Shown piece after piece: positions 1 through 64,000 of a stretch of 64,000 bases of DNA. Location: the NCBI RefSeq assembly GCF_029360645.1, contig NZ_JARDUA010000003.1, positions 124,001 through 188,000 of the forward strand. The letters are read 5' to 3'. Made by a program: the position numbers and the translations under genes. Position 1 is the first letter of the stretch. Each line of letters begins with the position of its first letter. The DNA is from Pontibacter litorisediminis (GTDB lineage Bacteria > Bacteroidota > Bacteroidia > Cytophagales > Hymenobacteraceae). The notes under the pieces are model-generated. The model was not told the origin of the DNA, did not search any database, and saw only the letters and a list, made by a program, of their open reading frames with translations.

Positions 1-541
1 GAAAGAACGTAGCGGTGGCCGTGGCGGCGGTGTGGCCGGCGTAGAAAGAGTTTGTTGCCTGTTTGTCTGTTTTCAAGCCTACAGGAGCATCGGCGGCATA
101 CACGTAGGGGCGCTTGCGTTTGGTAAGGCCGGCCGTCATGCTGTACATGCCGCCTGCGATAGACAATGCCTGCCCATACAGCAAGTATACTTGTGGCGCG
201 TTCTGCTTTATGTCGTCATCCAGCAGGAGCAGCAGCGGGGCAAGGAAAGAGCCATAGAACGGAAAGTCGCTTAAGGTCTCGGCGCTGGTGCTGTAGTTGC
301 CTGCCGCAAATCTGTCAAACCCATTCACATCGTTTTTAGACAAGGCTGCCAGGTCGGCAGTGCTAACCCTGTCCTTCTTTCCAATCAGTATGTTTCCGGC
401 CACGGTGGCCCCTATAGCTCCAACCGTGATGCCTCCATCGCGCAGCCAATCCGTTTGGTAAGGCGAGGCAGCACCATCCTGTGCATTGGCAGCAAGCGGT
501 AAAAGCACAACCGCCAAGAAGAGACACAGCCGCCGTTTCAT
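1..541 (-). CDS. PAP2-family phosphatase, truncated by the window edge
   Basis: This is the first 180 residues of a secreted type 2 phosphatidic acid phosphatase-like protein; the 3' end lies outside the window. Residues 1-21 form a signal peptide ending ANAQ. The PAP2 motifs seen are the RP pair at about 144-145, following a KRKR stretch, and the second-motif YAGHTAA at about 168-174; the third motif would lie beyond the edge. The ATG at 541-539 is only 2 bp after the stop of the next gene, so the two are co-transcribed. The two proteins are clear paralogues, sharing SKNDVNGFDRF and SDFPFYGSF-like stretches. The substrate is unknown: undecaprenyl pyrophosphate or lipid A-type phosphates are possible. 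Confidence 0.8.
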   Translation of the reverse strand, partial: MKRRLCLFLAVVLLPLAANAQDGAASPYQTDWLRDGGITVGAIGATVAGNILIGKKDRVSTADLAALSKNDVNGFDRFAAGNYSTSAETLSDFPFYGSFLAPLLLLLDDDIKQNAPQVYLLYGQALSIAGGMYSMTAGLTKRKRPYVYAADAPVGLKTDKQATNSFYAGHTAATATATFF

Positions 542-543
542 GT

Positions 544-1347
544 TTAGAAAGTGTAGGTCATGAGCGCGCCGTTGAAGTACCTGCCCGAAACCGGCATCAG
601 GCTGATGTTGCGCTTGTTGGATTTCTTGTGGAGCTGCGGCACCAGTATACCGGCGGCGGCTCCCATGGTATAACCCAGCAGGTTATCTGTCAGGAAGTGT
701 TTACCGGCTTTCAGGCGCAGGTAGCCCACTGTGGCAGGTATGGCGGCCGCGGCGGCCCATACATAGGGGCGTGCCGGGGAGTCCGGGTTAAAGTCGTGGA
801 AGATCTTGGCGGCGAAAAACGTGGCGCTCGCGGTGGCGGCGGTGTGGCCGGCGTAAAACGAGTTAAGCGCGTTCGCGTCGTTCTTGTCTGAAATATCCAC
901 CTCATCACTGTAAACGAGCGGGCGCACGCGCTCCACATTGCCGTTCGTCATCGTGAAAAAGGCGCCTGTTACAGCCATGGTCTCTACGTACAGCACCAGT
1001 ACCTGGCCGGCTTTGCCGCCCACATTTTTGTTCAGCATCATCAGGAGCGGGGTAGCAAAGGAGCCATAGAACGGGAAGTCGCTAAGCTTTTTGGCGTTGT
1101 CAGAGTCATAGCCTGCCGAAAAACGGTCAAAGCCGTTCACGTCCTTCTTGCTTAGGGCCATGATCTCTTCTTGGCTCATCCCGCTCTTGTCCTTCATCAG
1201 GGACAAACCATAGGCGCTTAGGCCCATGCCCGCCGCAATAATGGGGGCGTCTACTTTAAAAGACGTTTCATAAGGAGAGTCGTTTTGGGCAAATGCGCTG
1301 CCTGTTAGAAAAGTTATAAGGCAGAATATAGTTAATATGCGTTTCAT
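544..1347 (-). CDS. PAP2-family phosphatase (tandem paralogue)
   Basis: This is a 267-residue exported acid phosphatase of the PAP2/haloperoxidase fold, probably acting on a lipid-linked phosphate at the periplasmic membrane face. I chose the ATG at 1347 because MKRILTIFCLITFLTGSAFA is a good signal peptide; an in-frame ATG at 1371 would add eight residues ahead of it. The three catalytic motifs are present: RP at about 142-143, AGHTA at 166-170, and R211 with H217 and D221 in the LRLKAGKHFLTD segment. The downstream gene is a paralogue starting 2 bp after this stop, so the pair arose by tandem duplication. I could not place a convincing -33/-7 promoter upstream. Confidence 0.85.
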   Translation of the reverse strand: MKRILTIFCLITFLTGSAFAQNDSPYETSFKVDAPIIAAGMGLSAYGLSLMKDKSGMSQEEIMALSKKDVNGFDRFSAGYDSDNAKKLSDFPFYGSFATPLLMMLNKNVGGKAGQVLVLYVETMAVTGAFFTMTNGNVERVRPLVYSDEVDISDKNDANALNSFYAGHTAATASATFFAAKIFHDFNPDSPARPYVWAAAAAIPATVGYLRLKAGKHFLTDNLLGYTMGAAAGILVPQLHKKSNKRNISLMPVSGRYFNGALMTYTF

Positions 1348-1539
1348 AAAGGGCATTTTCAAATGATACAATTTTTGTAGATGAACGGACTGCTATTTTA
1401 AAAGGTTGTGCCAAGACCCCTGCCGCACCACTGCCAACAAGGGGCGTGGCGCATGCCTCAGGGTGTAACTTTTTGTGGCTAAATCGTTACAAGCCATTGT
1501 GCAGGCCTGATAATCGTTTTAAGTATGGCAGATTTGTCT

Positions 1540-1547
1540 TAGCTTTG
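1540..1547 (+). promoter_or_regulatory. candidate -7 box of the metK promoter (TAGCTTTG)
   Basis: TAGCTTTG matches the Bacteroidota -7 consensus TAnnTTTG. No clear TTTG lies about 19 bp upstream, so only half the promoter is supported. A start near 1554 would give a leader of about 52 nt that opens with a small GCTGCC/GGCAGC hairpin and carries one TATACTTTG copy. I see no SAM riboswitch core in the leader. Confidence 0.4.
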
Positions 1548-1605
1548 TACCCGCTGCCAAGGGGGGCAGCCGGTTTATACTTTGTACCTAAACCCAAAGA
1601 AAAAA

Positions 1606-2910
1606 ATGCCTTATTTATTTACATCTGAGTCTGTGTCAGAAGGACACCCGGATAAAGTGGCTGATCAGATTTCGGATGCCCTTCTGGATGAGTTCCTGAA
1701 GCAAGACCCGCAGTCCAAAGTAGCCTGTGAGACCTTGGTAACCACTGGCTTGGTGGTGCTGAGCGGGGAGGTGAAGACAGAAGCCTACGTAGACGTACAG
1801 AAAGTTGCCCGAAACGTGATCAAGCGTATCGGTTATACAAAGTCAGAGTATATGTTCGATGCAGATGCCTGCGGTGTGATCTCCGCCATCCACGAACAGT
1901 CTGCTGATATAAACCAGGGCGTAGAGCGCGCCAATCCCGAAGATCAGGGGGCCGGAGACCAGGGGATGATGTTCGGCTACGCTACTGACGAGACGGATGA
2001 CTATATGCCGCTTGCCCTGAGCATTTCGCACCTGCTGCTGCAGGAGCTGGCTGCTATCCGCAAGGAAGGCAAAGAGATGACCTACCTGCGCCCGGACGCC
2101 AAGTCGCAGGTGACCATCCGCTACAGCGACAACCACGTGCCGGAGAAGATAGACACCATCGTCATCTCCACCCAGCACGATGAGTTCGTAAAAGCCGATG
2201 GTGACAGCACGGAGGCAAAGAACGAGGCGGAGCGCCAAATGGTGGCCAGCATTCAAGAAGATGTGAACAATATCCTGATACCGCGCGTGCTGAAGCTGTT
2301 GCCAGAGCGTATCCAGAAGTTGTTCGATTCTAATATCACCTACCACATCAACCCTACCGGCAAGTTCGTGATTGGCGGCCCGCATGGCGATACAGGCCTA
2401 ACAGGTCGTAAGATCATTGTGGATACGTACGGGGGCAAAGGGGCACACGGCGGCGGCGCCTTCTCTGGCAAAGACTCGTCTAAGGTGGACCGCTCTGCCG
2501 CTTATGCGGCGCGGCATATCGCCAAGAACCTGGTAGCGGCCGGCGTGGCCAGCCAGGTGCTGGTGCAGGTGGCTTACGCCATCGGCGTAGCCAAGCCTGT
2601 AGGCCTGTATGTAACAACGTATGGCTCCACCAAGGTGAAGGACGCAAACGGCAACATCATGAGCGACGGAGAGGTTGCCGAGCGCGTAAACAAGCTATTC
2701 GACATGCGCCCTTACGCTATCGTGCAGCGCTTCGGCCTGCAGAATCCGATCTTCTCCGAAACGGCAGCCTATGGCCACATGGGCAGAACACCAGGAAGGA
2801 AAACTGTAGAAGTTACAGTAGACGGCAAGAGAGAGGTAAGAGAGTTCGAGACCTTTACTTGGGAGAAGCTGGACTATGTGGATAAGATAAAGGCTGAGTT
2901 TGGCCTGTAG
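1606..2910 (+). CDS. metK: S-adenosylmethionine synthetase
   Basis: This is methionine adenosyltransferase (ATP + methionine to SAM, phosphate and pyrophosphate), a cytosolic tetramer, 434 residues. Family hallmarks are the N-terminal GHPDK at 13-17 (His and Asp of the active site), the GAGDQG signature at about 115-120, and the P-loop-like GGGAFSGKD at about 282-290. I take the ATG at 1606 as the start because [17 protein letters not shown] is the usual family N-terminus; a TTG at 1582 in the same frame would add eight atypical residues. The gene stands alone between minus-strand genes and ends in a strong terminator. The next SAM-cycle enzyme, ahcY, lies 34 kb away in the same window. Confidence 0.98.
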
Positions 2911-2929
2911 GCAAGAAGCCTGCTTATAT

Positions 2930-2969
2930 AAAAAGAGCGGCCTGCTAAGTATAGCAGGCCGCTCTTTTT
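2930..2969. terminator. bidirectional terminator between metK and hpf
   Basis: A perfect 18-bp stem (2930-2947 with 2952-2969) has an AGTA loop, an A-run on the left and a T-run on the right. It can therefore stop metK transcripts from one side and hpf transcripts from the other. Confidence 0.9.
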
Positions 2970-2987
2970 GTGTGTATCAAGTATGGC

Positions 2988-3290
2988 TTAATGGTGCGCC
3001 ATTTGCTTCTGCTTAAAACGCTTCAGCTGTCGGCGCATGGCTTCTACGGCAGCATCGGCGGCGGCTTCAAAAGATGGGGCGTCCTCCTGCGAGAACAACG
3101 TAGAGCCTGGCACAAACAGCTTGATCTCAACGGTTTTGTTGTCTATGCCGTCCTTGTTATTATGTTTAAGAAACACTTCGCCTTCCACTATGCGATCGTA
3201 AAATGTTTCGAGTTTGTCTACTCTCTGCTGAACGAAGTCAGTAAGTTGCTTGTCTGCCTCGAAGTGGATGGAATGCATCTGTAGCTTCAT
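2988..3290 (-). CDS. hpf: ribosome hibernation promoting factor (short form)
   Basis: This 100-residue protein is of the HPF/RaiA (sigma-54 modulation) family, which binds the 30S decoding region and inactivates or dimerises ribosomes in slow growth. The start at 3290 gives MKLQMHSIHFEADKQL, the usual beta-strand entry; the upstream extension to 3407 runs into the xerC gene and is not family-like. The core FYDRIVEGEVFLK and the VEIKLFVPG strand fit the family. The C-terminus ends in a basic helix with QLKRFKQKQ. It is the short form without the C-terminal dimerisation domain. It follows xerC by 28 bp and rpsU further upstream, a trio commonly found together in Bacteroidota, which suits a ribosome-linked role. 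Confidence 0.93.
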   Translation of the reverse strand: MKLQMHSIHFEADKQLTDFVQQRVDKLETFYDRIVEGEVFLKHNNKDGIDNKTVEIKLFVPGSTLFSQEDAPSFEAAADAAVEAMRRQLKRFKQKQMAHH

Positions 3291-3318
3291 ATGCTTTACA
3301 TTTAAAAAGTTAAACTTA

Positions 3319-4197
3319 TTATGCTTTGGGGTGAGCCTTCTCAAAAATAGATTTGAGCTGCTCGATGGAATTGTGCGTGTATACTTGGGTGGCTGCCAGG
3401 CTGGCATGGCCCAAGAGATCTTTGATCGCGTTAAGATCGGCTCCCTTGTTCAGCAAATGGGTAGCGAAGGAGTGTCGCAGCACGTGCGGGCTATTATGTT
3501 CAGAGGTGGTAATCAAGCTGATATATTTTTTTACGACACGGTATACAAACTTCGGGTACAAGGGCCTCGCTTTATTAGTAACGAGCAATTTTACCGAATT
3601 GTTATTCCCGAAAAAATGACTTTTCTCAGCTTGGTACGCGTCTAATGCCAGCAGCAGCGAATCGTTGAGCGGCAGGATGCGCTCTTTGTTTCCTTTGCCT
3701 AACACGCGCACAGTTTTGGCGCTAAGGCTGATGTCGGCAGGCTCTATGTGGATAAGTTCGGCAAGGCGAATGCCCGTGCCATAGAGGAATTCCAGGATCA
3801 GCCTGTCGCGCTGGCCCTCAAAGGTTTCTTCAAACGTAAAGCTATCGAGCAGCTGGTTGAAAGGCTCCTCCTGCACAAAGGCAGGCAGTTTTTTACTGGC
3901 CTTCGGCGCTTTGATGCGCAGCATGGGGTTTGCTTTAATGCGTTCCTGCGCCAGCAGAAACCTGTAGTAGGAGCGGAGGCAGGCAATCTTCCGGTTTATG
4001 GAGCGCGGCTTGATGTTGTTCTGCACCAGCGTCAGTATCCAGGAGCGGATAATGGTGTGGTCGGCCTCGGCGGCATCGGTGATCTGGTATACCTCTTTCA
4101 GGTAACCGGCAAATTGCCCCAGGTCGGTGTGGTAGGAGGTAAGGGTGTGCGGGCTGTACCGCTTCTCGTACTGGAGGTACTTGAAAAATAAATCCAT
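3319..4197 (-). CDS. xerC: tyrosine site-specific recombinase, XerC/XerD type
   Basis: This 292-residue chromosomal Xer recombinase resolves chromosome dimers at dif. An N-terminal SAM-like core-binding domain (about 1-90, with EKRYSPHTL) is followed by the catalytic domain. The full active site is visible: R144, K168 in GKGNKER, H238 and R241 in HVLRHSF, H264 in LLGHAS, and nucleophile Y273. The length is normal for Xer and there are no mobile-element neighbours, so it is a housekeeping enzyme rather than an integrase. The ATG at 4197 is the only plausible start; the next Met is at residue 92. That start lies inside the left arm of a 20-bp perfect inverted repeat. XerC versus XerD cannot be decided from sequence alone. 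Confidence 0.93.
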   Translation of the reverse strand: MDLFFKYLQYEKRYSPHTLTSYHTDLGQFAGYLKEVYQITDAAEADHTIIRSWILTLVQNNIKPRSINRKIACLRSYYRFLLAQERIKANPMLRIKAPKASKKLPAFVQEEPFNQLLDSFTFEETFEGQRDRLILEFLYGTGIRLAELIHIEPADISLSAKTVRVLGKGNKERILPLNDSLLLALDAYQAEKSHFFGNNNSVKLLVTNKARPLYPKFVYRVVKKYISLITTSEHNSPHVLRHSFATHLLNKGADLNAIKDLLGHASLAATQVYTHNSIEQLKSIFEKAHPKA

Positions 4198-4242
4198 AAA
4201 TTAGTATACCTGGTTAGGTTAGCCAGGTATACTAATTTATGG
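4194..4242 (-). promoter_or_regulatory. 20-bp perfect inverted repeat covering the xerC start codon
   Basis: The arms 4194-4213 and 4223-4242 are perfectly complementary around a 9-nt loop. On the minus strand the hairpin follows the rpsU stop by 26 nt and its 3' arm contains the xerC ATG. The bases after the hairpin, ATTTATTTTTC, are U-rich and also encode the first xerC residues. It could be the rpsU terminator/attenuator and a structure hiding the xerC start at the same time. Confidence 0.8.
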
Positions 4243-4268
4243 AAAAATAGAATATCTTGTTAGATATA

Positions 4269-4463
4269 CTAGTAGTTTTCGCTAGCAAACATCTGCTGCT
4301 TGTACACAGCTCTCTCCTTTTGCTTTCTCTTAGCCACAGAAGGCTTCTCGAAATACGCTCTTGAGCGCAGTTCTTTCAAAACACCAGTTCTCTCGAATTT
4401 CTTCTTGAATCTTTTCAGAGCACGGTCTACAGACTCGTTATCTTTTACGTTTACAATAATCAT
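4269..4463 (-). CDS. rpsU: 30S ribosomal protein bS21
   Basis: This is small-subunit protein bS21, 64 residues. It is basic, with [20 protein letters not shown] at the N-terminus and the characteristic [16 protein letters not shown] segment in the middle. Family members sit near the anti-Shine-Dalgarno end of 16S rRNA; in Bacteroidota bS21 is reported to help sequester that sequence, which fits the scarcity of SD sites here. It is the first gene of the rpsU-xerC-hpf unit, but the inverted repeat just downstream may limit read-through into xerC. Confidence 0.97.
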
Positions 4464-4496
4464 ATTTTTCCTCGCTTCTCTTTGGATTTAAGGTTG

Positions 4497-4528
4497 CAAA
4501 TTTAAGCAACCTTATACTTAAAAATCAA
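4497..4528 (-). promoter_or_regulatory. candidate rpsU promoter
   Basis: On the minus strand, TAAATTTG (4497-4504) matches TAnnTTTG, and a TTG (4526-4528) lies 21 bp upstream, slightly wide for a -33 box. The -7 box is embedded in a 7-bp inverted repeat AGGTTGC/GCAACCT (4491-4513), possibly an operator. One TATACTT copy lies in the spacer. Confidence 0.5.
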
Positions 4529-4616
4529 CTCCTTGGCTAAATATTTATCAGCCCTATATGTTTTATGGGGCAAAAGCCGGGGAGAAGGCTGTTTGGGCCT
4601 CCTCCTGCAGCCTTTT

Positions 4617-5756
4617 TTACTTTAACATAGCACGGGATATAACAAGCTTCTGTATCTCGCTGGTTCCCTCCCCAATGGTGCAGAGCTTGGCGTCGCGGTA
4701 ATATTTCTCCGCCGGGTAGTCCTTCGTGAAGCCGTAGCCACCGAAGATCTGCACCGCCTCGTTCGCTACCCTCACCGACACTTCGGAGGCAAACAGCTTG
4801 GCCATCGCCGATTCCTTGTTTACGTTCAGGCCACGGTTTTTCATGTCGGCTGCCTGGTAGGTAAGCAGCGATGCCGCCTCTACTTCTGTAGCCATGTCAG
4901 CCAGCTTGAAGGCGATGCCCTGGAAACTGGAGATTGGCTTGTTGAACTGGTGGCGCTCCTTGGAGTAAGCTACCGCAGCATCCAAGGCACCCTGCGCGAT
5001 GCCCAACGAGAGCGCTGCAATAGAGATACGGCCGCCGTCCAACACCTTCATGGCCTGGATAAAGCCTTCTCCTACCTTACCCAGGATCTGGTCTTTGTGT
5101 ACGCGGCAGTCCTGGAAGATAAGCTCTGTGGTCTCGGAGGCGCGCATGCCTAACTTGTCTTCCTTGCGGCCGGCGCTAAAGCCTTCCGTTCCTTTCTCGA
5201 TCACAAAGGCTGTCATGCCGTGGGAGTCGCCCACCTCCCCGGTACGCACGATCACTACGGCCACATTGCCCGACTTCCCGTGCGTGATAAAGTTCTTGGC
5301 GCCGTTGATTACCCAGTAGTCGCCGTCTTGCACTGCTACCGTGCGCATGTTGCCCGCGTCTGATCCTGTGTTAGGCTCCGTCAGGCCCCAGGCCCCGATC
5401 CACTCGGCGGTGGCCAGCTTGGGCAGGTACTTCTTCTTCTGCTCCTCATTGCCGAACTGCAGGATATGGCCGGTGCACAGCGAGTTGTGCGCCGCCATCG
5501 ACAGGCCGATGGAGCCGTCTATCTTGGAAAGCTCTGCAATGGCGGTAACATACTCCAGGTAGCCGAAGCCCGACCCGCCGTACTCCGTTGGCACGAGCAC
5601 GCCCATCAGCCCCAGCTCACCGAGTTGCTTGAATACCTCTACCGGGAATTCCTGCGACTCGTCCCACTCTCTCATTTTAGGCTTGATGTGCTTGGCGCCA
5701 AAGTCGCGGACCATGTCCGCAATCATGCGCTGGTTTTCAGTTGTTTTTAATTCCAT
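4617..5756 (-). CDS. acyl-CoA dehydrogenase
   Basis: This 379-residue FAD-dependent enzyme makes the alpha,beta double bond in acyl-CoA and passes electrons to ETF, as in beta-oxidation or branched-chain amino acid breakdown. The start at 5756 gives MELKTTENQRMIADMVRDF, the normal N-terminal helix; the ORF is open a further 75 codons upstream without family similarity. Signature 1, GAWGLTEPNTGSD, is at 121-133; signature 2 is the FGGYGFTKDYPAEKYYRD segment; the catalytic base is Glu363 in IGEGTSEIQ, the short/medium-chain position. No ETF or hydratase gene is nearby, so chain-length preference is unknown. A good promoter lies 69 bp upstream. Confidence 0.96.
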   Translation of the reverse strand: MELKTTENQRMIADMVRDFGAKHIKPKMREWDESQEFPVEVFKQLGELGLMGVLVPTEYGGSGFGYLEYVTAIAELSKIDGSIGLSMAAHNSLCTGHILQFGNEEQKKKYLPKLATAEWIGAWGLTEPNTGSDAGNMRTVAVQDGDYWVINGAKNFITHGKSGNVAVVIVRTGEVGDSHGMTAFVIEKGTEGFSAGRKEDKLGMRASETTELIFQDCRVHKDQILGKVGEGFIQAMKVLDGGRISIAALSLGIAQGALDAAVAYSKERHQFNKPISSFQGIAFKLADMATEVEAASLLTYQAADMKNRGLNVNKESAMAKLFASEVSVRVANEAVQIFGGYGFTKDYPAEKYYRDAKLCTIGEGTSEIQKLVISRAMLK

Positions 5757-5824
5757 GTATAGTATTGGGTTCGTAATAAGGTGATGTGTCGCTAGTATAA
5801 CGGGATAAGAATATCCGTTGTTTA

Positions 5825-5855
5825 CAAAGCTATATAAATATGGGCAAAGCGCCAA
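5825..5855 (-). promoter_or_regulatory. promoter of the acyl-CoA dehydrogenase gene
   Basis: On the minus strand a -33 TTG (5853-5855) and a -7 TAGCTTTG (5825-5832) are separated by 20 bp, matching the Bacteroidota primary-sigma consensus. Confidence 0.65.
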
Positions 5856-6001
5856 TCGGGTATATAGATTTAATCGTATGTAAAAGAGGCTACTGCAGGG
5901 CGGCACCTTTATTTTGACAGTGAGTTTAATTTCCGTTATTTTGGTGTTTGTTTGCTGTGCTGCCCTTAGCAGCAGGGCCACAGGGACTACTTATTGGCAA
6001 G

Positions 6002-6751
6002 ATGATACAGTTTTTGAAAAACCTGTTTGGAGGGAATGAGCCTATGCTGGAGGTCTCGCTGAGTGAGCTCGGCGTGGACATGCATTCGCATATACTCCCC
6101 GGCATCGACGATGGCTCCGACAGCCTGGAGCAGTCGCTGGAGCTGGTGCGGGGCATGAAGGAGCTTGGTTACCGGAAACTGATCATGACGCCGCACGTCA
6201 TGAGCGACTTCTACAAGAACACGCCCGAGATCATCCGCGAGAAGCTGCAGCTGCTGCGGCAGGCTGTAAAAGAGGCGGGCATAGCCATGGAGCTGGATTG
6301 TGCCGCCGAGTATTACCTGGATGAGGGCCTGCTCGATAAGTTGGAGAACGACGAGGAGCTGCTGACCTTCGGGGAAAAGTACCTGCTGTTCGAGACGTCT
6401 TTCCTGAACGAGCCCCTGAACCTGCGTGAGGCCATCTTCAGGATGCGCTCCAAAGGCTACCAGCCGGTGCTGGCACACCCCGAGCGCTATACGTACTTCT
6501 ATGGCAAGTTCGAGGAGCTGGTGGCACTGCGGGAGCACGGCGTGCTGTTTCAGCCGAACCTGAACTCGCTGGTGGGGTATTATTCGCCGGGAGCCAAAGA
6601 CGTGGCCGAGCGGCTGATAGAGCAGGGGTATGTGGACTTTCTGGGCACCGACACGCACGGCATGAAGCATATTACCACCCTGCAAAAGGTACTCAGCACA
6701 AAACACATTGTAAAGGCCCTAGCGTTGCCGCTGCGTAACCGGCAGCTATAG
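6002..6751 (+). CDS. PHP-domain tyrosine-protein phosphatase, CpsB/CapC family
   Basis: This 249-residue member of the manganese-dependent PHP phosphatase family (CpsB/YwqE) in other bacteria dephosphorylates tyrosine kinases that control capsule or exopolysaccharide export. Metal ligands are visible as H28 and H30 in DMHSHILPGIDDG, H65 in TPHV, H159 and E161 in AHPERY, and D217 and H219 in GTDTHG. I use the ATG at 6002 because MIQFLKNLFGG is a typical start; the ORF is open back to 5948 with no family match. No tyrosine kinase, Wza or Wzc is in the window, so its partner lies elsewhere. It is followed by the SDR gene after 36 bp. Confidence 0.9.
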   Translation: MIQFLKNLFGGNEPMLEVSLSELGVDMHSHILPGIDDGSDSLEQSLELVRGMKELGYRKLIMTPHVMSDFYKNTPEIIREKLQLLRQAVKEAGIAMELDCAAEYYLDEGLLDKLENDEELLTFGEKYLLFETSFLNEPLNLREAIFRMRSKGYQPVLAHPERYTYFYGKFEELVALREHGVLFQPNLNSLVGYYSPGAKDVAERLIEQGYVDFLGTDTHGMKHITTLQKVLSTKHIVKALALPLRNRQL

Positions 6752-6787
6752 ATCTTTCCTTATCCATACTTTATACTTCCACAAACC

Positions 6788-7780
6788 ATGGTATTTGTAA
6801 CGGGCGGCAGTGGCCTGATCGGCAGTTTTCTGATTCCGGAGCTTTTGCGGCAGGGGCACCAGGTAAAGGCGCTCTACCGCGGGCATGTGCCTGCCGTAGC
6901 CGGTGCCGGGCAGGTGCAGTGGGTGGAGGGCGACATCCTGGACCCCGCGCTGCTGCGCGCCGCGCTGGCCGATGTGAAGTATGTGTTTCACAGTGCGGGG
7001 CTGGTATCGTATGCGCCGCAGGATGAGGAGCTGCTGAAGCAGGTGAACATAGAGGGAACCGCCAACATCGTGGATGCCTGCCTGGAGGCCGGAGGCATAA
7101 AGCTCTGCCACGTGAGTTCCATCGCGGCAGTAGGCCGGCCAAAGAACACGGAGGTGCTCACCGAGAAAACCAAGTGGGACCCTGCCGCGGAGGTATCGGC
7201 CTACGCCAGCTCCAAGTACTTTGGGGAGCTGGAGGTGTGGCGTGGCGTGGCCGAGGGGCTGGATGCCGTGATTGTGAACCCGTCCATCATACTTGGCCCC
7301 GCCGACTGGAGCCGCAGCAGCACGCAGCTGTTCCGGTACGTGTACAACGAGCGCCCTTTTTATACTGCCGGCGAAGCCAATTTTGTGGATGTGCGCGATG
7401 TGGTGGAGGCGATGCTGCGCCTGACTTTCTCAGAGGTATCGGGGGAGAGGTTTATCCTGAATGCGGAGCGGATGAGCTACAAGGCGTTTTTTGAGGAGGC
7501 AGCAAACTGCTTCGGCAAGAAAGCGCCAGGCATAAAGGTGCCGGGAGGGGTGGCCGAGGTGGTGTGGCGGCTGGAGCACGCGCGCGCCTGGCTTACTGGT
7601 GCCCGCCCCCTCATTACCAAAGACACGGCCAGGGTATCCCGTAAAACGCACTTCTTCAGCAGCGGCAAGATCCAGAAAATGATAGGCTTTGGCTTCAGGC
7701 CCGTGTCAGAATCAGTGGGTTGGGTGTGCCGCGAGCTGCAGGGGCACATGGCCAACGGAAGACTGCAAAGTGCCGAGTAA
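6788..7780 (+). CDS. NAD(P)-dependent extended SDR (epimerase / dihydroflavonol-reductase-like)
   Basis: This 330-residue Rossmann-fold oxidoreductase has the cofactor motif TGGSGLIG at 5-12, a Ser near 110 and the YASSK catalytic pair Y139/K143. Such proteins act on nucleotide sugars, aldehydes or 3-beta-hydroxysteroid-like alcohols, and the sequence does not decide which. Its arrangement 36 bp downstream of the CpsB-like phosphatase and 66 bp upstream of the TPR gene suggests a shared transcript. The overall pattern, with a C-terminal cap rich in aromatic and basic residues, looks most like the DFR/NAD-epimerase branch. The substrate is not inferred. Confidence 0.88.
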   Translation: MVFVTGGSGLIGSFLIPELLRQGHQVKALYRGHVPAVAGAGQVQWVEGDILDPALLRAALADVKYVFHSAGLVSYAPQDEELLKQVNIEGTANIVDACLEAGGIKLCHVSSIAAVGRPKNTEVLTEKTKWDPAAEVSAYASSKYFGELEVWRGVAEGLDAVIVNPSIILGPADWSRSSTQLFRYVYNERPFYTAGEANFVDVRDVVEAMLRLTFSEVSGERFILNAERMSYKAFFEEAANCFGKKAPGIKVPGGVAEVVWRLEHARAWLTGARPLITKDTARVSRKTHFFSSGKIQKMIGFGFRPVSESVGWVCRELQGHMANGRLQSAE

Positions 7781-7846
7781 ACTATTTGCAGGGTTAATAT
7801 GTAGTAAGAAAAAAGCTGTTTTAGTGCAGCTAGACGGATACTGGAG

Positions 7847-9244
7847 ATGAAAGAGAACTTTGACGAACACAGCGAGGAGCTGGAACTAATACAGCGTTAC
7901 GAGCGCATGCTCGGCAACAACGAAACGGCGTTTTTCGATCTCACAGACTTTGAGTATATCATAGATCATTATACCGCAAACTTTGAGTATAAGAAAGCCC
8001 TGGCGGCCTGTGAGTCCGCCTTGGTGCAGTACCCCTTCTCTTCGGAGCTGCAGATAGACAAGGCGCAGCTACTGGCCATGTCGGGGAGCTTTGAGGAGGC
8101 GTTGGAGCTGATCAACAAGGTGGCAGAGGTAGAGCCGGAGAACGCCGACGTGCAGCTGACGCGCGGCATTATCTATACGCAGCGCGGCGAGTTCCGCGAC
8201 GCCATCGACTACTTTAAGAAAGCTCTCGCCTATGCCGATGACCGTGACGATATTTACTTTAACATCGCCCTGGCCTACCAAACCTGGGGCAAGCTGGCAT
8301 CGGCGGTGAAGTACTATAAAAAGTGCGTGGAGCTGAACCCGGAGAACGAGGCGGCCATGCAGGAGATACTTTACTGCCTGGAGGTGACGAACACGGTGAG
8401 CGAGAACGTGCCGTTCTTCCAGAAGTTCGTGGACGATGACCCTTATTCCTATGTGGCCTGGTTTAACCTGGGCAACGTGTACAACAAGATGGGCGCCTAC
8501 GACAAGGCCATCGCCGCCTACGACTATGCCACCATCATCCGCTCCGACTTTATTACGGCTTACAACAACATGGCCAACGCCCTGGTGTACATGGGCGAGT
8601 ACAGCAAAGCCATAGAGGCCTTTAACGCCATGATAGAGCACGGGCAGCCGAACGCGGAGATCTACTGCAACATCGGCGAGTGCTATGAGAAACTGCAGCA
8701 GTGGGACCTGTCGCGGCGCTACTACCAGAAGTCGGTGGACCTGGACCCGGAGATGGACGAGGCCTGGTTTGGCATAGGTGTGATACTGGATGCGCAGGGC
8801 AAGTGGTACGAGGCGATACACTTCTTTAAAAAGGCGGTGGACCTCTACGACGACAGCGCCGATTACTGGGTGGCCCTGGCGGCGGCCGAGTACCATGTAG
8901 GCCATGTGGTGTCGGCGCTGGAGAGCTACGAGCGGGCCTCAGAAATCCGCCCGGATGATAAGAATATCTACCTGAACTGGTCGATTATACTTTATGAGCA
9001 GGGAAATTTTGAGGAGGCCACCGATATCATCCTGAATGCCATAGAGCTGCAGCCGCGAGAGGCAGAGCTGTTTTACAGGGCCTGCGCTTACATGCTTTCT
9101 GCAGGAAAATACCGCGAGGCTTATAATTATCTGGAAAATGCATTAATTTTGGACTTCGACAAGCACAAGCTGCTGTTTGAGTTCTTCCCTGAGCTGGAGT
9201 CGCAGCGTGCATTGGCCCGATTAATTGATCAGTACCGCAAATAA
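7847..9244 (+). CDS. tetratricopeptide-repeat protein
   Basis: This 465-residue acidic cytosolic protein is almost entirely TPR helices, about ten to eleven repeats from residue 40 to the C-terminus; clear units read AWFNLGNVYNKMGAYDKAI and AEIYCNIGECYEKLQQWDLS. It has no signal peptide or TM segment. The N-terminal 40 residues are Glu-rich and outside the repeats. TPR arrays are protein-protein scaffolds; large TPR proteins of this kind are widespread in Bacteroidota, but I do not know a partner. The ComA-like enzyme starts 6 bp after its stop, so the two are very probably translated from one mRNA. Confidence 0.9.
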   Translation: MKENFDEHSEELELIQRYERMLGNNETAFFDLTDFEYIIDHYTANFEYKKALAACESALVQYPFSSELQIDKAQLLAMSGSFEEALELINKVAEVEPENADVQLTRGIIYTQRGEFRDAIDYFKKALAYADDRDDIYFNIALAYQTWGKLASAVKYYKKCVELNPENEAAMQEILYCLEVTNTVSENVPFFQKFVDDDPYSYVAWFNLGNVYNKMGAYDKAIAAYDYATIIRSDFITAYNNMANALVYMGEYSKAIEAFNAMIEHGQPNAEIYCNIGECYEKLQQWDLSRRYYQKSVDLDPEMDEAWFGIGVILDAQGKWYEAIHFFKKAVDLYDDSADYWVALAAAEYHVGHVVSALESYERASEIRPDDKNIYLNWSIILYEQGNFEEATDIILNAIELQPREAELFYRACAYMLSAGKYREAYNYLENALILDFDKHKLLFEFFPELESQRALARLIDQYRK

Positions 9245-9250
9245 AATCAA

Positions 9251-10033
9251 ATGAATTACACCCTTAAGAGCATTCCGGAACGCGAGGCAAAGCCGCGTGA
9301 GCGCGGTTTTACCATGGCCATGGATAAAGGCCTGAGCATTCGGGAGGTAGAGGACTTCCTGGAGATAGCCGGAGAATACGTTGACATCGTAAAACTGGGC
9401 TGGGCCACGTCTTACGTGACACCTAACCTAAGAAAGAAGCTGGACGTTTACAGGGCGGCCGGTATACCCACTTACTTCGGTGGCACGCTGTTCGAGGCTT
9501 TTATCGCCCGCGACCAGTTCGATGATTACCGCCGCGTGCTCGATAAGTACGAGATGACCTTTGCCGAGGTGTCGGACGGCTCTTTGGAGATGCCGCATGA
9601 GGCAAAGTGCGGATACATCGCCAAACTGGCCGAGCAGGTAACGGTGCTTTCAGAGGTAGGCTCCAAAGACGCCGAGAAAATCATCCCGCCCTACATGTGG
9701 ATCCGGCTGATGAAGGCAGAACTGGAAGCAGGCGCCTGGAAAGTGATCGGCGAGGCGCGCGAGGGGGGCAACGTTGGCTTGTTCCGTTCCACCGGCGAAG
9801 TGCGCAGCGGCCTGGTAGAAGAAATCCTGACGCAGGTGCCTTTCGAGAAGATCCTGTGGGAGGCTCCGCAGAAAGCGCAGCAGGTGTGGTTCATTAAGCT
9901 GCTGGGCGCGAACGTAAACCTGGGCAACATTGCGCCAAGCGAGGTTATCCCGCTGGAGACGATCCGCCTGGGCCTTCGTGGCGACACCTTCGACCATTTC
10001 CTGAACATGGAAAAGGCAGGCCAGAAAATATAA
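9251..10033 (+). CDS. phosphosulfolactate synthase (ComA) family protein
   Basis: This 260-residue protein is similar in layout to (2R)-phospho-3-sulfolactate synthase, a TIM-barrel enzyme adding sulfite to phosphoenolpyruvate in archaeal coenzyme M synthesis. Family-like stretches are KPRERGFTMAMDKGL at the N-terminus, VDIVKLGWATSYV, the GIPTYFGGTLFEAF strand-turn, and FAEVSDGSLEMP. The length is typical. Bacteria do not make coenzyme M this way, and no ComB or ComC homologue is in the window, so the product could instead feed sulfolactate or cysteate, for example for sulfonolipids; that is inference. It shares a transcript with the TPR gene and ends in a terminator. Confidence 0.82.
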   Translation: MNYTLKSIPEREAKPRERGFTMAMDKGLSIREVEDFLEIAGEYVDIVKLGWATSYVTPNLRKKLDVYRAAGIPTYFGGTLFEAFIARDQFDDYRRVLDKYEMTFAEVSDGSLEMPHEAKCGYIAKLAEQVTVLSEVGSKDAEKIIPPYMWIRLMKAELEAGAWKVIGEAREGGNVGLFRSTGEVRSGLVEEILTQVPFEKILWEAPQKAQQVWFIKLLGANVNLGNIAPSEVIPLETIRLGLRGDTFDHFLNMEKAGQKI

Positions 10034-10050
10034 AGTATAAGTATGAAAGT

Positions 10051-10094
10051 ATAAATTGCCCGTCGGTGTGGCCGCACGGGCAATTTATGTTTTA
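10051..10094 (+). terminator. terminator after the ComA-like gene
   Basis: A perfect 13-bp stem (10051-10063 with 10076-10088) is followed by GTTTT. Two AAGTATA copies sit between the stop codon and the stem. Confidence 0.8.
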
Positions 10095-10129
10095 CGGAAG
10101 GCTACAACTGAGTATAGCTTCATCAATTT

Positions 10130-11083
10130 ATGGAAAGAAGATCTCTGAAAGAGTATTTGCTGCTGTTTTCGAAGGGCGTGGGCATGGGCGCGGCCGATGT
10201 GGTGCCCGGTGTTTCCGGTGGAACGATCGCTTTTATCACCGGTATCTACGAGGAGCTGCTGGGCTCGATCCGCTCGGTGAACGGGGAGGCGCTGAAACTG
10301 CTCTCCCGCTTCGACTTAAAAGGCTTCTGGAGGCACATCAACGGCAATTTCCTGGTGGTGCTCATCTCGGGCATCCTGTTCTCGATCGCCTCGCTTTCAC
10401 GCCTTATCCTGTACCTGTTAGAAAACCATCCGGAGCTGCTCTGGTCGTTCTTTTTCGGCCTGATCGTGGCCTCTGCCGTGGTGGTGAGCAAGAAGATCAC
10501 CCGCTGGACGCCAGGCGTGGTGCTGGCCGGGCTGGTTGGTGCTGCCATTGCCTACTACATTACCGTGGCGACACCAACGCAAACACCGGAGGCTTACTGG
10601 TTCATCTTCCTTTCCGGGGCCATTGCTATCTGCGCCATGATTCTGCCGGGTATTTCGGGAAGCTTCCTGCTGGTGCTGTTGGCCAAGTATGAGTTTATAC
10701 TTAACGCCGTGAAAGAGCTGCGGGTGGATATTGTCGCGGTGTTTGGCCTTGGCTGCGTTACCGGCATTCTGGCTTTCTCGCATGTGCTTAACTACATGCT
10801 CAAGCGCTTCCATAACGCCACAGTGGCCTTGCTTACTGGCTTTATGGTGGGCTCCCTGAACAAGGTATGGCCATGGAAACAAACTCTGGAGACCTACACC
10901 GACCGCCACGGGGAGGTGAAGCCGCTGGTGCAGGAGAATGTGCTGCCAGGGGCCTACGAGGCCCTGACAGGGCAGGAGCCATACCTGTTGTATGGTGTTC
11001 TGCTGGCCGTGCTCGGCTTTATGCTGGTATACTTCGTGGACCATTTCACGGATGACACTGCCACACCTCAGGTACAAGTATAA
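10130..11083 (+). CDS. DUF368 membrane protein, probable undecaprenyl-phosphate transporter (PopT type)
   Basis: This 317-residue polytopic inner-membrane protein has about eight hydrophobic segments. The DUF368 signature occurs twice, as DVVPGVSGGT at 23-32 and MILPGISGSF at 170-179, indicating an internal inverted or direct duplication. DUF368 proteins have been shown in other bacteria to return undecaprenyl phosphate across the membrane for reuse in cell wall and polysaccharide synthesis; the role here is by family. aroE starts 4 bp after its stop, so the pair forms an operon. The ATG at 10130 is supported by the immediate start of the conserved N-terminus. Confidence 0.9.
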   Translation: MERRSLKEYLLLFSKGVGMGAADVVPGVSGGTIAFITGIYEELLGSIRSVNGEALKLLSRFDLKGFWRHINGNFLVVLISGILFSIASLSRLILYLLENHPELLWSFFFGLIVASAVVVSKKITRWTPGVVLAGLVGAAIAYYITVATPTQTPEAYWFIFLSGAIAICAMILPGISGSFLLVLLAKYEFILNAVKELRVDIVAVFGLGCVTGILAFSHVLNYMLKRFHNATVALLTGFMVGSLNKVWPWKQTLETYTDRHGEVKPLVQENVLPGAYEALTGQEPYLLYGVLLAVLGFMLVYFVDHFTDDTATPQVQV

Positions 11084-11087
11084 CAGT

Positions 11088-11816
11088 ATGCGCAAGTTCG
11101 GACTCATCGGGAAAAAGCTCGGCCACTCTTTCTCCAAGAAGTACTTCACGGAGAAGTTCGCGGCGGAAGGTATAACGGATGCCGCCTACGAGCTGTATGA
11201 ACTGCCGCAGGTGCAGGAGTTGCCGGAGCTGCTGCGACGGGAGCCGGAGCTGGTGGGCCTGAACGTGACGGTGCCTTACAAGGAACAGGTGCTTCCGCTG
11301 CTGGACGAGCTGGAGGAGGCCGCAGCCAGAATAGGCGCCGTTAACACAATAAAGATAAGCGGCGGGCGCACCAAAGGCTTCAATACCGACTACATCGGGT
11401 TCAAGGAATCGCTGGAAGCGTTTTACACGGAGCGGGAGCAGGCGCTGGTGCTGGGGACAGGCGGCGCGGCCAAGGCCGTGTGGGCGGCCCTGGATGCCCT
11501 GCATATCCCGTACCTGCGTGTCTCCAGAGCGGAGGCGGCGGGGCAGGTTACCTATGCCCAGTTGAGCCCGGAGCTCCTGCAAAAGTATAACCTCATCATC
11601 AATACCACCCCCTTGGGCATGTACCCGCAGGTGCAGGAGGCGCCGGAGCTGCCCTACACAAGTATAACAGCCCGCCATTACTGCTACGATTTAGTGTACA
11701 ATCCCGCGCAAACGCTTTTTTTGCAGCGGGCTGCCGCGCAGGGAGCGAAAACGGCAAATGGCTTGACCATGCTGCACTTGCAGGCAGAGGCGGCCTGGAG
11801 TATTTGGAATCTTTAA
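11088..11816 (+). CDS. aroE: shikimate dehydrogenase
   Basis: This 242-residue NADP-dependent enzyme reduces 3-dehydroshikimate to shikimate in aromatic amino acid synthesis. The substrate-binding pair S14/S16 is in LGHSFSKKYF; catalytic K65 is in NVTVPYK, with D101 in FNTDYIGF; the nucleotide loop is GTGGAAKAV at 123-131. At 242 residues it is a compact form, as is usual in Bacteroidota. I use the ATG at 11088, which lies 4 bp after the DUF368 stop; the ORF is open upstream to 10992 but only by overlap with that gene. Two AAGTATA copies lie within the gene. Confidence 0.96.
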   Translation: MRKFGLIGKKLGHSFSKKYFTEKFAAEGITDAAYELYELPQVQELPELLRREPELVGLNVTVPYKEQVLPLLDELEEAAARIGAVNTIKISGGRTKGFNTDYIGFKESLEAFYTEREQALVLGTGGAAKAVWAALDALHIPYLRVSRAEAAGQVTYAQLSPELLQKYNLIINTTPLGMYPQVQEAPELPYTSITARHYCYDLVYNPAQTLFLQRAAAQGAKTANGLTMLHLQAEAAWSIWNL

Positions 11817-11922
11817 TATTTTATATTACACTTGTGTGAAGTGTAAAAAAGCCGGCTTCAGTGCAACTTTGCCCTGTGTTATTTGCGTTTAAGAAATAGA
11901 ACGCGAAACAAAACACAACTGC

Positions 11923-12315
11923 ATGCTGCAACTTTACACCCTAAAGCAAAAGGCTCATTCATTCCATACTGAAGTTTACGCCCTGTACCTGGCTTACCGC
12001 GATGCACGCGTGAAATGGTATGCTCGGTTGCTCCTGGCCGTTACCATTGCCTACAGCGTAAGCCCACTGGACTTTGTCCCGGACCTGGTCCCCGTTTTCG
12101 GCTACCTGGATGATGTGGTGCTGGTGGCGATGGGGTTATCAGGCTCCTACAGGCTTTTGCCTAGGGCCGTGTTGCAGGAGGCAAAGCTGCAGGCGTACGA
12201 GGACATGAATGAGTCGGTGCTGGCCCTGAGGGCGATTAGTTATACTTGGGTGCTGCTGCTGACACTGGTTGCCATACTTTGTTATAAGTTACTCTATATG
12301 CATTTGCTGTTTTAA
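11923..12315 (+). CDS. DUF1232 (YkvA-like) membrane protein
   Basis: This 130-residue protein carries the DUF1232 signature from about residue 38: AYSVSPLDFVPDLVPVFGY followed by LDDVVLVAM. A first hydrophobic stretch coincides with the signature and a second TM lies at about 106-126 (WVLLLTLVAILCYKLLYM). The function of the family is unknown; members are small inner-membrane proteins. It is a single gene, 106 bp after aroE, with its own terminator downstream. No promoter element could be placed with confidence. Confidence 0.85.
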   Translation: MLQLYTLKQKAHSFHTEVYALYLAYRDARVKWYARLLLAVTIAYSVSPLDFVPDLVPVFGYLDDVVLVAMGLSGSYRLLPRAVLQEAKLQAYEDMNESVLALRAISYTWVLLLTLVAILCYKLLYMHLLF

Positions 12316-12634
12316 GGCAAAGAAGATCTTTTGAGCGAGGTTTAAGATGATTTACAACTACTAAAACTTGCTGCGAAAGAAGAAAGCCTCCCTCCCCGGG
12401 AGGCTTTACTTTTTAATAAGCCTGCGGATTCTATAAACCTGGTACTTTTATTAGTAAGTTTAAAGATAATCCTAGTGGCGGCTGCCTCGGCTACCATAGA
12501 ATTTGCCTATCTTTACCCAAGCAATCGTGCCTTTTTCGGACGGTTGTTCTGTTTCTTTAAATTTTTTTGCCTGCTTGCAACCATCCGCGCCCGGCAGGAA
12601 TCATAGGAGAAAGAAAACGTAAAGCAGGCAACAT
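12316..12634 (+). other. 319-bp intergenic region before the ECF sigma gene
   Basis: The first part holds the terminator at 12383-12412. The rest, with long T-runs near 12555-12570, is presumably the promoter region of the sigma factor gene, but I find no clean TTTG-N19-TAnnTTTG pair. An AGGAGA at 12605 is too far from the start codon to serve as its ribosome binding site. Confidence 0.5.
12383..12412 (+). terminator. terminator after the DUF1232 gene
   Basis: A perfect 10-bp stem AAAGCCTCCC/GGGAGGCTTT (12383-12392 with 12398-12407) with loop TCCCC is followed by ACTTTTT. Confidence 0.85.
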
Positions 12635-13213
12635 TTGAAGCTTTTTACAAAACCAAAGTCAGACGAGGACAAGCTCATAGAAGGGTGCATCGCGGGCAAG
12701 CGCGACATGCAGCGCCTGCTCTATGACCTGTACTCGAAAAAAATGATGGCGGTTTGCCTGCGCTACGCTCCCACTACTTTTGAGGCCGAGGATATCATGC
12801 AGGACGCCTTCGTGAAGGTGTTCAACCATATCCACAGCTTTAAAAAAGACTGCCCGCTGGAGTTCTGGATTCGCCGCATCATGATCAACACTGCTTTAAA
12901 GCACCTGCGCAGCAAGCAGCTGCTCACGGTGTCGCATGAGGCGGATGAAGTGGCCAACCTAAGTTCTGACGACGTGAGCCTGAGCGGCTACACTATGGAT
13001 GAGCTTCTGAGCATGATCCAAAGCCTGGCGCCCCGTTACCGCATGGTGTTTAACCTGTATGCCATAGAGGGCTACAACCATAAGGAGATAGGGGAGATGC
13101 TGGGCATATCAGAGGGAACCTCGAAATCACAATATTCGCGCGCAAGGGCTATTCTGCAAAATATGCTCCTGCGCCAGGACAAAAAAGTAAAGGAACATGT
13201 CATCAGCAACTAA
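12635..13213 (+). CDS. ECF RNA polymerase sigma factor
   Basis: This 192-residue group 4 sigma factor has region 2 with YAPTTFEAEDIMQDAFVKVF and region 4 with HKEIGEMLGISEGTSKSQYS, whose helix-turn-helix would bind a -35 element. The start is a TTG at 12635: an in-frame stop at 12620 blocks any longer reading, and the first ATG would cut into the region 2 entry helix. Its last 17 bp overlap the start of the next gene, whose N-terminus looks like an anti-sigma or sigma-anchoring region, so the two are translationally coupled. The signal sensed is unknown. Confidence 0.92.
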   Translation: MKLFTKPKSDEDKLIEGCIAGKRDMQRLLYDLYSKKMMAVCLRYAPTTFEAEDIMQDAFVKVFNHIHSFKKDCPLEFWIRRIMINTALKHLRSKQLLTVSHEADEVANLSSDDVSLSGYTMDELLSMIQSLAPRYRMVFNLYAIEGYNHKEIGEMLGISEGTSKSQYSRARAILQNMLLRQDKKVKEHVISN

Positions 13214-14912
13214 CCATAATCGCGGAGGCTTGGAGGAAGAGTTCCGCCGACGCATGCAGGACGCTGAGGCTTCTCCGTCCGCAGACCTTTGGGCCCGCAT
13301 AGACCATAGCCTGACGGTACAGGAAAACGGGCAGTACAAGCGCGACGTGCTGTTTTACCGGCAGCTTGCCGCCGCATGCATCGCGCTGCTGCTGGTAGCA
13401 GGCGGTTTTGCCGCTTACTATTTCGGCGGGCCTGCCGCCATACCGATGGCTAACGTGCAGCAGCCGGAAAGCAGTGTAGCCACTGTAGCAGCTGCTAATG
13501 AAGCCACACCCAAAGAAGAACCAAGCATTACGGACGAGGCCATTGCCGCTGCCATGCAAAAAGCGGTGCAGCCGCTAGAGCTGGAGCCGACCGCATCCAA
13601 ACCTGACCAACAGCGTGTAGCTGTGGCCGCCAAAGCCGCTAAGGCAGCAGCCCCTGCGGCGACACGTGTAGCCACGGCGCAACTTAACAATGCAGCAGAA
13701 CCTGCAGCTACTGCAACCACCGTTAGCCCGGACCCTAGTGCGTGGCACAGCGTGCCGGCCGGTAAGTATACTGCCGCTGCTGCACAAGGCTACACCGGCG
13801 GCCGCGAAAGCATGAACATCCGCAGCATGTTCTCCCGCCTGGAAAGCATGCACCGCGCGTTTACGGAGCGCCCTGCCGCTTCCTCTGGCTTTGTGTCTTC
13901 TGGAGCCCCGGCGCTTTCCAGCACTACTCCAGGGGCCACAGAGGATCATAGCAAGATGAGCGAGTTGGTGATGGGCCGCATGAAACAGCTGAAGGCAGAG
14001 CAGGAGGCTGTGCAGCAGCTGTATAGAGCCGAGCAAAAAACCTTGGCTGCCGCCGGTGCCGCCAGTACGGAGAAAGAGAGCGCTGCAACTGGAAGATGGT
14101 CATTGGGTATGGCCTACGCACCAAGTTACTTTGAGCAGAACATCGGCATCCCTACCCAAATGATGGGGCAAAAGAACAGCTTTGCCTCTTTTGCGCCTCC
14201 TACCGCCATGCAGCAGTCTGCCCGCATGATGGATGAGGCCCGTGAGGAGCATGAGGAGGAGGTGGAGCCGGGATTCTCTTTTGGCGTGGAGGCAAAGGCA
14301 GGCTTTAAGCTGGGCAAGAAGTGGAAGCTGCTGGGAGGCCTGGGCTTCACGCAAAACACTGCCCGCTCCAAGTCCAGCTACGTGATACAGCAGTTCTGGC
14401 GCAAGCCGGGCGCAGAGCAGGCCGAGACGCCCGGCGCAACCACTATTTTTGTGCCATCGCTTAGCAGCAACTACGCCTCCGACTCGCTGAGCGTGGCCAA
14501 GACCGATGAGTTTAACGTGTTGTACCGGTACCGCCACCTTACCGTGCCGGTGGGGGTGCAGTACGAGGGGAAAATAGGCAAAGACTGGTTCTGGTTTGCC
14601 GGGGGCGGCGTGGCTGCCAACATTCTGCTGCAGACCTCTATACTTGCCTCCTCTGCCGAGGTGCGCGACGTTGATTACGAGCTGAGTGACGACAACTCAC
14701 CGTTCCGTAAGCTGCAGTGGTCCGGGAACGTAACAGCAGGCGTGGGCAAGCGCTTATCCAACAACTTGTCTATTGCCATAGGGCCAGAGTACAGGGGCTA
14801 CTTCGATACCATGCTCTCCTCGCCAGAGAAGGCGCAGGCGCCGCAGGGCAAACCTTATACCATGGGCATTAACATGGCCCTGAACTACGACCTAGGCCCA
14901 GGCCGCAAATAA
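13197..14912 (+). CDS. TM-anchored protein with anti-sigma-like N-terminus and beta-barrel C-terminus
   Basis: This 571-residue protein has an N-terminal cytosolic segment (1-50, with LEEEFRRRMQDAEASPSADL resembling Bacteroidota anti-sigma N-termini), one TM helix at about 57-77, and a low-complexity Ala/Thr-rich linker to about 300. From about 300 to the end a domain has alternating aromatic strands (WSLGMAYAPSYF, FSFGVEAKAGFKLG, WFWFAGGGVAANI, MGINMALNYDLG) typical of outer-membrane beta-barrel folds. The gene overlaps the ECF sigma gene by 17 bp. The architecture suggests a sigma regulator that also reaches the outer membrane or carries a barrel-like periplasmic sensor; that is inference. 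Confidence 0.8.
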   Translation: MSSATNHNRGGLEEEFRRRMQDAEASPSADLWARIDHSLTVQENGQYKRDVLFYRQLAAACIALLLVAGGFAAYYFGGPAAIPMANVQQPESSVATVAAANEATPKEEPSITDEAIAAAMQKAVQPLELEPTASKPDQQRVAVAAKAAKAAAPAATRVATAQLNNAAEPAATATTVSPDPSAWHSVPAGKYTAAAAQGYTGGRESMNIRSMFSRLESMHRAFTERPAASSGFVSSGAPALSSTTPGATEDHSKMSELVMGRMKQLKAEQEAVQQLYRAEQKTLAAAGAASTEKESAATGRWSLGMAYAPSYFEQNIGIPTQMMGQKNSFASFAPPTAMQQSARMMDEAREEHEEEVEPGFSFGVEAKAGFKLGKKWKLLGGLGFTQNTARSKSSYVIQQFWRKPGAEQAETPGATTIFVPSLSSNYASDSLSVAKTDEFNVLYRYRHLTVPVGVQYEGKIGKDWFWFAGGGVAANILLQTSILASSAEVRDVDYELSDDNSPFRKLQWSGNVTAGVGKRLSNNLSIAIGPEYRGYFDTMLSSPEKAQAPQGKPYTMGINMALNYDLGPGRK

Positions 14913-14994
14913 GCAGTTATTTTTTTCGGCGGCTTGCAACGCGCCGGGGAGTTTCAGGGTCATCCTGGTAGAGAAGACATAAAGCCTGCGGCCT

Positions 14995-15099
14995 ATGAAA
15001 CCACTGCTAAACCTGCTGGAGTTGCTCGCCTTCGCGGCACGCGAGAACCTGTATGGGTGGTACCTGCTGCTGGTGCTGTTGCTCTTCGCTATACTTTAA
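14995..15099 (+). CDS. candidate 34-residue membrane protein
   Basis: A short ORF starts at ATG 14995 (MKPLLNLLELLAFAAREN) and ends in a hydrophobic run (WYLLLVLLLFAIL) before TAA. The layout, an amphipathic helix with LLELLAFAAREN followed by an aromatic belt and one TM, resembles the small DUF5989-type proteins found beside carbamoyltransferase genes, but the similarity is only of pattern. It lies 82 bp after the barrel gene and 92 bp before a lipoprotein gene, in the same direction. The longer overlapping reading frame (14934-15128) has no family features. Confidence 0.45.
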   Translation: MKPLLNLLELLAFAARENLYGWYLLLVLLLFAIL

Positions 15100-15191
15100 A
15101 ATTAACTGTGCCTTCTTCTGAGCTATGAACCTTGGCTGCAGCCGTTAGGCTGGGCTGGCAATACAACACCCCTTTACCATCCGCTATACCT

Positions 15192-15569
15192 ATGAAAACC
15201 TTGTGCTACATCATCCTGCTTTACCTCTGCCTCGCGCTGCTGGTATCGGGCTGTGCCGAAACAGCGCCAGTACCCGCTTGCACAATGGCAGAGGTGGTAG
15301 CCCAGGACTGTGACCCCGGCTGGTACATCCTGAAGCTGCAGGATAACTCGGAGGAGGTTGCCGGAAAAACAGGGACTTATGTAGGGCAGCTGCACGGCGG
15401 CTATGTTAGCACCGGCACCCTGCCGGAGCAGTACAGGCAGCCAGGCCGGAAAGTGAGCCTGCGCCTGGAGCTGGACGGGGCTGATGGCCCCCGCTGTACC
15501 GCCAATGCGATGATGTACCCTACGGTGAAGGTGCTGAGCGTGTGCGGCGAGCCCGACGCTTCTATCTGA
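15192..15569 (+). CDS. small lipoprotein, unknown function
   Basis: This 125-residue protein has a signal peptide and the lipobox LVSGC (cleavage before Cys at about 20). I use the ATG at 15192, which places the signal peptide at the N-terminus; the ORF is open to 15132. The mature part has four further cysteines (ACTMAEVVAQDC, PRC, SVCGE) that could form disulfides, plus beta-strand-like stretches. I recognise no domain. It is followed by a terminator at 15623. Confidence 0.75.
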   Translation: MKTLCYIILLYLCLALLVSGCAETAPVPACTMAEVVAQDCDPGWYILKLQDNSEEVAGKTGTYVGQLHGGYVSTGTLPEQYRQPGRKVSLRLELDGADGPRCTANAMMYPTVKVLSVCGEPDASI

Positions 15570-15622
15570 AAAAGAATTATTAAGTGTAATGTGATTGATT
15601 AAATAAGGTGAGCGAACACAGG

Positions 15623-15644
15623 AGGCCTGCATGGCAGGCCTTTT
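15623..15644 (+). terminator. terminator after the small lipoprotein gene
   Basis: An 8-bp stem AGGCCTGC/GCAGGCCT (15623-15630 with 15634-15641) with an ATG loop is followed by TTTG. Confidence 0.7.
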
Positions 15645-15760
15645 GTTTGCCTTGCCCATGGCAGCACCCCTGTGGGTTTAGCCCTCCGCCTGATGCAATA
15701 TTCCGCCGGGTTTGTAGTTTACAGAAAGTAATATCTTTCTGATGAAGAAAATAATAGTGT

Positions 15761-15768
15761 TATATTTG
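15761..15768 (+). promoter_or_regulatory. candidate -7 box for the DUF4270-kelch unit (TATATTTG)
   Basis: It matches TAnnTTTG. The -33 region is weak (TTTCTG near 15736), so confidence is limited. Confidence 0.4.
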
Positions 15769-15908
15769 AAGCTGAATAAATTGTGGCTTTGCGGCTATAA
15801 TTTAGAAAAGAATCTATACACGATGTTTCTCTTCAAGATCAGGTGAGGTAAGCACAACAAAAGCATCTCTTCTTTATTGGAGGAAAACCTGTTTTTCACG
15901 GTCAACAT

Positions 15909-17306
15909 ATGTTACTCCCGACACCAAAATCACTCTTCAAGAACAAGATTAACCACCTGCTCTGCTGCCTTGGCGCAGTGCTGTTGCTAGCCTCCTGCGA
16001 GGACCCGAATGACCTGGGACTGGAACTGGTAGAGGACAATGTCTCCGGTACATTCACAGATACGCTTACCATCAACCTCTCCACTGTGAGAGTAGACTCT
16101 ATTGCCACCTCGGGTAAAGGAAACATGCTGGTGGGGCAGTACACGACCCCGCAAACCGGAACGCTGCGTGCCTCCACTTACTTTCAGGTGGGGCCGGGAA
16201 GCTCGCTGGCAGCCCCGGCAGCAGAGGCCACTTACGACTCGCTGAAGCTGTTCCTCCTGCCTACTTCAGGCTACTACTACGGTGATACCACACAAAGCAT
16301 CACCCTTAGCATACACGAGCTTGCCTCTGCGCTAACGCCCCGTGCCCTACCTCCTACGGTGCCGCAGGAAGAGCCGAACTCATACTTCTACCAGGGCTCC
16401 GGCCTCTACAACACCACCAAGGCTACCGTTAAGCAGGACCCGCTGGGCACCTATACTTTCGCCCCACGGCCGGTGCGTAAAGACACCCTGGCTATTCCGC
16501 TGAGTGACGAACTGGGGCAGCAGTGGTTCGACCTGAGCAAGGCAGGCGATGAGAGGCTGAAGAGTAACGCCAGCTTTGTCGCGTACTTCAGAGGGTTAGG
16601 CATTATGGCCACGGCCGGTAACGCGGTGCTCGGCTACCCGGCATCAGGGGCTGTGGTGCGCCTGTACTACTCCGAGCCATCGGCATCAGGCGGTGCCAGA
16701 ACAGTGAAGACTTACGATTTCTTGCCGGCTAACAGTAACCTGCAGTACAACAAGTTCGATGGGAACTACACAGGCACACCGCTCGAAGGCCTCCAGAACA
16801 GCAAGGAAGTGCCAGCCAGTGCGTCTAACGGGATAAGCGTGGCGCAGTCCGGCACGGGCCTGGTGATAAAGCTGGAGATACCGCACCTGGAGAAGCTGAA
16901 GGAGAAATTGAAGCCAGAATTCATCAACAAGGCCACGCTGGTGATAGAGCCTTTCAGGGGGGCTACCACCACCTATCCTTTCCCGGTACCGGCAGTTGTA
17001 GGGCTGCATGAGACCAGCAACAACGTGCTGTACGCCCCGCTTACCATGGAATACGGCAGACCCGACCAGCCTGTGGCCCTGACCTCCACCTTCGTGAAGA
17101 GCAGCGAAACAGCCACCGACGGGCGCTATGAGTTCTCGGTCACAGAGTTCCTGATCCAGCGGTTGAAAAACGAGCGCCTCACAGGCAGACCACTCTACCT
17201 GATTCCGGGTGATTTCGGGAACGGCGTCAGCCGCCTGGTGGTGGGCGCTCAGGATCCGGCCATTAAGAATGTACGCCTCCGCATCTACTATACTACTATC
17301 CAATAA
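15909..17306 (+). CDS. DUF4270 family lipoprotein
   Basis: This 465-residue surface or periplasmic lipoprotein has an N-terminal signal and the lipobox LLLASC, followed by EDPNDLGLEL, the typical opening of DUF4270 proteins. The mature region is beta-rich with repeated polar Ser/Thr strands and ends in VRLRIYYTTIQ, as family members do. The family is widespread in Bacteroidota with no established function. It is followed after 9 bp by a kelch lipoprotein, an arrangement I believe recurs in the phylum and which points to a joint role at the cell surface. Confidence 0.88.
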   Translation: MLLPTPKSLFKNKINHLLCCLGAVLLLASCEDPNDLGLELVEDNVSGTFTDTLTINLSTVRVDSIATSGKGNMLVGQYTTPQTGTLRASTYFQVGPGSSLAAPAAEATYDSLKLFLLPTSGYYYGDTTQSITLSIHELASALTPRALPPTVPQEEPNSYFYQGSGLYNTTKATVKQDPLGTYTFAPRPVRKDTLAIPLSDELGQQWFDLSKAGDERLKSNASFVAYFRGLGIMATAGNAVLGYPASGAVVRLYYSEPSASGGARTVKTYDFLPANSNLQYNKFDGNYTGTPLEGLQNSKEVPASASNGISVAQSGTGLVIKLEIPHLEKLKEKLKPEFINKATLVIEPFRGATTTYPFPVPAVVGLHETSNNVLYAPLTMEYGRPDQPVALTSTFVKSSETATDGRYEFSVTEFLIQRLKNERLTGRPLYLIPGDFGNGVSRLVVGAQDPAIKNVRLRIYYTTIQ

Positions 17307-17315
17307 TCTACTACT

Positions 17316-18320
17316 ATGAAAAATCCGTTTAAAAACACCCGCCTGTTCATGCTGATGGCTTTGCTGCTGTCGGTGGGCATGCTCTCCTCCTGCGAGAGCG
17401 ACTTTGATGACGAAGTGCTGCTGGGAGAGTGGCAGAAGCAGTCTGACTTTGCCGGTGTGGCCCGCAGCAGCGCCGTGTCGTTTATCATCGACGGTAAAGT
17501 ATACGTGGGCACTGGCTACGACGGCTCCAAGCGCCTGAGCGATTTCTGGATGTATGACCCGGCTGCAAACAACTGGGTGAGAAAAGCTGATTTCCCGGGC
17601 GCGGCCCGCAGTGCGGCAGTGGCCTTCTCGGCAAGCGGCAAGGGCTATGTTGGCACCGGCTACGATGGCACCAGCTACCTGCAGGACTTTTATGAATATG
17701 ACCCTGCCACGAATGCTTGGGTGCAGATAGAGGACTTCCCTGCCTCTGCCCGCTATGGCGCTATTGCCATGTCGTTTGCTAACGAGGGCTACGTAGGCGC
17801 CGGCTTCGACGGCAACTACCAGAAAGACTTCTGGAAGTATGACCCGGCCACCGCTACCTGGACCGAGCAAGTAGGTCTGCAGGGGGCCAAGCGCCTGAAC
17901 GGTTATGCCTTTACCGTGAATGGGAAAGGGTACGTAGGCGGCGGCGTGAACAACAGCGTGTACCAAACCGACCTGCTGGAGTTTGACCCGGCTACAGGCC
18001 AGTGGAAAACGCTGAAGAACCTCACCGACGAGCAGCGCCCGGACAAGGTATACCCAGCACCGCGCACGTATGCGGCTACCTTTACCATCCACAACAATGC
18101 TTACCTGGTAGGCGGCAGCAACGGCGCACAGCTGAACGATGTCTGGAAGTTTGATCCGGCCACCGACACCTGGTCTAGGCTCGGCGAGTTTAAAGGCGGT
18201 GGAAGAATGGGCGCCATTGGCTTCGGCATCGGCGAGTACGGCTATGTGGGTCTCGGCAACACCGGCTCGGTACGCTTCGACGACCTGTGGCAGCTGAACC
18301 CTACCATTGTGAATGAATAA
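17316..18320 (+). CDS. kelch-repeat lipoprotein
   Basis: This 334-residue lipoprotein has the lipobox LSSC at about residues 23-26, followed by an acidic ESDFDDE stretch that may act as a Bacteroidota surface-export signal. The rest is about six kelch blades, each with a GKGYVGTGYDG-like GG/YVG turn and a closing YDPATNAW or FDPATDTW. It should fold as a beta-propeller. It is co-transcribed with the DUF4270 gene (9-bp spacing) and closed by a strong terminator. The ligand is unknown. Confidence 0.9.
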   Translation: MKNPFKNTRLFMLMALLLSVGMLSSCESDFDDEVLLGEWQKQSDFAGVARSSAVSFIIDGKVYVGTGYDGSKRLSDFWMYDPAANNWVRKADFPGAARSAAVAFSASGKGYVGTGYDGTSYLQDFYEYDPATNAWVQIEDFPASARYGAIAMSFANEGYVGAGFDGNYQKDFWKYDPATATWTEQVGLQGAKRLNGYAFTVNGKGYVGGGVNNSVYQTDLLEFDPATGQWKTLKNLTDEQRPDKVYPAPRTYAATFTIHNNAYLVGGSNGAQLNDVWKFDPATDTWSRLGEFKGGGRMGAIGFGIGEYGYVGLGNTGSVRFDDLWQLNPTIVNE

Positions 18321-18341
18321 CAGCAAAGAGAGCTATACTTT

Positions 18342-18376
18342 AAAGCAGCCCGGCCACACGCTGGGCTGCTTTTTTT
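18342..18376 (+). terminator. terminator after the kelch gene
   Basis: A 10-bp stem AAAGCAGCCC/GGGCTGCTTT (18342-18351 with 18363-18372) continues into a T-run. Confidence 0.88.
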
Positions 18377-18519
18377 ATACTTGCCTGTAACCAAATCAGG
18401 CCCATGGCGGTTATGTAGGTAAGGGCCTAAGCGCTAGCAGGATAAAGTTGCCTGCCATGCCTGGCAGGAGCCTTGTGCAGGCCCTTCTCAAAAAAGAATT
18501 TTCTGTAATATAGTGCACT

Positions 18520-18548
18520 AAGCCTGTTGTTCTGCAGCAGGCTTTTTT
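18520..18548 (+). terminator. orphan terminator-like hairpin upstream of uvrB
   Basis: AAGCCTGTTG (18520-18529) pairs with CAGCAGGCTT (18535-18544) with one G-U, and TTTT follows. No gene lies between it and the previous terminator, so it may end a small RNA. Confidence 0.6.
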
Positions 18549-18666
18549 CATGCCCCTCAAGCCTTTTGCAGCTGCGGCCGTACAGCAAGTATAAACGGCA
18601 GCAGGGTAAACTTACGCTACATTTTAAATGTTATAGTTTATCTTTACTAATCCGTAAAACAAGCGA

Positions 18667-20694
18667 ATGGATTTTAAACTGACATCCGAGTTTCAGCCGA
18701 CCGGCGACCAGCCCAAGGCCATAGCTCAGCTAACAGAAGGTATAAACAACGGAGAGCCTGCGCAGGTGTTGCTCGGTGCCACGGGTACCGGTAAAACGTT
18801 TACCATGGCCAACGTGATCAAGAACACAGGCAAGCCCACGCTGGTGCTGTGCCACAACAAAACGCTGGCCGCGCAGCTCTACGGAGAGTTCAAGCAGTTT
18901 TTCCCTGAGAACGCCGTGGAGTACTTTATCTCCTACTACGACTATTACCAGCCGGAGGCTTACATTGCTTCTTCAGATGTGTTCATCGAAAAGGACCTGC
19001 AAATCAACGAAGAGATCGAGAAGCTGCGCCTGCATACGACGTCGGCCTTGCTTTCGGGGCGCCGCGATATTGTGGTGGTGGCGTCGGTGTCGTGCATCTA
19101 CGGTATCGGTAACCCCGAGGAGTTCGGCAAAAACGTAATTTACCTGGCGCCGGGGCAGCGCTACAGCCGCAACAACCTGCTGTATACGTTTGTGCAGATC
19201 CTCTACAGCCGCACCGAGGCCGAGTTCACACGTGGAACATTCCGGGTGAAGGGCGACACGGTGGACATTTTCCCGGCCTATGCCGATTTTGCCTACCGCT
19301 TATACTTCTTCGGCGATGAGCTGGAGGCAATACACCGCATCGACCCGCAGTCCGGTAAAAAGCTGTCGGATGAGAAGGCGGTGACGCTTTACCCGGCAAA
19401 CCTTTTCGTTACAGGCAAAGACACGCTGCAGCAGGCTATACATGAGATACAGTACGACATGGTGGCGCAGCATACTTACTTCCTGAAAGAAGACCGCCCA
19501 ACAGAAGCCAAGCGCATTAAAGAGCGTACCGAGTTTGATCTGGAGATGATCCGGGAACTGGGCTACTGCTCCGGCATCGAGAACTACTCCCGCTACTTCG
19601 ACCGCCGCGCCCCCGGTGCTCGCCCTTTCTGCCTCCTGGACTATTTCCCGGATGACTTCCTGATGGTGATTGATGAGAGCCACGTGACGGTGCCGCAGGT
19701 GCGGGCCATGTGGGGCGGCGATAGATCCAGAAAGGTGGCGCTGGTGGAGTATGGCTTCCGGTTGCCGGCGGCCATGGATAACCGCCCGCTCACCTTTAAT
19801 GAGTTCGAGAGCCTGATGCACCAGGTGGTGTTCGTGAGCGCCACGCCCGGCGATTACGAGATTCAGAAATCCGAAGGTGTTATTGTGGAGCAGATCATCC
19901 GCCCAACCGGCCTGCTGGACCCTGTGATAGAGGTGCGCCCAAGCACCAACCAGGTAGATGACCTGCTGGATGAGATTGATGAGCGTGTAAAAGAAGGTGC
20001 CCGTGTGCTGGTAACCACCCTTACCAAGCGCATGTCCGAAGAGCTGACCAAGTACCTGGAGCGCCTCAACATCAAAGTAAAGTACCTGCACTCCGAGGTG
20101 AAGACCCTGGACCGTGTGGAAATCCTGCGCGAGCTGCGCCTAGGGGAGATAGATGTGCTGGTGGGCGTAAACCTGCTGCGCGAAGGCCTGGACTTGCCGG
20201 AAGTAAGCCTGGTGGCTATACTGGATGCGGATAAGGAGGGCTTCCTTAGAGACCAGCGCTCGCTGATACAAACCATGGGACGCGCCGCCCGAAACGAGAA
20301 GGGGAAGGTAATCATGTATGCCGACCGCATCACGGGCTCTATGCAGCGGGCCATGGATGAAACAAACCGCCGCCGTGCCACCCAAATGGCCTATAACGAG
20401 GAGCACGGGATTACGCCGCGCACGGTGCTGAAGTCGAAAGGCGAGATCATGGAGCAAACCTCCGTTGCCGACTCTAAGAAGAAAGAGGTGAAAATGTATG
20501 CCGGTTCGGAAGAGGTATCGATTGCGGCTGAGCCGATCATCCAGACCATGAAGCGCGAGGAGCTGGAGAAGCTGATCAAGAAAACGGAGAAGCAAATGGA
20601 AGCCGCCGCCAAGGACCTGGACTTCCTGCAGGCCGCCAAGTACAGAGACGAGCTGTCCGAACTGCGGAAGCTGCTCAAGAACAAGCGCGACTAA
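18667..20694 (+). CDS. uvrB: UvrABC excision nuclease subunit B
   Basis: This 675-residue helicase-like subunit of nucleotide excision repair is loaded by UvrA and recruits UvrC for incision. The Walker A GATGTGKTFT is at about 38-47, the beta-hairpin YYDYYQPEAY at about 94-103, the Walker B VIDESHVT in the middle, and helicase motifs with the INLLREGLDLPE-type stretch follow. The C-terminal UVR motif is at about 640-670 (LEKLIKKTEKQMEAAAKDLD). The length matches the family. It stands alone with no uvrA or uvrC nearby. I see no LexA-type operator in the short leader. Confidence 0.98.
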   Translation: MDFKLTSEFQPTGDQPKAIAQLTEGINNGEPAQVLLGATGTGKTFTMANVIKNTGKPTLVLCHNKTLAAQLYGEFKQFFPENAVEYFISYYDYYQPEAYIASSDVFIEKDLQINEEIEKLRLHTTSALLSGRRDIVVVASVSCIYGIGNPEEFGKNVIYLAPGQRYSRNNLLYTFVQILYSRTEAEFTRGTFRVKGDTVDIFPAYADFAYRLYFFGDELEAIHRIDPQSGKKLSDEKAVTLYPANLFVTGKDTLQQAIHEIQYDMVAQHTYFLKEDRPTEAKRIKERTEFDLEMIRELGYCSGIENYSRYFDRRAPGARPFCLLDYFPDDFLMVIDESHVTVPQVRAMWGGDRSRKVALVEYGFRLPAAMDNRPLTFNEFESLMHQVVFVSATPGDYEIQKSEGVIVEQIIRPTGLLDPVIEVRPSTNQVDDLLDEIDERVKEGARVLVTTLTKRMSEELTKYLERLNIKVKYLHSEVKTLDRVEILRELRLGEIDVLVGVNLLREGLDLPEVSLVAILDADKEGFLRDQRSLIQTMGRAARNEKGKVIMYADRITGSMQRAMDETNRRRATQMAYNEEHGITPRTVLKSKGEIMEQTSVADSKKKEVKMYAGSEEVSIAAEPIIQTMKREELEKLIKKTEKQMEAAAKDLDFLQAAKYRDELSELRKLLKNKRD

Positions 20695-20777
20695 AGCAAG
20701 CAAGAGGCTAGATAGGGGGACAGGTACATAAAGCCTGGCCTTCCTATAGATAGAGAGTATAAAAGATGTCTAAAAAT

Positions 20778-20813
20778 GAAGAGCACCTGCGGCCTAGGCT
20801 GTGGGTGCTCTTC
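20778..20813 (+). terminator. terminator after uvrB
   Basis: A 10-bp stem GAAGAGCACC/GGTGCTCTTC (20778-20787 with 20804-20813) has a 16-nt loop. It lacks a long T-run. Confidence 0.65.
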
Positions 20814-21032
20814 GCTTTATGCAGAAATAGAGTTAGGTGTTGCCGGGGGAGTCCTGGTGTTCCTGCCCCGGCAGCACGAAGATGCAGGGGCAGGGCCAGG
20901 TTTTCATCATAGTTTTACTTGGTAGTAGGTAGTGGTAGTAGTCTGAAAGCTGGCAGCTTTAGTGCCGGCTTCCGATAGTAAGATGCCGAAACAGCGGCAG
21001 AGGTTGCAAGGGAGATAAAATTTTTTCCAGAA

Positions 21033-21083
21033 ACCAGGAGCGCCCTCCCTTTACTTGATAAGTAGGGGGAGGGCGCTCCTGGT
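21033..21083 (-). terminator. terminator after the fasciclin gene
   Basis: A perfect 17-bp GC-rich stem (21033-21049 with 21067-21083) lies 16 nt after the minus-strand stop codon. Confidence 0.8.
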
Positions 21084-21099
21084 AGTTGCCTATTTATAC

Positions 21100-21657
21100 T
21101 TACTGCGGCAACAGCACTTTGTCGATTACGTGGATCACGCCGTTGGAAGTGGGGATGGAAGCCAGGATGTTTGCCCCGTTCACGGTCACCTTGCCGTCTT
21201 TCACGCCCATGGTTACGCGGCCGCCGTTTACCTGTCCCAGGCTCTGGCCATCCTCAAACCTGTCGGCATTCAGCACGCCCACGTACACGTGGTACTGCAG
21301 GATGTTGCGGAGGTCGCTGCGTTTCTCAGGCTGCAGCAGGCTCTCTACCGTGCCGGCAGGCAACTGCTTGAAAGCCGCGTTGGTTGGGGCAAACACTGTA
21401 AACGGACCCGCATTAGTGAGCACGTCTACCAGCCCCGCTGTCTGTACGGCTTTCACTAGGGTGGTGTGGTCGGGGGAGGAGACCGCTACCTGCACCACGT
21501 TCTTCTGCGACTCATCGTCCTGCACGGCAGACTGGCCTGTGGTGGCCGTTGCCTCGTTTTGTACCTCTTGGGTAGCGGTTTGTTCCTCTGGCGAACTGCA
21601 AGCGGCCATCATAGCACCTGCTGCTACGACCACGGCCATTGGTAAAATTCTTTTCAT
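21100..21657 (-). CDS. fasciclin (FAS1) domain lipoprotein
   Basis: This 185-residue protein starts at ATG 21657 (MKRILPMAVVVAAGAMMAAC), with Cys20 as the lipidation site. A Glu/Thr/Gln-rich linker (about 21-55) leads to one FAS1 domain with its two hallmarks: H1 GPFTVFAPTNAAFKQLP and H2 near the C-terminus, VIHVIDKVLLP. The central LRNILQYHVYVGVL is also typical. FAS1 lipoproteins are cell-surface adhesion or matrix proteins in many Bacteroidota. It is a single gene. The longer reading to 21708 adds a non-signal-like N-terminus and was not used. Confidence 0.93.
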   Translation of the reverse strand: MKRILPMAVVVAAGAMMAACSSPEEQTATQEVQNEATATTGQSAVQDDESQKNVVQVAVSSPDHTTLVKAVQTAGLVDVLTNAGPFTVFAPTNAAFKQLPAGTVESLLQPEKRSDLRNILQYHVYVGVLNADRFEDGQSLGQVNGGRVTMGVKDGKVTVNGANILASIPTSNGVIHVIDKVLLPQ

Positions 21658-22060
21658 ATCCTTTCGTTTGATGTGCTGTGTCGGCACAATATTGCTACAC
21701 AAACGCATCAGGAAATATGATCTTGGTTATTCGCAAAAATGACTTTGGTTATGATTTTGTTGATAGCGGTAAGGGGCAGAGTACAGCTGTTTCCCAGATG
21801 CGTGGGAGGGTGCCGGAACTGCCAAAAAGGTGAAGCTTGCCGAAGGGTGAAAAAAGGAGATTTTGCCTTAGCACCCGTGGTTGCAAACTATGTACTCTTT
21901 CCACTCGTGAGTTGGTCATCGTATCATCCGGCTCCAGATCTTGAAGAAAATATCCCTGTGCCTAGAAAGCGAGAGGAACATCAGCCTTAAAATATAAACT
22001 AAATGATTAGTTTATTTAAGTCTTGCTCTATATCTTCCTATACACTAAACATAAAGTACT
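21658..22060. other. 403-bp divergent intergenic region
   Basis: It is shared by the fasciclin gene (minus) and the DUF6624 gene (plus). A plus-strand reading frame at 21739-21990 shows no domain, signal or neighbour support and I treat it as non-coding. No consensus promoter pair could be placed with confidence. Confidence 0.45.
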
Positions 22061-22988
22061 ATGAAGAAGATCATGAGTACGGCACTCTTGGTAGTTGCCT
22101 TGGCTGTTACGGTATCTGCTCAAAGCATAGGCGAGGCAAGCGCCAAGTATGATGCGAAAGAGTATAAGGCATCGGGAGAGATGTATGAGAAGGCGTTTGC
22201 GAAGGGTAAAGGCAGCACGACTGACTACTATAATGCGGCCTGTTCGTGGGCGCTAGCCGGTAACAAAAACAAAGCCATGGCCTACCTGCAGCAGGCCGTG
22301 GAAGGGGTACACCAACCTTAGCCATTTGAGGCAGGACACAGACCTGAACAGCCTTCATGGGGACAAGCGCTGGGCTGCCTTGGTGCAAGACCTGGAGAAA
22401 AAAGTGGCGGCGCTGGAGGCAAGCTACAATAAGCCACTGAAAGCGCAACTGGAGAAAATCTATGAGACGGACCAGGGAGTAAGAAGGAAGATCGGGCCTG
22501 CACAGGAGAAGTATGGGAATGACTCACCAGAGATGCAAGCGCTCTGGAAGGAGATGATAGCGGTTGATGAGGAGAACAGGAAAGCAGTAATAGCTATCAT
22601 AGAGGAGCATGGCTGGCCAGGTACAAGTATGGTGGGGCCGCAGGCCAGTTCGGCTGCGTTTTTAGTTATCCAGCACATTCCTCAAGAGGAGAAGGAAACT
22701 ATGGAAAAGTACCTGCCCCTGCTGCGGGAGGCGGCGGCCAAAGGCGAAGCCGAAAAAAGCCACTTAGCGTTGATGGAAGACAGGGTGCTGATGTATAATG
22801 GACAGCCGCAACTGTACGGCAGCCAGCTTCGCATGAACAACAATACAGGAAAATATGAACTCTACACGATAGAAGATGAGGCAAACGTAGACAAGCGCCG
22901 GGAGGAAATGGGCTTGGAGCCGCTGGCCGACTACATGAAAAGGTACGGCATAGAGTATAAAGTGCCACAGGCCAAGTCTGAGAACTAG
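22061..22988 (+). pseudogene. DUF6624 protein with TPR-like N-terminus, frameshifted at a G-run
   Basis: Two abutting frames belong to one protein. Frame 1 (22061-22321) encodes a signal peptide (MKKIMSTALLVVALAVTVSA) and a TPR-like repeat ending AMAYLQQAVEG. Frame 2 (to 22988) continues as YTNLSHLRQDTDLNSLHGD, the normal next segment, and then the DUF6624 domain (IEEHGWPGTSMVGPQASSAA, the H-bearing IQHIP, LMEDRVLMYNGQPQLYGSQ). Removing one G from GGGG at 22304-22307 restores a single frame of about 308 residues reading VEGYTNLSH. This may be a true frameshift, a sequencing error in the G-run, or slippage. The rest of the gene shows no decay, so the lesion is recent or artefactual. Confidence 0.8.
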
Positions 22989-23040
22989 CTATAAAGTATA
23001 AGCCCGAAGCTTTTCCTGCTTCGGGCTTATACTTTATAGC
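22988..23040. terminator. bidirectional terminator overlapping both convergent gene ends
   Basis: A perfect 23-bp stem (22988-23010 with 23018-23040) around TTTTCCT includes the last base of the upstream stop and the last codons of the convergent radical SAM gene. Each arm carries one AAGTATA copy. Confidence 0.88.
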
Positions 23041-25241
23041 AACAACAGGCCCCGCTCCCTTAGGTCAAACCAGCTCGGTGAGCTTAGGAACTCAGCAAAA
23101 CTCAGGTGCGCCTCCGCCGGGAAACTCGCCTCCAGCTGCTTCAGAGTTACAGCTTCCGGATTATCGGGCGTTACTTTCTGCAGCACCTCGAACAGCCACT
23201 GGCCGATGATGGCGGTGGTCTTCACCTCAAAATCCTCGCCTTTCTCAAAGAAGGTAAGCAGGCAGCGTTCGATGGTCTGCCCTTTCTGAGCAATCATGGT
23301 AAAGTCCAGGGCCGGGGTATTGCCCAGCCACAGTACGCGCGCGTTGGGGCGGGTGCTGTCGGGGCGGTGTGGGGCAGCGATAGCCTCGGCAATCAGGTTC
23401 GGGTCTTCTGTGGCGCGGGGCACTTTAAAATCAAACCAGAACGAGAGCTTCTCCTCCAGGCCAATGCCGTGCATGTAGTTGTAAAGCGCCTTCGCCAGTC
23501 CCTCGCCAAACATGCTGTGGTCGGTGCCTTTCGGGTCGTCGTGCCAAAGGTCGTTGTTGGCAAAATCCCCTTCGGGCGGACCAACCTTCACCACGCCATA
23601 CTTCTCGGGGTTCTTGCCGATGGGGCTGTGCGCCGTCATGCTGAAGCGGTGCCAGTAACCTGACTGGATCACGTTGTTGAGGAACAGCTGCCGCACCACC
23701 TCCAGCGAGTCAATCGTTTCCTGAGCCGTTTGGGTTGGGAAGCCATACATGAGGTAGGCATGCACCATGATACCGGCCTGCGTAAAGCTATCCGTCACGC
23801 GGGCTACCTGCGCTATGCTAACGCCTTTTTCCATGAGAGCCAGCAAGCGGTCAGAAGCTACCTCCAAACCACCCGACACGGCAATACAGCCCGAGGCAGC
23901 CAGCAGGCGGCACAGGTCTGGCGTAAAGGTTTTCTCAAAGCGGATGTTCCCCCACCAGCTTATTTTCACGCCACGGCGAATAAGTTCGATGGCCATGTCG
24001 CGGAGCGGGGCAGGCGGGGCCGCCTCGTCTACAAAGTGAAAGCCGGTCTGCCCGGTCTGGGCAATAATCTGCTCGATGCGGTCTACCAGCAGGGTGGCGG
24101 GGGCCACATCGTAGCGGTTGATGTAATCCAGGGTGATGTCGCAGAAGGAGCAGCGCTTCCAGTAGCAGCCGTGGGCGATGGTGAGCTTGTTCCAGCGGCC
24201 ATCGCTCCAGAGGCGGTGCATGGGGTTGATCACATCGATCACCGAGAGGTAATCGGGTAAAGGCAAATCGCTGTAATCGGGCGTGCCTACCTCGTTGTGC
24301 GGAATGTCGGCATCGGTGCAGCCATTGACATACTTCACCTCGCCATCGGCAAGTAAAAAAGTGCGCTGCAGCTGCCCAGTCTCGCGCTCGCCCTGCAGGT
24401 GCTCCAGCAGTCTCAGCCACGGGCCTTCGCCATCATCCAGCGTCACGAAATCAATGTACTTAAACAGGCGCGGCTCGCGCAGGCTGCGCAGTTCCGTGTT
24501 CGGGTAACCGCCGCCCATGGCTGTCCTTATACCTGGGTTATGCTCTTTGATATACTTTGCCATCCGCAGGCCGCCGTACAGGTTGCCCGGGAAAGGGATA
24601 GAGAAGCCCACCACATCCGGCTGTACCTGCTGCAGGCGCTCCTCCAACAGCTCCAGTAACATAAGGTCCACGAGGCTTGGGGCCTGCTGCAGGGCCTCCT
24701 CCAGTGGGTTGAACGAGGTGGCCGACAAGGCCAGTTTTTCGGCGTAGCGGCTAAAGGCAAAGTAGGGCGAAATAGTTTCCTTGATCAGGTCGCCGAGGTC
24801 CTCTAAGTATAAAGTAGCCAGGTAGCGTGCCCTGTCGGTGATGCCCATACTTCCGAAGGCCCAGTCGATGTCCTCCACCTGATCGAAGCGCGAAGCCTCG
24901 GGCAGAAAGCGGCTGTAGCTGATCTGCTGCGCCAGTGTGTGGTCCTTGTTCTGCAGAAAGCGGATGACCGGCTCTATGGTGTTCAGGTAGTCGCGCTTAA
25001 GGTGCAGGATGCGCAGGCTGTTGTCCGAGAGTTCGTAATTGCCCTGCTCTATGGCCTCAAAGATGCGCTGGAGCCCTTTGCGGGAGAACATGCGCAGCAC
25101 CAATTCAATGCCCAGATCGGCCTGCACCACCTCGTAGCCACGGCCGGTTAAAAAGCCTTTCAGGTAGGCGGTGGCAGGGTAAGGGGTGTTCAGTTGCGTG
25201 AGCGGCGGCGTAATGAGCAGGATGGTTGGCTTCTTCTCCAA
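23034..25241 (-). CDS. B12-binding-domain radical SAM protein
   Basis: This 735-residue enzyme has an N-terminal cobalamin-binding-like Rossmann domain (about 1-290, opening ILLITPPLTQLNTPYPATAY, with DVVGFSIPFPGN and the MGGGYPNTELR turn) and a radical SAM core from about 350. The cluster motif is C359-x4-C364-x2-C367 (HGCYWKRCSFCD), one residue longer than the canonical CX3CX2C. Later segments include GGLEVASDRLLALMEKGV and MVHAYLMYGFPTQT, typical of the B12-radical SAM/Elp3-like core. The C-terminal 200 residues are family-specific. The substrate is unknown; members are often methyltransferases or rearrangement enzymes. A TACTTTTG -7-like box lies at 25289-25296 on the minus strand. Confidence 0.88.
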   Translation of the reverse strand: MEKKPTILLITPPLTQLNTPYPATAYLKGFLTGRGYEVVQADLGIELVLRMFSRKGLQRIFEAIEQGNYELSDNSLRILHLKRDYLNTIEPVIRFLQNKDHTLAQQISYSRFLPEASRFDQVEDIDWAFGSMGITDRARYLATLYLEDLGDLIKETISPYFAFSRYAEKLALSATSFNPLEEALQQAPSLVDLMLLELLEERLQQVQPDVVGFSIPFPGNLYGGLRMAKYIKEHNPGIRTAMGGGYPNTELRSLREPRLFKYIDFVTLDDGEGPWLRLLEHLQGERETGQLQRTFLLADGEVKYVNGCTDADIPHNEVGTPDYSDLPLPDYLSVIDVINPMHRLWSDGRWNKLTIAHGCYWKRCSFCDITLDYINRYDVAPATLLVDRIEQIIAQTGQTGFHFVDEAAPPAPLRDMAIELIRRGVKISWWGNIRFEKTFTPDLCRLLAASGCIAVSGGLEVASDRLLALMEKGVSIAQVARVTDSFTQAGIMVHAYLMYGFPTQTAQETIDSLEVVRQLFLNNVIQSGYWHRFSMTAHSPIGKNPEKYGVVKVGPPEGDFANNDLWHDDPKGTDHSMFGEGLAKALYNYMHGIGLEEKLSFWFDFKVPRATEDPNLIAEAIAAPHRPDSTRPNARVLWLGNTPALDFTMIAQKGQTIERCLLTFFEKGEDFEVKTTAIIGQWLFEVLQKVTPDNPEAVTLKQLEASFPAEAHLSFAEFLSSPSWFDLRERGLLLL

Positions 25242-25443
25242 GGTAAGTCAGCTTATAAAGTATAAATGTTGTGGCAGCGGCCAAAGTACAAAAGTACAGA
25301 TAATGGCGCACAGTTTCAGGCGCACTGCCTATGCAACAGTTTGCCGGGGGGTAGAGGTTCACCTGCCCGCTACAAAGCCGTCTATGGGCGGCGCCATGGC
25401 TCAAACCGGTTGTTATACTTAAAAAATATTTAATATAATTTAT

Positions 25444-25474
25444 TTTGCATATTAGAATAGGGTGCTTATATTTG
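25444..25474 (+). promoter_or_regulatory. consensus promoter for the small membrane protein gene
   Basis: TTTG (25444-25447), a 19-bp spacer and TATATTTG (25467-25474) match the Bacteroidota promoter exactly. Transcription would start near 25481, which rules out the upstream reading at 25445 and supports the ATG at 25523. Confidence 0.8.
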
Positions 25475-25522
25475 TTTCATGAAATAGAATTGTTGCTGAG
25501 GAACTTATCTTTTGACCCTGCT

Positions 25523-25849
25523 ATGCAAAAGGCCTCCCCTATGACTACCCAAAAAAGCCTGCAGATGGTACTTACCACGCTGCTGTTGGTACTTGCCGTG
25601 CTGCTAATGCACTGGCAGGAAAAAGCTGTGCTGCGAGGGAGCATCCTTGCCAAAGCGTTAGAGGTTTCGATGGCGCCGGCGAAAACGGTAGCTTATACCC
25701 ACTGCTGCCTATACCACGGCCTGCAGGCAGCCAAGGGAGCCCGTGTATATGCCAACGGCATCCTTCCACAAGATGTGGTGCAGACTGTTAACCTAAAGGC
25801 GCTGCAGCAGAATGACTCCATAAGCCATACAGGAGTATTCAGGTTTTAG
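25523..25849 (+). CDS. small protein with one TM segment, unknown function
   Basis: This 108-residue protein has an N-terminal TM or uncleaved signal anchor at about 12-32 (LQMVLTTLLLVLAVLLMHW). It is followed by a soluble part with an HCC pair (YTHCCLYHGLQAAKGARVYA), which could bind metal or form a disulfide. I chose the ATG at 25523 because the consensus promoter at 25444-25474 places the transcript start at about 25481. I recognise no family. A terminator follows at 25885. Confidence 0.6.
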   Translation: MQKASPMTTQKSLQMVLTTLLLVLAVLLMHWQEKAVLRGSILAKALEVSMAPAKTVAYTHCCLYHGLQAAKGARVYANGILPQDVVQTVNLKALQQNDSISHTGVFRF

Positions 25850-25884
25850 ACACTGTCCCCTTACCAACTACACCCTATAAAGCA

Positions 25885-25917
25885 AAAGCCTGCGCATAGT
25901 CTGTGCAGGCTTTATTT
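25885..25917. terminator. terminator between the small membrane gene and the DUF2798-like gene
   Basis: An 11-bp stem (25885-25895 with 25903-25913, one G-U) is flanked by AAAA and TTTATTT. Confidence 0.8.
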
Positions 25918-25933
25918 GTGATAAGGGGATGTT

Positions 25934-26158
25934 CTATTTCAGTACTTTGTCCACAGCTTTGCTCACGCCCGGCACAATAGCCAACACCGTGAGCGATACC
26001 AGCACAAACAGCACAAAGAAGCTGCGCAGCAACCTGCCCGGGAAATCAGCGTGCAGGCCGAAAACATACAGCTCCAGGGCCGATGCCAGCAGCAGGCAAG
26101 TGATGGCGATAAGCACCAGCTTTCGGCGTAGGTGCGGTTTCAGGACAGGCTTCGGCAT
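25934..26158 (-). CDS. two-TM protein, DUF2798-like
   Basis: This 74-residue membrane protein has a basic N-terminus (PVLKPHLRRK), TM1 at about 13-34, a short GLHADFPGRLLRSF loop and TM2 at about 46-64, then a positively charged tail. The pattern of two helices with G-x-DF between them and PGVSKAV at the end matches DUF2798, a family of unknown function. It is a single gene with a -7-like TATCTTTG at 26179-26186 on the minus strand, 20 bp before the ATG. It converges with the upstream small membrane protein gene at a shared terminator. Confidence 0.65.
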   Translation of the reverse strand: MPKPVLKPHLRRKLVLIAITCLLLASALELYVFGLHADFPGRLLRSFFVLFVLVSLTVLAIVPGVSKAVDKVLK

Positions 26159-26211
26159 AGGTTGCAGTGGTTATTGCCCAAAGATAGGGTAGCGGCGGGT
26201 ACATTTAAAAA

Positions 26212-26373
26212 TCAGGCGTGGCCTTTTTCAGCCTCGCGCTCCTGTTCAGTGTGCTCCTCCTCTGGTTCCGGCTCCGGTGGCGGGGCCGGTTTGCCCTGCC
26301 GTACTTTTTTTACATCCGAGGAGTCGTCTTTGGTCGTTTCTTTGGGCGGTTGCTTGGGCTTGTTCTCTTCCAT
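26212..26373 (-). CDS. small disordered acidic/proline-rich protein
   Basis: This is 53 residues from ATG 26373, with no hydrophobic segment and composed mainly of Lys, Glu, Pro and Asp (MEENKPKQPPKETTKDD at the start, a PPPEPEPEEE run near the middle). It is predicted intrinsically disordered. An AAGTATA copy overlaps the position where a ribosome binding site would be. It is similar in style to the three tiny proteins at 34.0-34.8 kb but not clearly homologous. No function is assigned. Confidence 0.5.
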   Translation of the reverse strand: MEENKPKQPPKETTKDDSSDVKKVRQGKPAPPPEPEPEEEHTEQEREAEKGHA

Positions 26374-26527
26374 GGCAAGTATAGGTATGGTTCTTTGCTG
26401 ATGTACGGAGAACACCGCCCACCGATATGGGTTTCAACTATAAACTGCACCGTAACGTACATTCACTAAACCCGGGGCAAGCGATTAAGGCCCTGGTAAC
26501 TATGTTTAACGGCAAACTGAAAAGATA

Positions 26528-26827
26528 ATGAATACACAAAAGATAAGATCTGCTTTTTTGACACTGATAGCTACGGGCATGGTTTCCTTTGGGATGGTGG
26601 CCTGCAGTACGGGCACAGACCCGGGTGAAGTGAACACCGAGCGAAGCGACATCAAAGAGGAGGGAAGTATGGTAGGCAGAGAGGAAGGCGAGGACTACAC
26701 TAAAAAAGCCGAGCAGGATTCCTTGGAGCAGCCTTATGAGCGCGCTGAGGAAGGCTCTGCCGTGCATGCGGGTGATGGCCAACGGGATGGCGTAGACCGC
26801 GAAGATGTACAGGAGCAGCAGGAGTAA
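26528..26827 (+). CDS. small acidic lipoprotein
   Basis: This 99-residue protein has a signal peptide with the lipobox MVAC (Cys at about 26). A strongly acidic, low-complexity mature part follows (TERSDIKEEG, REEGEDYTKKAEQDSLEQ, GDGQRDGVDREDVQEQQE). It is probably unstructured. No domain is recognised. The ATG at 26528 gives a good n-region (MNTQKIRSAF). It ends at a strong bidirectional terminator that it shares with the converging B12 lipoprotein gene. Confidence 0.72.
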   Translation: MNTQKIRSAFLTLIATGMVSFGMVACSTGTDPGEVNTERSDIKEEGSMVGREEGEDYTKKAEQDSLEQPYERAEEGSAVHAGDGQRDGVDREDVQEQQE

Positions 26828-26853
26828 GCTGTCAGAAAGAAACAAGCATTCTA

Positions 26854-26903
26854 AAAACAGGAAAGCCTGCCCCATGTAAGTATAGGGCAGGCTTTCCTGT
26901 TTT
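26854..26903. terminator. bidirectional terminator between the acidic lipoprotein and BtuG-like genes
   Basis: A perfect 19-bp stem (26854-26872 with 26885-26903) with A- and T-runs at its ends has a loop containing one AAGTATA copy. Confidence 0.9.
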
Positions 26904-26917
26904 CAAATGCCTCTCGT

Positions 26918-28009
26918 TTAGTTAAACACAAAGCCATTCGGGCCGATGCCAGCCCTGAAGCTGCCTATCTGGTTGCCCTGTGGGTTGTAGATGTACACCG
27001 TGCCGTCACCGTCAAAACTGTTCTCATCGCCGCCGTAGATGTTGCCTGTCTCAGGGTCTACGCCCAAGCCGTAAAAGCTGCGGTTGATGAGCGGCGTGGT
27101 ATTTAGCGCAGTGGCGTTGATGTCTTGCTGGTGCACGGCGCCATTGTAAAGGAAGTACAGCATATCCTTATTGCCGTTGATGAGTAACTTGCTCGCCGAG
27201 GCGGTGGCCTCTGGGAAGGTGATCGTGCTCGTAACGGTGTTGTTGGCGATGTTGATCTTAGAAAGAGCGCCTGCCGTGTGCTCAGATGCCGGTGCGTTCC
27301 AGTCTTTATAACCCGAGCTTAGCACCCACAGGTTATTGTTGCGGTCTAGTGCCAGGCTGTTGGGGCCGTGGGTAACCTCGATCGTCTTCACCACCATGTC
27401 ATTGTTCGTATCAATAACGTGCACAAGCGGAGTACCTGAATTGGCTACATACAAGTTGCCGCCTGCTAGCAGCAGCTGCTCAGGTTGCACATCCACCTCA
27501 ATCGTTTTAACTACTTTATACGTTTTTAGGTCGATAACTGAAACGCGCCCTCTGTTGTAAGACCAGTCTGCATTAGGAGGAAACCACTCTGTAACGTAGC
27601 CTTTCTCGTTGTTGAGGGCCACAAAGTAGCGGGGAGCGCTCAGGCCTTCCACCACACCCACAGATTTGAAAGTAGCGGCATTCACGACCTCAATCTTGTT
27701 GCTGTTGTTCATCACGATGAAGGCGCGGTTGCCGGCCAATTCCATGTCCTGCACCACATCGCCAAGCAACCGCCCATCGTTTTCTTTTTGAAAAACATTT
27801 TGCTGCGCCTGTTCTGTGCTGTTGCTGTAAAAAGAGATAGAAGCATTCGACTCCCTGAAGTTCCCTTCGTTCAGGACGAATACACCGTCTTCGGCATAGG
27901 CGCCGCTTGGCCCGTCGCTGTCATTGCTGTCGCAGCTGGTGAAGGCAAGGGAGCTGACGGCCAGGGTGGCAGCCAGGAAGAAGCTACGGAAATAGTTGCG
28001 TTTTTTCAT
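26918..28009 (-). CDS. beta-propeller surface lipoprotein, BtuG-like (YncE/DUF5074 type)
   Basis: This 363-residue lipoprotein has a signal peptide ending AFTSC, then DSNDSDG, an Asp-rich stretch of the kind that directs Bacteroidota lipoproteins to the cell surface. The body is a seven-bladed YncE/DUF5074-like propeller with repeats such as NKIEVVNAATFKSVGVVEG, RVSVIDLKTYKVVKTIEV and PLVHVIDTNNDMVVKTIEV. It lies 23 bp downstream of the BtuB-like receptor and behind a cobalamin riboswitch. In Bacteroides, BtuG is a surface beta-propeller that captures vitamin B12 and hands it to BtuB. Position and fold together suggest the same job here; sequence homology to BtuG itself is not shown. Confidence 0.82.
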   Translation of the reverse strand: MKKRNYFRSFFLAATLAVSSLAFTSCDSNDSDGPSGAYAEDGVFVLNEGNFRESNASISFYSNSTEQAQQNVFQKENDGRLLGDVVQDMELAGNRAFIVMNNSNKIEVVNAATFKSVGVVEGLSAPRYFVALNNEKGYVTEWFPPNADWSYNRGRVSVIDLKTYKVVKTIEVDVQPEQLLLAGGNLYVANSGTPLVHVIDTNNDMVVKTIEVTHGPNSLALDRNNNLWVLSSGYKDWNAPASEHTAGALSKINIANNTVTSTITFPEATASASKLLINGNKDMLYFLYNGAVHQQDINATALNTTPLINRSFYGLGVDPETGNIYGGDENSFDGDGTVYIYNPQGNQIGSFRAGIGPNGFVFN

Positions 28010-28032
28010 TATGGTTTAGGTATGAGTATAAA

Positions 28033-29949
28033 TTAAGGGATAATAAAGCGTAAGCTGAAGGTATAGCCGCGCGGCGGCATAGGGCGGTAAGCCATGGTCT
28101 GGTACTCGGCATTGGTCACATTATCGGAGCGGAGCGTGAGCAGCAAGGTGTTTTGCCCCAGCTGCAGCCTTCGGCTCAGGGCCAGGTGCAGCAATATAAA
28201 GTCGTCGAGGTGGCTGGTTTCGGAGTTGGAAGTATAGCGCAGGCCGGTGTAGTTCAGGTTGCCCAGCAGGCTCCAGCTTTTATACTTGCCCTCCGCCGAA
28301 AGTATGGCCTTGTGACGCGGCACATACATCAGCTGCTTGCCCAGGTCGCCTGTTCCTTCATACACCTTTACCTGCTCCGACGAAGTATAAGTATAGGCCG
28401 CCGTGCTAATCAGTTTTACTTCCCCTAGCTTGGCGGTGGCGGTGGTACTCAGCTCCAGCCCTTTGCTTTCCACCTTCTGCAGGTTGGTGGGGCGCCAGAG
28501 GCCGGTACGGTTCGGCGACCACTGTATCCAGTTATCAATCTGCATGAGATAGCCAGTGGCCTCGGTCTCTAACAAGAAGCTGTTGTCCTGTACCAGCACG
28601 TGGCGCAGGCCCAGCTCGTAGTTCCAGCCGTGCTCCGGCTTTAGGTCTGGGTTGCCGGCACCTGCCCAAAAGCGGTCGTTGAGCGTTGGTACGCGGTAGC
28701 TGCCGCTGGCATTGCCTTTCAGGGATACCTGGTGCCGGTTGCTGTTGAAAAACTTCCAGTTAAAGCCCAGCGCTGGCGTAAGCGGCGGGTTATAATGCTC
28801 TACCAGCGCCTGGCGCAGGTTCAGCGACAGCTGCAGCGGCTGCACCGGGTCGAAGCGGAAGAGGGCAAAAAGCGCGGCGCGGTTCTCGTCCTGCTGCCCG
28901 TTGTAGCCGTCGTTTGTCGCCTCGAAGCGCTGCAGGTTAAGGCCACCGCGCAGACTCCAGCGCTCGCCGGAAGTATAGGTTTGCTCCGCCTGTAGCTGGT
29001 AGGTGTTTACATCCGCTACGGAGTTGTTGCTGCGGTCGGTGTAGTGCAGCAGGTCGTTGAACCAGGCGGCTTTTATACTTGTCTGCCCCAGCCGGCTCTC
29101 GTGCTCCAGCTCTGCCATGAGGCGCAAGTTTTCGTCTTTTTGCTTCGCCTCAGTGTCGGCGGAGCCCATGGCAGGCGGCAGTTCGCGGTCTGAGAACGTG
29201 TACCAGCCATGCAGGGCCAGCGCCGTTTTCGGGGAGAGTTGCCAGCGCAGGTCCTGAGTAAGGCCATGCTGCTCCAGCTGCGCGTGCTGTAGTCGCACTT
29301 CCGGGGTGCCGAAGCGGCTAAGGTCATTATACGTAAAGCTGTTTTCTGCCTGATGCCGGTAGAGACTGAGGCCGTAGCTGAAGTTTTTGCTGCTATAGCC
29401 AGCGCTGCCGCTGCCAAAGTAACGGCCAAAGCTGCCAGCCTCCAGTTTCACATCGGCCCCAAAGCCCTGGGTTTTATACTTGGGAGAGTTTAGCAGTACC
29501 GCCCCGCCAATGGCCCCGCTGCCGTAGGTCGCCGCTGCCGAGCCATATTGCAGGGCCACCTCACCGATGCCGCTCAAAGGTAGGGTAGAGAAGTCGGCCT
29601 GGCCCAGGGTGGGGGAACCGATGTTTAAGCCATTCCAGAGCACGGCTGTTTGTGAGGCGTTGGTACCCCGGAAAGCTACCGTAGAACTTCCGCTGGCCCC
29701 GTAGGTTTTGAGGTATACGGGCGTGCGGGCCTGCAGCGCCTCGGCCAGGGTGCCGGAACTGTAGGTGCTCAGGTAGGCGCTGTCCACCTGCACCACGCGG
29801 CTGCCGGCAGCATACACCTCGGCAGGCTTGCCAAACACCTCCACGGTGCGCAACTGGTGCTGCGTGGTGTCCTGCTGCGCCATAGCCACAGAAGCCGTGC
29901 TGCACAGGCAGGCACAGAGCCATACTTTCAGAAAAGAGAATTTTGCCAA
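28033..29949 (-). CDS. btuB: TonB-dependent receptor, vitamin B12 type (BtuB-like)
   Basis: This 638-residue outer-membrane receptor starts at TTG 29949, giving a signal peptide (MAKFSFLKVWLCACLCSTAS, ending AMAQ). The plug domain follows with TLAEALQARTPVYLKTYGAS, VAFRGTNASQTAVLWNGLNI and the typical YGSGAIGGAVLL, then a 22-strand barrel with YTFSDRELPP- and YELGLRHVLV-like strands and an aromatic C-terminal strand (YTFSLRFIIP). The cobalamin riboswitch in the leader makes vitamin B12 the expected substrate, imported with TonB energy. The BtuG-like lipoprotein follows in the operon. No BtuFCD genes are in the window. Several AAGTATA copies fall inside the gene. Confidence 0.9.
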   Translation of the reverse strand: MAKFSFLKVWLCACLCSTASVAMAQQDTTQHQLRTVEVFGKPAEVYAAGSRVVQVDSAYLSTYSSGTLAEALQARTPVYLKTYGASGSSTVAFRGTNASQTAVLWNGLNIGSPTLGQADFSTLPLSGIGEVALQYGSAAATYGSGAIGGAVLLNSPKYKTQGFGADVKLEAGSFGRYFGSGSAGYSSKNFSYGLSLYRHQAENSFTYNDLSRFGTPEVRLQHAQLEQHGLTQDLRWQLSPKTALALHGWYTFSDRELPPAMGSADTEAKQKDENLRLMAELEHESRLGQTSIKAAWFNDLLHYTDRSNNSVADVNTYQLQAEQTYTSGERWSLRGGLNLQRFEATNDGYNGQQDENRAALFALFRFDPVQPLQLSLNLRQALVEHYNPPLTPALGFNWKFFNSNRHQVSLKGNASGSYRVPTLNDRFWAGAGNPDLKPEHGWNYELGLRHVLVQDNSFLLETEATGYLMQIDNWIQWSPNRTGLWRPTNLQKVESKGLELSTTATAKLGEVKLISTAAYTYTSSEQVKVYEGTGDLGKQLMYVPRHKAILSAEGKYKSWSLLGNLNYTGLRYTSNSETSHLDDFILLHLALSRRLQLGQNTLLLTLRSDNVTNAEYQTMAYRPMPPRGYTFSLRFIIP

Positions 29950-30069
29950 AATAAACGTTGCTTACATCCCGAAGCATGCTATTGGGGCAAAGGCAGGAAC
30001 AGCAAACGCATGAAATACAGCGGCGGCCGTGCAGCTTTTTACCCGAAAGCATACGACAAATCGTGTGTC

Positions 30070-30250
30070 GGACTGGCAGGTCTCCTGGCTCTCTTCAGTT
30101 AGCGCGCCTTCCCATGCAGCGTGTGCAGCACAGTGGCTAAGGTGTTGGCTAACCCTTTTGTTGAAGATGACAGTTGCGGGAACAGCGCAGGACTCACACC
30201 TGCTTCCCTTTTAAGGCCATAAAACGGCAGTTTTACAGCCACCAATCTGA
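30070..30250 (-). ncRNA. cobalamin riboswitch
   Basis: The minus strand carries the conserved core of the cobalamin aptamer: AAAAGGGAAGCAGGTGTGAG, then GAGTCCTGCGCTGTTCCCGC and AACTGT, TAGCCACTG, GGGAAGGC, and the B12 box AGCCAGGAGACCTGCC (30075-30090). It ends about 120 nt before the TTG start of the BtuB-like receptor. Binding of adenosylcobalamin should lower receptor expression; the expression platform probably lies at 29950-30070, but I could not fold it. Confidence 0.95.
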
Positions 30251-30253
30251 GGG

Positions 30254-30261
30254 CAAAGGTA
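30254..30261 (-). promoter_or_regulatory. candidate -7 box for the riboswitch-btuB transcript (TACCTTTG)
   Basis: On the minus strand TACCTTTG matches TAnnTTTG and puts the transcript start near 30247, directly at the 5' edge of the aptamer. The -33 element is weak. Confidence 0.5.
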
Positions 30262-30363
30262 GGGAACATTTTTCATTTATCAGTTAACATTTATCATGGC
30301 TGTTAACTCTGCTCCTAAGCGCACGTACCCCAACAACGAATAACAACCAACAAACAACCAACC

Positions 30364-30963
30364 GTGAAGCTTCCGAAGGAATTCTATACCCGGCCCGATG
30401 TGGTGCAACTGGCGCAGGAGCTGCTGGGCAAGCACCTCTATACTTGTGTGGATGGCATGCTGACCGGTGGGATGATCGTGGAGACCGAAGCTTACTCTGG
30501 AGAAAACGACCGCGCCTGCCATGCACACCTGAACCGCCGCACCGCGCGCACCGAAATCATGTACAGCGAGGGCGGCGTGGCCTACGTTTACCTGGTCTAC
30601 GGCATGTACCACCTGTTCAACATCATCACCAACGAGAAAGACAAAGCCGACGCCGTGTTGGTGCGGGCCATTGTGCCGGAGGTGGGGGTAGAGGAGATGC
30701 TCCTGCGTCGCGGCTTCCAAAGTATAAAGCCAAACCTTACCGCCGGCCCGGGCGTGCTCAGCATTGCCCTGGGCATCGACAGAAAGCTCTACGGCGCCGA
30801 TCTGACCGGCGACACTGTTTGGCTAGAAGATAAGGGCGTCGTGCTGCCCGAGGAAAGTATAGCCACCGGCCCCCGCATCGGTATAGACTATGCCGGCGAG
30901 GATGCCCTGCTGCCCTGGCGGTTTTGGGTGAAGGGAAATAAGTGGGTGAGTAAGAAGAGGTGA
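30364..30963 (+). CDS. 3-methyladenine (alkyladenine) DNA glycosylase, AAG/Mpg family
   Basis: This 199-residue base-excision repair enzyme removes alkylated and deaminated purines. Hallmarks: FYTRPDVVQLAQELLGKHL at the N-terminus, the catalytic ETEAY at 40-44, HLNRRTARTEIMYSEGGVAY, VYLVYGMYHLFNIIT, and the late TAGPGVLSIALGI loop. The start is a GTG at 30364, giving MKLPKEFYTRPDVV; an ATG is not available nearby. It is a single gene transcribed away from the B12 operon. Two AAGTATA copies lie inside it. Confidence 0.95.
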   Translation: MKLPKEFYTRPDVVQLAQELLGKHLYTCVDGMLTGGMIVETEAYSGENDRACHAHLNRRTARTEIMYSEGGVAYVYLVYGMYHLFNIITNEKDKADAVLVRAIVPEVGVEEMLLRRGFQSIKPNLTAGPGVLSIALGIDRKLYGADLTGDTVWLEDKGVVLPEESIATGPRIGIDYAGEDALLPWRFWVKGNKWVSKKR

Positions 30964-31278
30964 GTTCTGCTTGTGCCTCTCTTAGCCATCGCTAATGCGA
31001 GCTTGTAGCTCGTGCTTTCTGCAGCAGGACCCAAGCTATTCTTTCTAACTGCTGTTCACCCACAGCCTTACAACCAACTTGTTCTATAGTATACTTTATG
31101 CTCTCCAGCCCGAGAGGGCTCGTCCTGGGGGTAGGGGCCCTCGATAAGGGCATCGCGCTGTGTTCCCTCCTGCGCCAGGGCGCTGCCACTAGCGTGGCAC
31201 CGGATCTCACAAGGCGCTCAACCCAAGGATTGGGAACAGAACCAATAGCCTCTGCCTTTGCTATGGACTAAGTATAGT
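30964..31278. other. non-coding region with scattered palindromes
   Basis: This is the first half of a 653-bp gene-free stretch. It contains a CGAGCT-TGT-AGCTCG palindrome (30998-31012), G- and C-rich self-complementary stretches at about 31105-31150, and two AAGTATA/TATACTT copies. The minus-strand frame at 30992-31210 shows no protein features. The text resembles intergenic repeat debris often seen in this phylum. Confidence 0.5.
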
Positions 31279-31580
31279 CCCCCTTGGAAGGGGGCAGGGG
31301 GATGAGCCCCTCCTTGGAGGGGCTAGGGGTGGGTTTATACTTTGTAGGAACAGGTCTCGACCTGTCCGCGCTATACGAGCGACAACGACGCTTATACTTC
31401 TGTACCAGTAACTACAGGCTCCCCTCCTTGGCTAAGGAGGGGTAGGGGTGGTTTGATTCGATACAGCAGAGGCTCCCTCCCCTGTCCTTAGGGGAGGGTT
31501 GGGGAGGGGTAGCCACCCTTCGAAGCGGGCAGGGGGATGATAATCGTCCATGATTCCCCACCTTGTTCTTAAGGGGTAGT
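31279..31580. repeat. cluster of REP-like palindromic elements
   Basis: At least four related units occur in 220 bp, each a palindrome of C-run/T then A/G-run followed by a G-rich tail. They are CCCCCTT-GG-AAGGGGG (31279-31294, tail CAGGGGGATGAG), AGCCCCTCC-TT-GGAGGGGCT (31305-31324, tail AGGGGTGGGTTT), CCCCTCCTT-GGCT-AAGGAGGGG (31421-31442, tail TAGGGGTGGTTT) and CCCTCCCCT-6 nt-AGGGGAGGG (31475-31498, tail TTGGGGAGGGG). Two degenerate units follow near 31515 and 31556. Units differ in spacing, so this is not a CRISPR. They look like REP/BIME elements; no RAYT transposase gene is present here. Confidence 0.75.
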
Positions 31581-31616
31581 CCTGAGCTTAAGAGAAAACT
31601 TACTGTATTCCCTGCT

Positions 31617-32045
31617 CTAATCCCTGTGCGCCAACTTCCTGTCCACAGCCCAGCAGCCGCCTCCTTTTATCAGCAGGAAAATACTACCCAGCAGCATGGC
31701 CCAGTCCGTGCGAAAGGCGTGCAGCATCTCCCAGAGGCCGTCGTTTGCCAGAATCCCGAGTTTGGTGGTGGTCAGGGCTACAAGCATTATAACAATAAGC
31801 GGAATACTAGCCAGGCGGGTGAGGAGCCCCAGCAGGATAAGGAAGCCACACACGGTTTCGAAAGAGCCTACGAAGTAGCCCAAAAACTCAGGCGATGGTA
31901 GCCTGATCTTCTCGAAACGCCCAGCGCCACGGGTACCCGCGAACAGGAACTTCTGTATTCCCTCGGATAAGAAAACCACCCCTACCATGAGCCGAATCAG
32001 AATGGTTGTTTTAGCACGATCAGTCTGTAGAACTCTTCTCAACAT
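31617..32045 (-). CDS. DoxX-family membrane protein
   Basis: This 142-residue protein has four TM helices. The DoxX pattern is clear: LIRLMVGVVFLSEGIQKFLF for TM1, a loop with PSPEFLGYFVGSFETVCGFL leading into TM2-3, and a final TM before KGGGCWAVDRKL. Family members are quinone-linked or redox-associated membrane proteins, and precise roles vary. It follows the REP-like cluster on its 3' side and a GNAT gene upstream on the same strand, 86 bp away. The C-terminal Cys in GGGCW is notable but unexplained. Confidence 0.88.
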   Translation of the reverse strand: MLRRVLQTDRAKTTILIRLMVGVVFLSEGIQKFLFAGTRGAGRFEKIRLPSPEFLGYFVGSFETVCGFLILLGLLTRLASIPLIVIMLVALTTTKLGILANDGLWEMLHAFRTDWAMLLGSIFLLIKGGGCWAVDRKLAHRD

Positions 32046-32131
32046 AGATGGGGGAAGGTATGATGTTGTTATGCTTGGGATATATGAAGTAAAGCGAAAA
32101 GCTACGCTTCACCAAAAGAGGCTTGTTATAC

Positions 32132-32617
32132 TTACTCCTTGTGCTTTTCTGAGACCGTTGCCATACTTTTGTGCATGATGGTGATGCCGTTCTTGCCGAC
32201 CAGCTTGGTATACACGCGCCAACCCAATTCATAGTAAAAGCTTACCCTGTCGGTTGCCACCAGGTACAGATCACAGAAGCCAGCCTGGATGGCATGCTGC
32301 TCCAGCGCCTGTACCAGCTGCTTGCCCACGCCTTGCCCCCGATACTCCGGCAGTACATACAGTGCCGCCAGCCAGGGTGTCAGGTCCGGCAAGGCGTCCA
32401 CGCCGTCGCTCTCGATCAGTAGCACGGATCCTGCCGGCTCCTCACCGTCCAGCGCCACAAGGGCAGCGGGCAAAGGTTGCGCCTGCAGGTGCTCGCGCAG
32501 GGGCATTTTTACCACCTCTGCGGTGTTGCCTGGCTTCTGCCACCACTGCCGGTAAATCCAATCGGCCACGGTGTCGAAGTGCTGCGGAACCTCGTGTAAG
32601 TATCTGATCTCTAGCAT
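32132..32617 (-). CDS. GNAT family N-acetyltransferase
   Basis: This 161-residue acetyl-CoA-dependent transferase has motif A LYVLPEYRGQGVGKQLVQAL with the pyrophosphate loop RGQGVG, preceded by AALVALDGEEPAGSVLL strands and followed by FYYELGWRVYTKL. It has no signal or TM. Substrate specificity cannot be read from sequence; the N-terminal EVPQHFDTVADWIYRQWW resembles small-molecule acetyltransferases. The neighbouring DoxX gene is downstream on the same strand. Confidence 0.9.
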   Translation of the reverse strand: MLEIRYLHEVPQHFDTVADWIYRQWWQKPGNTAEVVKMPLREHLQAQPLPAALVALDGEEPAGSVLLIESDGVDALPDLTPWLAALYVLPEYRGQGVGKQLVQALEQHAIQAGFCDLYLVATDRVSFYYELGWRVYTKLVGKNGITIMHKSMATVSEKHKE

Positions 32618-32730
32618 TGCCTTTGCTTCTGTTGCCGAATAGCTTTTTCAGGTGTAAAGGAAGGAGCAATATAACTATAAACGGCCTTTGGGCAATGCCT
32701 TACGCGTGAAGCAAATGATTATTTTGCACG

Positions 32731-33882
32731 TTATTTTGCCGGAAACAGAAGCTTTAGAGCCTGCGGCATCCGTTTGCCCCAGGCCGATTCAAAATGCTTG
32801 GCCTGCTCGTCTTTCACCCAAGTGTACTCTTTGCCCTCGCGGTAGCCTTTCTGTTGCAGCGCCTGCAGCATGTCGTCTATGCCGGGCTGTAGCTGCTGCT
32901 CCAGCTCCACACCGCCGTTATCGATGTAAAAGTATACAGGCTTCTTTTTCCCTTTGTAGCCCAGCACGTCATCCACGTAATCAATGTCTTGTATCTTAAA
33001 GGCAGGCGACATGCAAATGGCTTTCGAGAAAACCTCCGGGTACTCCCAAGCCAGCATAAAGGCCACGGTGCCGCCCGTCGAGGAGCCACCCGTGGCGGTG
33101 TGCCTGGGGCCTGGCCTGGTGCGGTAGGTGCTGTCGATAAAAGGCTTTACCGTGTTCACCACATACTCCATGTAAGCAGAGCCCTTCTTGCCCGGCACAT
33201 ACTCCTGCATGCGTGCTTCGGTGTTGTTGATGCCCACGATGATGATAGGTTCTATGGCACCGGCGCGGATCAGGCTGTCGGCGGTCTCATCCACACGCCA
33301 GTCCACTCCAAAGGAGCTGGTTTTAGGGTCGAATAGGTTCTGGCCATCGTGCATGTAGAGCACCGGGTACCGCTTCTTTTTGTCTTGCGCATAGTTTGGC
33401 GGCAGCCACACCACCAGGTCGCGCGCCGGAATGGTACCGTTCCTGCCCACTTTTTCGTGGCGCGCCAATTCGCCTGTAACCCCACCTGCCACAGGCCCCT
33501 TGCTGTCGCCGTTTCGCCAGTTGGTTACCCTGTTCTTTACCTGCAGGCTACTCTCTACCTTCACCGTGTAATTCTCAAGCGGGCTCCCGGTGCTGTCGGC
33601 GGCCTCCTGCTCCCAGCTGCCGAGGGTATACTTATACTCCAGCAGCATGGGCTCGCGCAGTATGATTTCTTTCTCCCAGGTATCGGCGCCGGTGCGCTCC
33701 ATTCTTACTTTGGCCGGGTTCCAGTTGCCGAGCTCGGGGGCGCTGCCGGTGATGTACACTTGTGCGGTGTCGGGCAGGCCGGGGGTGTGCAGCATAAACG
33801 TCACGACTTTTTCTACAGGGGCCTGCGCCGTGGCGGCCAAAGCGCAAAGAACGGCTAGCAGGAGCGGGAGGATGGGTTTCAT
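32731..33882 (-). CDS. secreted esterase with N-terminal starch-binding-like (CBM20) domain
   Basis: This 383-residue protein starts at ATG 33882 with a signal peptide (MKPILPLLLAVLCALAATAQ). Residues 25-112 look like CBM20: VTFMLHTPGLPDTAQVYITG, ELGNWNPAKV, then WEKEIILREPMLLEYKY. From about 155 an esterase-D/ferulate-esterase-like alpha/beta hydrolase follows: YPVLYMHDGQNLF, IIIVGINN, the GGSSTGG elbow with nucleophile S268, and the putative catalytic His in KHFESAW near the end. It probably hydrolyses an ester on a carbohydrate or a related small ester in the periplasm. A CBM20-Esterase fusion of this form is common in Bacteroidota. Confidence 0.88.
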   Translation of the reverse strand: MKPILPLLLAVLCALAATAQAPVEKVVTFMLHTPGLPDTAQVYITGSAPELGNWNPAKVRMERTGADTWEKEIILREPMLLEYKYTLGSWEQEAADSTGSPLENYTVKVESSLQVKNRVTNWRNGDSKGPVAGGVTGELARHEKVGRNGTIPARDLVVWLPPNYAQDKKKRYPVLYMHDGQNLFDPKTSSFGVDWRVDETADSLIRAGAIEPIIIVGINNTEARMQEYVPGKKGSAYMEYVVNTVKPFIDSTYRTRPGPRHTATGGSSTGGTVAFMLAWEYPEVFSKAICMSPAFKIQDIDYVDDVLGYKGKKKPVYFYIDNGGVELEQQLQPGIDDMLQALQQKGYREGKEYTWVKDEQAKHFESAWGKRMPQALKLLFPAK

Positions 33883-33948
33883 AGTTGTAGGCACTTATAT
33901 GTGAATACGGACAAGGTAAGGATTTTGCAAATATGCCTGCTTAATGCA

Positions 33949-33981
33949 AAACAGCCACAGCATGTGTTGCTGTGGCTGTTT
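33949..33981 (-). terminator. terminator after the 59-residue protein gene
   Basis: A perfect 14-bp stem (33949-33962 with 33968-33981) with loop TGTGT is followed on the minus strand by TTTTG; it lies 21 nt after the stop at 34003. Confidence 0.8.
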
Positions 33982-34002
33982 CGGTGGAGTATAGTGTCGT
34001 TA

Positions 34003-34182
34003 TTAGCTCTTACGCTTTTTGCTTTCACGGTCCTGCTCGTTGTCGGTGCGGGCCTGAGGCGTTTGTTTGCCGCTCATCTTGGTGTCCGTCACGTCGCGCT
34101 CCAGGCTGTTGCTAATGTCCTTGCTGTTGCCTTTGCTCTTGTTGGTCAGGTCGCTTTTCTTGCTTTTATCTTGATCTTTCAT
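34003..34182 (-). CDS. tiny Lys/Asp-rich disordered protein
   Basis: This is 59 residues, starting MKDQDKSKKSDLTNKSKGNS and ending DRESKKRKS, with no hydrophobic residues in any run and no Cys or Trp. It is predicted fully disordered. It is the last of three minus-strand genes of the same style; the next one upstream begins MKDQKKKS, so the N-termini may be related. A perfect terminator closes the set. Small hydrophilic proteins of this type are often general-stress or desiccation proteins, but that is inference. Confidence 0.6.
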   Translation of the reverse strand: MKDQDKSKKSDLTNKSKGNSKDISNSLERDVTDTKMSGKQTPQARTDNEQDRESKKRKS

Positions 34183-34200
34183 GGTTCTTGTTAAGTTTAG

Positions 34201-34461
34201 TTATTCCTCAGAAGACCCGCTGTCGGCTTTGTTGCTCACGCTCTGCCAGCCTTTGCCGCCTTTTGCCGGTCTGCCCTGGTGGTTGTTACTTTCTCCTGCG
34301 GATGGTGCAGGCTTTGCCTGGGTGTTGGAGCCGGTGTTACCCATGCCCCGCAGCGAGTTCTCGATCGCCAGCCTGTTTCCTTTCCTGCCTGCCTCAAAAG
34401 ATTTTTCAGGGTTACTTGCAAAGCCGTGGAATTCCAAGCTTTTCTTTTTCTGATCTTTCAT
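34201..34461 (-). CDS. small disordered protein with KGG-stress-like motif
   Basis: This is an 86-residue hydrophilic protein starting MKDQKKKSLEFHGFASNPEK. The segment GFASNPEKSFEAGRKGNR resembles the KGG (Con-10/YmdF) stress repeat, which reads GFASMDPEKQREIASKGG in other bacteria, but the double Gly is altered. The rest is Gly/Asn/Ser-rich (GMGNTGSNTQAKPAPSAGES) and disordered. It lies 18 bp before the 59-residue gene and 96 bp after the 72-residue gene, probably one transcript. Confidence 0.6.
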   Translation of the reverse strand: MKDQKKKSLEFHGFASNPEKSFEAGRKGNRLAIENSLRGMGNTGSNTQAKPAPSAGESNNHQGRPAKGGKGWQSVSNKADSGSSEE

Positions 34462-34557
34462 CCGTTCTCATAGATTTTGTGGTGAAACATAGTGCCTTAC
34501 CGCTAAGGCCGTTTTACAGTGTACGGTTGTTAGCCGCCCATGTTGGCTTGCCGGGGG

Positions 34558-34776
34558 CTAGTACTTCTTGTCGCTGCTCTCTTCGGCGTCTTTGCCTGTG
34601 CGGATGTTGGTAACGCCGCCTCCGGTGCCGCCAACGGTGGGGGAGGTGGCGTCGCTCTGCGAACTGGTGCCGCTGTTCTTGATCGATTTGCCCGGTTTCA
34701 TGGTGCGTGATGTCTCGTTGACGTCCTGCTTCATCCTATCCTGGCGCTGCTGGTCCTGGTCTTTCTCCTGTTTCAT
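34558..34776 (-). CDS. small Gln/Lys-rich disordered protein
   Basis: This is 72 residues from ATG 34776 (MKQEKDQDQQRQDRMKQDVN), extremely hydrophilic, with a Ser/Thr/Gly-rich second half (SSQSDATSPTVGGTGGGVTN) and an EESSDKKY tail. I did not use the upstream start at 34824 because that N-terminus is hydrophobic and unlike the two sister proteins. It is the first of the three-gene set and has no recognised domain. Confidence 0.55.
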   Translation of the reverse strand: MKQEKDQDQQRQDRMKQDVNETSRTMKPGKSIKNSGTSSQSDATSPTVGGTGGGVTNIRTGKDAEESSDKKY

Positions 34777-34795
34777 AGCTTGTGTGTTATAAAGT

Positions 34796-34838
34796 AAAGT
34801 ATAAACCGGCCATACTTGTGGCACGGCGTTTATACTTT
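34796..34838 (-). terminator. hairpin made of paired AAGTATA copies
   Basis: AAAGTATAAAC (34796-34806) pairs perfectly with GTTTATACTTT (34828-34838). It lies just downstream of the methyltransferase stop on the minus strand and just upstream of the 72-residue gene, so it may separate the two transcripts. Confidence 0.5.
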
Positions 34839-34867
34839 GTACGGGCTACAAACAGGCTTGTTTGGGG

Positions 34868-36055
34868 CTATGCTTTCTCGCAGATGAGCACCACCGGCTT
34901 CTGGTGCATGTCGGTGGTGAAGAACAGGTACGTACGGCCGCCTTCTTTTAGGCCGGTTTTCTTGCGGATGTCTGCCACAGCCTCCGGAAAGTTGCGCACG
35001 GTGATGTTGGCTTTTTTCTCCGGCAACTGCCTCAGCAGCTCCTTTTTATTATAGCGGCTCACGCCGAGGCACCTAAAGCTGCGGCCGGGAAAGTGGGGCA
35101 GCAGCTGCGCAGCAGTGTAAAGATGGCTGTTGGGGTGCAGCTTGCTTAACTGCAGGTGCTGGCCCAGGTAGCGGTAAGCGCCCGCCTTCAGTATGGCGGC
35201 ATTAGGCTCATACACGTACTCCTGCGGATCGGCGTAAACAGGGGCGGCGGCTTCTTCCTGGGCGCGGGTGAAGGTCAGGAGCTGGGGCTCGGCACTAGGC
35301 AGCAGGTTCACGGTTGTGCGGGGCACGTTGGCCGGGGCGGGAGCTGTGGGCCGCAGCAAGTATAACACCTCCTTTACCTCGTTCTGCAGCGCCACCACCC
35401 ACACGTGTTCCACGTGGGCCAGTTCCTGCAGCGCCTGCTCAATGTCCAGCATGGGCGAGGTTTTCAGCAGGATGGCGTCGGCCTTTTGGAAGAGCAGCGG
35501 CAGCAGGTGCAGCACGTCCGGCTCACAGTCCTGCAGCAGGTGCAGCTTCTGGTCGCGGTCGCCGCGGCGGGCTGGGTCCAGGTACAGCACATCGGCCTTC
35601 TCCTCCAACGTATGCAAAAAGTCCTCGGCCGTGGTGTTTATACTTTGGATGTTCGCGGCGCCCAGCAAGCCGAAGTTATACGTGGCCACCTCCTGTAGCT
35701 CCTGGTTCTGTTCCACGTGCATCACCCGCCCAAAGCTGCGGGCAAAGTAGAAGCTATCCACCCCAAAGCCGCCGGTTAGGTCCACCAGCAGTTTTCCGCG
35801 CACCAGGCTTGCCTTGAATGCCGCCGTCACCTCCGAAGAACTCTGCTCTACCGACAGCGCCACCGGAAACACCGCCTGCGGGTGCCCAGCCCAGGTAGGC
35901 AGCTTTTGCGCAGCCTTCTGCCGTGCCTTTATCTGCTGCACCAGCTCCTGCACCGGCAGCTGCGGGTAGCGGCCGGCCTGCAGCATCAGCTGGGCCACGT
36001 CTTGGTGCTGGTGCTGAAGTATGAATTCCTGCTCTTCGGGGGTAAAGGTGCGCAT
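34868..36055 (-). CDS. class I SAM-dependent methyltransferase with THUMP-like domain
   Basis: This 395-residue cytosolic protein has an N-terminal helical segment (1-60), a Rossmann methyltransferase core with motif I KLLVDLTGGFGVDSFYFA at about 88-105, an acidic strand HVEQNQELQEVA, and DPARR at 160-164 (catalytic-loop position). A C-terminal THUMP-like/RNA-binding-like part starts at about 290 (YEPNAAILKAGAYRYLGQHL). The arrangement is that of Bacteroidota proteins related to RNA or lipid methyltransferases of the TrmG10/RsmD type; the substrate is unknown. A -7-like TATCTTTG lies at 36080-36087 on the minus strand. Confidence 0.85.
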   Translation of the reverse strand: MRTFTPEEQEFILQHQHQDVAQLMLQAGRYPQLPVQELVQQIKARQKAAQKLPTWAGHPQAVFPVALSVEQSSSEVTAAFKASLVRGKLLVDLTGGFGVDSFYFARSFGRVMHVEQNQELQEVATYNFGLLGAANIQSINTTAEDFLHTLEEKADVLYLDPARRGDRDQKLHLLQDCEPDVLHLLPLLFQKADAILLKTSPMLDIEQALQELAHVEHVWVVALQNEVKEVLYLLRPTAPAPANVPRTTVNLLPSAEPQLLTFTRAQEEAAAPVYADPQEYVYEPNAAILKAGAYRYLGQHLQLSKLHPNSHLYTAAQLLPHFPGRSFRCLGVSRYNKKELLRQLPEKKANITVRNFPEAVADIRKKTGLKEGGRTYLFFTTDMHQKPVVLICEKA

Positions 36056-36116
36056 GGCGGGTTCTGTTTATGGGTGCTGCAAAGATATTGATTAAAAAAA
36101 GGAGGCGGTATGCTAA

Positions 36117-36150
36117 TTTGTTTAACGTATTCACATATTTGTTAAACAAA
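36117..36150. promoter_or_regulatory. 10-bp inverted repeat in a divergent promoter region
   Basis: TTTGTTTAAC (36117-36126) pairs with GTTAAACAAA (36141-36150) around 14 nt, in the space between the methyltransferase and DUF4397 genes. It could be a dimeric-regulator operator; no gene for such a regulator is adjacent. Confidence 0.45.
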
Positions 36151-36216
36151 ACTTCAGCATCGCAGTTAAAGAGAAAATGAGTTAATCAATTATCAAATTT
36201 AATTTCTTAATGAGCT

Positions 36217-36915
36217 ATGAAGTATTGGATGAAAAAAATGGCAATGTTGGCAGTGTTACCTGCCTTGTTCCTAGTAAGCTGCGACGACGACGACGATGAT
36301 ATCGATCTTAACACGGATGATGCCGAGGTGATGGTGGTGCACGCCTCCCCTGATGCGCCAGGCGTTGACCTGCTGATCAACGACGTGAAGGTAAACACGT
36401 CGCCGCTTACCTTCCCTAACAACACCGGCTACCTGGAACTGCCAGCAGGCAGGCAAAACGTGAAGGTGAATGCCGCCGGTACCTCCACCACCGTGATAAA
36501 CGCCAACCTGGACCTGGAGGCGGACAAGGATTACTCCGTTTTCGCCATCAACACACTGGACAACATCGAACCCTTGGTGTTGGAAGACGACCTGACCGAC
36601 CCTGCCAGCGGTATGGCCCACGTGCGCTTCGTGCACCTTTCTCCTGATGCTCCTGCAGTCGATATAGCCGTGCAAGGGGGACCAGTGCTGTTTAGCAACA
36701 GAGCGTTTAAGTCTGCCACTGACTTCACACCCGTAAGCGCCGGTACTTATACCCTAGAGGTTCGCCCGGCCGGTACTACCACGGCAGTGCTCACCATCCC
36801 GGATGTGGAGCTAATGAGCGGAAACATCTACACCGTGTTTGCCAGCGGCTTCCTGACCCCACCGGAGGGTAACACCAACATGCTCGATGCGCAGATCATC
36901 ATGAACGAAGAATAA
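36217..36915 (+). CDS. DUF4397 lipoprotein (two repeats)
   Basis: This 232-residue lipoprotein has a signal peptide, lipobox LVSC and then a run of six Asp, an ideal Bacteroidota surface-export signal. Two DUF4397 units follow, with VVHASPDAPGVDLLINDVKV at about 38-57 and RFVHLSPDAPAVDIAVQGGP at about 135-154, each opening with the H-x-SPDAP-x-VD motif. The family is common on Bacteroidota surfaces without a known biochemical role. It is monocistronic, with a strong terminator after it. Confidence 0.92.
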   Translation: MKYWMKKMAMLAVLPALFLVSCDDDDDDIDLNTDDAEVMVVHASPDAPGVDLLINDVKVNTSPLTFPNNTGYLELPAGRQNVKVNAAGTSTTVINANLDLEADKDYSVFAINTLDNIEPLVLEDDLTDPASGMAHVRFVHLSPDAPAVDIAVQGGPVLFSNRAFKSATDFTPVSAGTYTLEVRPAGTTTAVLTIPDVELMSGNIYTVFASGFLTPPEGNTNMLDAQIIMNEE

Positions 36916-36936
36916 CTCCTTTACTACCTATAGCTG

Positions 36937-36973
36937 CAGCGCCTGCCATATGTTTGGCAGGCGCTGTTTTTTT
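36937..36973 (+). terminator. terminator after the DUF4397 gene
   Basis: A perfect 11-bp stem CAGCGCCTGCC/GGCAGGCGCTG (36937-36947 with 36956-36966) is followed by seven T. Confidence 0.93.
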
Positions 36974-37011
36974 CTGCTCACCACTTCTTAGGGGCTACAA
37001 ACCAGCTATTA

Positions 37012-37042
37012 TTGATGAAGTGCAACAAATTGCGTAAATTTG
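37012..37042 (+). promoter_or_regulatory. ahcY promoter
   Basis: TTG (37012-37014), 20-bp spacer, TAAATTTG (37035-37042). Transcription would start near 37049, leaving a leader of about 18 nt with no room for a SAH riboswitch. Confidence 0.7.
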
Positions 37043-37066
37043 TGTTTTATTTGAAAAAACGAGAAA

Positions 37067-38374
37067 ATGGTAGAGACATATCTGAAGTACAAGGTAAAAG
37101 ATATATCGCTGGCCGAGTGGGGCCGCAAAGAGATTAGATTGGCTGAGGCCGAGATGCCGGGCTTGATGGCCATCCGCGAGGAGTATGGCCCGAGCAAGCC
37201 GCTGGCGGGTGCCCGCATCGCCGGCTGTCTGCACATGACGATCCAGACGGCAGTATTGATCGAGACGCTGGTGGAATTGGGTGCTGAGGTTACCTGGTCT
37301 TCCTGCAACATCTTCTCCACACAGGACCATGCCGCCGCTGCCATTGCCGCTGCGGGTATTTCGGTTTACGCCTGGAAAGGCATGACGGCCGAGGAGTTTG
37401 ACTGGTGCATTGAGCAGACATTGTTCTTTGGCGAAGACCGCAAGCCGCTGAACATGATCCTGGACGATGGTGGCGACCTGACCAACATGGTGCTGGACAA
37501 GTACCCTGAGCTGGCTGGTGCTATCAAAGGCTTGTCCGAAGAAACAACGACAGGTGTTCACCGCCTGTACGAGCGCATGAAGAACGGCACGCTGCCAATG
37601 CCTGCCATCAACGTGAACGACTCTGTAACCAAATCCAAGTTTGATAACAAGTATGGCTGCAAGGAGTCTCTGGTAGACGCGATTCGCCGTGCCACGGACG
37701 TGATGATGGCTGGTAAAGTAGCCGTGGTGGCTGGTTATGGCGACGTGGGCAAGGGCTCAGCGGCCTCCCTGCGCGGTGCCGGTGCCCGTGTTATCGTTAC
37801 CGAGATCGACCCGATCTGTGCCCTGCAGGCTGCCATGGACGGTTTTGCCGTGAAGAGAATGGTAGACGCCGTGAAAGAGGCTGATATTGTGGTGACAGCC
37901 ACAGGTAACAAAGACATCATCGGGGAGCGCGAGTTCCGCCTGATGAAAGACAAGGCTATCGTGTGTAACATCGGCCACTTCGACAATGAGATCGATATGG
38001 CTTGGCTGAACAAGGCGTACGGCAACACCAAAGACGTGATCAAGCCGCAGGTAGATCTGTATAACATCGACGGCAAAGATATTATCGTACTGGCCGAGGG
38101 GCGCCTGGTGAACCTGGGTTGCGCCACAGGCCACCCATCGTTCGTGATGTCTAACTCTTTCTCTAACCAGACACTGGCACAGCTCGAGCTTTGGACAAAC
38201 ACGGAGGCCTACGAGAACAAGGTTTATACCTTGCCGAAGCACCTGGATGAGAAAGTAGCCCGCCTGCACCTGGGTAAGATCGGTGTGGAGTTGGACGAAT
38301 TGACGCCAGACCAGGCCCGTTACATCGGCGTGGAAGTGGAAGGTCCGTTTAAGCCAGAGTACTACCGTTACTAG
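37067..38374 (+). CDS. ahcY: adenosylhomocysteinase (SAH hydrolase)
   Basis: This 435-residue NAD-containing enzyme splits S-adenosylhomocysteine to adenosine and homocysteine, clearing the inhibitor left by SAM-dependent methyl transfer. Marks: [16 protein letters not shown] and [15 protein letters not shown] in the N-terminal half, the NAD-binding [35 protein letters not shown], and the C-terminal KPEYYRY tail. The length is normal. Its promoter is clear and it is monocistronic. Together with metK and the many SAM-dependent enzymes in the window it closes the methylation cycle. Confidence 0.98.
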
Positions 38375-38400
38375 GTATACCTGCCTGTAAGTATAAAGAG

Positions 38401-38431
38401 AGGCCGGTGCTGTGGAAGCACCGGCCTTTTT
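38401..38431 (+). terminator. terminator after ahcY
   Basis: An 11-bp stem AGGCCGGTGCT/AGCACCGGCCT (38401-38411 with 38417-38427) with loop GTGGA is followed by TTTTC. One AAGTATA copy lies just upstream (38388). Confidence 0.9.
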
Positions 38432-38476
38432 CTTTTCAGTAGTAGCTGGAAATGAGGTGAGGGGGAATCGTTATGC

Positions 38477-39223
38477 TTAAATGATGTTGAACCGGGACAT
38501 CAGCGCCTTTTTATAGGATTTACCAATCGGGATCTCTCCCTTGGAGAACACCACGGAGTTTTCCTCCAGCGCCTCTATTTTGTCGAGGTTGGCGATGTAG
38601 GAGCGGTGCACCCGCACAAAGTTCTGCGCCGGCAGCTTCTGTTCCATGTCCTTCAGCGTGGAGCTGACCAGGTACTTCTGGTCGGCGGTAACGATAAAGG
38701 AGTAGTTGTCATACGCCTCCACCCACAGGATATCGCTGTAGTGCACTTTAATGATGCGGTGCTTTACCTTTACAAAGATATAATCGGCATTGACCTCTTT
38801 GTCTTTGGCGTTAACGTTGGAGCCGTTCGCCGGCTTGCCATCTTTGTGGTTGCTATCGTGCTTGTACAAGGCTATCTCAATGGCCGAGCGCAGGCTCTTC
38901 TCATCAAAGGGTTTGACAAGGAAACCATCGGGCTCTGTTTTCTTAGCACGATCAATAGTGGCCGGGTCGGCATACGCGGTAAGGTAGATGAACGGAATAC
39001 CGAACTCCTCGCGGATCCGCGAACCAATGTCTACTCCGTCAGCATCGCCTTTGAGGTTGATATCCAGCAGTACCAGGTCGGGCTGTGTCTCCCGAATCAT
39101 GTCGATCGTGTCTTCTCCCGAGTCTATGGCGCACGTCTCGTAACCTAATTCTTCCAGGCTAGCCGCTAGATCTTCCGCGATGATGACCTCATCTTCCGAT
39201 ATAAGGATTTTAGGTTTTGTCAT
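38477..39223 (-). CDS. LytTR-type response regulator
   Basis: This 248-residue protein has a receiver domain (1-120; D11/E12, phosphoacceptor D54 in LLDINLKGD, T82, K104 in LVKPFDEK), then a charged linker (about 122-145) and a LytTR DNA-binding domain (about 149-248, with SDILWVEAYDNYSFI and NFVRVHRSYIANL). It should bind direct-repeat DNA sites after phosphorylation. It is the second gene of a two-component operon, 29 bp after the histidine kinase at 39253-42219. The target genes are unknown. Confidence 0.94.
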   Translation of the reverse strand: MTKPKILISEDEVIIAEDLAASLEELGYETCAIDSGEDTIDMIRETQPDLVLLDINLKGDADGVDIGSRIREEFGIPFIYLTAYADPATIDRAKKTEPDGFLVKPFDEKSLRSAIEIALYKHDSNHKDGKPANGSNVNAKDKEVNADYIFVKVKHRIIKVHYSDILWVEAYDNYSFIVTADQKYLVSSTLKDMEQKLPAQNFVRVHRSYIANLDKIEALEENSVVFSKGEIPIGKSYKKALMSRFNII

Positions 39224-39252
39224 AGCATTAGGTTCATACGTGAAAAATAAAA

Positions 39253-42219
39253 TTATGATGGCAAAACAAAATAAAATATTGTTTTTGTGCCATGGTTATT
39301 GTAGAAACTTATGTTCCCCTCCAATTTGCGGCTTAACGACTGCACAAGCTTCAGCCCAAACGATTGCCCCTGCTGCTGCTTTTCGAAAAAATCCACTGGT
39401 AACCCGCGGCCATTGTCGCTGATGGTGAGGGTATATTGCACCTCATCGTGCTTCACCAACTCGATGCGTAGCAACCCATGCTCACCGCCCGGGAAAGCAT
39501 ACTTTAAAGTGTTAGATACCAATTCGTTTACGATCAAGCCCAGGGTGATAGCGGCATCCACGTCAACCTTTGTGAAAGGTATATCCAGTTCCAGCCCGAC
39601 CCTATCCATACTTACGCCATATGAGGCATAAAGGCTCTCGCAAATCTCCAGAAAGTATTCCTCCAAGTTTATCTGCTCCAGATCGTTGTGGCGGTAGAGG
39701 CGCTCGTGCAGCAGCGACATGGAGCGTACCCGGCTGCGCAAGGCCTGCATCACCTCCTGCGCGCCCGTGTCCTGCACGTGGCGGGCCTGCAGGTTCAGCA
39801 TGCTGATCACAATCTGCAGGTTGTTTTTTACCCGGTGATGAATCTCCTGCAGCAGGATTTCCTTCTCTCTGTTCTGGCGCTCCAGCAAACGGGTACGGTG
39901 GTCCACCTTCAGTTCCAGCAGGGAATTCATCTTAACCAGGCTCCGCTCGCGCAGGCGCACGACACTCAGCACTGCCCCGGCTACCACCACCAGTAGCAGC
40001 CCGATAAACCACTCGCGGCGCCAGATGGGTGGCACAATAGAGAAGCTGTATGTGAGCGGCTCAGGTGTCCAGTCGCCGTCGTAGTTGCGGGCCAGCAGCT
40101 CAAAGGTGTAATCGCCCGGCGACAGGTTCGCATAGGTAGTATAGGAGCGTTCCGTTACCTGCGACCAACTGTTGTCGTAGCCTTTTAACCTGTACCGGTA
40201 CATTACCTGCTCGGGGCCAGACAGCGAAATGCCGTGGAAGTTGAAAGACAGGTGGTTCTGTGTATAAGCCAGGCGAGGGTTGTCAGGCAAACCGGTAAGG
40301 CTGTCTATACTGTAGCCTAGCGCCTGCCAGTCGGTGGGGTTGGCGTAGAGCAGCACCTCTGTTAGCACCAGCTTAGGGTAAGATGGGCGCTGTCGGTCCA
40401 GGTGGGGCAGGTAGCAGGTAAGGCCCTTCGTCGTGCCAAACCACATGCGCCCGTCCGGCGTCTGCAGCATGGCGTTGTCGCATACCTCCTGACCTCTGAA
40501 GCCGCTGGGGCTCGTGTATGTGCGGTAATTGAACTTGCCTTGCTTGTGCAGCAAAGGCAGCTCAACCTTTAGCAGCTCACGGTTGGTGGCTACCCACAGG
40601 TTATCGTTGGCATCGGCATAAATGGATTTTATAGCTTCGTTTGGCAAGCCGCTTTTAGAAGTATAAAGTGTGGCCTTTTTCCCCTGGAGCAACAACAGCC
40701 CGTTGTTAAAAGAGGCAAAGTATAAGTTGCCGTGCCTGTCTTCGGTAATGGAGCGGACTTCTGTCAGGCCCAGGTCTTTCAACTCCTGCGGCAGCACCAG
40801 CTTTCCCTGCTCCACCAAAAAAGCTCCCTGTGCGGCCCCTACCCACAGCCTGTCCTGGCTATCGCGGAAGACGGTGTTTGCCTTAAGGGGACCGCCGCTA
40901 AACGGTATGTGCTTTAGGGAGTCCTGCTCCAACACCACCAGGCCGCCTGCCGTGGCAAAGTATAGCTTGCCGTCTGGGCCGGCCGCCCCATGATAAACAT
41001 CAGGGGAGGGGAGGCCTTGGGCGGCGGCATAGCGCTTGGGGGCGCCCTTGCCCAGGCGCCAGATGCCGTTGCTGGAGCTTATCCACATCTCATTGGCCAC
41101 CGGCAGGAAATGATACAGGGTGGCGCCGCGTGGCCAGGGGGTTGAGTTTTGCCACTCCGGCCCCTGCGGCTGCATTCGGGCAAGCTCTCCCTCATCTGTC
41201 CCGAACCAGAGTGTGCCGTTGCTATCCTGGCCAACCGCTGTTATGCGTGGCTCCGATATGGTGGCAAAGTCGAAGAAGTGCACAAACCAGGGTGCCCTAT
41301 ACTGTTGCAGGCCGTAGCCGTTGGTGCCTATCCACACGTTCCCTTCTGTGTCGGAGGCCAGGGCTGTGATGCGGCTGGTGCGAAGGCCGCTGCGGCGGGT
41401 TATGTAGGTAAAGCCGCTGCCGTCATACTTCAGCAGGCCGTTGCGCAGCATGCCTATCCAAAGGTTATTGCTGCTGTCGTGGGTAAAGCTGGAGATATGG
41501 CTGTCGTTTAGCTGCCCCGGTAACCGGATCAGGCGCAGCGAGTCGCCTGCTTTTGCCAGTCCCTGGGCGGTGCCTATCCATACCTGGCCGTCCTTGTCCG
41601 TGGTGATGGCCGTGACTTGGTTGTGCGGGAGGGCGCTTTCAGCAGCGGTATAGTGGGCTACTTCGTTGCCGGAGACCCGGTAAACCCCATTTTGCAGCGT
41701 GCCGGCCCAAAAGTCGCCGGACGCAGTAGAGGCGATAGCTGTATAGTGGTCATCGGGTAAGGCTTTATACTTCTCAATGCTGGAGTCGGTGATGTAAAAG
41801 ATGCCGCTGTCGGTGGCCAGCCAGATGTTCCCTCGCCGGTCTTCGCAGATACTGTTTACGGCCTGCGCCTGCAGTCCATGTCCCGGCCCATACTGCTCAA
41901 ACGAGAAGCCGTCGAAAAGCTGCAGCCCGGCATCAGTCGTGCCGATCCAGAGGCGCTGACGACTGTCGATAAACAAGGTGGAGATGTTGTGGCTGCTCAG
42001 GCCGTCTTCCTTGGTATACGTAAGAAAGTCGATGCCATTAAAACGGCTAAGGCCGGCGCGTGTGGCCAGCCACAGAAAGCCTCTGGCGTCCTGCTCTATG
42101 GCCATCACCTGCGACTGCGGCAAACCCTGCTCCAGCGTCCAGCTGCGGATGTTGTACTGTTGGGCAGAGGCGGCGGCAGTAACCAGTAACAGAAAAAAAG
42201 TTATGCGCAGAAAGTACAT
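39253..42219 (-). CDS. two-component-regulator-propeller histidine kinase (HisKA_2 type)
   Basis: This 988-residue protein starts at ATG 42219 (MYFLRITFFLLLVTAAASAQ, a signal peptide). Residues about 25-640 form a periplasmic double beta-propeller of Reg_prop blades, each with a GNVWIGT or GQVWIGT turn, followed by a Y_Y_Y domain (about 650-725, ending in the YNYDGDWTPEPLTYSFSI-like strand) and one TM helix at about 736-757. The cytosolic part has a HisKA_2 dimerisation helix with the phosphoacceptor His in EIHHRVKNNLQ (about 793) and an HATPase with VNELVSNTLKYAFPGG. It passes phosphate to the LytTR regulator next door. The ligand is unknown; in Bacteroides similar proteins sense oligosaccharides. 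Confidence 0.93.
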   Translation of the reverse strand: MYFLRITFFLLLVTAAASAQQYNIRSWTLEQGLPQSQVMAIEQDARGFLWLATRAGLSRFNGIDFLTYTKEDGLSSHNISTLFIDSRQRLWIGTTDAGLQLFDGFSFEQYGPGHGLQAQAVNSICEDRRGNIWLATDSGIFYITDSSIEKYKALPDDHYTAIASTASGDFWAGTLQNGVYRVSGNEVAHYTAAESALPHNQVTAITTDKDGQVWIGTAQGLAKAGDSLRLIRLPGQLNDSHISSFTHDSSNNLWIGMLRNGLLKYDGSGFTYITRRSGLRTSRITALASDTEGNVWIGTNGYGLQQYRAPWFVHFFDFATISEPRITAVGQDSNGTLWFGTDEGELARMQPQGPEWQNSTPWPRGATLYHFLPVANEMWISSSNGIWRLGKGAPKRYAAAQGLPSPDVYHGAAGPDGKLYFATAGGLVVLEQDSLKHIPFSGGPLKANTVFRDSQDRLWVGAAQGAFLVEQGKLVLPQELKDLGLTEVRSITEDRHGNLYFASFNNGLLLLQGKKATLYTSKSGLPNEAIKSIYADANDNLWVATNRELLKVELPLLHKQGKFNYRTYTSPSGFRGQEVCDNAMLQTPDGRMWFGTTKGLTCYLPHLDRQRPSYPKLVLTEVLLYANPTDWQALGYSIDSLTGLPDNPRLAYTQNHLSFNFHGISLSGPEQVMYRYRLKGYDNSWSQVTERSYTTYANLSPGDYTFELLARNYDGDWTPEPLTYSFSIVPPIWRREWFIGLLLVVVAGAVLSVVRLRERSLVKMNSLLELKVDHRTRLLERQNREKEILLQEIHHRVKNNLQIVISMLNLQARHVQDTGAQEVMQALRSRVRSMSLLHERLYRHNDLEQINLEEYFLEICESLYASYGVSMDRVGLELDIPFTKVDVDAAITLGLIVNELVSNTLKYAFPGGEHGLLRIELVKHDEVQYTLTISDNGRGLPVDFFEKQQQGQSFGLKLVQSLSRKLEGNISFYNNHGTKTIFYFVLPS

Positions 42220-42433
42220 TATCCGTTTCCATACAAATAAGCCCAGGTGGCGGGTGAGTCTTTGCAAGTTCCAACACAAAGGCGGTTAAGTATAGTTTGC
42301 TTACGCAGGCAAGACTAAAAAGTATAGCGATACGGGTTACATTTTATTGGCGACAAGAAGAAACTTCCGCGTGAACAGCCTGCATTTAGCGGGTAAGGGG
42401 AGCAAGTCAGGATTTTAGGATACCTTTGAAGTA

Positions 42434-42441
42434 TAAATTTG
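42434..42441 (+). promoter_or_regulatory. candidate -7 box for the GT2 gene (TAAATTTG)
   Basis: TAAATTTG fits TAnnTTTG and overlaps an AAGTATA copy at 42429. The -33 region (TTTTAG near 42413) is only weakly similar to TTTG. Confidence 0.4.
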
Positions 42442-42503
42442 GCCGGGTACGTTAACCCATTGTAAAAAGAAACAAGGATAATTGCCGCTTTTACCGAATT
42501 ACT

Positions 42504-43280
42504 ATGCCTGTTAAACTTTCTGTTGTTGTCATCACCTATAACGAGGAGCGCAACATTGCCCGCTGCCTGGAGTCTGTGAAGAATGTGGCGGATGAGGTAG
42601 TGGTGGTGGACTCCTACTCCACAGACCGCACCAAAGAGATTTGCCTGCGTTACGGGGCCAGGTTTACGGAGCATCCCTTTGCCGGACATATCGAGCAGAA
42701 GAACTATGCGCTCGCAGAGGCTGCTTACCCGCACGTGCTCTCGCTGGATGCGGATGAGGCCCTGAGCCCGGAACTGGAACAAGCGGTGCTGGAGGCAAAG
42801 AGCAACTGGCAGGCCGATGCCTACAGCATGAACCGCCGCACCAACTACTGCGGCAAATGGATCCGCCACTCCGGCTGGTACCCCGACACGAAAGTGCGCC
42901 TGTTCGACCGCAGCAAAGCCGTCTGGGGCGGCGAAAACCCGCACGACAAGATCATCCTGAGCAAAGGGGCTACCTTAAAGCACCTGCCCGGCGACCTGCT
43001 GCACTACTCTTACTATACCGTGTCCCAGCACCTGGGGCAGATAAACAAGTTTACGGATGCCTCGTCTACGGCTATGTTCCGGAAAGGAAAGAGAGCGACC
43101 TGGAGTGCTCTGTTGTTCAAGGCGCCTTTCCGCTTCTTTAAATCATACATCCTGAAGCGTGGCTTCCTGGACGGGAAAGAAGGCTTCTATATTGCCATCA
43201 CCTCGGCCTTTGTCGTGTACACCAAGTACATGAAGCTGCACATGCTGCAGCAGGATCAGGAGGACAAGACCTCTTTGTAA
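42504..43280 (+). CDS. family 2 glycosyltransferase (WaaE/KdtX-like)
   Basis: This 258-residue GT-A fold transferase has KLSVVVITYNEERNIARCLE at the N-terminus and metal-binding DAD at 82-84 (SLDADEALSPELE). The following NYCGKWIRHSGWYPDTKVRL segment is typical of the LPS-core glucosyltransferase branch related to KdtX/WaaE. It has no TM helix in the core but ends with a hydrophobic/basic stretch (FKSYILKRGFLDG) that could be membrane-associated. It lies tail-to-tail with a GT4 gene, overlapping it by 25 bp. The acceptor could be lipopolysaccharide core. Confidence 0.9.
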   Translation: MPVKLSVVVITYNEERNIARCLESVKNVADEVVVVDSYSTDRTKEICLRYGARFTEHPFAGHIEQKNYALAEAAYPHVLSLDADEALSPELEQAVLEAKSNWQADAYSMNRRTNYCGKWIRHSGWYPDTKVRLFDRSKAVWGGENPHDKIILSKGATLKHLPGDLLHYSYYTVSQHLGQINKFTDASSTAMFRKGKRATWSALLFKAPFRFFKSYILKRGFLDGKEGFYIAITSAFVVYTKYMKLHMLQQDQEDKTSL

Positions 43281-44353
43281 ATCGATAAGGTTTTAAGCGC
43301 TGTCTGCTGCTTGGTGAACTCAAGTACTTTTTGAGAGGCGTTTTCTACCAGCGTATCACGAAGGTCTTGATTACGCAGTACCTGTAGGCATTTTTGCGCC
43401 AACTCTCCCGGAGACTTAACAGGGGCTAACATGCCGGTTACGCCATCAATTACCATTTCTGGGATTCCTCCTGCATTGGTGGCCACAACAGGAGTACGGC
43501 ACGCAAAGGCGTTCAATACGCTGTTCATCAAACCTTCCTTTAGGGTGGTGGTAAGAAAAAGATCCAACTCGGGAAGCACCTCGCTCACATTAGTCAGGAA
43601 GCCCGTAAATATCACGTCTTCCTGCAGGCCCAGCTTGGCCGTGTATGCTTTTATCTCTTGCTCCAAAGCGCCGCTCCCTATGGCGAAGTATTTCGCCTTT
43701 ACCCCATTCTGCTTTAGCAAGTATGCGGTGTCCAGAAAGGTAAAATAGTCTTTGTGTTTGTCCAGCGCCGATACATTCCCGATCAGCGTATAGCCTTCTC
43801 CAATGTTATAGGTGCTGCGCAAAAAAGAGGCATTCTGTCTGTTGTAGCGCCTGAAGTTCTCCAGCTCAATGCCGCTGTGCACGGTTACGCACTTGCCGCC
43901 GTCAGCTATGCTCTCTGCCATCACCCTTCGAACATTGTTGGCTACGCAAATGATGCGCTTGACGCCTCTGTAGTTGTACTTAAAAGTAGAAAGCGGATTT
44001 GTGCCGATGCCGAACTCCACTCGCCGGCTAAGAACGAGGTCTGCCTGGGCACCCATGAGGTGGGCAAGCACACCTAAGGTGTGAGCCAGGCTGGAGTGCA
44101 TGTGTATAAGCTGTATGCCGTTCGCGTTCACATACTGTTTTAGACGCAGCGCACTTAACGGCAGGAGGGGCTTAGCAAAAGAAAGGGATAGGTGAGGGAT
44201 GTTGTGCTGCTGGCAGTAGGCTTCGAAAGCTGAGCCAGACCGGCAGGCGACATAGTTGTGCACCTGCTGCTGCTGCAACTCCTCTATCAGGTAGGCGATT
44301 TGTTGCTCGCCTCCTCTCCATGTCTTTTCGGATGCTATGTGTAGTACGTGCAT
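43256..44353 (-). CDS. family 4 glycosyltransferase
   Basis: This is a 365-residue GT-B protein of the GT4 family. The N-terminal HVLHIASEKTWRGGEQQIAY loop binds the acceptor. The second half holds the nucleotide-sugar site, with YTLIGNVSALDKHKDY, VIFTGFLTNVSEVLPELDLF, and the E-x7-E element LKEGLMNSVLNAFACRTPVV. It probably acts in LPS or exopolysaccharide synthesis. The 3' end overlaps the convergent GT2 gene by 25 bp, which is unusual. A -7-like TACTTTTG lies at 44402-44409 on the minus strand. Confidence 0.92.
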   Translation of the reverse strand: MHVLHIASEKTWRGGEQQIAYLIEELQQQQVHNYVACRSGSAFEAYCQQHNIPHLSLSFAKPLLPLSALRLKQYVNANGIQLIHMHSSLAHTLGVLAHLMGAQADLVLSRRVEFGIGTNPLSTFKYNYRGVKRIICVANNVRRVMAESIADGGKCVTVHSGIELENFRRYNRQNASFLRSTYNIGEGYTLIGNVSALDKHKDYFTFLDTAYLLKQNGVKAKYFAIGSGALEQEIKAYTAKLGLQEDVIFTGFLTNVSEVLPELDLFLTTTLKEGLMNSVLNAFACRTPVVATNAGGIPEMVIDGVTGMLAPVKSPGELAQKCLQVLRNQDLRDTLVENASQKVLEFTKQQTALKTLSIYKEVLSS

Positions 44354-44656
44354 GTGCTGTTCAGTCAGTTGTTTTTACAAGGATAAGGGACCTTGTTTCT
44401 GCAAAAGTACCACAAAAACGATTTATGGGTGGATTTGCACAAAAACTTCACCCTGCAAGCCTCATCCGACGTAAAAACCTAAAACCATGCGGTTTCGCCT
44501 GGGTGACCTTATCGTGCCGAAAAGAAAATATTGCTCGTGTGTGGTAAGGCCAACTGCAACCCTGAGGCGCCAAGCGTGGTATGTAATTAAAATTCCTATA
44601 TTTGCGTTTAACGCGCGATGGAGGACTTCACCAAAGTACAAAATCCATTAAAGTAG
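44354..44656. other. 303-bp divergent intergenic region with a -7 box
   Basis: It holds the GT4 promoter region on the minus strand and, for the plus strand, TATATTTG at 44597-44604, a match to TAnnTTTG, giving an ECF sigma leader of about 45 nt. A reading frame at 44320-44547 (plus) has no protein features. Confidence 0.5.
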
Positions 44657-45250
44657 ATGAGCGATCAAACAGGTAAACAGCTGAGTAAGGAGGAAAAGGA
44701 CGCACGGTTCGAGGCCGAGCTGTTGCCCGTGCTCGACCCTCTGTACAATTTTGCCTACAGGCTCACCCTAGACGAGGACGACGCCAACGACCTGGTGCAG
44801 GAGACTTATCTAAAGGCATATCGCTTTTTTGACTATTTCGAGCAAGGAACTAATGCAAAAGCATGGCTGTTCCGAATCCTGAAGAACTCCTTCATTAACG
44901 AGTTCCGGAAAAAGAGCAAGCAGCCCGCCAAAGTGGACTACAGCGAGGTGGAGGGATACTACAACTCCGACGATGTAGAGGGCGAGAGCGGCGTGGCTTC
45001 CACCACCGACATGCGCACCGAGAGCGTGCAGGACCTGATCGGTGATGAGGTGGCCAGCGCCCTGAATGCACTTCCCGTTGACTTCAGGACCGTGATCATA
45101 CTTTGCGACCTGGAGGGCTTTACCTACGAGGAGATGGCCAAGATCCTGGACATCCCGATCGGTACTGTCCGCTCAAGGCTGCACAGGGCCCGGAACTCTT
45201 TGAAAGAGAAGTTGGAAAAGTATGCGAAAAGCATGGGATATAACAGTTAG
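44657..45250 (+). CDS. ECF RNA polymerase sigma factor (RpoE/SigR-like)
   Basis: This 197-residue group 4 sigma has region 2 with LYNFAYRLTLDEDDANDLVQ and AYRFFDYFEQGTNAKAWLF, a variable acidic middle (YYNSDDVEGESGVAST) and region 4 with YEEMAKILDIPIGTVRSRLH. The next gene encodes a small protein with the zinc-anti-sigma motif, so activity is probably controlled by redox or envelope signals, as in the RsrA/SigR pair. The operon may continue into gmk and nadD (spacing 27 and 6 bp). Confidence 0.94.
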   Translation: MSDQTGKQLSKEEKDARFEAELLPVLDPLYNFAYRLTLDEDDANDLVQETYLKAYRFFDYFEQGTNAKAWLFRILKNSFINEFRKKSKQPAKVDYSEVEGYYNSDDVEGESGVASTTDMRTESVQDLIGDEVASALNALPVDFRTVIILCDLEGFTYEEMAKILDIPIGTVRSRLHRARNSLKEKLEKYAKSMGYNS

Positions 45251-45277
45251 AGAAGACATTTAAGAGTTTGAGCAAAG

Positions 45278-45559
45278 ATGGAATCAAAATTTACAGAAGC
45301 GTATCCGAAAGCACCAGATGAGGTGAGGGAGGCAGATTGCGAGAAAGTGTCCGGTATGCTGGACCTGATGATTGACGGTGAAGCCTCCGCAGAGGAGCAA
45401 ACATTCTTTAACCACCATATTGAGGAGTGTGTCAGCTGCTTCGAGAACCATCAGAAGCAAAAGCTCTTGAAAGGGTTGGTGTCAGGCCACCTGAAGCGCG
45501 TGATTGTACCACAGAGCCTGGTGCAGTCGATAAAAGCGAGGATTCAAGAAACGTTATAA
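45278..45559 (+). CDS. zinc-binding anti-sigma factor (ZAS domain)
   Basis: This 93-residue protein has the H-x3-C-x2-C zinc motif at about 48-55 (HHIEECVSC) within an anti-sigma-type helix-turn region: CEKVSGMLDLMIDGEASAEE. It lies 27 bp after the sigma factor gene, the usual sigma/anti-sigma order. It has no TM helix, so it is soluble, like RsrA. Oxidation or zinc loss would release the sigma factor; this mode of action is by family. The C-terminus ends in SIKARIQETL. Confidence 0.9.
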   Translation: MESKFTEAYPKAPDEVREADCEKVSGMLDLMIDGEASAEEQTFFNHHIEECVSCFENHQKQKLLKGLVSGHLKRVIVPQSLVQSIKARIQETL

Positions 45560-45565
45560 CCCCTA

Positions 45566-46150
45566 ATGCAAGGCAAGATTATTATCTTCTCGGCTCCCTC
45601 CGGAGCCGGTAAAACCACTATTGTAAAGCACCTGCTCAGCATCAACCCTAATCTGAGCTTCTCCATTTCGGCCTGCACCCGCGACAAGCGCGGCCGCACC
45701 GAGGAAAACGGCAAAGACTACTACTTCATCACCCCGGAAGATTTTAAGAAAAAGATCGCCAACGACGAGTTCGTGGAGTGGGAGGAAGTATACGAGGGCG
45801 CTTTTTACGGAACGCTGAAGTCTGAGATAGAGCGCATCTGGAAAAGCGGCAAGCATGTGATACTGGACGTAGACGTAAAAGGAGGATTAAGCATAAAGCA
45901 TTTTTACAAAGAAAGAGCGCTGGCTGTTTTCGTAAAGCCACCAAGCATAGACGAGCTGGCCAAGCGCCTGACGGCCCGCAACACCGACTCGGCCTCCAGC
46001 ATCAGTAGCCGCGTGTTCAAGGCCAAGTTCGAGCTCGGGTTCGAGGACCAGTTCGACGAGGTGATCGTGAACGACGACCTGGAGCGTGCCTGCACTGAAG
46101 CCGAGAAACTGGTAAATGATTTCCTAAAGTCAGAACCTGCGATTGTATGA
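45566..46150 (+). CDS. gmk: guanylate kinase
   Basis: This 194-residue enzyme phosphorylates GMP to GDP with ATP. The P-loop APSGAGKTT is at 10-18, the GMP-binding stretch is SISACTRDKRGRTEENGKDY, and the lid segment includes RNTDSASSISSRV. The size is normal. Its start lies 6 bp after the anti-sigma gene, and its last 4 bp (ATGA) overlap the start of nadD, indicating translational coupling. Confidence 0.97.
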   Translation: MQGKIIIFSAPSGAGKTTIVKHLLSINPNLSFSISACTRDKRGRTEENGKDYYFITPEDFKKKIANDEFVEWEEVYEGAFYGTLKSEIERIWKSGKHVILDVDVKGGLSIKHFYKERALAVFVKPPSIDELAKRLTARNTDSASSISSRVFKAKFELGFEDQFDEVIVNDDLERACTEAEKLVNDFLKSEPAIV

Positions 46151-46719
46151 AGGTAGGGCTGCTGTTCGGCTCCTTTAACCCCATCCACATCGGGCACCTG
46201 ATACTTGCCAACTTCATGGCCACCAACACCGATCTGGACACGGTCTGGCTGGTGGTGTCGCCGCAGAACCCGTTTAAGCCCAGCAATACGCTGCTGCACG
46301 AGTTCGACCGGCTACACATGGTAGGCCTGGCAATAGCAGACAACCCGAACCTGGGAGTGTCGAACATCGAGTTCAGCATGCCCAAGCCGAGCTATACGAT
46401 TGACACGCTGACGTACCTGCAGGAGAAGTACCCTAGCTACGAGTTTGTGCTGATCATGGGGGAGGATAACCTGCCGCTGTTCCCGAAGTGGAAGAACTAC
46501 GAGAGCATCCTGGCCTACCACAAAGTATACGTGTACCCGCGCTCCGGCTCTGTGACCACCGAGCTTCCGGACATGCCCGGCATCACGTTCGTGAAAGCGC
46601 CTATCCTGGACATCTCCGCCACCTTTATTCGGCAGTGCATCCGAGAGGAGAAAAGCATCAAGTACCTGGTGCCCGATGAGGTAGCCGAGTACATCAGTGT
46701 GCACAAGCTGTATCAGTAG
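46147..46719 (+). CDS. nadD: nicotinate-nucleotide adenylyltransferase
   Basis: This 190-residue enzyme adenylates nicotinate mononucleotide in NAD synthesis. The nucleotidyltransferase signature GSFNPIHIGH is at 8-17, the motif near the C-terminus is ISATFIRQCI, and the WLVVSPQNPFKP segment follows the family. It overlaps gmk by 4 bp and is closed by a strong bidirectional terminator at 46757. Confidence 0.96.
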   Translation: MKVGLLFGSFNPIHIGHLILANFMATNTDLDTVWLVVSPQNPFKPSNTLLHEFDRLHMVGLAIADNPNLGVSNIEFSMPKPSYTIDTLTYLQEKYPSYEFVLIMGEDNLPLFPKWKNYESILAYHKVYVYPRSGSVTTELPDMPGITFVKAPILDISATFIRQCIREEKSIKYLVPDEVAEYISVHKLYQ

Positions 46720-46756
46720 TACCTGGCAAAAGATCCAAAACCTTATACTTGTTACA

Positions 46757-46794
46757 AAAAGAAGCCCCGCAACATACATTGCGGGGCTTCTTTT
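46757..46794. terminator. bidirectional terminator between nadD and frr
   Basis: A perfect 16-bp stem (46757-46772 with 46779-46794) has A- and T-runs at its ends. TATACTT copies flank it at 46743 and 46793. Confidence 0.93.
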
Positions 46795-46847
46795 ATACTT
46801 TGGAGAAAGTGGTTTGTCCTTCGTCCTTCAGTCTTTTTCTAACAGCG

Positions 46848-47411
46848 TTAGATCGTCATGATCTCTGCCTCTTTCTTAGAGAGCAGCTCATCTATCTTTA
46901 CGATGTACGAATCGGTCAGCTTCTGCACCTTGCCTTCCGCGTCACGCACGGCGTCTTCGGCGGTGCCTTCTTTCTGCAGCTTCTTCAGCGTGTCGTTCAC
47001 ATCTTTGCGGATGTTGCGGATAGCTACCTTGCCAGACTCCGTTTCGTTTTTTACCTGCTTTACCAGGTCGCGGCGGCGCTCCTCGGTCAGGGCCGGGATG
47101 TTCAGGCGCACCGCGTCAGCCTCCTGCTGCGGGTTCAGGCCTAGGTCACTGTTCTTGATGGCTTTGTTGATCTCGCCCAGCATGTTCTTCTCCCAAGGCT
47201 TGATAAGCAATGTGCGCGCATCCGGTGCCGCAATGTTGGCTACCTGAGAGATAGGGGTTGGCGTGCCGTAGTAGTCCACGCGCAGGTGCTCGACCATGGC
47301 AGGAGAGGCCTTGCCCGCTCTGATTTTGGTTAGCTGTGCGCCGGTGTGCTGCACCGCCTTCTGCATAGACTCTTCTGCCTCGCTTAGGTAAAACTGAATT
47401 TCTTCCGTCAT
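46848..47411 (-). CDS. frr: ribosome recycling factor
   Basis: This 187-residue protein dismantles the post-termination ribosome with EF-G. The typical N-terminal MTEEIQFYLSEAEESMQKAV, RAGKASPAMVEHLRVDYYGT, the ISQVANIAAPDARTLLIKPW segment and the KDVNDTLKKLQ helix are all present. The ATG at 47411 fits. It follows pyrH by 55 bp, a common pair; both are read from the minus strand. Confidence 0.98.
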   Translation of the reverse strand: MTEEIQFYLSEAEESMQKAVQHTGAQLTKIRAGKASPAMVEHLRVDYYGTPTPISQVANIAAPDARTLLIKPWEKNMLGEINKAIKNSDLGLNPQQEADAVRLNIPALTEERRRDLVKQVKNETESGKVAIRNIRKDVNDTLKKLQKEGTAEDAVRDAEGKVQKLTDSYIVKIDELLSKKEAEIMTI

Positions 47412-47466
47412 ATCGGTTTACTTATTGAGTTCTTAAATACTTTGGGCAAAAATAGTAAATAAAATT

Positions 47467-48237
47467 TTATCCGTTCTTTGTGCCCGACTGCATCTGGTCC
47501 ACCGTCTTCTTCAGCGTGTCGCCCAGGTCGTCCATGCTTACCAGAGTGCCTACTTCCTCGCCCTGTACCAGGCGCTTCAGGTTGCCGGCCGTGTTCATGT
47601 CAAACACGATGATTGGCAGGCCGTTCTCCTTGCAAAGCGTAAAGGCAGTCATGTCCATTACGTTCAGGCCCTTCTCAAACACATCCTTGAACGAAATGTT
47701 TCTGTAGAACACGGCATCCGGGTCTTTCTCCGGGTCAGCAGAGTAAATACCGTCTACGCGGGTGCCTTTCAGTACTACGTCGGCCTCAATCTCGATGGCT
47801 CTCAGCGATGCTGCTGAGTCGGTGGTAAAGTACGGGTTGCCGGTGCCGGCACCAAAGATAACCACGCGGCCTTTCTCCAGGTGGCGAACGGCGCGGCGGC
47901 GGATGTATGGCTCGCATACCTGCTGAATGTTGATGCCCGACAGCAGACGGGTATAGACTCCCAGCTTCTCCAGGGCGCTCTGCAGCGCCATGCTGTTGAT
48001 AACAGTGGCCAGCATGCCCATGTAGTCGCCCTGCACGCGGTCCAGGCCCACCTGCTCGGCCTGCACGCCTCTGAAAATATTGCCTCCGCCAATCACCACG
48101 GCCACCTCTACACCAAGGCTGGCTACTTCTTTTATCTCTTGGGCATACTGCAGCAGTCGGTTAGAGTCAATGCCATACTGCTGTTCGCCCATCAGTGCCT
48201 CGCCACTCAGCTTCAGCAAAATTCGTTTATACTTCAC
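47467..48237 (-). CDS. pyrH: uridylate (UMP) kinase
   Basis: This 256-residue hexameric kinase phosphorylates UMP to UDP. It shows the amino-acid-kinase fold with [15 protein letters not shown], the GGGNIFRG loop, [16 protein letters not shown], and [15 protein letters not shown]. The start is GTG at 48237 with a fitting N-terminus; no nearby ATG exists. The second codons overlap an AAGTATA copy (48226). It is followed by frr. Confidence 0.97.
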
Positions 48238-48278
48238 GGTAAACTATCTGTATAGGTTATGGATTCTTTTTACACAAC

Positions 48279-48304
48279 AAAGCGGCCACCGTGGCAGCCG
48301 CTTT
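48279..48304 (-). terminator. weak terminator after the biotin-carrier gene
   Basis: AAAGCGGC (48279-48286) pairs with GCCGCTTT (48297-48304), with a further CCAC/GTGG-like pairing in the loop. The minus-strand 3' side reads GTTGT rather than a T-run. Confidence 0.5.
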
Positions 48305-48317
48305 CGCAAATCTAAAG

Positions 48318-48818
48318 TTATTGAAACAGGATCAGCACCTGGTTCTTCTCCACGTTCTGCCTTACCTGCACCTTCACCTCCTTCACCACGCCGTCTCCCG
48401 GCGACTTGAGGATGTTCTCCATCTTCATGGCCTCCAGGATCATGATCGGGTCTCCTTTCTTTACCTCCTGGCCTGGCTGCACCTTCACATCAAGTATAAG
48501 CCCTGGCATGGGAGCTTTTACGTCGTTCACCTTCTGCGCGTTGGCGTTGCTCATGCCCAGCTTATCCAGCAGCAAATCGAAGCGGTCTTTTACGCTAACG
48601 GTTTGGATGGCCCCGTTGATCTTGAACGTGAAGCTCTTCTCCTGATAGTTTGCCGAGACTACCTCGGCGGTAAAGGAGCGTGCGCCTTTGATGATGTGGA
48701 ACGTGTTGGGTCCGATAGGGGAGATGTCCCAGTCGAAAGGGGAATTATTGAGAAGTATGGTATCTTTTTGGATATCAACCTGCCATGTTTTGCCGTTACC
48801 GGTTTTTACCTGGAGCAT
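48318..48818 (-). CDS. biotin carboxyl carrier domain protein (acyl-CoA carboxylase subunit)
   Basis: This 166-residue protein ends in a biotinyl domain (about 100-166) with EAMKME around biotinylated K132, PMPGLILDV before it and NQVLILFQ at the end. The N-terminal half has beta strands (WQVDIQKDTILLNN, SFTAEVVSANYQEKSFTF) typical of Bacteroidota propionyl/methylmalonyl-CoA carboxylase-type carriers. The carboxylase and transferase subunits are not in the window. It stands between pyrH and the M1 peptidase, on the opposite strand to the latter. Confidence 0.88.
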   Translation of the reverse strand: MLQVKTGNGKTWQVDIQKDTILLNNSPFDWDISPIGPNTFHIIKGARSFTAEVVSANYQEKSFTFKINGAIQTVSVKDRFDLLLDKLGMSNANAQKVNDVKAPMPGLILDVKVQPGQEVKKGDPIMILEAMKMENILKSPGDGVVKEVKVQVRQNVEKNQVLILFQ

Positions 48819-48903
48819 CTTCTTTTCGTGTGGTTTCGACCTTAAAGTTAGTGTTTTCTCAGAGTATTTTAGAACTTCACCTCAAAATTAAAACTTTCAG
48901 CGC

Positions 48904-51447
48904 ATGAATCATAGGTTTCTGAGTATAGTAGGCCTTGCCGCTGCCATGGCATTTGCCGGTGGGTGCAAAACCAATAAATCTGTTCTCGATGCAAAACCCA
49001 CACTGCCATCAGCGGCAAAAACTGAAACGCCGGTGGGCCAAGAGCCGGTGTGGGCGCCTAAGAAGTATACATTCAACCCGTCGCGCACCCGCGAGCACGA
49101 TTTGCTGCACACCACCCTCCGCATCAGCTTCGATTGGGAGAAGCAGTACCTGCACGGCTTGGCAGAGCTTACCCTGAAGCCATACTTCTATCCGCAGCGC
49201 CAACTGGTGCTCGACGCCAAAGGCATGGACATCCACAGCGTGCACCTGATGAAGGGGTATGACGGTACTCCGCTGGAATTCGACAATGACGGACAGAAGC
49301 TGACCATCGACCTGGGCCGGGAGTATACCCGCAACGAAGAATACACCCTAGAGATAGACTACACGGCCAAGCCGAACGAACTGGCCTCCGGCGGCTCCGA
49401 TGCCATTACCGACGATAAGGGGTTATACTTTATCAACCCACTAGGAACCGAGCCAAACAAGCCGCAGCAGATCTGGACCCAAGGCGAAACAGAGGCCAGC
49501 TCCGCCTGGTTCCCGACCATCGACGCCCCCAACGAGCGCATGACGCAGGAGATATACATCACGGTGGACCCGAAGTTCACCACCCTCTCCAACGGCACCT
49601 TTATGTACTCGCGGCAAAACGCCGACGGTACCAAAACCGATTACTGGAAGCAGGAAAAGCCCCACGCCCCATACCTGGCCATGCTGGCCATTGGCGAGTA
49701 CGCCGTGGTGGAGGACAAGTGGCGCGACGTGGAGGTGAACTACTACGTGGAGCCGGAATATGAGAAAACGGCCAAGAAAATCTTTGGCAACACGCCCGAG
49801 ATGATGGAGTTCTTCTCGCAGAAGCTGGGCGTGGATTACCCGTGGGCCAAGTACGCGCAGGTAGTGGTGCGCGACTTTGTGTCGGGGGCGATGGAAAACA
49901 CGTCGGCCTCTACCTTTATGGAAGACCTGCAGCTGAACGAGCGTGAGCTGCTGGACAAGAGCTGGGACGGCATCATCGCCCATGAGCTGTTCCACCAGTG
50001 GTTCGGCGACCTGGTTACCACCGAATCATGGGCCAACCTGCCGCTGAACGAAGCTTTCGCCAATTACTCCGAGTACCTGTGGGCCGAGCACAAGTATGGC
50101 GCCGACGAGGCCGCCTACCTGAATATGGAGGAACTGGAGCAGTACCTGGATGAGGCGGAGACAAAGCGGGAACCACTCATCCGCTACTACTATAACGACC
50201 GCGAGGACATGTTCGACAGCCACTCCTACGCTAAGGGCGGCCGCGTGCTGCACATGCTGCGCAAACTTGTTGGCGACGATGCCTGGTGGGCTTCCCTTAA
50301 CTTATACTTAACCCGCAACAAGTACAGCGATGTGGAGGTGGCGGAGCTGCGGATGGCCTTTGAGGACGTGACCGGCAAGGACCTGATGTGGTTCTTTGAC
50401 CAGTGGTTTATGAAGCCAGGCCACCCGGAGCTGCTGGTGACGCAGCGCTACAACAAAGGACAGTTGCAACTGAATGTGCAGCAACTGCAGGATACCGCTT
50501 ATGTGCCGGTTTACCGCCTGCCATTGCAGGTAGCCGTTTGGGCGGACGGCAAAAAGCAAGTATACCCTATCGTGGTAGACAAGGCCAGGCAGACATTCAC
50601 GTTTGATGTGGCCACACAGCCACAGTTGGTGCTGTTCGATGCCGAGCAGCAGTTGCTGGGGGTAGTGGAGCATGAGAAGACAGAGGAAGAGCTGCTGTAC
50701 CAGTTCCGCAACGCGGGCCATCTGGCGCCAAAGCTGGAAGCGCTATATGAGCTGCAGGAGCAGGCTGCCCGCCCGCAGGTGCAAAGCATGTACAAAGAAG
50801 CGCTGCAGGATGAGTACTGGGCGGTGCGGAGCACAGCCTTAGGCATTGTGAGTCGCCTGAAAGAAGGGCAGGCGTCGGCACTGGAACCGATTGTAAGGCA
50901 AATGGCGACGAAAGATAAAAAAGGAGCTGTGCGTGCCGAGGCCATACTTGCGTTGGCAGGCTGGGGCGGAGACAAGTATAAAAGCCTGTTCAGCCAAGCC
51001 ATGAACGATAGCTCCTACCAGGTTTCGGCGGCTGCCGTGCTAGCGTATGCCGGTACTGGCGCCAGTGACGCAAAGCAGAGGCTGGCGCAGTTTGAGCAGG
51101 AGGACAACGAGGAGATCGTGCTGGCGCTGGCCACCTTCTATGCCGTGCAGGCAGGGCCGGAAAAGTATGACTGGTTTATGCAAAAGATAAAATCAGCTAA
51201 CAGTGGTGAGCTATACTACCTGCTGCAAAGCTTCGGCGCCTACCTGGCCAGCAACAGCCAGACCAACACCCCAGAGGTGATCGCCATGTTGGGAGATATT
51301 GCGCGGAACCACCGGCTGTACTACGTGCGCGCCGCTGCCTATCAGACACTTATGGTCATGTCTGAAAAACCGGAGGTGGAAGAGCTGATGCAGCAGATAA
51401 AGGCAAACGAGAAGGACGAGCGGCTGCTTCAGATGTATGGCATGTAG
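48904..51447 (+). CDS. M1 family aminopeptidase lipoprotein
   Basis: This 847-residue zinc metallopeptidase has a signal peptide and lipobox AGGC, so it is membrane-anchored in the periplasm or on the surface. The M1 tunnel motif GAMEN is at about 329-333 and the zinc site HELFH is at 360-364 with the third ligand E383 (LPLNEAFANY). After the catalytic and linker domains (to about 600) come HEAT-like helices (about 600-847) such as YWAVRSTALGIVSRLKEG. It trims N-terminal residues from peptides, presumably for nutrition. It carries six or more AAGTATA copies. Confidence 0.95.
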   Translation: MNHRFLSIVGLAAAMAFAGGCKTNKSVLDAKPTLPSAAKTETPVGQEPVWAPKKYTFNPSRTREHDLLHTTLRISFDWEKQYLHGLAELTLKPYFYPQRQLVLDAKGMDIHSVHLMKGYDGTPLEFDNDGQKLTIDLGREYTRNEEYTLEIDYTAKPNELASGGSDAITDDKGLYFINPLGTEPNKPQQIWTQGETEASSAWFPTIDAPNERMTQEIYITVDPKFTTLSNGTFMYSRQNADGTKTDYWKQEKPHAPYLAMLAIGEYAVVEDKWRDVEVNYYVEPEYEKTAKKIFGNTPEMMEFFSQKLGVDYPWAKYAQVVVRDFVSGAMENTSASTFMEDLQLNERELLDKSWDGIIAHELFHQWFGDLVTTESWANLPLNEAFANYSEYLWAEHKYGADEAAYLNMEELEQYLDEAETKREPLIRYYYNDREDMFDSHSYAKGGRVLHMLRKLVGDDAWWASLNLYLTRNKYSDVEVAELRMAFEDVTGKDLMWFFDQWFMKPGHPELLVTQRYNKGQLQLNVQQLQDTAYVPVYRLPLQVAVWADGKKQVYPIVVDKARQTFTFDVATQPQLVLFDAEQQLLGVVEHEKTEEELLYQFRNAGHLAPKLEALYELQEQAARPQVQSMYKEALQDEYWAVRSTALGIVSRLKEGQASALEPIVRQMATKDKKGAVRAEAILALAGWGGDKYKSLFSQAMNDSSYQVSAAAVLAYAGTGASDAKQRLAQFEQEDNEEIVLALATFYAVQAGPEKYDWFMQKIKSANSGELYYLLQSFGAYLASNSQTNTPEVIAMLGDIARNHRLYYVRAAAYQTLMVMSEKPEVEELMQQIKANEKDERLLQMYGM

Positions 51448-51484
51448 GCCTTCAGAAATTTTTTCACATTTTTTTGCGACAATA

Positions 51485-51515
51485 TTTGACTTGAAACAAA
51501 AAGGGCTTAATTTTG
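51485..51515 (+). promoter_or_regulatory. consensus promoter for the tRNA-tuf transcript
   Basis: TTTG (51485-51488), 19-bp spacer and TAATTTTG (51508-51515) fit the Bacteroidota promoter exactly. Transcription would start near 51522, about 75 nt before tRNA-Tyr. Confidence 0.85.
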
Positions 51516-51597
51516 CATCTCCTTAGAACAAAGAACACGGCGCAAGCGGTGGAAGTCTAAGGAAAAGTTCTGCTGATTTGATGTAGAAAATAGTCTT

Positions 51598-51683
51598 GGG
51601 GAGATTCCAGAGCGGCCAAATGGGACGGACTGTAACTCCGTTGTCTTACGACTTCGCAGGTTCGAATCCTGCTCTCCCCACCA
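51598..51683 (+). tRNA. tRNA-Tyr (GTA)
   Basis: The acceptor stem GGGGAGA/TCTCCCC, anticodon GTA in CTGTAAC, a long class II variable arm and TTCGAATCC in the T-arm support this. The discriminator A and 3' CCA are encoded. Confidence 0.95.
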
Positions 51684-51765
51684 GTTAGTGAGTGAATAGC
51701 TGAATGTCTAAATGAGTGGATGCTGATTTATTCGTTCTTTTATTTCCTCGGTTAATATTATTGAA

Positions 51766-51838
51766 GCGGGAGTAGCTCAGTTGGTAGAGCGATAGCCTTC
51801 CAAGCTATAGGCCGCGAGTTCGACCCTCGTCTCCCGCT
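51766..51838 (+). tRNA. tRNA-Gly (TCC)
   Basis: Acceptor GCGGGAG/CTCCCGC, D-arm AGCTCAGTTGGTAGAGC, anticodon TCC in CTTCCAAG, and T-arm GTTCGACCC. The CCA end is not encoded. Confidence 0.95.
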
Positions 51839-51947
51839 CTTTTAATGTCAGAAAATACTTGCTATTATGACTGGAGAAGGAAATTCATGCAGATGAGCTT
51901 CCTTTTTAGTGTAAATAGGGATTTGGTTTTTCTGACGGATTTAAGAA

Positions 51948-52019
51948 GCCGACGTAGCTCAGGGGTAGAGTACTTCCTTGGTAAGGAAGGGGTCGTGGGT
52001 TCAATTCCCATCGTTGGCT
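51948..52019 (+). tRNA. tRNA-Thr (GGT)
   Basis: Acceptor GCCGACG/CGTTGGC (one G-T wobble), D-arm AGCTCAGGGGTAGAG, anticodon GGT in the loop TTGGTAA, and T-arm GGTTCAATTCC. The CCA end is not encoded. Confidence 0.93.
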
Positions 52020-52091
52020 CACAGTCCGTTACGTGTAATTAAAAAGCGCGACAGAAACTTAAACGTTTTAACCTTAATTTAATATCATACA

Positions 52092-53279
<1,188 letters not shown>

Positions 53280-53291
53280 TACTATGTTTTC

Positions 53292-53332
53292 AAACCCGAT
53301 CTTGAAAGATTTTTTGGGATCGGGTTTGTTTT
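53292..53332 (+). terminator. terminator after tuf
   Basis: A perfect 10-bp stem AAACCCGATC/GATCGGGTTT (53292-53301 with 53318-53327) is followed by GTTTT. The right arm supplies TTTG of the next promoter. Confidence 0.9.
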
Positions 53333-53355
53333 CATAAAACTTATAGATAAATTTG
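53325..53355 (+). promoter_or_regulatory. consensus promoter for tRNA-Trp-secE-nusG
   Basis: TTTG (53325-53328), 19-bp spacer and TAAATTTG (53348-53355) match the consensus. The -33 box overlaps the end of the tuf terminator, so termination of one unit and initiation of the next share sequence. Start near 53362. Confidence 0.85.
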
Positions 53356-53387
53356 CACTCCAATTCATAATTGGCGTGCATTTTTTT

Positions 53388-53460
53388 ACGGGTGTAGCTC
53401 AATTGGTAGAGTAGTGGTCTCCAAAACCATTGGCTGGGAGTTCGAGTCTCTCCACCCGTG
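53388..53460 (+). tRNA. tRNA-Trp (CCA)
   Basis: Acceptor ACGGGTG/CACCCGT, D-arm AGCTCAATTGGTAGAG, anticodon CCA in the loop CTCCAAA, and T-arm GTTCGAGTC. The CCA end is not encoded. Confidence 0.95.
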
Positions 53461-53491
53461 CAACATTTTTCACCATCTGGTAAGCGAAGCG

Positions 53492-53683
53492 ATGAGCAAT
53501 ATTAGAACCTACATTAACGACACTGTCGAGGAGATGAAGAACAAGGTCTCTTGGCCTTCATACGGAGAGTTGCAGAACAGTTCTGTGCTGGTGTTGATTG
53601 GTTCATTGATTTTTGCTTTGGTTGTTGGTGCTATGGACTTCGGGTTCGATACGGTGCTGACTTGGTTTTACAACCAGTTTTAA
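53492..53683 (+). CDS. secE: preprotein translocase subunit SecE
   Basis: This 63-residue single-TM subunit clamps SecY in the Sec channel. The amphipathic helix YINDTVEEMKNKVSWPSYGE with the SWPS motif is followed by one TM (VLVLIGSLIFALVVGAMDF). The start is ATG 53492, matching the family N-terminus; an in-frame ATG at 53414 lies inside tRNA-Trp and is rejected. It is followed 11 bp later by nusG. Confidence 0.96.
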   Translation: MSNIRTYINDTVEEMKNKVSWPSYGELQNSSVLVLIGSLIFALVVGAMDFGFDTVLTWFYNQF

Positions 53684-53694
53684 ATTAGGAATAC

Positions 53695-54255
53695 ATGGCT
53701 GATTTAAAGTGGTATGTAGTTCGCGCGGTAAGTGGCCAGGAGAAAAAGGCAAAAGCCTACCTGGAGAATGAAATAATGCGTCACGGCCTTACAGAATACG
53801 TTCCGCAGGTGCTTATCCCTGCTGAGAAAGTATACGAGATGCGTGGTGGCAAGAAAAGGATCCGGGAGCGTAGCTTCTTTCCGGGTTATGTACTGGTTCA
53901 TGCTGACCTTTCTCACGGTGAGGCAGAACACATTATCATCAGTACACCAGGAGTGATTGGCTTTTTAGGGACCGATGAGAAAGGTTCGCCAAGCAAAAAG
54001 CCAGTGCCTTTGCGCCAGTCTGAGGTAAACAGAATACTGGGTACAGTGGACGAGGCCGAGGAGCAGGCAGAGGTGCTCGATACACCATTCGTGGTAGGCG
54101 AAATCGTGAAAGTAATGGACGGTCCATTCAGCGGTTTCTCTGGCACAGTAGAGGAGGTGTTTGAAGAGCGCAAAAAGCTGAACGTAATGGTGAAGATCTT
54201 CGGAAGAAACACCCCGGTTGAGCTGAACTACATGCAAGTAGAAAAAGAATCGTAG
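53695..54255 (+). CDS. nusG: transcription termination/antitermination factor NusG
   Basis: This 186-residue regulator bridges RNA polymerase and ribosome or Rho. The NGN domain has KWYVVRAVSGQEKKAKAYLE at the N-terminus and GYVLVHADLSHGEAEHIIIS; the C-terminal KOW has GEIVKVMDGPFSGFSGTVEE. The length is normal for Bacteroidota. One AAGTATA copy (53828) is the only one found between 51 and 57 kb. Confidence 0.98.
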   Translation: MADLKWYVVRAVSGQEKKAKAYLENEIMRHGLTEYVPQVLIPAEKVYEMRGGKKRIRERSFFPGYVLVHADLSHGEAEHIIISTPGVIGFLGTDEKGSPSKKPVPLRQSEVNRILGTVDEAEEQAEVLDTPFVVGEIVKVMDGPFSGFSGTVEEVFEERKKLNVMVKIFGRNTPVELNYMQVEKES

Positions 54256-54268
54256 TAAATAAATATTA

Positions 54269-54712
54269 ATGGCAAAGGAAATAAAAGGTTATCTGAAACT
54301 TCAGATAAAGGGAGGTGCCGCGAATCCATCGCCACCGGTTGGACCTGCACTTGGTTCAAAAGGTCTTAACATCATGGAGTTCTGCAAGCAGTTCAATGCT
54401 AGAACCCAGGAGAAGGCTGGCCAGGTGTTACCAGTTTTGATTACTATCTACGCAGACAAGTCTTTTGACTTCGTTGTTAAGACTCCACCTGCTCCAGTGT
54501 TGCTGATGGACGCTGCCAAGATTAAGGGCGGTTCCAAAGAGCCTAACCGTAACAAGGTTGGTTCGGTAACATGGGATCAAGTAAGAGAGATCGCCGAGAC
54601 GAAGATGCCTGACCTGAATGCTTTCAAACTGGAGTCAGCCATGAAAATGGTAGCAGGTACAGCAAGAAGCATGGGCATTACAGTATCTGGCACAGCTCCG
54701 TGGAACGAATAA
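54269..54712 (+). CDS. rplK: 50S ribosomal protein uL11
   Basis: This 147-residue stalk-base protein binds the GTPase-associated 23S rRNA region. Marks: [20 protein letters not shown] with the conserved proline-rich loop, [14 protein letters not shown], and the C-terminal [11 protein letters not shown]. It is in the order rplK-rplA-rplJ-rplL-rpoB-rpoC. Confidence 0.99.
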
Positions 54713-54726
54713 CAAGTTGAAGGAAA

Positions 54727-55419
54727 ATGGCGAAAATTTCAAAAAATAGAAAAGCGGCTTTAGCCAAAGCCGATCTTACGAAAGAGTATTCTCTAACAGA
54801 TGCCGCTTCGGTTGTAAAGGACATTACCTTCACAAAGTTCGATGCCTCTGTAGATATTGATGTACGTTTGGGCGTAGATCCCCGCAAAGCCGATCAAATG
54901 GTGCGCGGTATCGTTACGCTGCCTCACGGAACTGGTAAAGAAGTAAAGGTACTTGCTTTGGTTACTCCTGACAAAGAGCAGGAAGCTAAGGATGCTGGTG
55001 CTGACTACGTAGGTCTTGATGACTATATCCAGAAGATCGAGAAAGGCTGGACAGATGTGGACGTGATCATCACGATGCCAGCTGTTATGGCGAAAGTAGG
55101 TCGTTTGGGTAGAATCTTGGGTCCTCGTAACCTGATGCCAAACCCTAAGTCGGGTACAGTGACACAGGATGTAGCTAAAGCCGTGAAAGAGGTGAAAGCC
55201 GGTAAGATTGACTTCAAAGTCGACAAGTTCGGTATCATCCACACGAGTGTTGGTAAAGTTTCCTTCTCTGCAGAGCAGCTTGCTGCCAACGCAAACGAGG
55301 TAATCCAGACCCTGAACCGTCTGAAGCCTTCCTCAGCTAAAGGTACTTACATCAAGAGCATCACATTGTCTAGCACAATGAGCCCGGCCGTAATCGTTGA
55401 CAAGAACGCAACTATCTAA
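54727..55419 (+). CDS. rplA: 50S ribosomal protein uL1
   Basis: This 230-residue protein of the L1 stalk, involved in E-site tRNA release, shows [19 protein letters not shown], the [20 protein letters not shown] signature and [20 protein letters not shown]. It lies 14 bp after rplK. The region before the gene is too short for the classical L1 feedback site to be judged. Confidence 0.99.
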
Positions 55420-55423
55420 GAAA

Positions 55424-55948
55424 ATGACCAGGGAAGAAAAAGAGATAATTGTAAAAGACCTGAGCGAGAAGTTAGCTAACACAAACTACTTCTATATTAC
55501 TGATGCTTCCACTATGTCTGTAGCCAGCATCAACGCGTTCAGAAGAATGGCATTCGATCGTGGTATCGAATACAAAGTGTATAAGAACACACTTATCAAG
55601 AAAGCGCTAGATACTTTAGAAGCCGATACTTCTGCGCTTGAGGATGTTTTAAAGGGCGCTTCCGGTATCCTGTTCTCGAAAGAGTCAGGCAATGCACCTG
55701 CGAAACTGATCCAAGACTTCAGAAAGAAAGGCAGTACGCTCCCTCTGCTTAAGGGTGCTTTCATCGACAGTGGTCTTTTCATTGGCGAAGAGCAGCTTAA
55801 GACGCTTGCAGAAATCAAGTCTAAGGATGAGCTTATTGGCGAAATCATCGGTCTTCTTCAGTCACCTGCTAAGAATGTGGTTTCTGCCCTTCAGAGCAGT
55901 GGCGGTAAGCTGGCGGGTATCTTGAAAACATTATCAGAAAAAGAATAA
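55424..55948 (+). CDS. rplJ: 50S ribosomal protein uL10
   Basis: This 174-residue stalk protein carries the L7/L12 dimers. The start at ATG 55424 gives MTREEKEIIVKDLSEKLANT; the open frame back to 55397 lies in rplA. Family marks: RIEYKVYKNTLIKKAL-like (here GIEYKVYKNTLIKKAL) and KGSTLPLLKGAFIDSGLF, and the C-terminal helix for L7/L12 binding (SALQSSGGKLAGILKTL). No clear L10-L12 autoregulatory leader can fit in the 4-bp gap. Confidence 0.98.
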   Translation: MTREEKEIIVKDLSEKLANTNYFYITDASTMSVASINAFRRMAFDRGIEYKVYKNTLIKKALDTLEADTSALEDVLKGASGILFSKESGNAPAKLIQDFRKKGSTLPLLKGAFIDSGLFIGEEQLKTLAEIKSKDELIGEIIGLLQSPAKNVVSALQSSGGKLAGILKTLSEKE

Positions 55949-55990
55949 TTTAAAAACGTAATCAATAAGTAACTTTTAATTTCTATAAAA

Positions 55991-56371
55991 ATGGCAGATT
56001 TGAAAGCATTCGCTGAGCAGTTAGTAAACTTGACTGTTAAAGAAGTTAACGAACTAGCTACAATCCTTAAGGATGAGTATGGCATTGAGCCTGCTGCTGC
56101 TGCTCCAGTGATGGTTGCTGGTGGTGGTGCTGCTGAAGGAGGAGCTGCTGCAGAAGAAAAAACTTCTTTTGACGTAATCCTTAAATCAGCTGGTGCTCAG
56201 AAACTAGCAGTTGTTAAGCTTGTAAAAGAGCTTACTGGCCTTGGTCTGAAAGAAGCTAAAGAAGTAGTAGACAGCGCTCCTAAAGCTCTGAAAGAAGGTG
56301 TTGCTAAGGACGAGGCTGAGTCACTGAAGAAATCTTTAGAAGAAGCTGGTGCTGAAGTGGAGGTAAAATAA
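55991..56371 (+). CDS. rplL: 50S ribosomal protein bL12
   Basis: This 126-residue stalk protein recruits translational GTPases. The N-terminal dimerisation helices are followed by an Ala/Gly-rich hinge (about 38-55) and the compact C-terminal domain with [20 protein letters not shown]. The DNA is highly codon-biased. It is the last gene before rpoB, with a hairpin between them. Confidence 0.98.
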
Positions 56372-56394
56372 TCCCGCTTTATCAACATACTGAG

Positions 56395-56434
56395 AACAGG
56401 TAGACCTGGCAAATTCGTCAGGTCTTTTCCTGTT
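56395..56434 (+). terminator. nested hairpin/attenuator between rplL and rpoB
   Basis: AGACCTG (56402-56408) pairs with CAGGTCT (56419-56425), followed by TTTT. An outer AACAGG/CCTGTT pair (56395-56400 with 56429-56434) encloses it. A partial terminator here would lower rpoB relative to rplL, as is known in other bacteria. Confidence 0.65.
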
Positions 56435-56531
56435 TGTATACAGATTCAAGATAATTGGATCTTTTTTTTGCCCACAGCTGTTTTGGACTCTGTGTGCTCG
56501 TAACCGATTATAAACGTAAAATTCCAAGGCT

Positions 56532-59500
56532 TTGGCTAAGAATAAAACGACAGATAGAATCAATTTTGCCTCTATAAAGTCGGTGATTGATTACCCTGAC
56601 TTTTTGGATGTTCAGGTGCAGTCATTCCAGGACTTCTTTCAGCTGGAGACTCCTGCTGAAAATAGAGCGCAAGAGGGGCTGTTCAAGGTATTTGCCGAGA
56701 ACTTTCCCATCTCAGATTCACGCGAAAACTTCGTACTGGAGTTCATCGACTATCATATAGATCCTCCAAAATACTCTGTTGATGAGTGTATTGACAGGGG
56801 CCTTACCTATTCTGTTCCGCTTAAAGCAAAACTTCGCCTGATCTGTAATGATGAGGACAACGAGGACTTTGAAACGATTGAGCAGGAGGTGTTCTTAGGC
56901 AACATCCCATACATGACTGAGAAAGGCTCCTTTGTGATCAATGGGGCTGAACGTGTTATTGTATCGCAGTTGCACCGCTCTCCGGGTGTGTTCTTTGCAC
57001 AGAGCAAGCATACCAACGGAACCAAGCTTTATTCTGCCAGAATCATTCCTTTCAAAGGTTCTTGGGTTGAGTTTGCGACAGACGTGAACAACGTGATGTA
57101 TGCCTACATCGACCGTAAGAAGAAGTTCCCGGTAACAACCCTGCTCCGTGCGATTGGTTACGGTACAGATAAAGACATCCTGGACCTGTTCGGCCTTTCT
57201 GAGGAAGTGCCTGCAGACAAGAACACCCTGAAAAACTCAATCGGCCGCAGGCTGGCTGCCCGTGTTCTGAGAACATGGACAGAGGACTTTGTGGACGAGG
57301 ATACAGGGGAGGTAGTTTCCATAGACCGTAACGAGGTGCTATTAGAGCGTGACTCTGAAATCACCCCAGAAGATATAGATGTTATACTTGACTCAGGTGT
57401 GCAGTCTATCATCCTGCACCGAGAGAATGTAAACATCGCTGATTACGCCATTATATATAACACGCTTCAGAAGGATAACTCCAACTCTGAGAAGGAGGCG
57501 GTAGAGCAGATCTATCGTCAGCTTCGTAACACGGAGGCGCCGGACGAAGAGACTGCGCGTGACATCATCCAGAAGCTGTTCTTCTCAGACAAGCGCTATG
57601 ACCTGGGTGAAGTTGGCCGCTACAGAATTAACAAGAAGCTTGGCCTGGATACAAACTGGGATGCGAAAGTGCTGACGAACGAGGACATCGTCCTGATCGT
57701 GAAGTACCTGATCGGTTTGATCAACTCCAAGGCTGTAGTGGATGATATTGACCACCTGAGCAACCGCCGTGTAAGAACGGTAGGTGAGCAGCTGTATGCA
57801 CAGTTCGGCGTAGGTCTGGCTCGTATGGCCCGTACCATCAAGGAGCGTATGAACGTGCGTGACAACGAAGACTTCAAGCCGGTTGACCTGATCAACGCGC
57901 GCACGCTGTCTTCAGTGATCAACTCGTTCTTCGGAACAAACCAGCTTTCCCAGTTCATGGACCAGACCAACCCGCTGGCGGAAGTGACGCACAAGCGTCG
58001 TGTTTCTGCCCTGGGACCAGGTGGTCTGTCTAGAGAGCGTGCCGGTTTCGAGGTACGTGACGTGCACTATACACACTATGGCCGTCTGTGTACCATCGAG
58101 ACACCGGAAGGGCCGAACATCGGTCTGATTTCTTCCCTGTGCGTGCACGCCCGCGTGAACCACATGGGCTTTATCGAAACGCCTTATAGAAAGGTTGTGG
58201 AAGGTAAAGTAGTGGTAGACGGTTCTGTAGAGTACCTGACAGCCGAGGAAGAAGATACCCACCACATCGCTCAGGCTAACGCCCCGATTGATGATAACGG
58301 TAACTTCCTGAATGATCGTGTAAAAGGCCGTTTCGAAGGTGACTTCCCGGTTGAAGAGCCAACGACCTATACATACATGGACATTGCGCCGAACCAGATC
58401 GTATCTGTGGCGGCCTCGTTGATTCCGTTCCTGGAGCATGACGATGCTAACCGCGCCCTGATGGGGTCGAACATGCAACGTCAGGCGGTGCCACTTCTGA
58501 AGCCTGAGGCTCCGATTGTAGGTACAGGCCTGGAAGGAAGAGCTGCTATTGACTCCAGAGCACTGGTTATCGCAGAGGGAGACGGTGTGATCGACTTTGT
58601 AGATGCGAATAAGATCGTTGTGAAATATGATCTATCGGATGAGGAGAAGCTGGTTTCCTTTGACGCCGAGTACGTGACCTACAAGCTGGTGAAGTTCAGA
58701 AGAACAAACCAGGATACTTGTATCAACCTGACACCGCTTGTTAAGAAGGGCGAGCGTGTAACCAAAGGCCAGCCACTGTGCGAAGGCTATGCTACTAACA
58801 ACGGAGAGTTGGCTATTGGCAGAAACATGCAGGTGGCCTTCATGCCTTGGCAGGGATATAACTTTGAGGATGCGATCGTAATATCTGAGCGTGTAGTACG
58901 TGACGATATCTTTACTTCCATTCACATTGAGGAGTTTGAGCTGGAGGTGCGTGAGACGAAGCGTGGTGAGGAGGAACTGACATCAGAGATTCCGAACGTA
59001 AGCGAAGAGGCTGTACGCAACCTGGACGAGAACGGCATTATCCGTATTGGTGCTGAGGTTCGCGAAGGCGATATCCTGATAGGCAAGATTACGCCAAAGG
59101 GAGAAACCGACCCAACACCGGAGGAGAAGCTGCTTCGCGCCATCTTCGGTGACAAGGCCGGCGATGTGAAGGATGCTTCGCTTAAGGCGCCGCCCTCATT
59201 GAACGGTGTGGTTATTGAGACCAAGCTGTTCTCGCGTCCGAAGAAAGACAAGAACCTGCGGGCCAAGTCGAAGAAAGAAGTTGAAGAGCTGAAGGTAAAG
59301 TATGCCAAGGAGCTGACTGTCATCAAAAATGTGATGGTAGACAAGCTGGTAGACCTGCTGGAAGGCAAAACATCTCAGGGCATCCGCCACAAGTTCGGTG
59401 ATGAGATCCTGACGAAGGGCGTTAAGTTCTCACGCAGAAACATCACAGAGGCCCTGTTTCCTGAGAAGAACCCTTACAAGGACGAGAGCAACTATGCGGT

Positions 59501-60404
59501 TCCGGAAGAGGTGAACATGTTCAAAGACCTGATCCTGGAGAACTGGACTGCGGACGAGAAAGTAAACAGCATGCTGGTAGAGCTTGTGAAGAACTATAAC
59601 AAGCGCCGTAACATCGTTTCTGCCCACTTCAAGCGCGAGCGCTTTACGTTGGAAGTAGGAGACGAGTTGCCAGCAGGTATCGTGCAGTTGGCCAAAGTGT
59701 ACATCGCGAAGAAGCGCAAGCTGAAAGTAGGTGATAAGATGGCCGGTCGCCACGGTAACAAGGGTATTGTAGCGCGTATCGTACGCGATGAGGATATGCC
59801 ATTCCTGGAGGATGGAACTCCTATGGACATCGTGCTGAACCCGCTTGGTGTACCTTCCCGAATGAACATCGGACAGATTTACGAGACTGTACTTGGATGG
59901 GCAGGTCTGAAGTTAGGACGCAAGTATGCGACACCAATTTTTGACGGTGCGACAGAAGAGCAGGTTTCTGCTGAGTTGGCCGAGGCGGGACTGCCTAAGT
60001 TTGGTAGAACCTACCTGTACGACGGTTTGTCTGGCGACAGATTTGACCAGCCAGTAACAGTAGGTGTGATCTACATGCTGAAGCTGGGCCACTTGGTTGA
60101 CGATAAGATGCACGCACGTTCTATCGGTCCATACTCTCTTATCACACAGCAGCCATTGGGTGGTAAAGCCCAGTTCGGTGGCCAGCGTTTCGGTGAGATG
60201 GAGGTGTGGGCACTGGAGGCCTTCGGTGCTTCCAACGTGCTGCAAGAGATTCTTACAGTGAAGTCGGATGATGTGATAGGCCGTGCGAAAGCTTATGAGT
60301 CTATTGTGAAAGGCGACGTACTGCCAAAGCCAAATATACCGGAGTCATTCAACGTACTGATTCACGAGCTAAGAGGCTTGGCTCTGGAGATAACACTGGA
60401 GTAG
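56532..60404 (+). CDS. rpoB: RNA polymerase beta subunit
   Basis: This 1290-residue catalytic subunit initiates at TTG 56532, giving [20 protein letters not shown], the phylum's usual N-terminus; the nearest ATG options would remove the conserved start. The rifampicin pocket is visible as [20 protein letters not shown] followed by [20 protein letters not shown]. Near the C-terminus [20 protein letters not shown] and [20 protein letters not shown] are family-perfect. The Bacteroidota insertion region around 940-1000 contains the Lys-rich [19 protein letters not shown] stretch. One TATACTT copy is at 57383. Confidence 0.99.
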
Positions 60405-60414
60405 AAAGTATAAA

Positions 60415-60448
60415 GCGAAGCGCTGCGGCAAGAGCCAAAGCGCTTCGC
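60415..60448 (+). terminator. hairpin between rpoB and rpoC
   Basis: GCGAAGCGCT (60415-60424) pairs perfectly with AGCGCTTCGC (60439-60448). The stem is flanked by AAGTATA and CATACTT. There is no T-run, so it may be a processing or attenuation site rather than a full terminator. Confidence 0.6.
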
Positions 60449-60506
60449 ATACTTATACTGGTTAAGCTGTAAGGCATATTCATTGTATCGACATTATTCT
60501 AATAAT

Positions 60507-63500
60507 ATGGCATTTGCGAAAAACAAAAAGCTAACTCAGGACTTCTCAAAAGTTACGATCAGCTTGGCTTCCCCGGAGTCAATCCTGGAGCGTTCCAACG
60601 GAGAGGTAGTAAAGCCTGAGACCATAAACTATAGAACCTATAAGCCTGAGATGGGTGGTCTGTTCTGCGAAAGAATATTCGGACCCGTGAAGGACTGGGA
60701 ATGCCACTGCGGAAAGTATAAAAGAATCAGATACAAAGGCATCATCTGCGACCGTTGCGGCGTGGAGGTGACGGAGAAGAAAGTGCGCCGCGAGCGTATG
60801 GGCCACATCGAACTGGTGGTTCCGGTTGCGCACATCTGGTACTTCAAATCTCTTCCAAACAAAATAGGTTATCTGTTAGGCCTGCCAACCAAAAAGCTTG
60901 ACCAGATCATCTACTATGAAAGATATGTAGTTATCCAACCAGGTATCCTTGCAGAAGACGGCGTGAACACGCTGGACTTCCTGACAGAGGATGAGTACCT
61001 GGACATGGTGGATAAACTGCCGCGCGAGAACCAGATTCTGGACAACAACGACCCGAACAAGTTCATCGCGAAAATGGGTGCTGAGGCACTGCAAATGCTA
61101 CTGGAGCGCATCAACCTGGACGACCTTTCTTATGAGCTGCGCCATGCAGCCGCGCACGAAACGTCGCAGCAGCGTAAAGCGGAAGCGTTGAAGCGCCTAC
61201 GTGTAGTAGAGGCGTTCCGTGATGCAACCACAAGAATCGAGAACAGACCAGAGTGGATGATCATCCGCATGGTACCTGTTATTCCGCCAGAGCTTCGTCC
61301 GCTGGTGCCGTTGGATGGTGGCCGTTTCGCTACCTCTGACTTGAATGACCTGTACAGACGCGTTATCATCCGTAACAACCGTCTGAAGCGTCTGATCGAG
61401 ATCAAAGCCCCTGAGGTAATCCTCCGTAACGAGAAGCGTATGCTGCAGGAAGCGGTAGACTCGCTGTTCGACAACTCACGTAAAGTGAACGCTGTCCGTG
61501 CAGAAGGTAACCGTGCGCTGAAGTCTCTTTCTGACATGCTGAAAGGCAAGCAGGGACGTTTCCGTCAGAACTTGCTTGGTAAGCGTGTGGACTACTCCGG
61601 CCGTTCGGTAATCGTGGTTGGTCCTGAACTGAAGCTGCACGAGTGCGGTCTGCCTAAGAACATGGCAGCTGAGCTCTTCAAGCCATTCATCATCCGCAAG
61701 CTGATCGAAAGAGGAATTGTTAAGACTGTAAAGTCTGCAAAGAAAATAGTAGACCGTAAGGACCCTGTCGTTTGGGATATCCTGGAGAACGTGCTGAAAG
61801 GCCACCCAGTGCTCCTAAACCGTGCCCCTACACTACACAGATTAGGTATTCAGGCATTTCAGCCAAAACTGATCGAAGGAAAGGCGATCCAGCTGCACCC
61901 ACTGGTGTGTACGGCATTCAACGCCGACTTTGACGGTGACCAGATGGCGGTGCACGTTCCACTTGGACCGGCGGCTGTACTGGAGGCTTCGATGCTGATG
62001 CTTGCTTCGCACAACATCCTAAACCCTGCGAACGGTGCTCCAATTGCAGTACCTTCTCAGGACATGGTACTTGGTTTATACTATGTATCAAAAGGAAAGC
62101 GTAGCACCGAAAATGAGAAAATCGCTGGAGAAGACATGAGCTTCTACTCTGCGGAGGAAGTGATCATTGCTATCAACGAAGGCAGAATTTCGAAGCATGC
62201 TTACATCAAGGTAAGAACAAAGGTTAAGAACGAGAAAGGCGAACTGGAGACAAAGTTGATCGAAACTGTTGCCGGCCGCGTGATCTTTAACCAGTTCGTG
62301 CCTGAGGAAGTAGGTTATCTGGATGAGCTGTTGACGAAGAAAAAGCTGCAGCAGGTGATCTCCCGCGTGTTCAAAGAAACAGGTATGGCGCGCACAGCGC
62401 AGTTCCTGGACGATATCAAAACACTAGGATTCCAGTCTGCCTACAAAGGCGGTCTGTCCATGGGTCTGGGTGATATTCAGATTCCGGCGGAGAAGGAAGT
62501 GCTGGTAGAGCAGGCCAAGAAGGATGTAGATGCCGTGTGGCAGAACTACTCTATGGGTCTGATCACCGACAACGAGCGCTACAACCAGGTAATCGATATC
62601 TGGACGCGTATCAACAACCAAATTACGGAAACGTTGATGCGCCGCCTGGAGAACGAGAACCAGGGCTTCAACTCGATCTTCATGATGATGCACTCCGGTG
62701 CCCGTGGTTCGAGAGAGCAGATCCGTCAGCTGGGTGGTATGCGAGGTCTGATGGCCAAGCCACAGAAATCCCTTCAGGGATCCGTAGGTGAGATTATCGA
62801 AAACCCAATCCTCTCCAACTTTAAGGAAGGTCTGGATGTAATCGAGTACTTCATCTCCACACACGGTGCCCGTAAAGGTCTTGCCGATACAGCCCTTAAA
62901 ACGGCCGACGCTGGTTACCTGACCCGTCGTCTGGTGGATGTGTCTCAGGACGTAATCGTGAACGAGGAAGACTGCGGAACGCTGCGTGGTCTGGAGGTAA
63001 GCGCACTGAAAGACAACGAGGATATTGTAGAGTCTCTGTCTGAGCGTATCCTAGGCCGTGTGGCAGTACACGATGTATATGACCCGATCACCAATGAACT
63101 GATTGTTGAGTCAGGCTCTGAGATCACGGAAGATATCGCGCGAGATATTGAGAACACAGCTATTGAGTCTGTAGAGATTCGCTCCGTGTTGACTTGCGAG
63201 TCGAAGCGCGGTATCTGTGCCAAGTGCTATGGCCGTAACCTGGCCACTGGTTTCATGGTGCAGAAAGGCGAGGCTGTTGGTGTAATCGCCGCACAGTCCA
63301 TCGGTGAGCCGGGAACGCAGCTGACACTTCGTACTTTCCACGTGGGTGGTACGGCATCGAACATTGCCGTAGACGCTACGATCATGGCTAAGTTCGGCGG
63401 TAAGATCGAGTTCGAGGACGTAAGATCCCTGGACACGGTGAACAATGAGGGCGAGCCAGTGAAGGTGGTAATGGGACGTTCCGGTGAAGTAAAAGTAGTG

Positions 63501-64000
63501 GATCCTAACACAGGAAAACTGCTGATCAGCAACCACGTGCCATACGGTTCCTTCCTGCATGTCAACGAAGGACAGGTGGTAGAGAAAGGCGCTGTACTGT
63601 GTAATTGGGATCCGTACAATGCGGTTATACTTTCTGAGTTCGACGGTGAGGTTTCTTACGAGTCGATCATCGAAGGCGTGACGTACCGAGAGGAGTCTGA
63701 CGAGCAGACAGGTTACCGTGAGAAAGTGATTATCGATACAAAAGATAAGACACAGAACCCGGCAATCGTTGTGACGCCGAAGAGCGGCGAGTCGAAAGGG
63801 TACAACATCCCGGTAGGTGCCCACCTTACTGTAGAAAATGGCGAGAAGATCAAAGCAGGACAAATCCTGGTGAAGATCCCGCGTGCTATCGGTAAGACAA
63901 GAGACATTACAGGTGGTCTGCCACGCGTTACAGAACTGTTCGAGGCGCGTAACCCATCTAACCCGGCAGTAGTGTCTGAGATAGACGGTGTAGTGACCTA
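60507..64000 (+). CDS. rpoC: RNA polymerase beta' subunit, truncated at the window end
   Basis: This is an open frame from ATG 60507 to the last base (1164 residues, no stop), so the C-terminal part lies beyond the window. The N-terminal zinc site is [19 protein letters not shown] at about 66-85, the catalytic Mg site NADFDGDQM at about 472-480, and the second zinc set [13 protein letters not shown] later. The [12 protein letters not shown] and TLHRLG segments surround the active site. The start [13 protein letters not shown] is typical of the phylum. One AAGTATA copy lies at 60714 and one TATACTT at 63626. Confidence 0.98.

Follow-up and report, generated by a model that had tools for sequence, protein, structure and literature searches.

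The 64,000-nucleotide stretch of Pontibacter litorisediminis DNA analyzed here (the window) harbors a locus that is very probably a BtuBG operon, the divergent homologous counterpart of the vitamin B12 uptake system of Bacteroides. A cobalamin riboswitch precedes the gene for a TonB-dependent receptor (btuB), which is followed after 23 bp (28010-28032) by the gene for a beta-propeller lipoprotein (btuG). An earlier note on this DNA had recognized the riboswitch with its B12 box, the receptor and the 23-bp spacing, and had read the locus as a BtuG-like capture system; that reading stands, while the YncE-like or convergent origin it proposed for the propeller does not. The Pontibacter locus is related to an already described system and does not constitute a novel one. 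Its features are as follows.

30058..30261, reverse strand: cobalamin riboswitch aptamer (RF00174) with B12 box, operon leader (Rfam model match)
28033..29949, reverse strand: btuB, TonB-dependent corrinoid receptor, 638 aa, TTG start (open reading frame; Plug and TonB barrel domains)
28471..28530, reverse strand: EL8-like loop WIQWSPNRTGLWRPTNLQKV, btuB codons 474-493 (alignment to BtuB3)
26918..28009, reverse strand: btuG, lipoprotein beta-propeller, 363 aa (open reading frame; PF16819)
27932..27943, reverse strand: lipobox FTSC, btuG codons 23-26, putative lipidation at Cys26 (lipobox pattern)
27839..27871, reverse strand: NEGNFRESNAS, btuG codons 47-57, equivalent of the BtuG2 Asn54-Thr64 loop (alignment to BtuG2)
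26854..26903, no strand assigned: perfect 19-bp inverted repeat with a loop of 12, flanked on either side by T runs (identified by inspection of the sequence)

The propeller lipoprotein is a divergent homolog of BtuG

Both its sequence and its AlphaFold model identify the btuG product as a divergent homolog of Bacteroides BtuG. The protein matches PF16819 (DUF5074) with 106.1 bits against a threshold of 27.2, and the same model matches residues 44-364 of BtuG2 (74.6 bits). In a phmmer search of the PDB, BtuG2 (8bmx, E = 2.4e-44; 105 of 307 aligned residues identical, or 34%) and BtuG3 (8okv, E = 1.9e-39) outranked all other solved proteins among the matches listed, which speaks against the separate or convergent lineage suggested in the earlier note. 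Nor is the propeller shorter, as had been supposed, since its 363 aa compare with 366 aa in the solved BtuG2 chain 8bmx_D. The structural comparison with BtuG that the note had proposed also came out in favor of homology: the AlphaFold model (pLDDT 92.5, pTM 0.86) superposes on BtuG2 (8bmz_A) with a Z-score of 42.9 and an rmsd of 2.0 over 314 aligned residues. BtuG chains occupy all of Foldseek ranks 1-16, and the best structural match among non-B12 binders (1l0q) reaches a Z-score of 32.6.

The lipobox FTSC, with Cys26 as predicted lipidation site, endows the protein with a putative lipoprotein signal, and the pattern recurs in 116 of 122 btuB-linked BtuGs. The residues from Cys26 onward (CDSNDSDG) are acid-rich, with Asp at position +2 in 55 of the 116 relatives having a lipobox.

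The loop of BtuG2 that passages of PMC10404256 describe as holding the ligand (Asn54-Thr64) is kept in the Pontibacter protein, as is Tyr316; Tyr335 is replaced by Phe, and the pocket-lining Trp194, Tyr239 and Trp272 align with Ser191, a gap and Ser271, respectively. These three aromatics are likewise absent from most of the 122 btuB-linked homologs, and because they are not conserved, we infer cobalamin binding by the Pontibacter lipoprotein rather than assert it. The loop itself is not diagnostic of B12 binding, since all 11 unlinked homologs retain the E-G core of its NEGNF motif as well. Given these unlinked homologs and the matches of PF16819 in 3 of 14 control genomes (E. coli or archaeal; two above the cut-off), membership in the BtuG family is not in itself proof of B12 binding.

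The replaced aromatics would also fit a variant, compatible with a BtuBG operon, in which the pair imports corrinoids with a preference altered by changes in the upper-ligand cavity. We consider this variant rather unlikely: the comparison spans few pocket positions, with 13 hydrogen bonds lying outside the residue-level comparison, and passages of PMC6143338 and PMC10404256 indicate that BtuG2 binds cobalamin and cobinamide alike.

The receptor groups independently with Bacteroides BtuB

The btuB reading frame encodes Plug and TonB barrel domains behind what appears by eye to be a putative signal peptide. The receptor is closest to BtuB2 and BtuB3 of Bacteroides; its nearest solved relatives are BtuB3 (8p97/8p98) and the receptor chain 8bmx_C (E about 1e-59), compared to 4e-7 for E. 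coli BtuB. The receptor also carries an aromatic residue, Trp485, aligned with Tyr538 in loop EL8 of BtuB3, which passages of PMC10404256 implicate in B12 release; Phe, Tyr or Trp occupies this column in 103 of 118 aligned receptors. Domains, nearest relatives and EL8 aromatic are thus those of a Bacteroides-type BtuB. The B12 receptor equivalog TIGR01779 was the best of 17 models, its 112.8 bits lying far below the cut-off of 599.7.

Since the propeller groups with BtuG2 and BtuG3, and the receptor independently with Bacteroides BtuB, homology explains both genes. The alternative, in which a YncE-type protein joined btuB on its own as a convergent BtuG, draws on matches to the YVTN repeat model TIGR02276 (51.7 bits, cut-off 27.85) and to the YncE model NF052280 (45.3 bits), E. 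coli YncE (3vgz) likewise being a propeller with YVTN-like repeats. However, the NF052280 score falls far short of its equivalog cut-off of 400, and similarity to solved YncE (E = 4e-4, against 2e-44 to 2e-39 for BtuG2 and BtuG3) is confined to residues 89-189. Together with the fold scores and the grouping of the receptor, these values argue against convergent recruitment, which we reject as exceedingly improbable.

A cobalamin riboswitch leads the operon in Pontibacter and its relatives

The leader matches RF00174 over the full model (1-189 of 189) with 96.9 bits (E = 6.5e-23), against a gathering score of 31.5, and the B12 box GAGCCAGGAGACCUGCC is visible in the alignment. All 60 genomes sampled from the host family contain at least one cobalamin riboswitch; this, and the score far above threshold, argue that the riboswitch is not a chance feature. 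The sequence separating the aptamer from the start of btuB gave a folding z-score of 0.19, and we accordingly claim no expression platform.

The earlier note had raised the prospect that the lipoprotein might occur mainly away from btuB. This is not the case: btuB lies upstream of btuG in 45 of 67 sampled Cytophagales loci and in 77 of 80 loci of named close relatives. In nine more of the 67 order loci, btuG or its operon is itself immediately preceded by a riboswitch, 11 contain unlinked homologs with no visible B12 link, and two are cut by contig ends. Wherever 400 bp or more of sequence was available upstream of btuB, a riboswitch preceded the gene in the same orientation (43 of 43 order loci and 72 of 72 named loci). 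The B12-box script used for scoring recovered 30 of 30 known family riboswitches and missed 18 of these 115 loci, which were then settled mostly by Rfam. Placement of btuG beside btuB in a cobalamin-riboswitch locus thus holds for Pontibacter and for most sampled relatives. Four matches in open frames of 966-1008 aa had suggested a natural BtuB-BtuG fusion, a reading we reject: in the three of the four that the check covered (L302, L304 and L305), the frame turned out to hold two separate genes divided by a stop.

Import of a non-corrinoid such as a siderophore or haem, after the manner of the propeller lipoprotein XusB, is hardly credible: XusB chains do occur among the Foldseek matches, but from rank 31 downward, at E-values no better than 7e-11 and far below BtuG, and a cobalamin riboswitch leads the Pontibacter operon and every scorable btuB locus of its relatives.

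Predicted mechanism and B12 use by the host

By analogy with Bacteroides, the BtuBG operon would be repressed by B12, its riboswitch permitting btuB and btuG expression when cellular cobalamin is low. BtuG, lipid-anchored and exposed at the cell surface as a lid on BtuB, would capture external corrinoids, cobalamin presumably among them, and pass them to BtuB, whose EL8-like loop would dislodge the ligand. TonB-derived energy would drive it into the periplasm, from which a BtuF-like/BtuC pair could carry it inward; BtuC with a BtuF-like neighbor is encoded elsewhere in the host genome.

By sequence match, the host also encodes MetH and two B12-binding mutases, including a methylmalonyl-CoA-mutase-like protein, and its genome contains no match to CbiC, which is matched in 7 of 14 control genomes. 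From MetH, the methylmalonyl-CoA-mutase-like protein and the missing CbiC match, the host is probably a scavenger that uses B12 and cannot make its own.

Comparison with known systems

The best sequence and structure match to the Pontibacter pair is provided by BtuB2-BtuG2 and BtuB3-BtuG3 of B. thetaiotaomicron (BT1954, BT2095; described in passages of PMC6143338 and PMC10404256), which share with it the riboswitch, btuB beside btuG, a propeller lipoprotein of equal length and the EL8 aromatic. The Pontibacter system differs in its 34% identity to BtuG2 and its three replaced pocket aromatics, in the single copies of BtuB and BtuG in its genome, in its host, which is not a gut Bacteroides, and in that no btuF, btuC, btuD or other lipoprotein gene was seen behind btuG. 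BtuB1-BtuG1 (8blw, 8ptd) shares the fold and the presumed role of the Pontibacter pair, with BtuG1 farther off (E = 1e-15 to 7e-15; Z-scores of 37.0 and 36.9; 8blw chain of 663 aa). BtuK1 (9s6c, a B12-binding protein by its PDB title) is likewise a propeller, with a Z-score of 31.1, 19% identity and sequence similarity (E = 2e-4) restricted to residues 42-141.

In passages of PMC6143338, BtuG is a protein of gut Bacteroides whose origin is considered in the light of dense competition within the gut and of capture from intrinsic factor. The recurrence of riboswitch, btuB and btuG in this order in Pontibacter, Hymenobacter and further Cytophagales, and the detection of a BtuG-type protein in 131 of the 296 genomes sampled across the phylum, suggest that BtuG-type B12 capture does not depend on a gut setting. 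The Pontibacter operon extends the known BtuBG system and leaves its mechanism unchanged; our literature search found nothing joining BtuG, cobalamin and Cytophagales, or Pontibacter and BtuG.

A riboswitch-linked acyl-CoA thioesterase

In 16 of the 19 host-family genomes having it, a YciA-like acyl-CoA thioesterase lies behind its own cobalamin riboswitch, and in some other Cytophagales families the thioesterase gene sits between btuB and btuG. Its predicted control by a cobalamin riboswitch is established at the sequence level, and this lead is more novel than the BtuBG operon. The literature searched yielded no report of such a link, which may already have been published elsewhere, and the main text of PMC3766115 does not contain the word 'thioesterase'. 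Tentatively, BtuBG and the thioesterase might form two arms of a B12-scarcity response, capture and metabolic relief, the thioesterase being made when B12 is lacking and hydrolyzing the propionyl- or methylmalonyl-CoA that would pile up while the B12-dependent mutase is without cofactor; its substrate and purpose in this proposal are guesses.

Flanking features

The B12-dependent radical SAM enzyme that the earlier note placed nearby is present as a reading frame (23034-25241), with a B12-binding domain score (30.7 bits) slightly below the Pfam threshold of 32.1. Within 5 kb per side, a radical SAM gene accompanies 14 of 14 Pontibacter loci and at least 32 of 66 other named loci. A DNA glycosylase gene on the opposite side of the locus is about equally frequent (14 of 14 and at least 35 of 66). 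The proximity of the radical SAM gene can therefore be put down to conserved gene order as readily as to function, and we dropped it as functional evidence. Beyond btuG, the inverted repeat at 26854..26903 is a probable terminator shared with the converging gene; its loop of 12 placed it outside our inverted-repeat scan, which was limited to loops of up to 8.

The riboswitch-led operon encodes a BtuBG pair

Open reading frame and Rfam positions reproduced the coordinates, gene order and spacing that the earlier note had read for riboswitch, receptor and lipoprotein, and located a radical SAM gene downstream:

30058-30261, minus strand: complete cobalamin riboswitch (96.9 bits against a gathering score of 31.5)
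28033-29949, minus strand: TonB-dependent receptor (btuB), 638 aa
26918-28009, minus strand: lipoprotein (btuG), 363 aa, 23 bp 3' of the receptor gene
26854-26903: perfect 19-bp inverted repeat with T runs on both strands, read from the sequence
23034-25241, minus strand: radical SAM protein, 1.7 kb downstream of btuG

The inverted repeat, a putative terminator, probably marks the operon end.

The receptor is composed of plug and barrel domains, and its nearest solved relatives are Bacteroides thetaiotaomicron BtuB3 and the receptor of PDB 8bmx (BtuB2), both at E about 1e-59, followed more distantly by BtuB1 (E 4e-18) and E. coli BtuB (E 4e-7). PMC10404256 gives 8BMX as BtuG2 alone; the chains of the entry are a receptor and a lipoprotein, and we followed the chain content. 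The same paper describes a lid mechanism of BtuG on BtuB, in which extracellular loop EL8 and Tyr538 of BtuB3 take part in B12 release from BtuG, with Trp in BtuB1 and Phe in BtuB2 at the Tyr538 position (PMC10404256). Trp485 of the window receptor aligns to this residue. Of 118 receptors compared, the window's own plus 117 relatives, 103 carry Phe, Tyr or Trp in that column.

The earlier note had considered the propeller lipoprotein a shorter, YncE-like protein of possibly convergent origin. Its length does not set it apart (363 aa vs 366 aa for the BtuG2 chain), and it scores 106.1 bits against PF16819/DUF5074, compared to 74.6 bits for residues 44-364 of B. thetaiotaomicron BtuG2; PF16819 alone is not diagnostic, since 3 of 14 control genomes match it, E. 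coli and Methanosarcina among them. Its top solved matches are BtuG2, B. uniformis 3dsm and BtuG3 (E 2.4e-44 to 2.4e-39), followed by BtuG1 (E 1.3e-15), an archaeal surface-layer propeller (E 8e-11) and, as the weakest named matches, BtuK1 (E 2e-4) and E. coli YncE (E 4e-4). The AlphaFold2 model, calculated from the window BtuG and 39 relatives (mean pLDDT 92.5, pTM 0.86), retrieved BtuG chains at Foldseek ranks 1-16 and, in the comparison with BtuG that the earlier note had proposed, matched BtuG2 best (8bmz; VIA-align Z 42.9, rmsd 2.0, 314 residues), ahead of BtuG1 (8blw; Z 37.0), the archaeal propeller (32.6) and BtuK1 (31.1). BtuG chains head the structure list, and the sequence list well ahead of YncE; convergence is disfavored, and the plain reading is that the lipoprotein resembles BtuG through homology. 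The assignment of the pair to the already known BtuBG system is well supported.

Conservation of BtuG2 pocket positions

In BtuG2, the Asn54-Thr64 loop is one of two that grip the ligand like pliers (PMC10404256). Its sequence, NEGNFQYSNAT, reads NEGNFRESNAS in the window BtuG, where BtuG2 Tyr316 corresponds to Tyr313 and Tyr335 to Phe332. By contrast, Trp194, Tyr239 and Trp272, which line the BtuG2 pocket (PMC10404256), are replaced by Ser191, a gap and Ser271, and are also changed in most of 122 btuB-linked BtuG relatives. The Glu and Gly of the NEGNF core are present in 11/11 homologs unlinked to B12 genes, and the motif by itself is therefore no proof of B12 binding. The window BtuG is therefore a putative cobalamin binder.

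The radical SAM neighborhood

A radical SAM gene does lie close to btuG on the same strand, separated from it by a small conserved gene on the opposite strand. Its B12-binding domain is weak, falling slightly below the Pfam cut-off; the best NCBIfam models, a RiPP C-methyltransferase and the PhpK P-methyltransferase, are all below cut-off as well. The protein is syntenic in 14/14 Pontibacter loci and better conserved there (82-94% identity) than BtuG (50-85%). Since the gene on the other side of the operon, a putative DNA glycosylase, is about equally conserved in position, we claim no functional tie between the radical SAM gene and btuBG.

Distribution of btuG and its linkage to B12 genes

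Among gut genomes, btuG is linked in 106 of 109 btuB operons, and 313 gut genomes yielded no BtuG homologs outside the Bacteroidetes (PMC6143338). In Flavobacterium psychrophilum, a cobalamin riboswitch precedes an unnamed TonB receptor (PMC9723704), and BtuG2 has been employed as a tool on soil extracts (PMC11287211). The BtuG profile matched 131 of 296 phylum genomes at E 1e-20 or better. Within the order Cytophagales, a search with the window BtuG gave hits with E values no higher than 0.001 in 119 of 146 genomes, including some weak and partial ones. From these hits we drew a sample of 67 loci, each 15 kb or less in length (alternate ranked matches, rows 3 to 137, plus row 2; rows 127 and 137 lie inside stretches of other sampled loci).

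The earlier note had named a lipoprotein occurring mainly away from btuB as a refuting observation; the survey found a BtuB relative upstream on the same strand in most loci (45/67, within 300 bp in 33). In nine further loci, which have no upstream btuB, btuG or its operon comes directly after a cobalamin riboswitch (L053, with a marginal 33.5 bits, L054, L056, L060, L062, L063, L074, L081 and L089); in all of these except L089 the riboswitch directly precedes btuG and btuB is absent from the examined stretch. Contig ends cut two loci (L078, L085), and 11/67 showed no connection to B12 across the sequence examined, at most 15 kb per locus. In 80 named loci, biased to close relatives because they were chosen as best matches, btuB lies upstream in 77 (within 300 bp in 72); L187 begins at a contig end with no upstream btuB visible, and none was found in the 2.4 kb examined for L192 or the 1.8 kb for L195. 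Among loci whose btuB upstream region could be scored over 400 bp or more, a same-strand riboswitch preceded btuB in 72/72 named loci, of which a script identified 64 and Rfam 8, and in 43/43 order loci, of which the script identified 33, Rfam 9 and the family riboswitch search one (L035). In a few the distance reached up to about 4 kb.

Several loci depart from this layout. Three encode DUF4465 proteins, the BtuJ-type B12-binding family described in PMC13398666, between btuB and btuG, with a T9SS sorting tail that is below cut-off in L065:

L048:5299-6996, DUF4465 protein
L055:2830-4470, DUF4465 protein
L065:9032-10006, DUF4465 protein

A second DUF5074-type homolog in four family f2 genomes (L082, L087, L088, L092) has neither riboswitch nor btuB within the 15 kb examined, and in a 1.6-Mb genome a BtuG-like gene immediately follows a SAM-I/IV riboswitch (L101:5080-6202; 44.7 bits vs 41.1). 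In G137, a genome of the same genus lacking a BtuG match, a riboswitch precedes a 723-aa TonB receptor (L271:1717-4032) that only distantly resembles the window BtuB (E 5e-14), perhaps a different B12 receptor type inside one genus.

B12 use in the window genome

The nearest named relatives are Pontibacter, with P. mangrovi BtuG 85% identical in a list that may omit the window's own record. The genome encodes one BtuG, one BtuB, two cobalamin riboswitches, MetH and, judging by names read from their sequences, a putative methylmalonyl-CoA-mutase-like protein and a putative fused B12-binding/GTPase mutase. BtuC (300.8 bits) and its BtuF-like neighbor lie behind neither of the two riboswitches. 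CbiC, of the corrin pathway, has zero matches in this genome and matches 7 of 14 control genomes; by this single marker, the host is likely a B12 scavenger.

A riboswitch-linked thioesterase

The second cobalamin riboswitch precedes a gene for a 133-aa 4HBT acyl-CoA thioesterase, which scores 64.2 bits against its nearest NCBIfam model, YciA (cut-off 162):

G000:C11:25552-26363 (L002, L103, L223), window genome: thioesterase and riboswitch
L224-L241: thioesterase loci of relatives

Within the family Hymenobacteraceae, 19 of 60 genomes carry the thioesterase at 63% identity or more, with a same-strand cobalamin riboswitch 160-219 bp upstream in 16 and none found within 1.5 kb in the remaining three; paralogs of 34-37% identity had a riboswitch in 0/11 checked. 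Across the order, 58 of 146 genomes match at E 1e-25 or better. Among 25 further loci there, two have their own riboswitch, five place the gene between btuB and btuG (L276, L280, L291, L292, L296), and 18 have neither riboswitch nor flanking btuB/btuG within about 1.5 kb. In L084, too, the thioesterase lies between btuB and btuG; this arrangement belongs to families other than Hymenobacteraceae. The thioesterase is thus a genuine part of the B12 regulon, with a patchy distribution, and possibly a new branch of it; its purpose, we would guess, might be to relieve stalled propionyl- or methylmalonyl-CoA. A further riboswitch-associated gene in the family encodes a CobT-type phosphoribosyltransferase (L118:1692-2996; PF02277, 441 bits).
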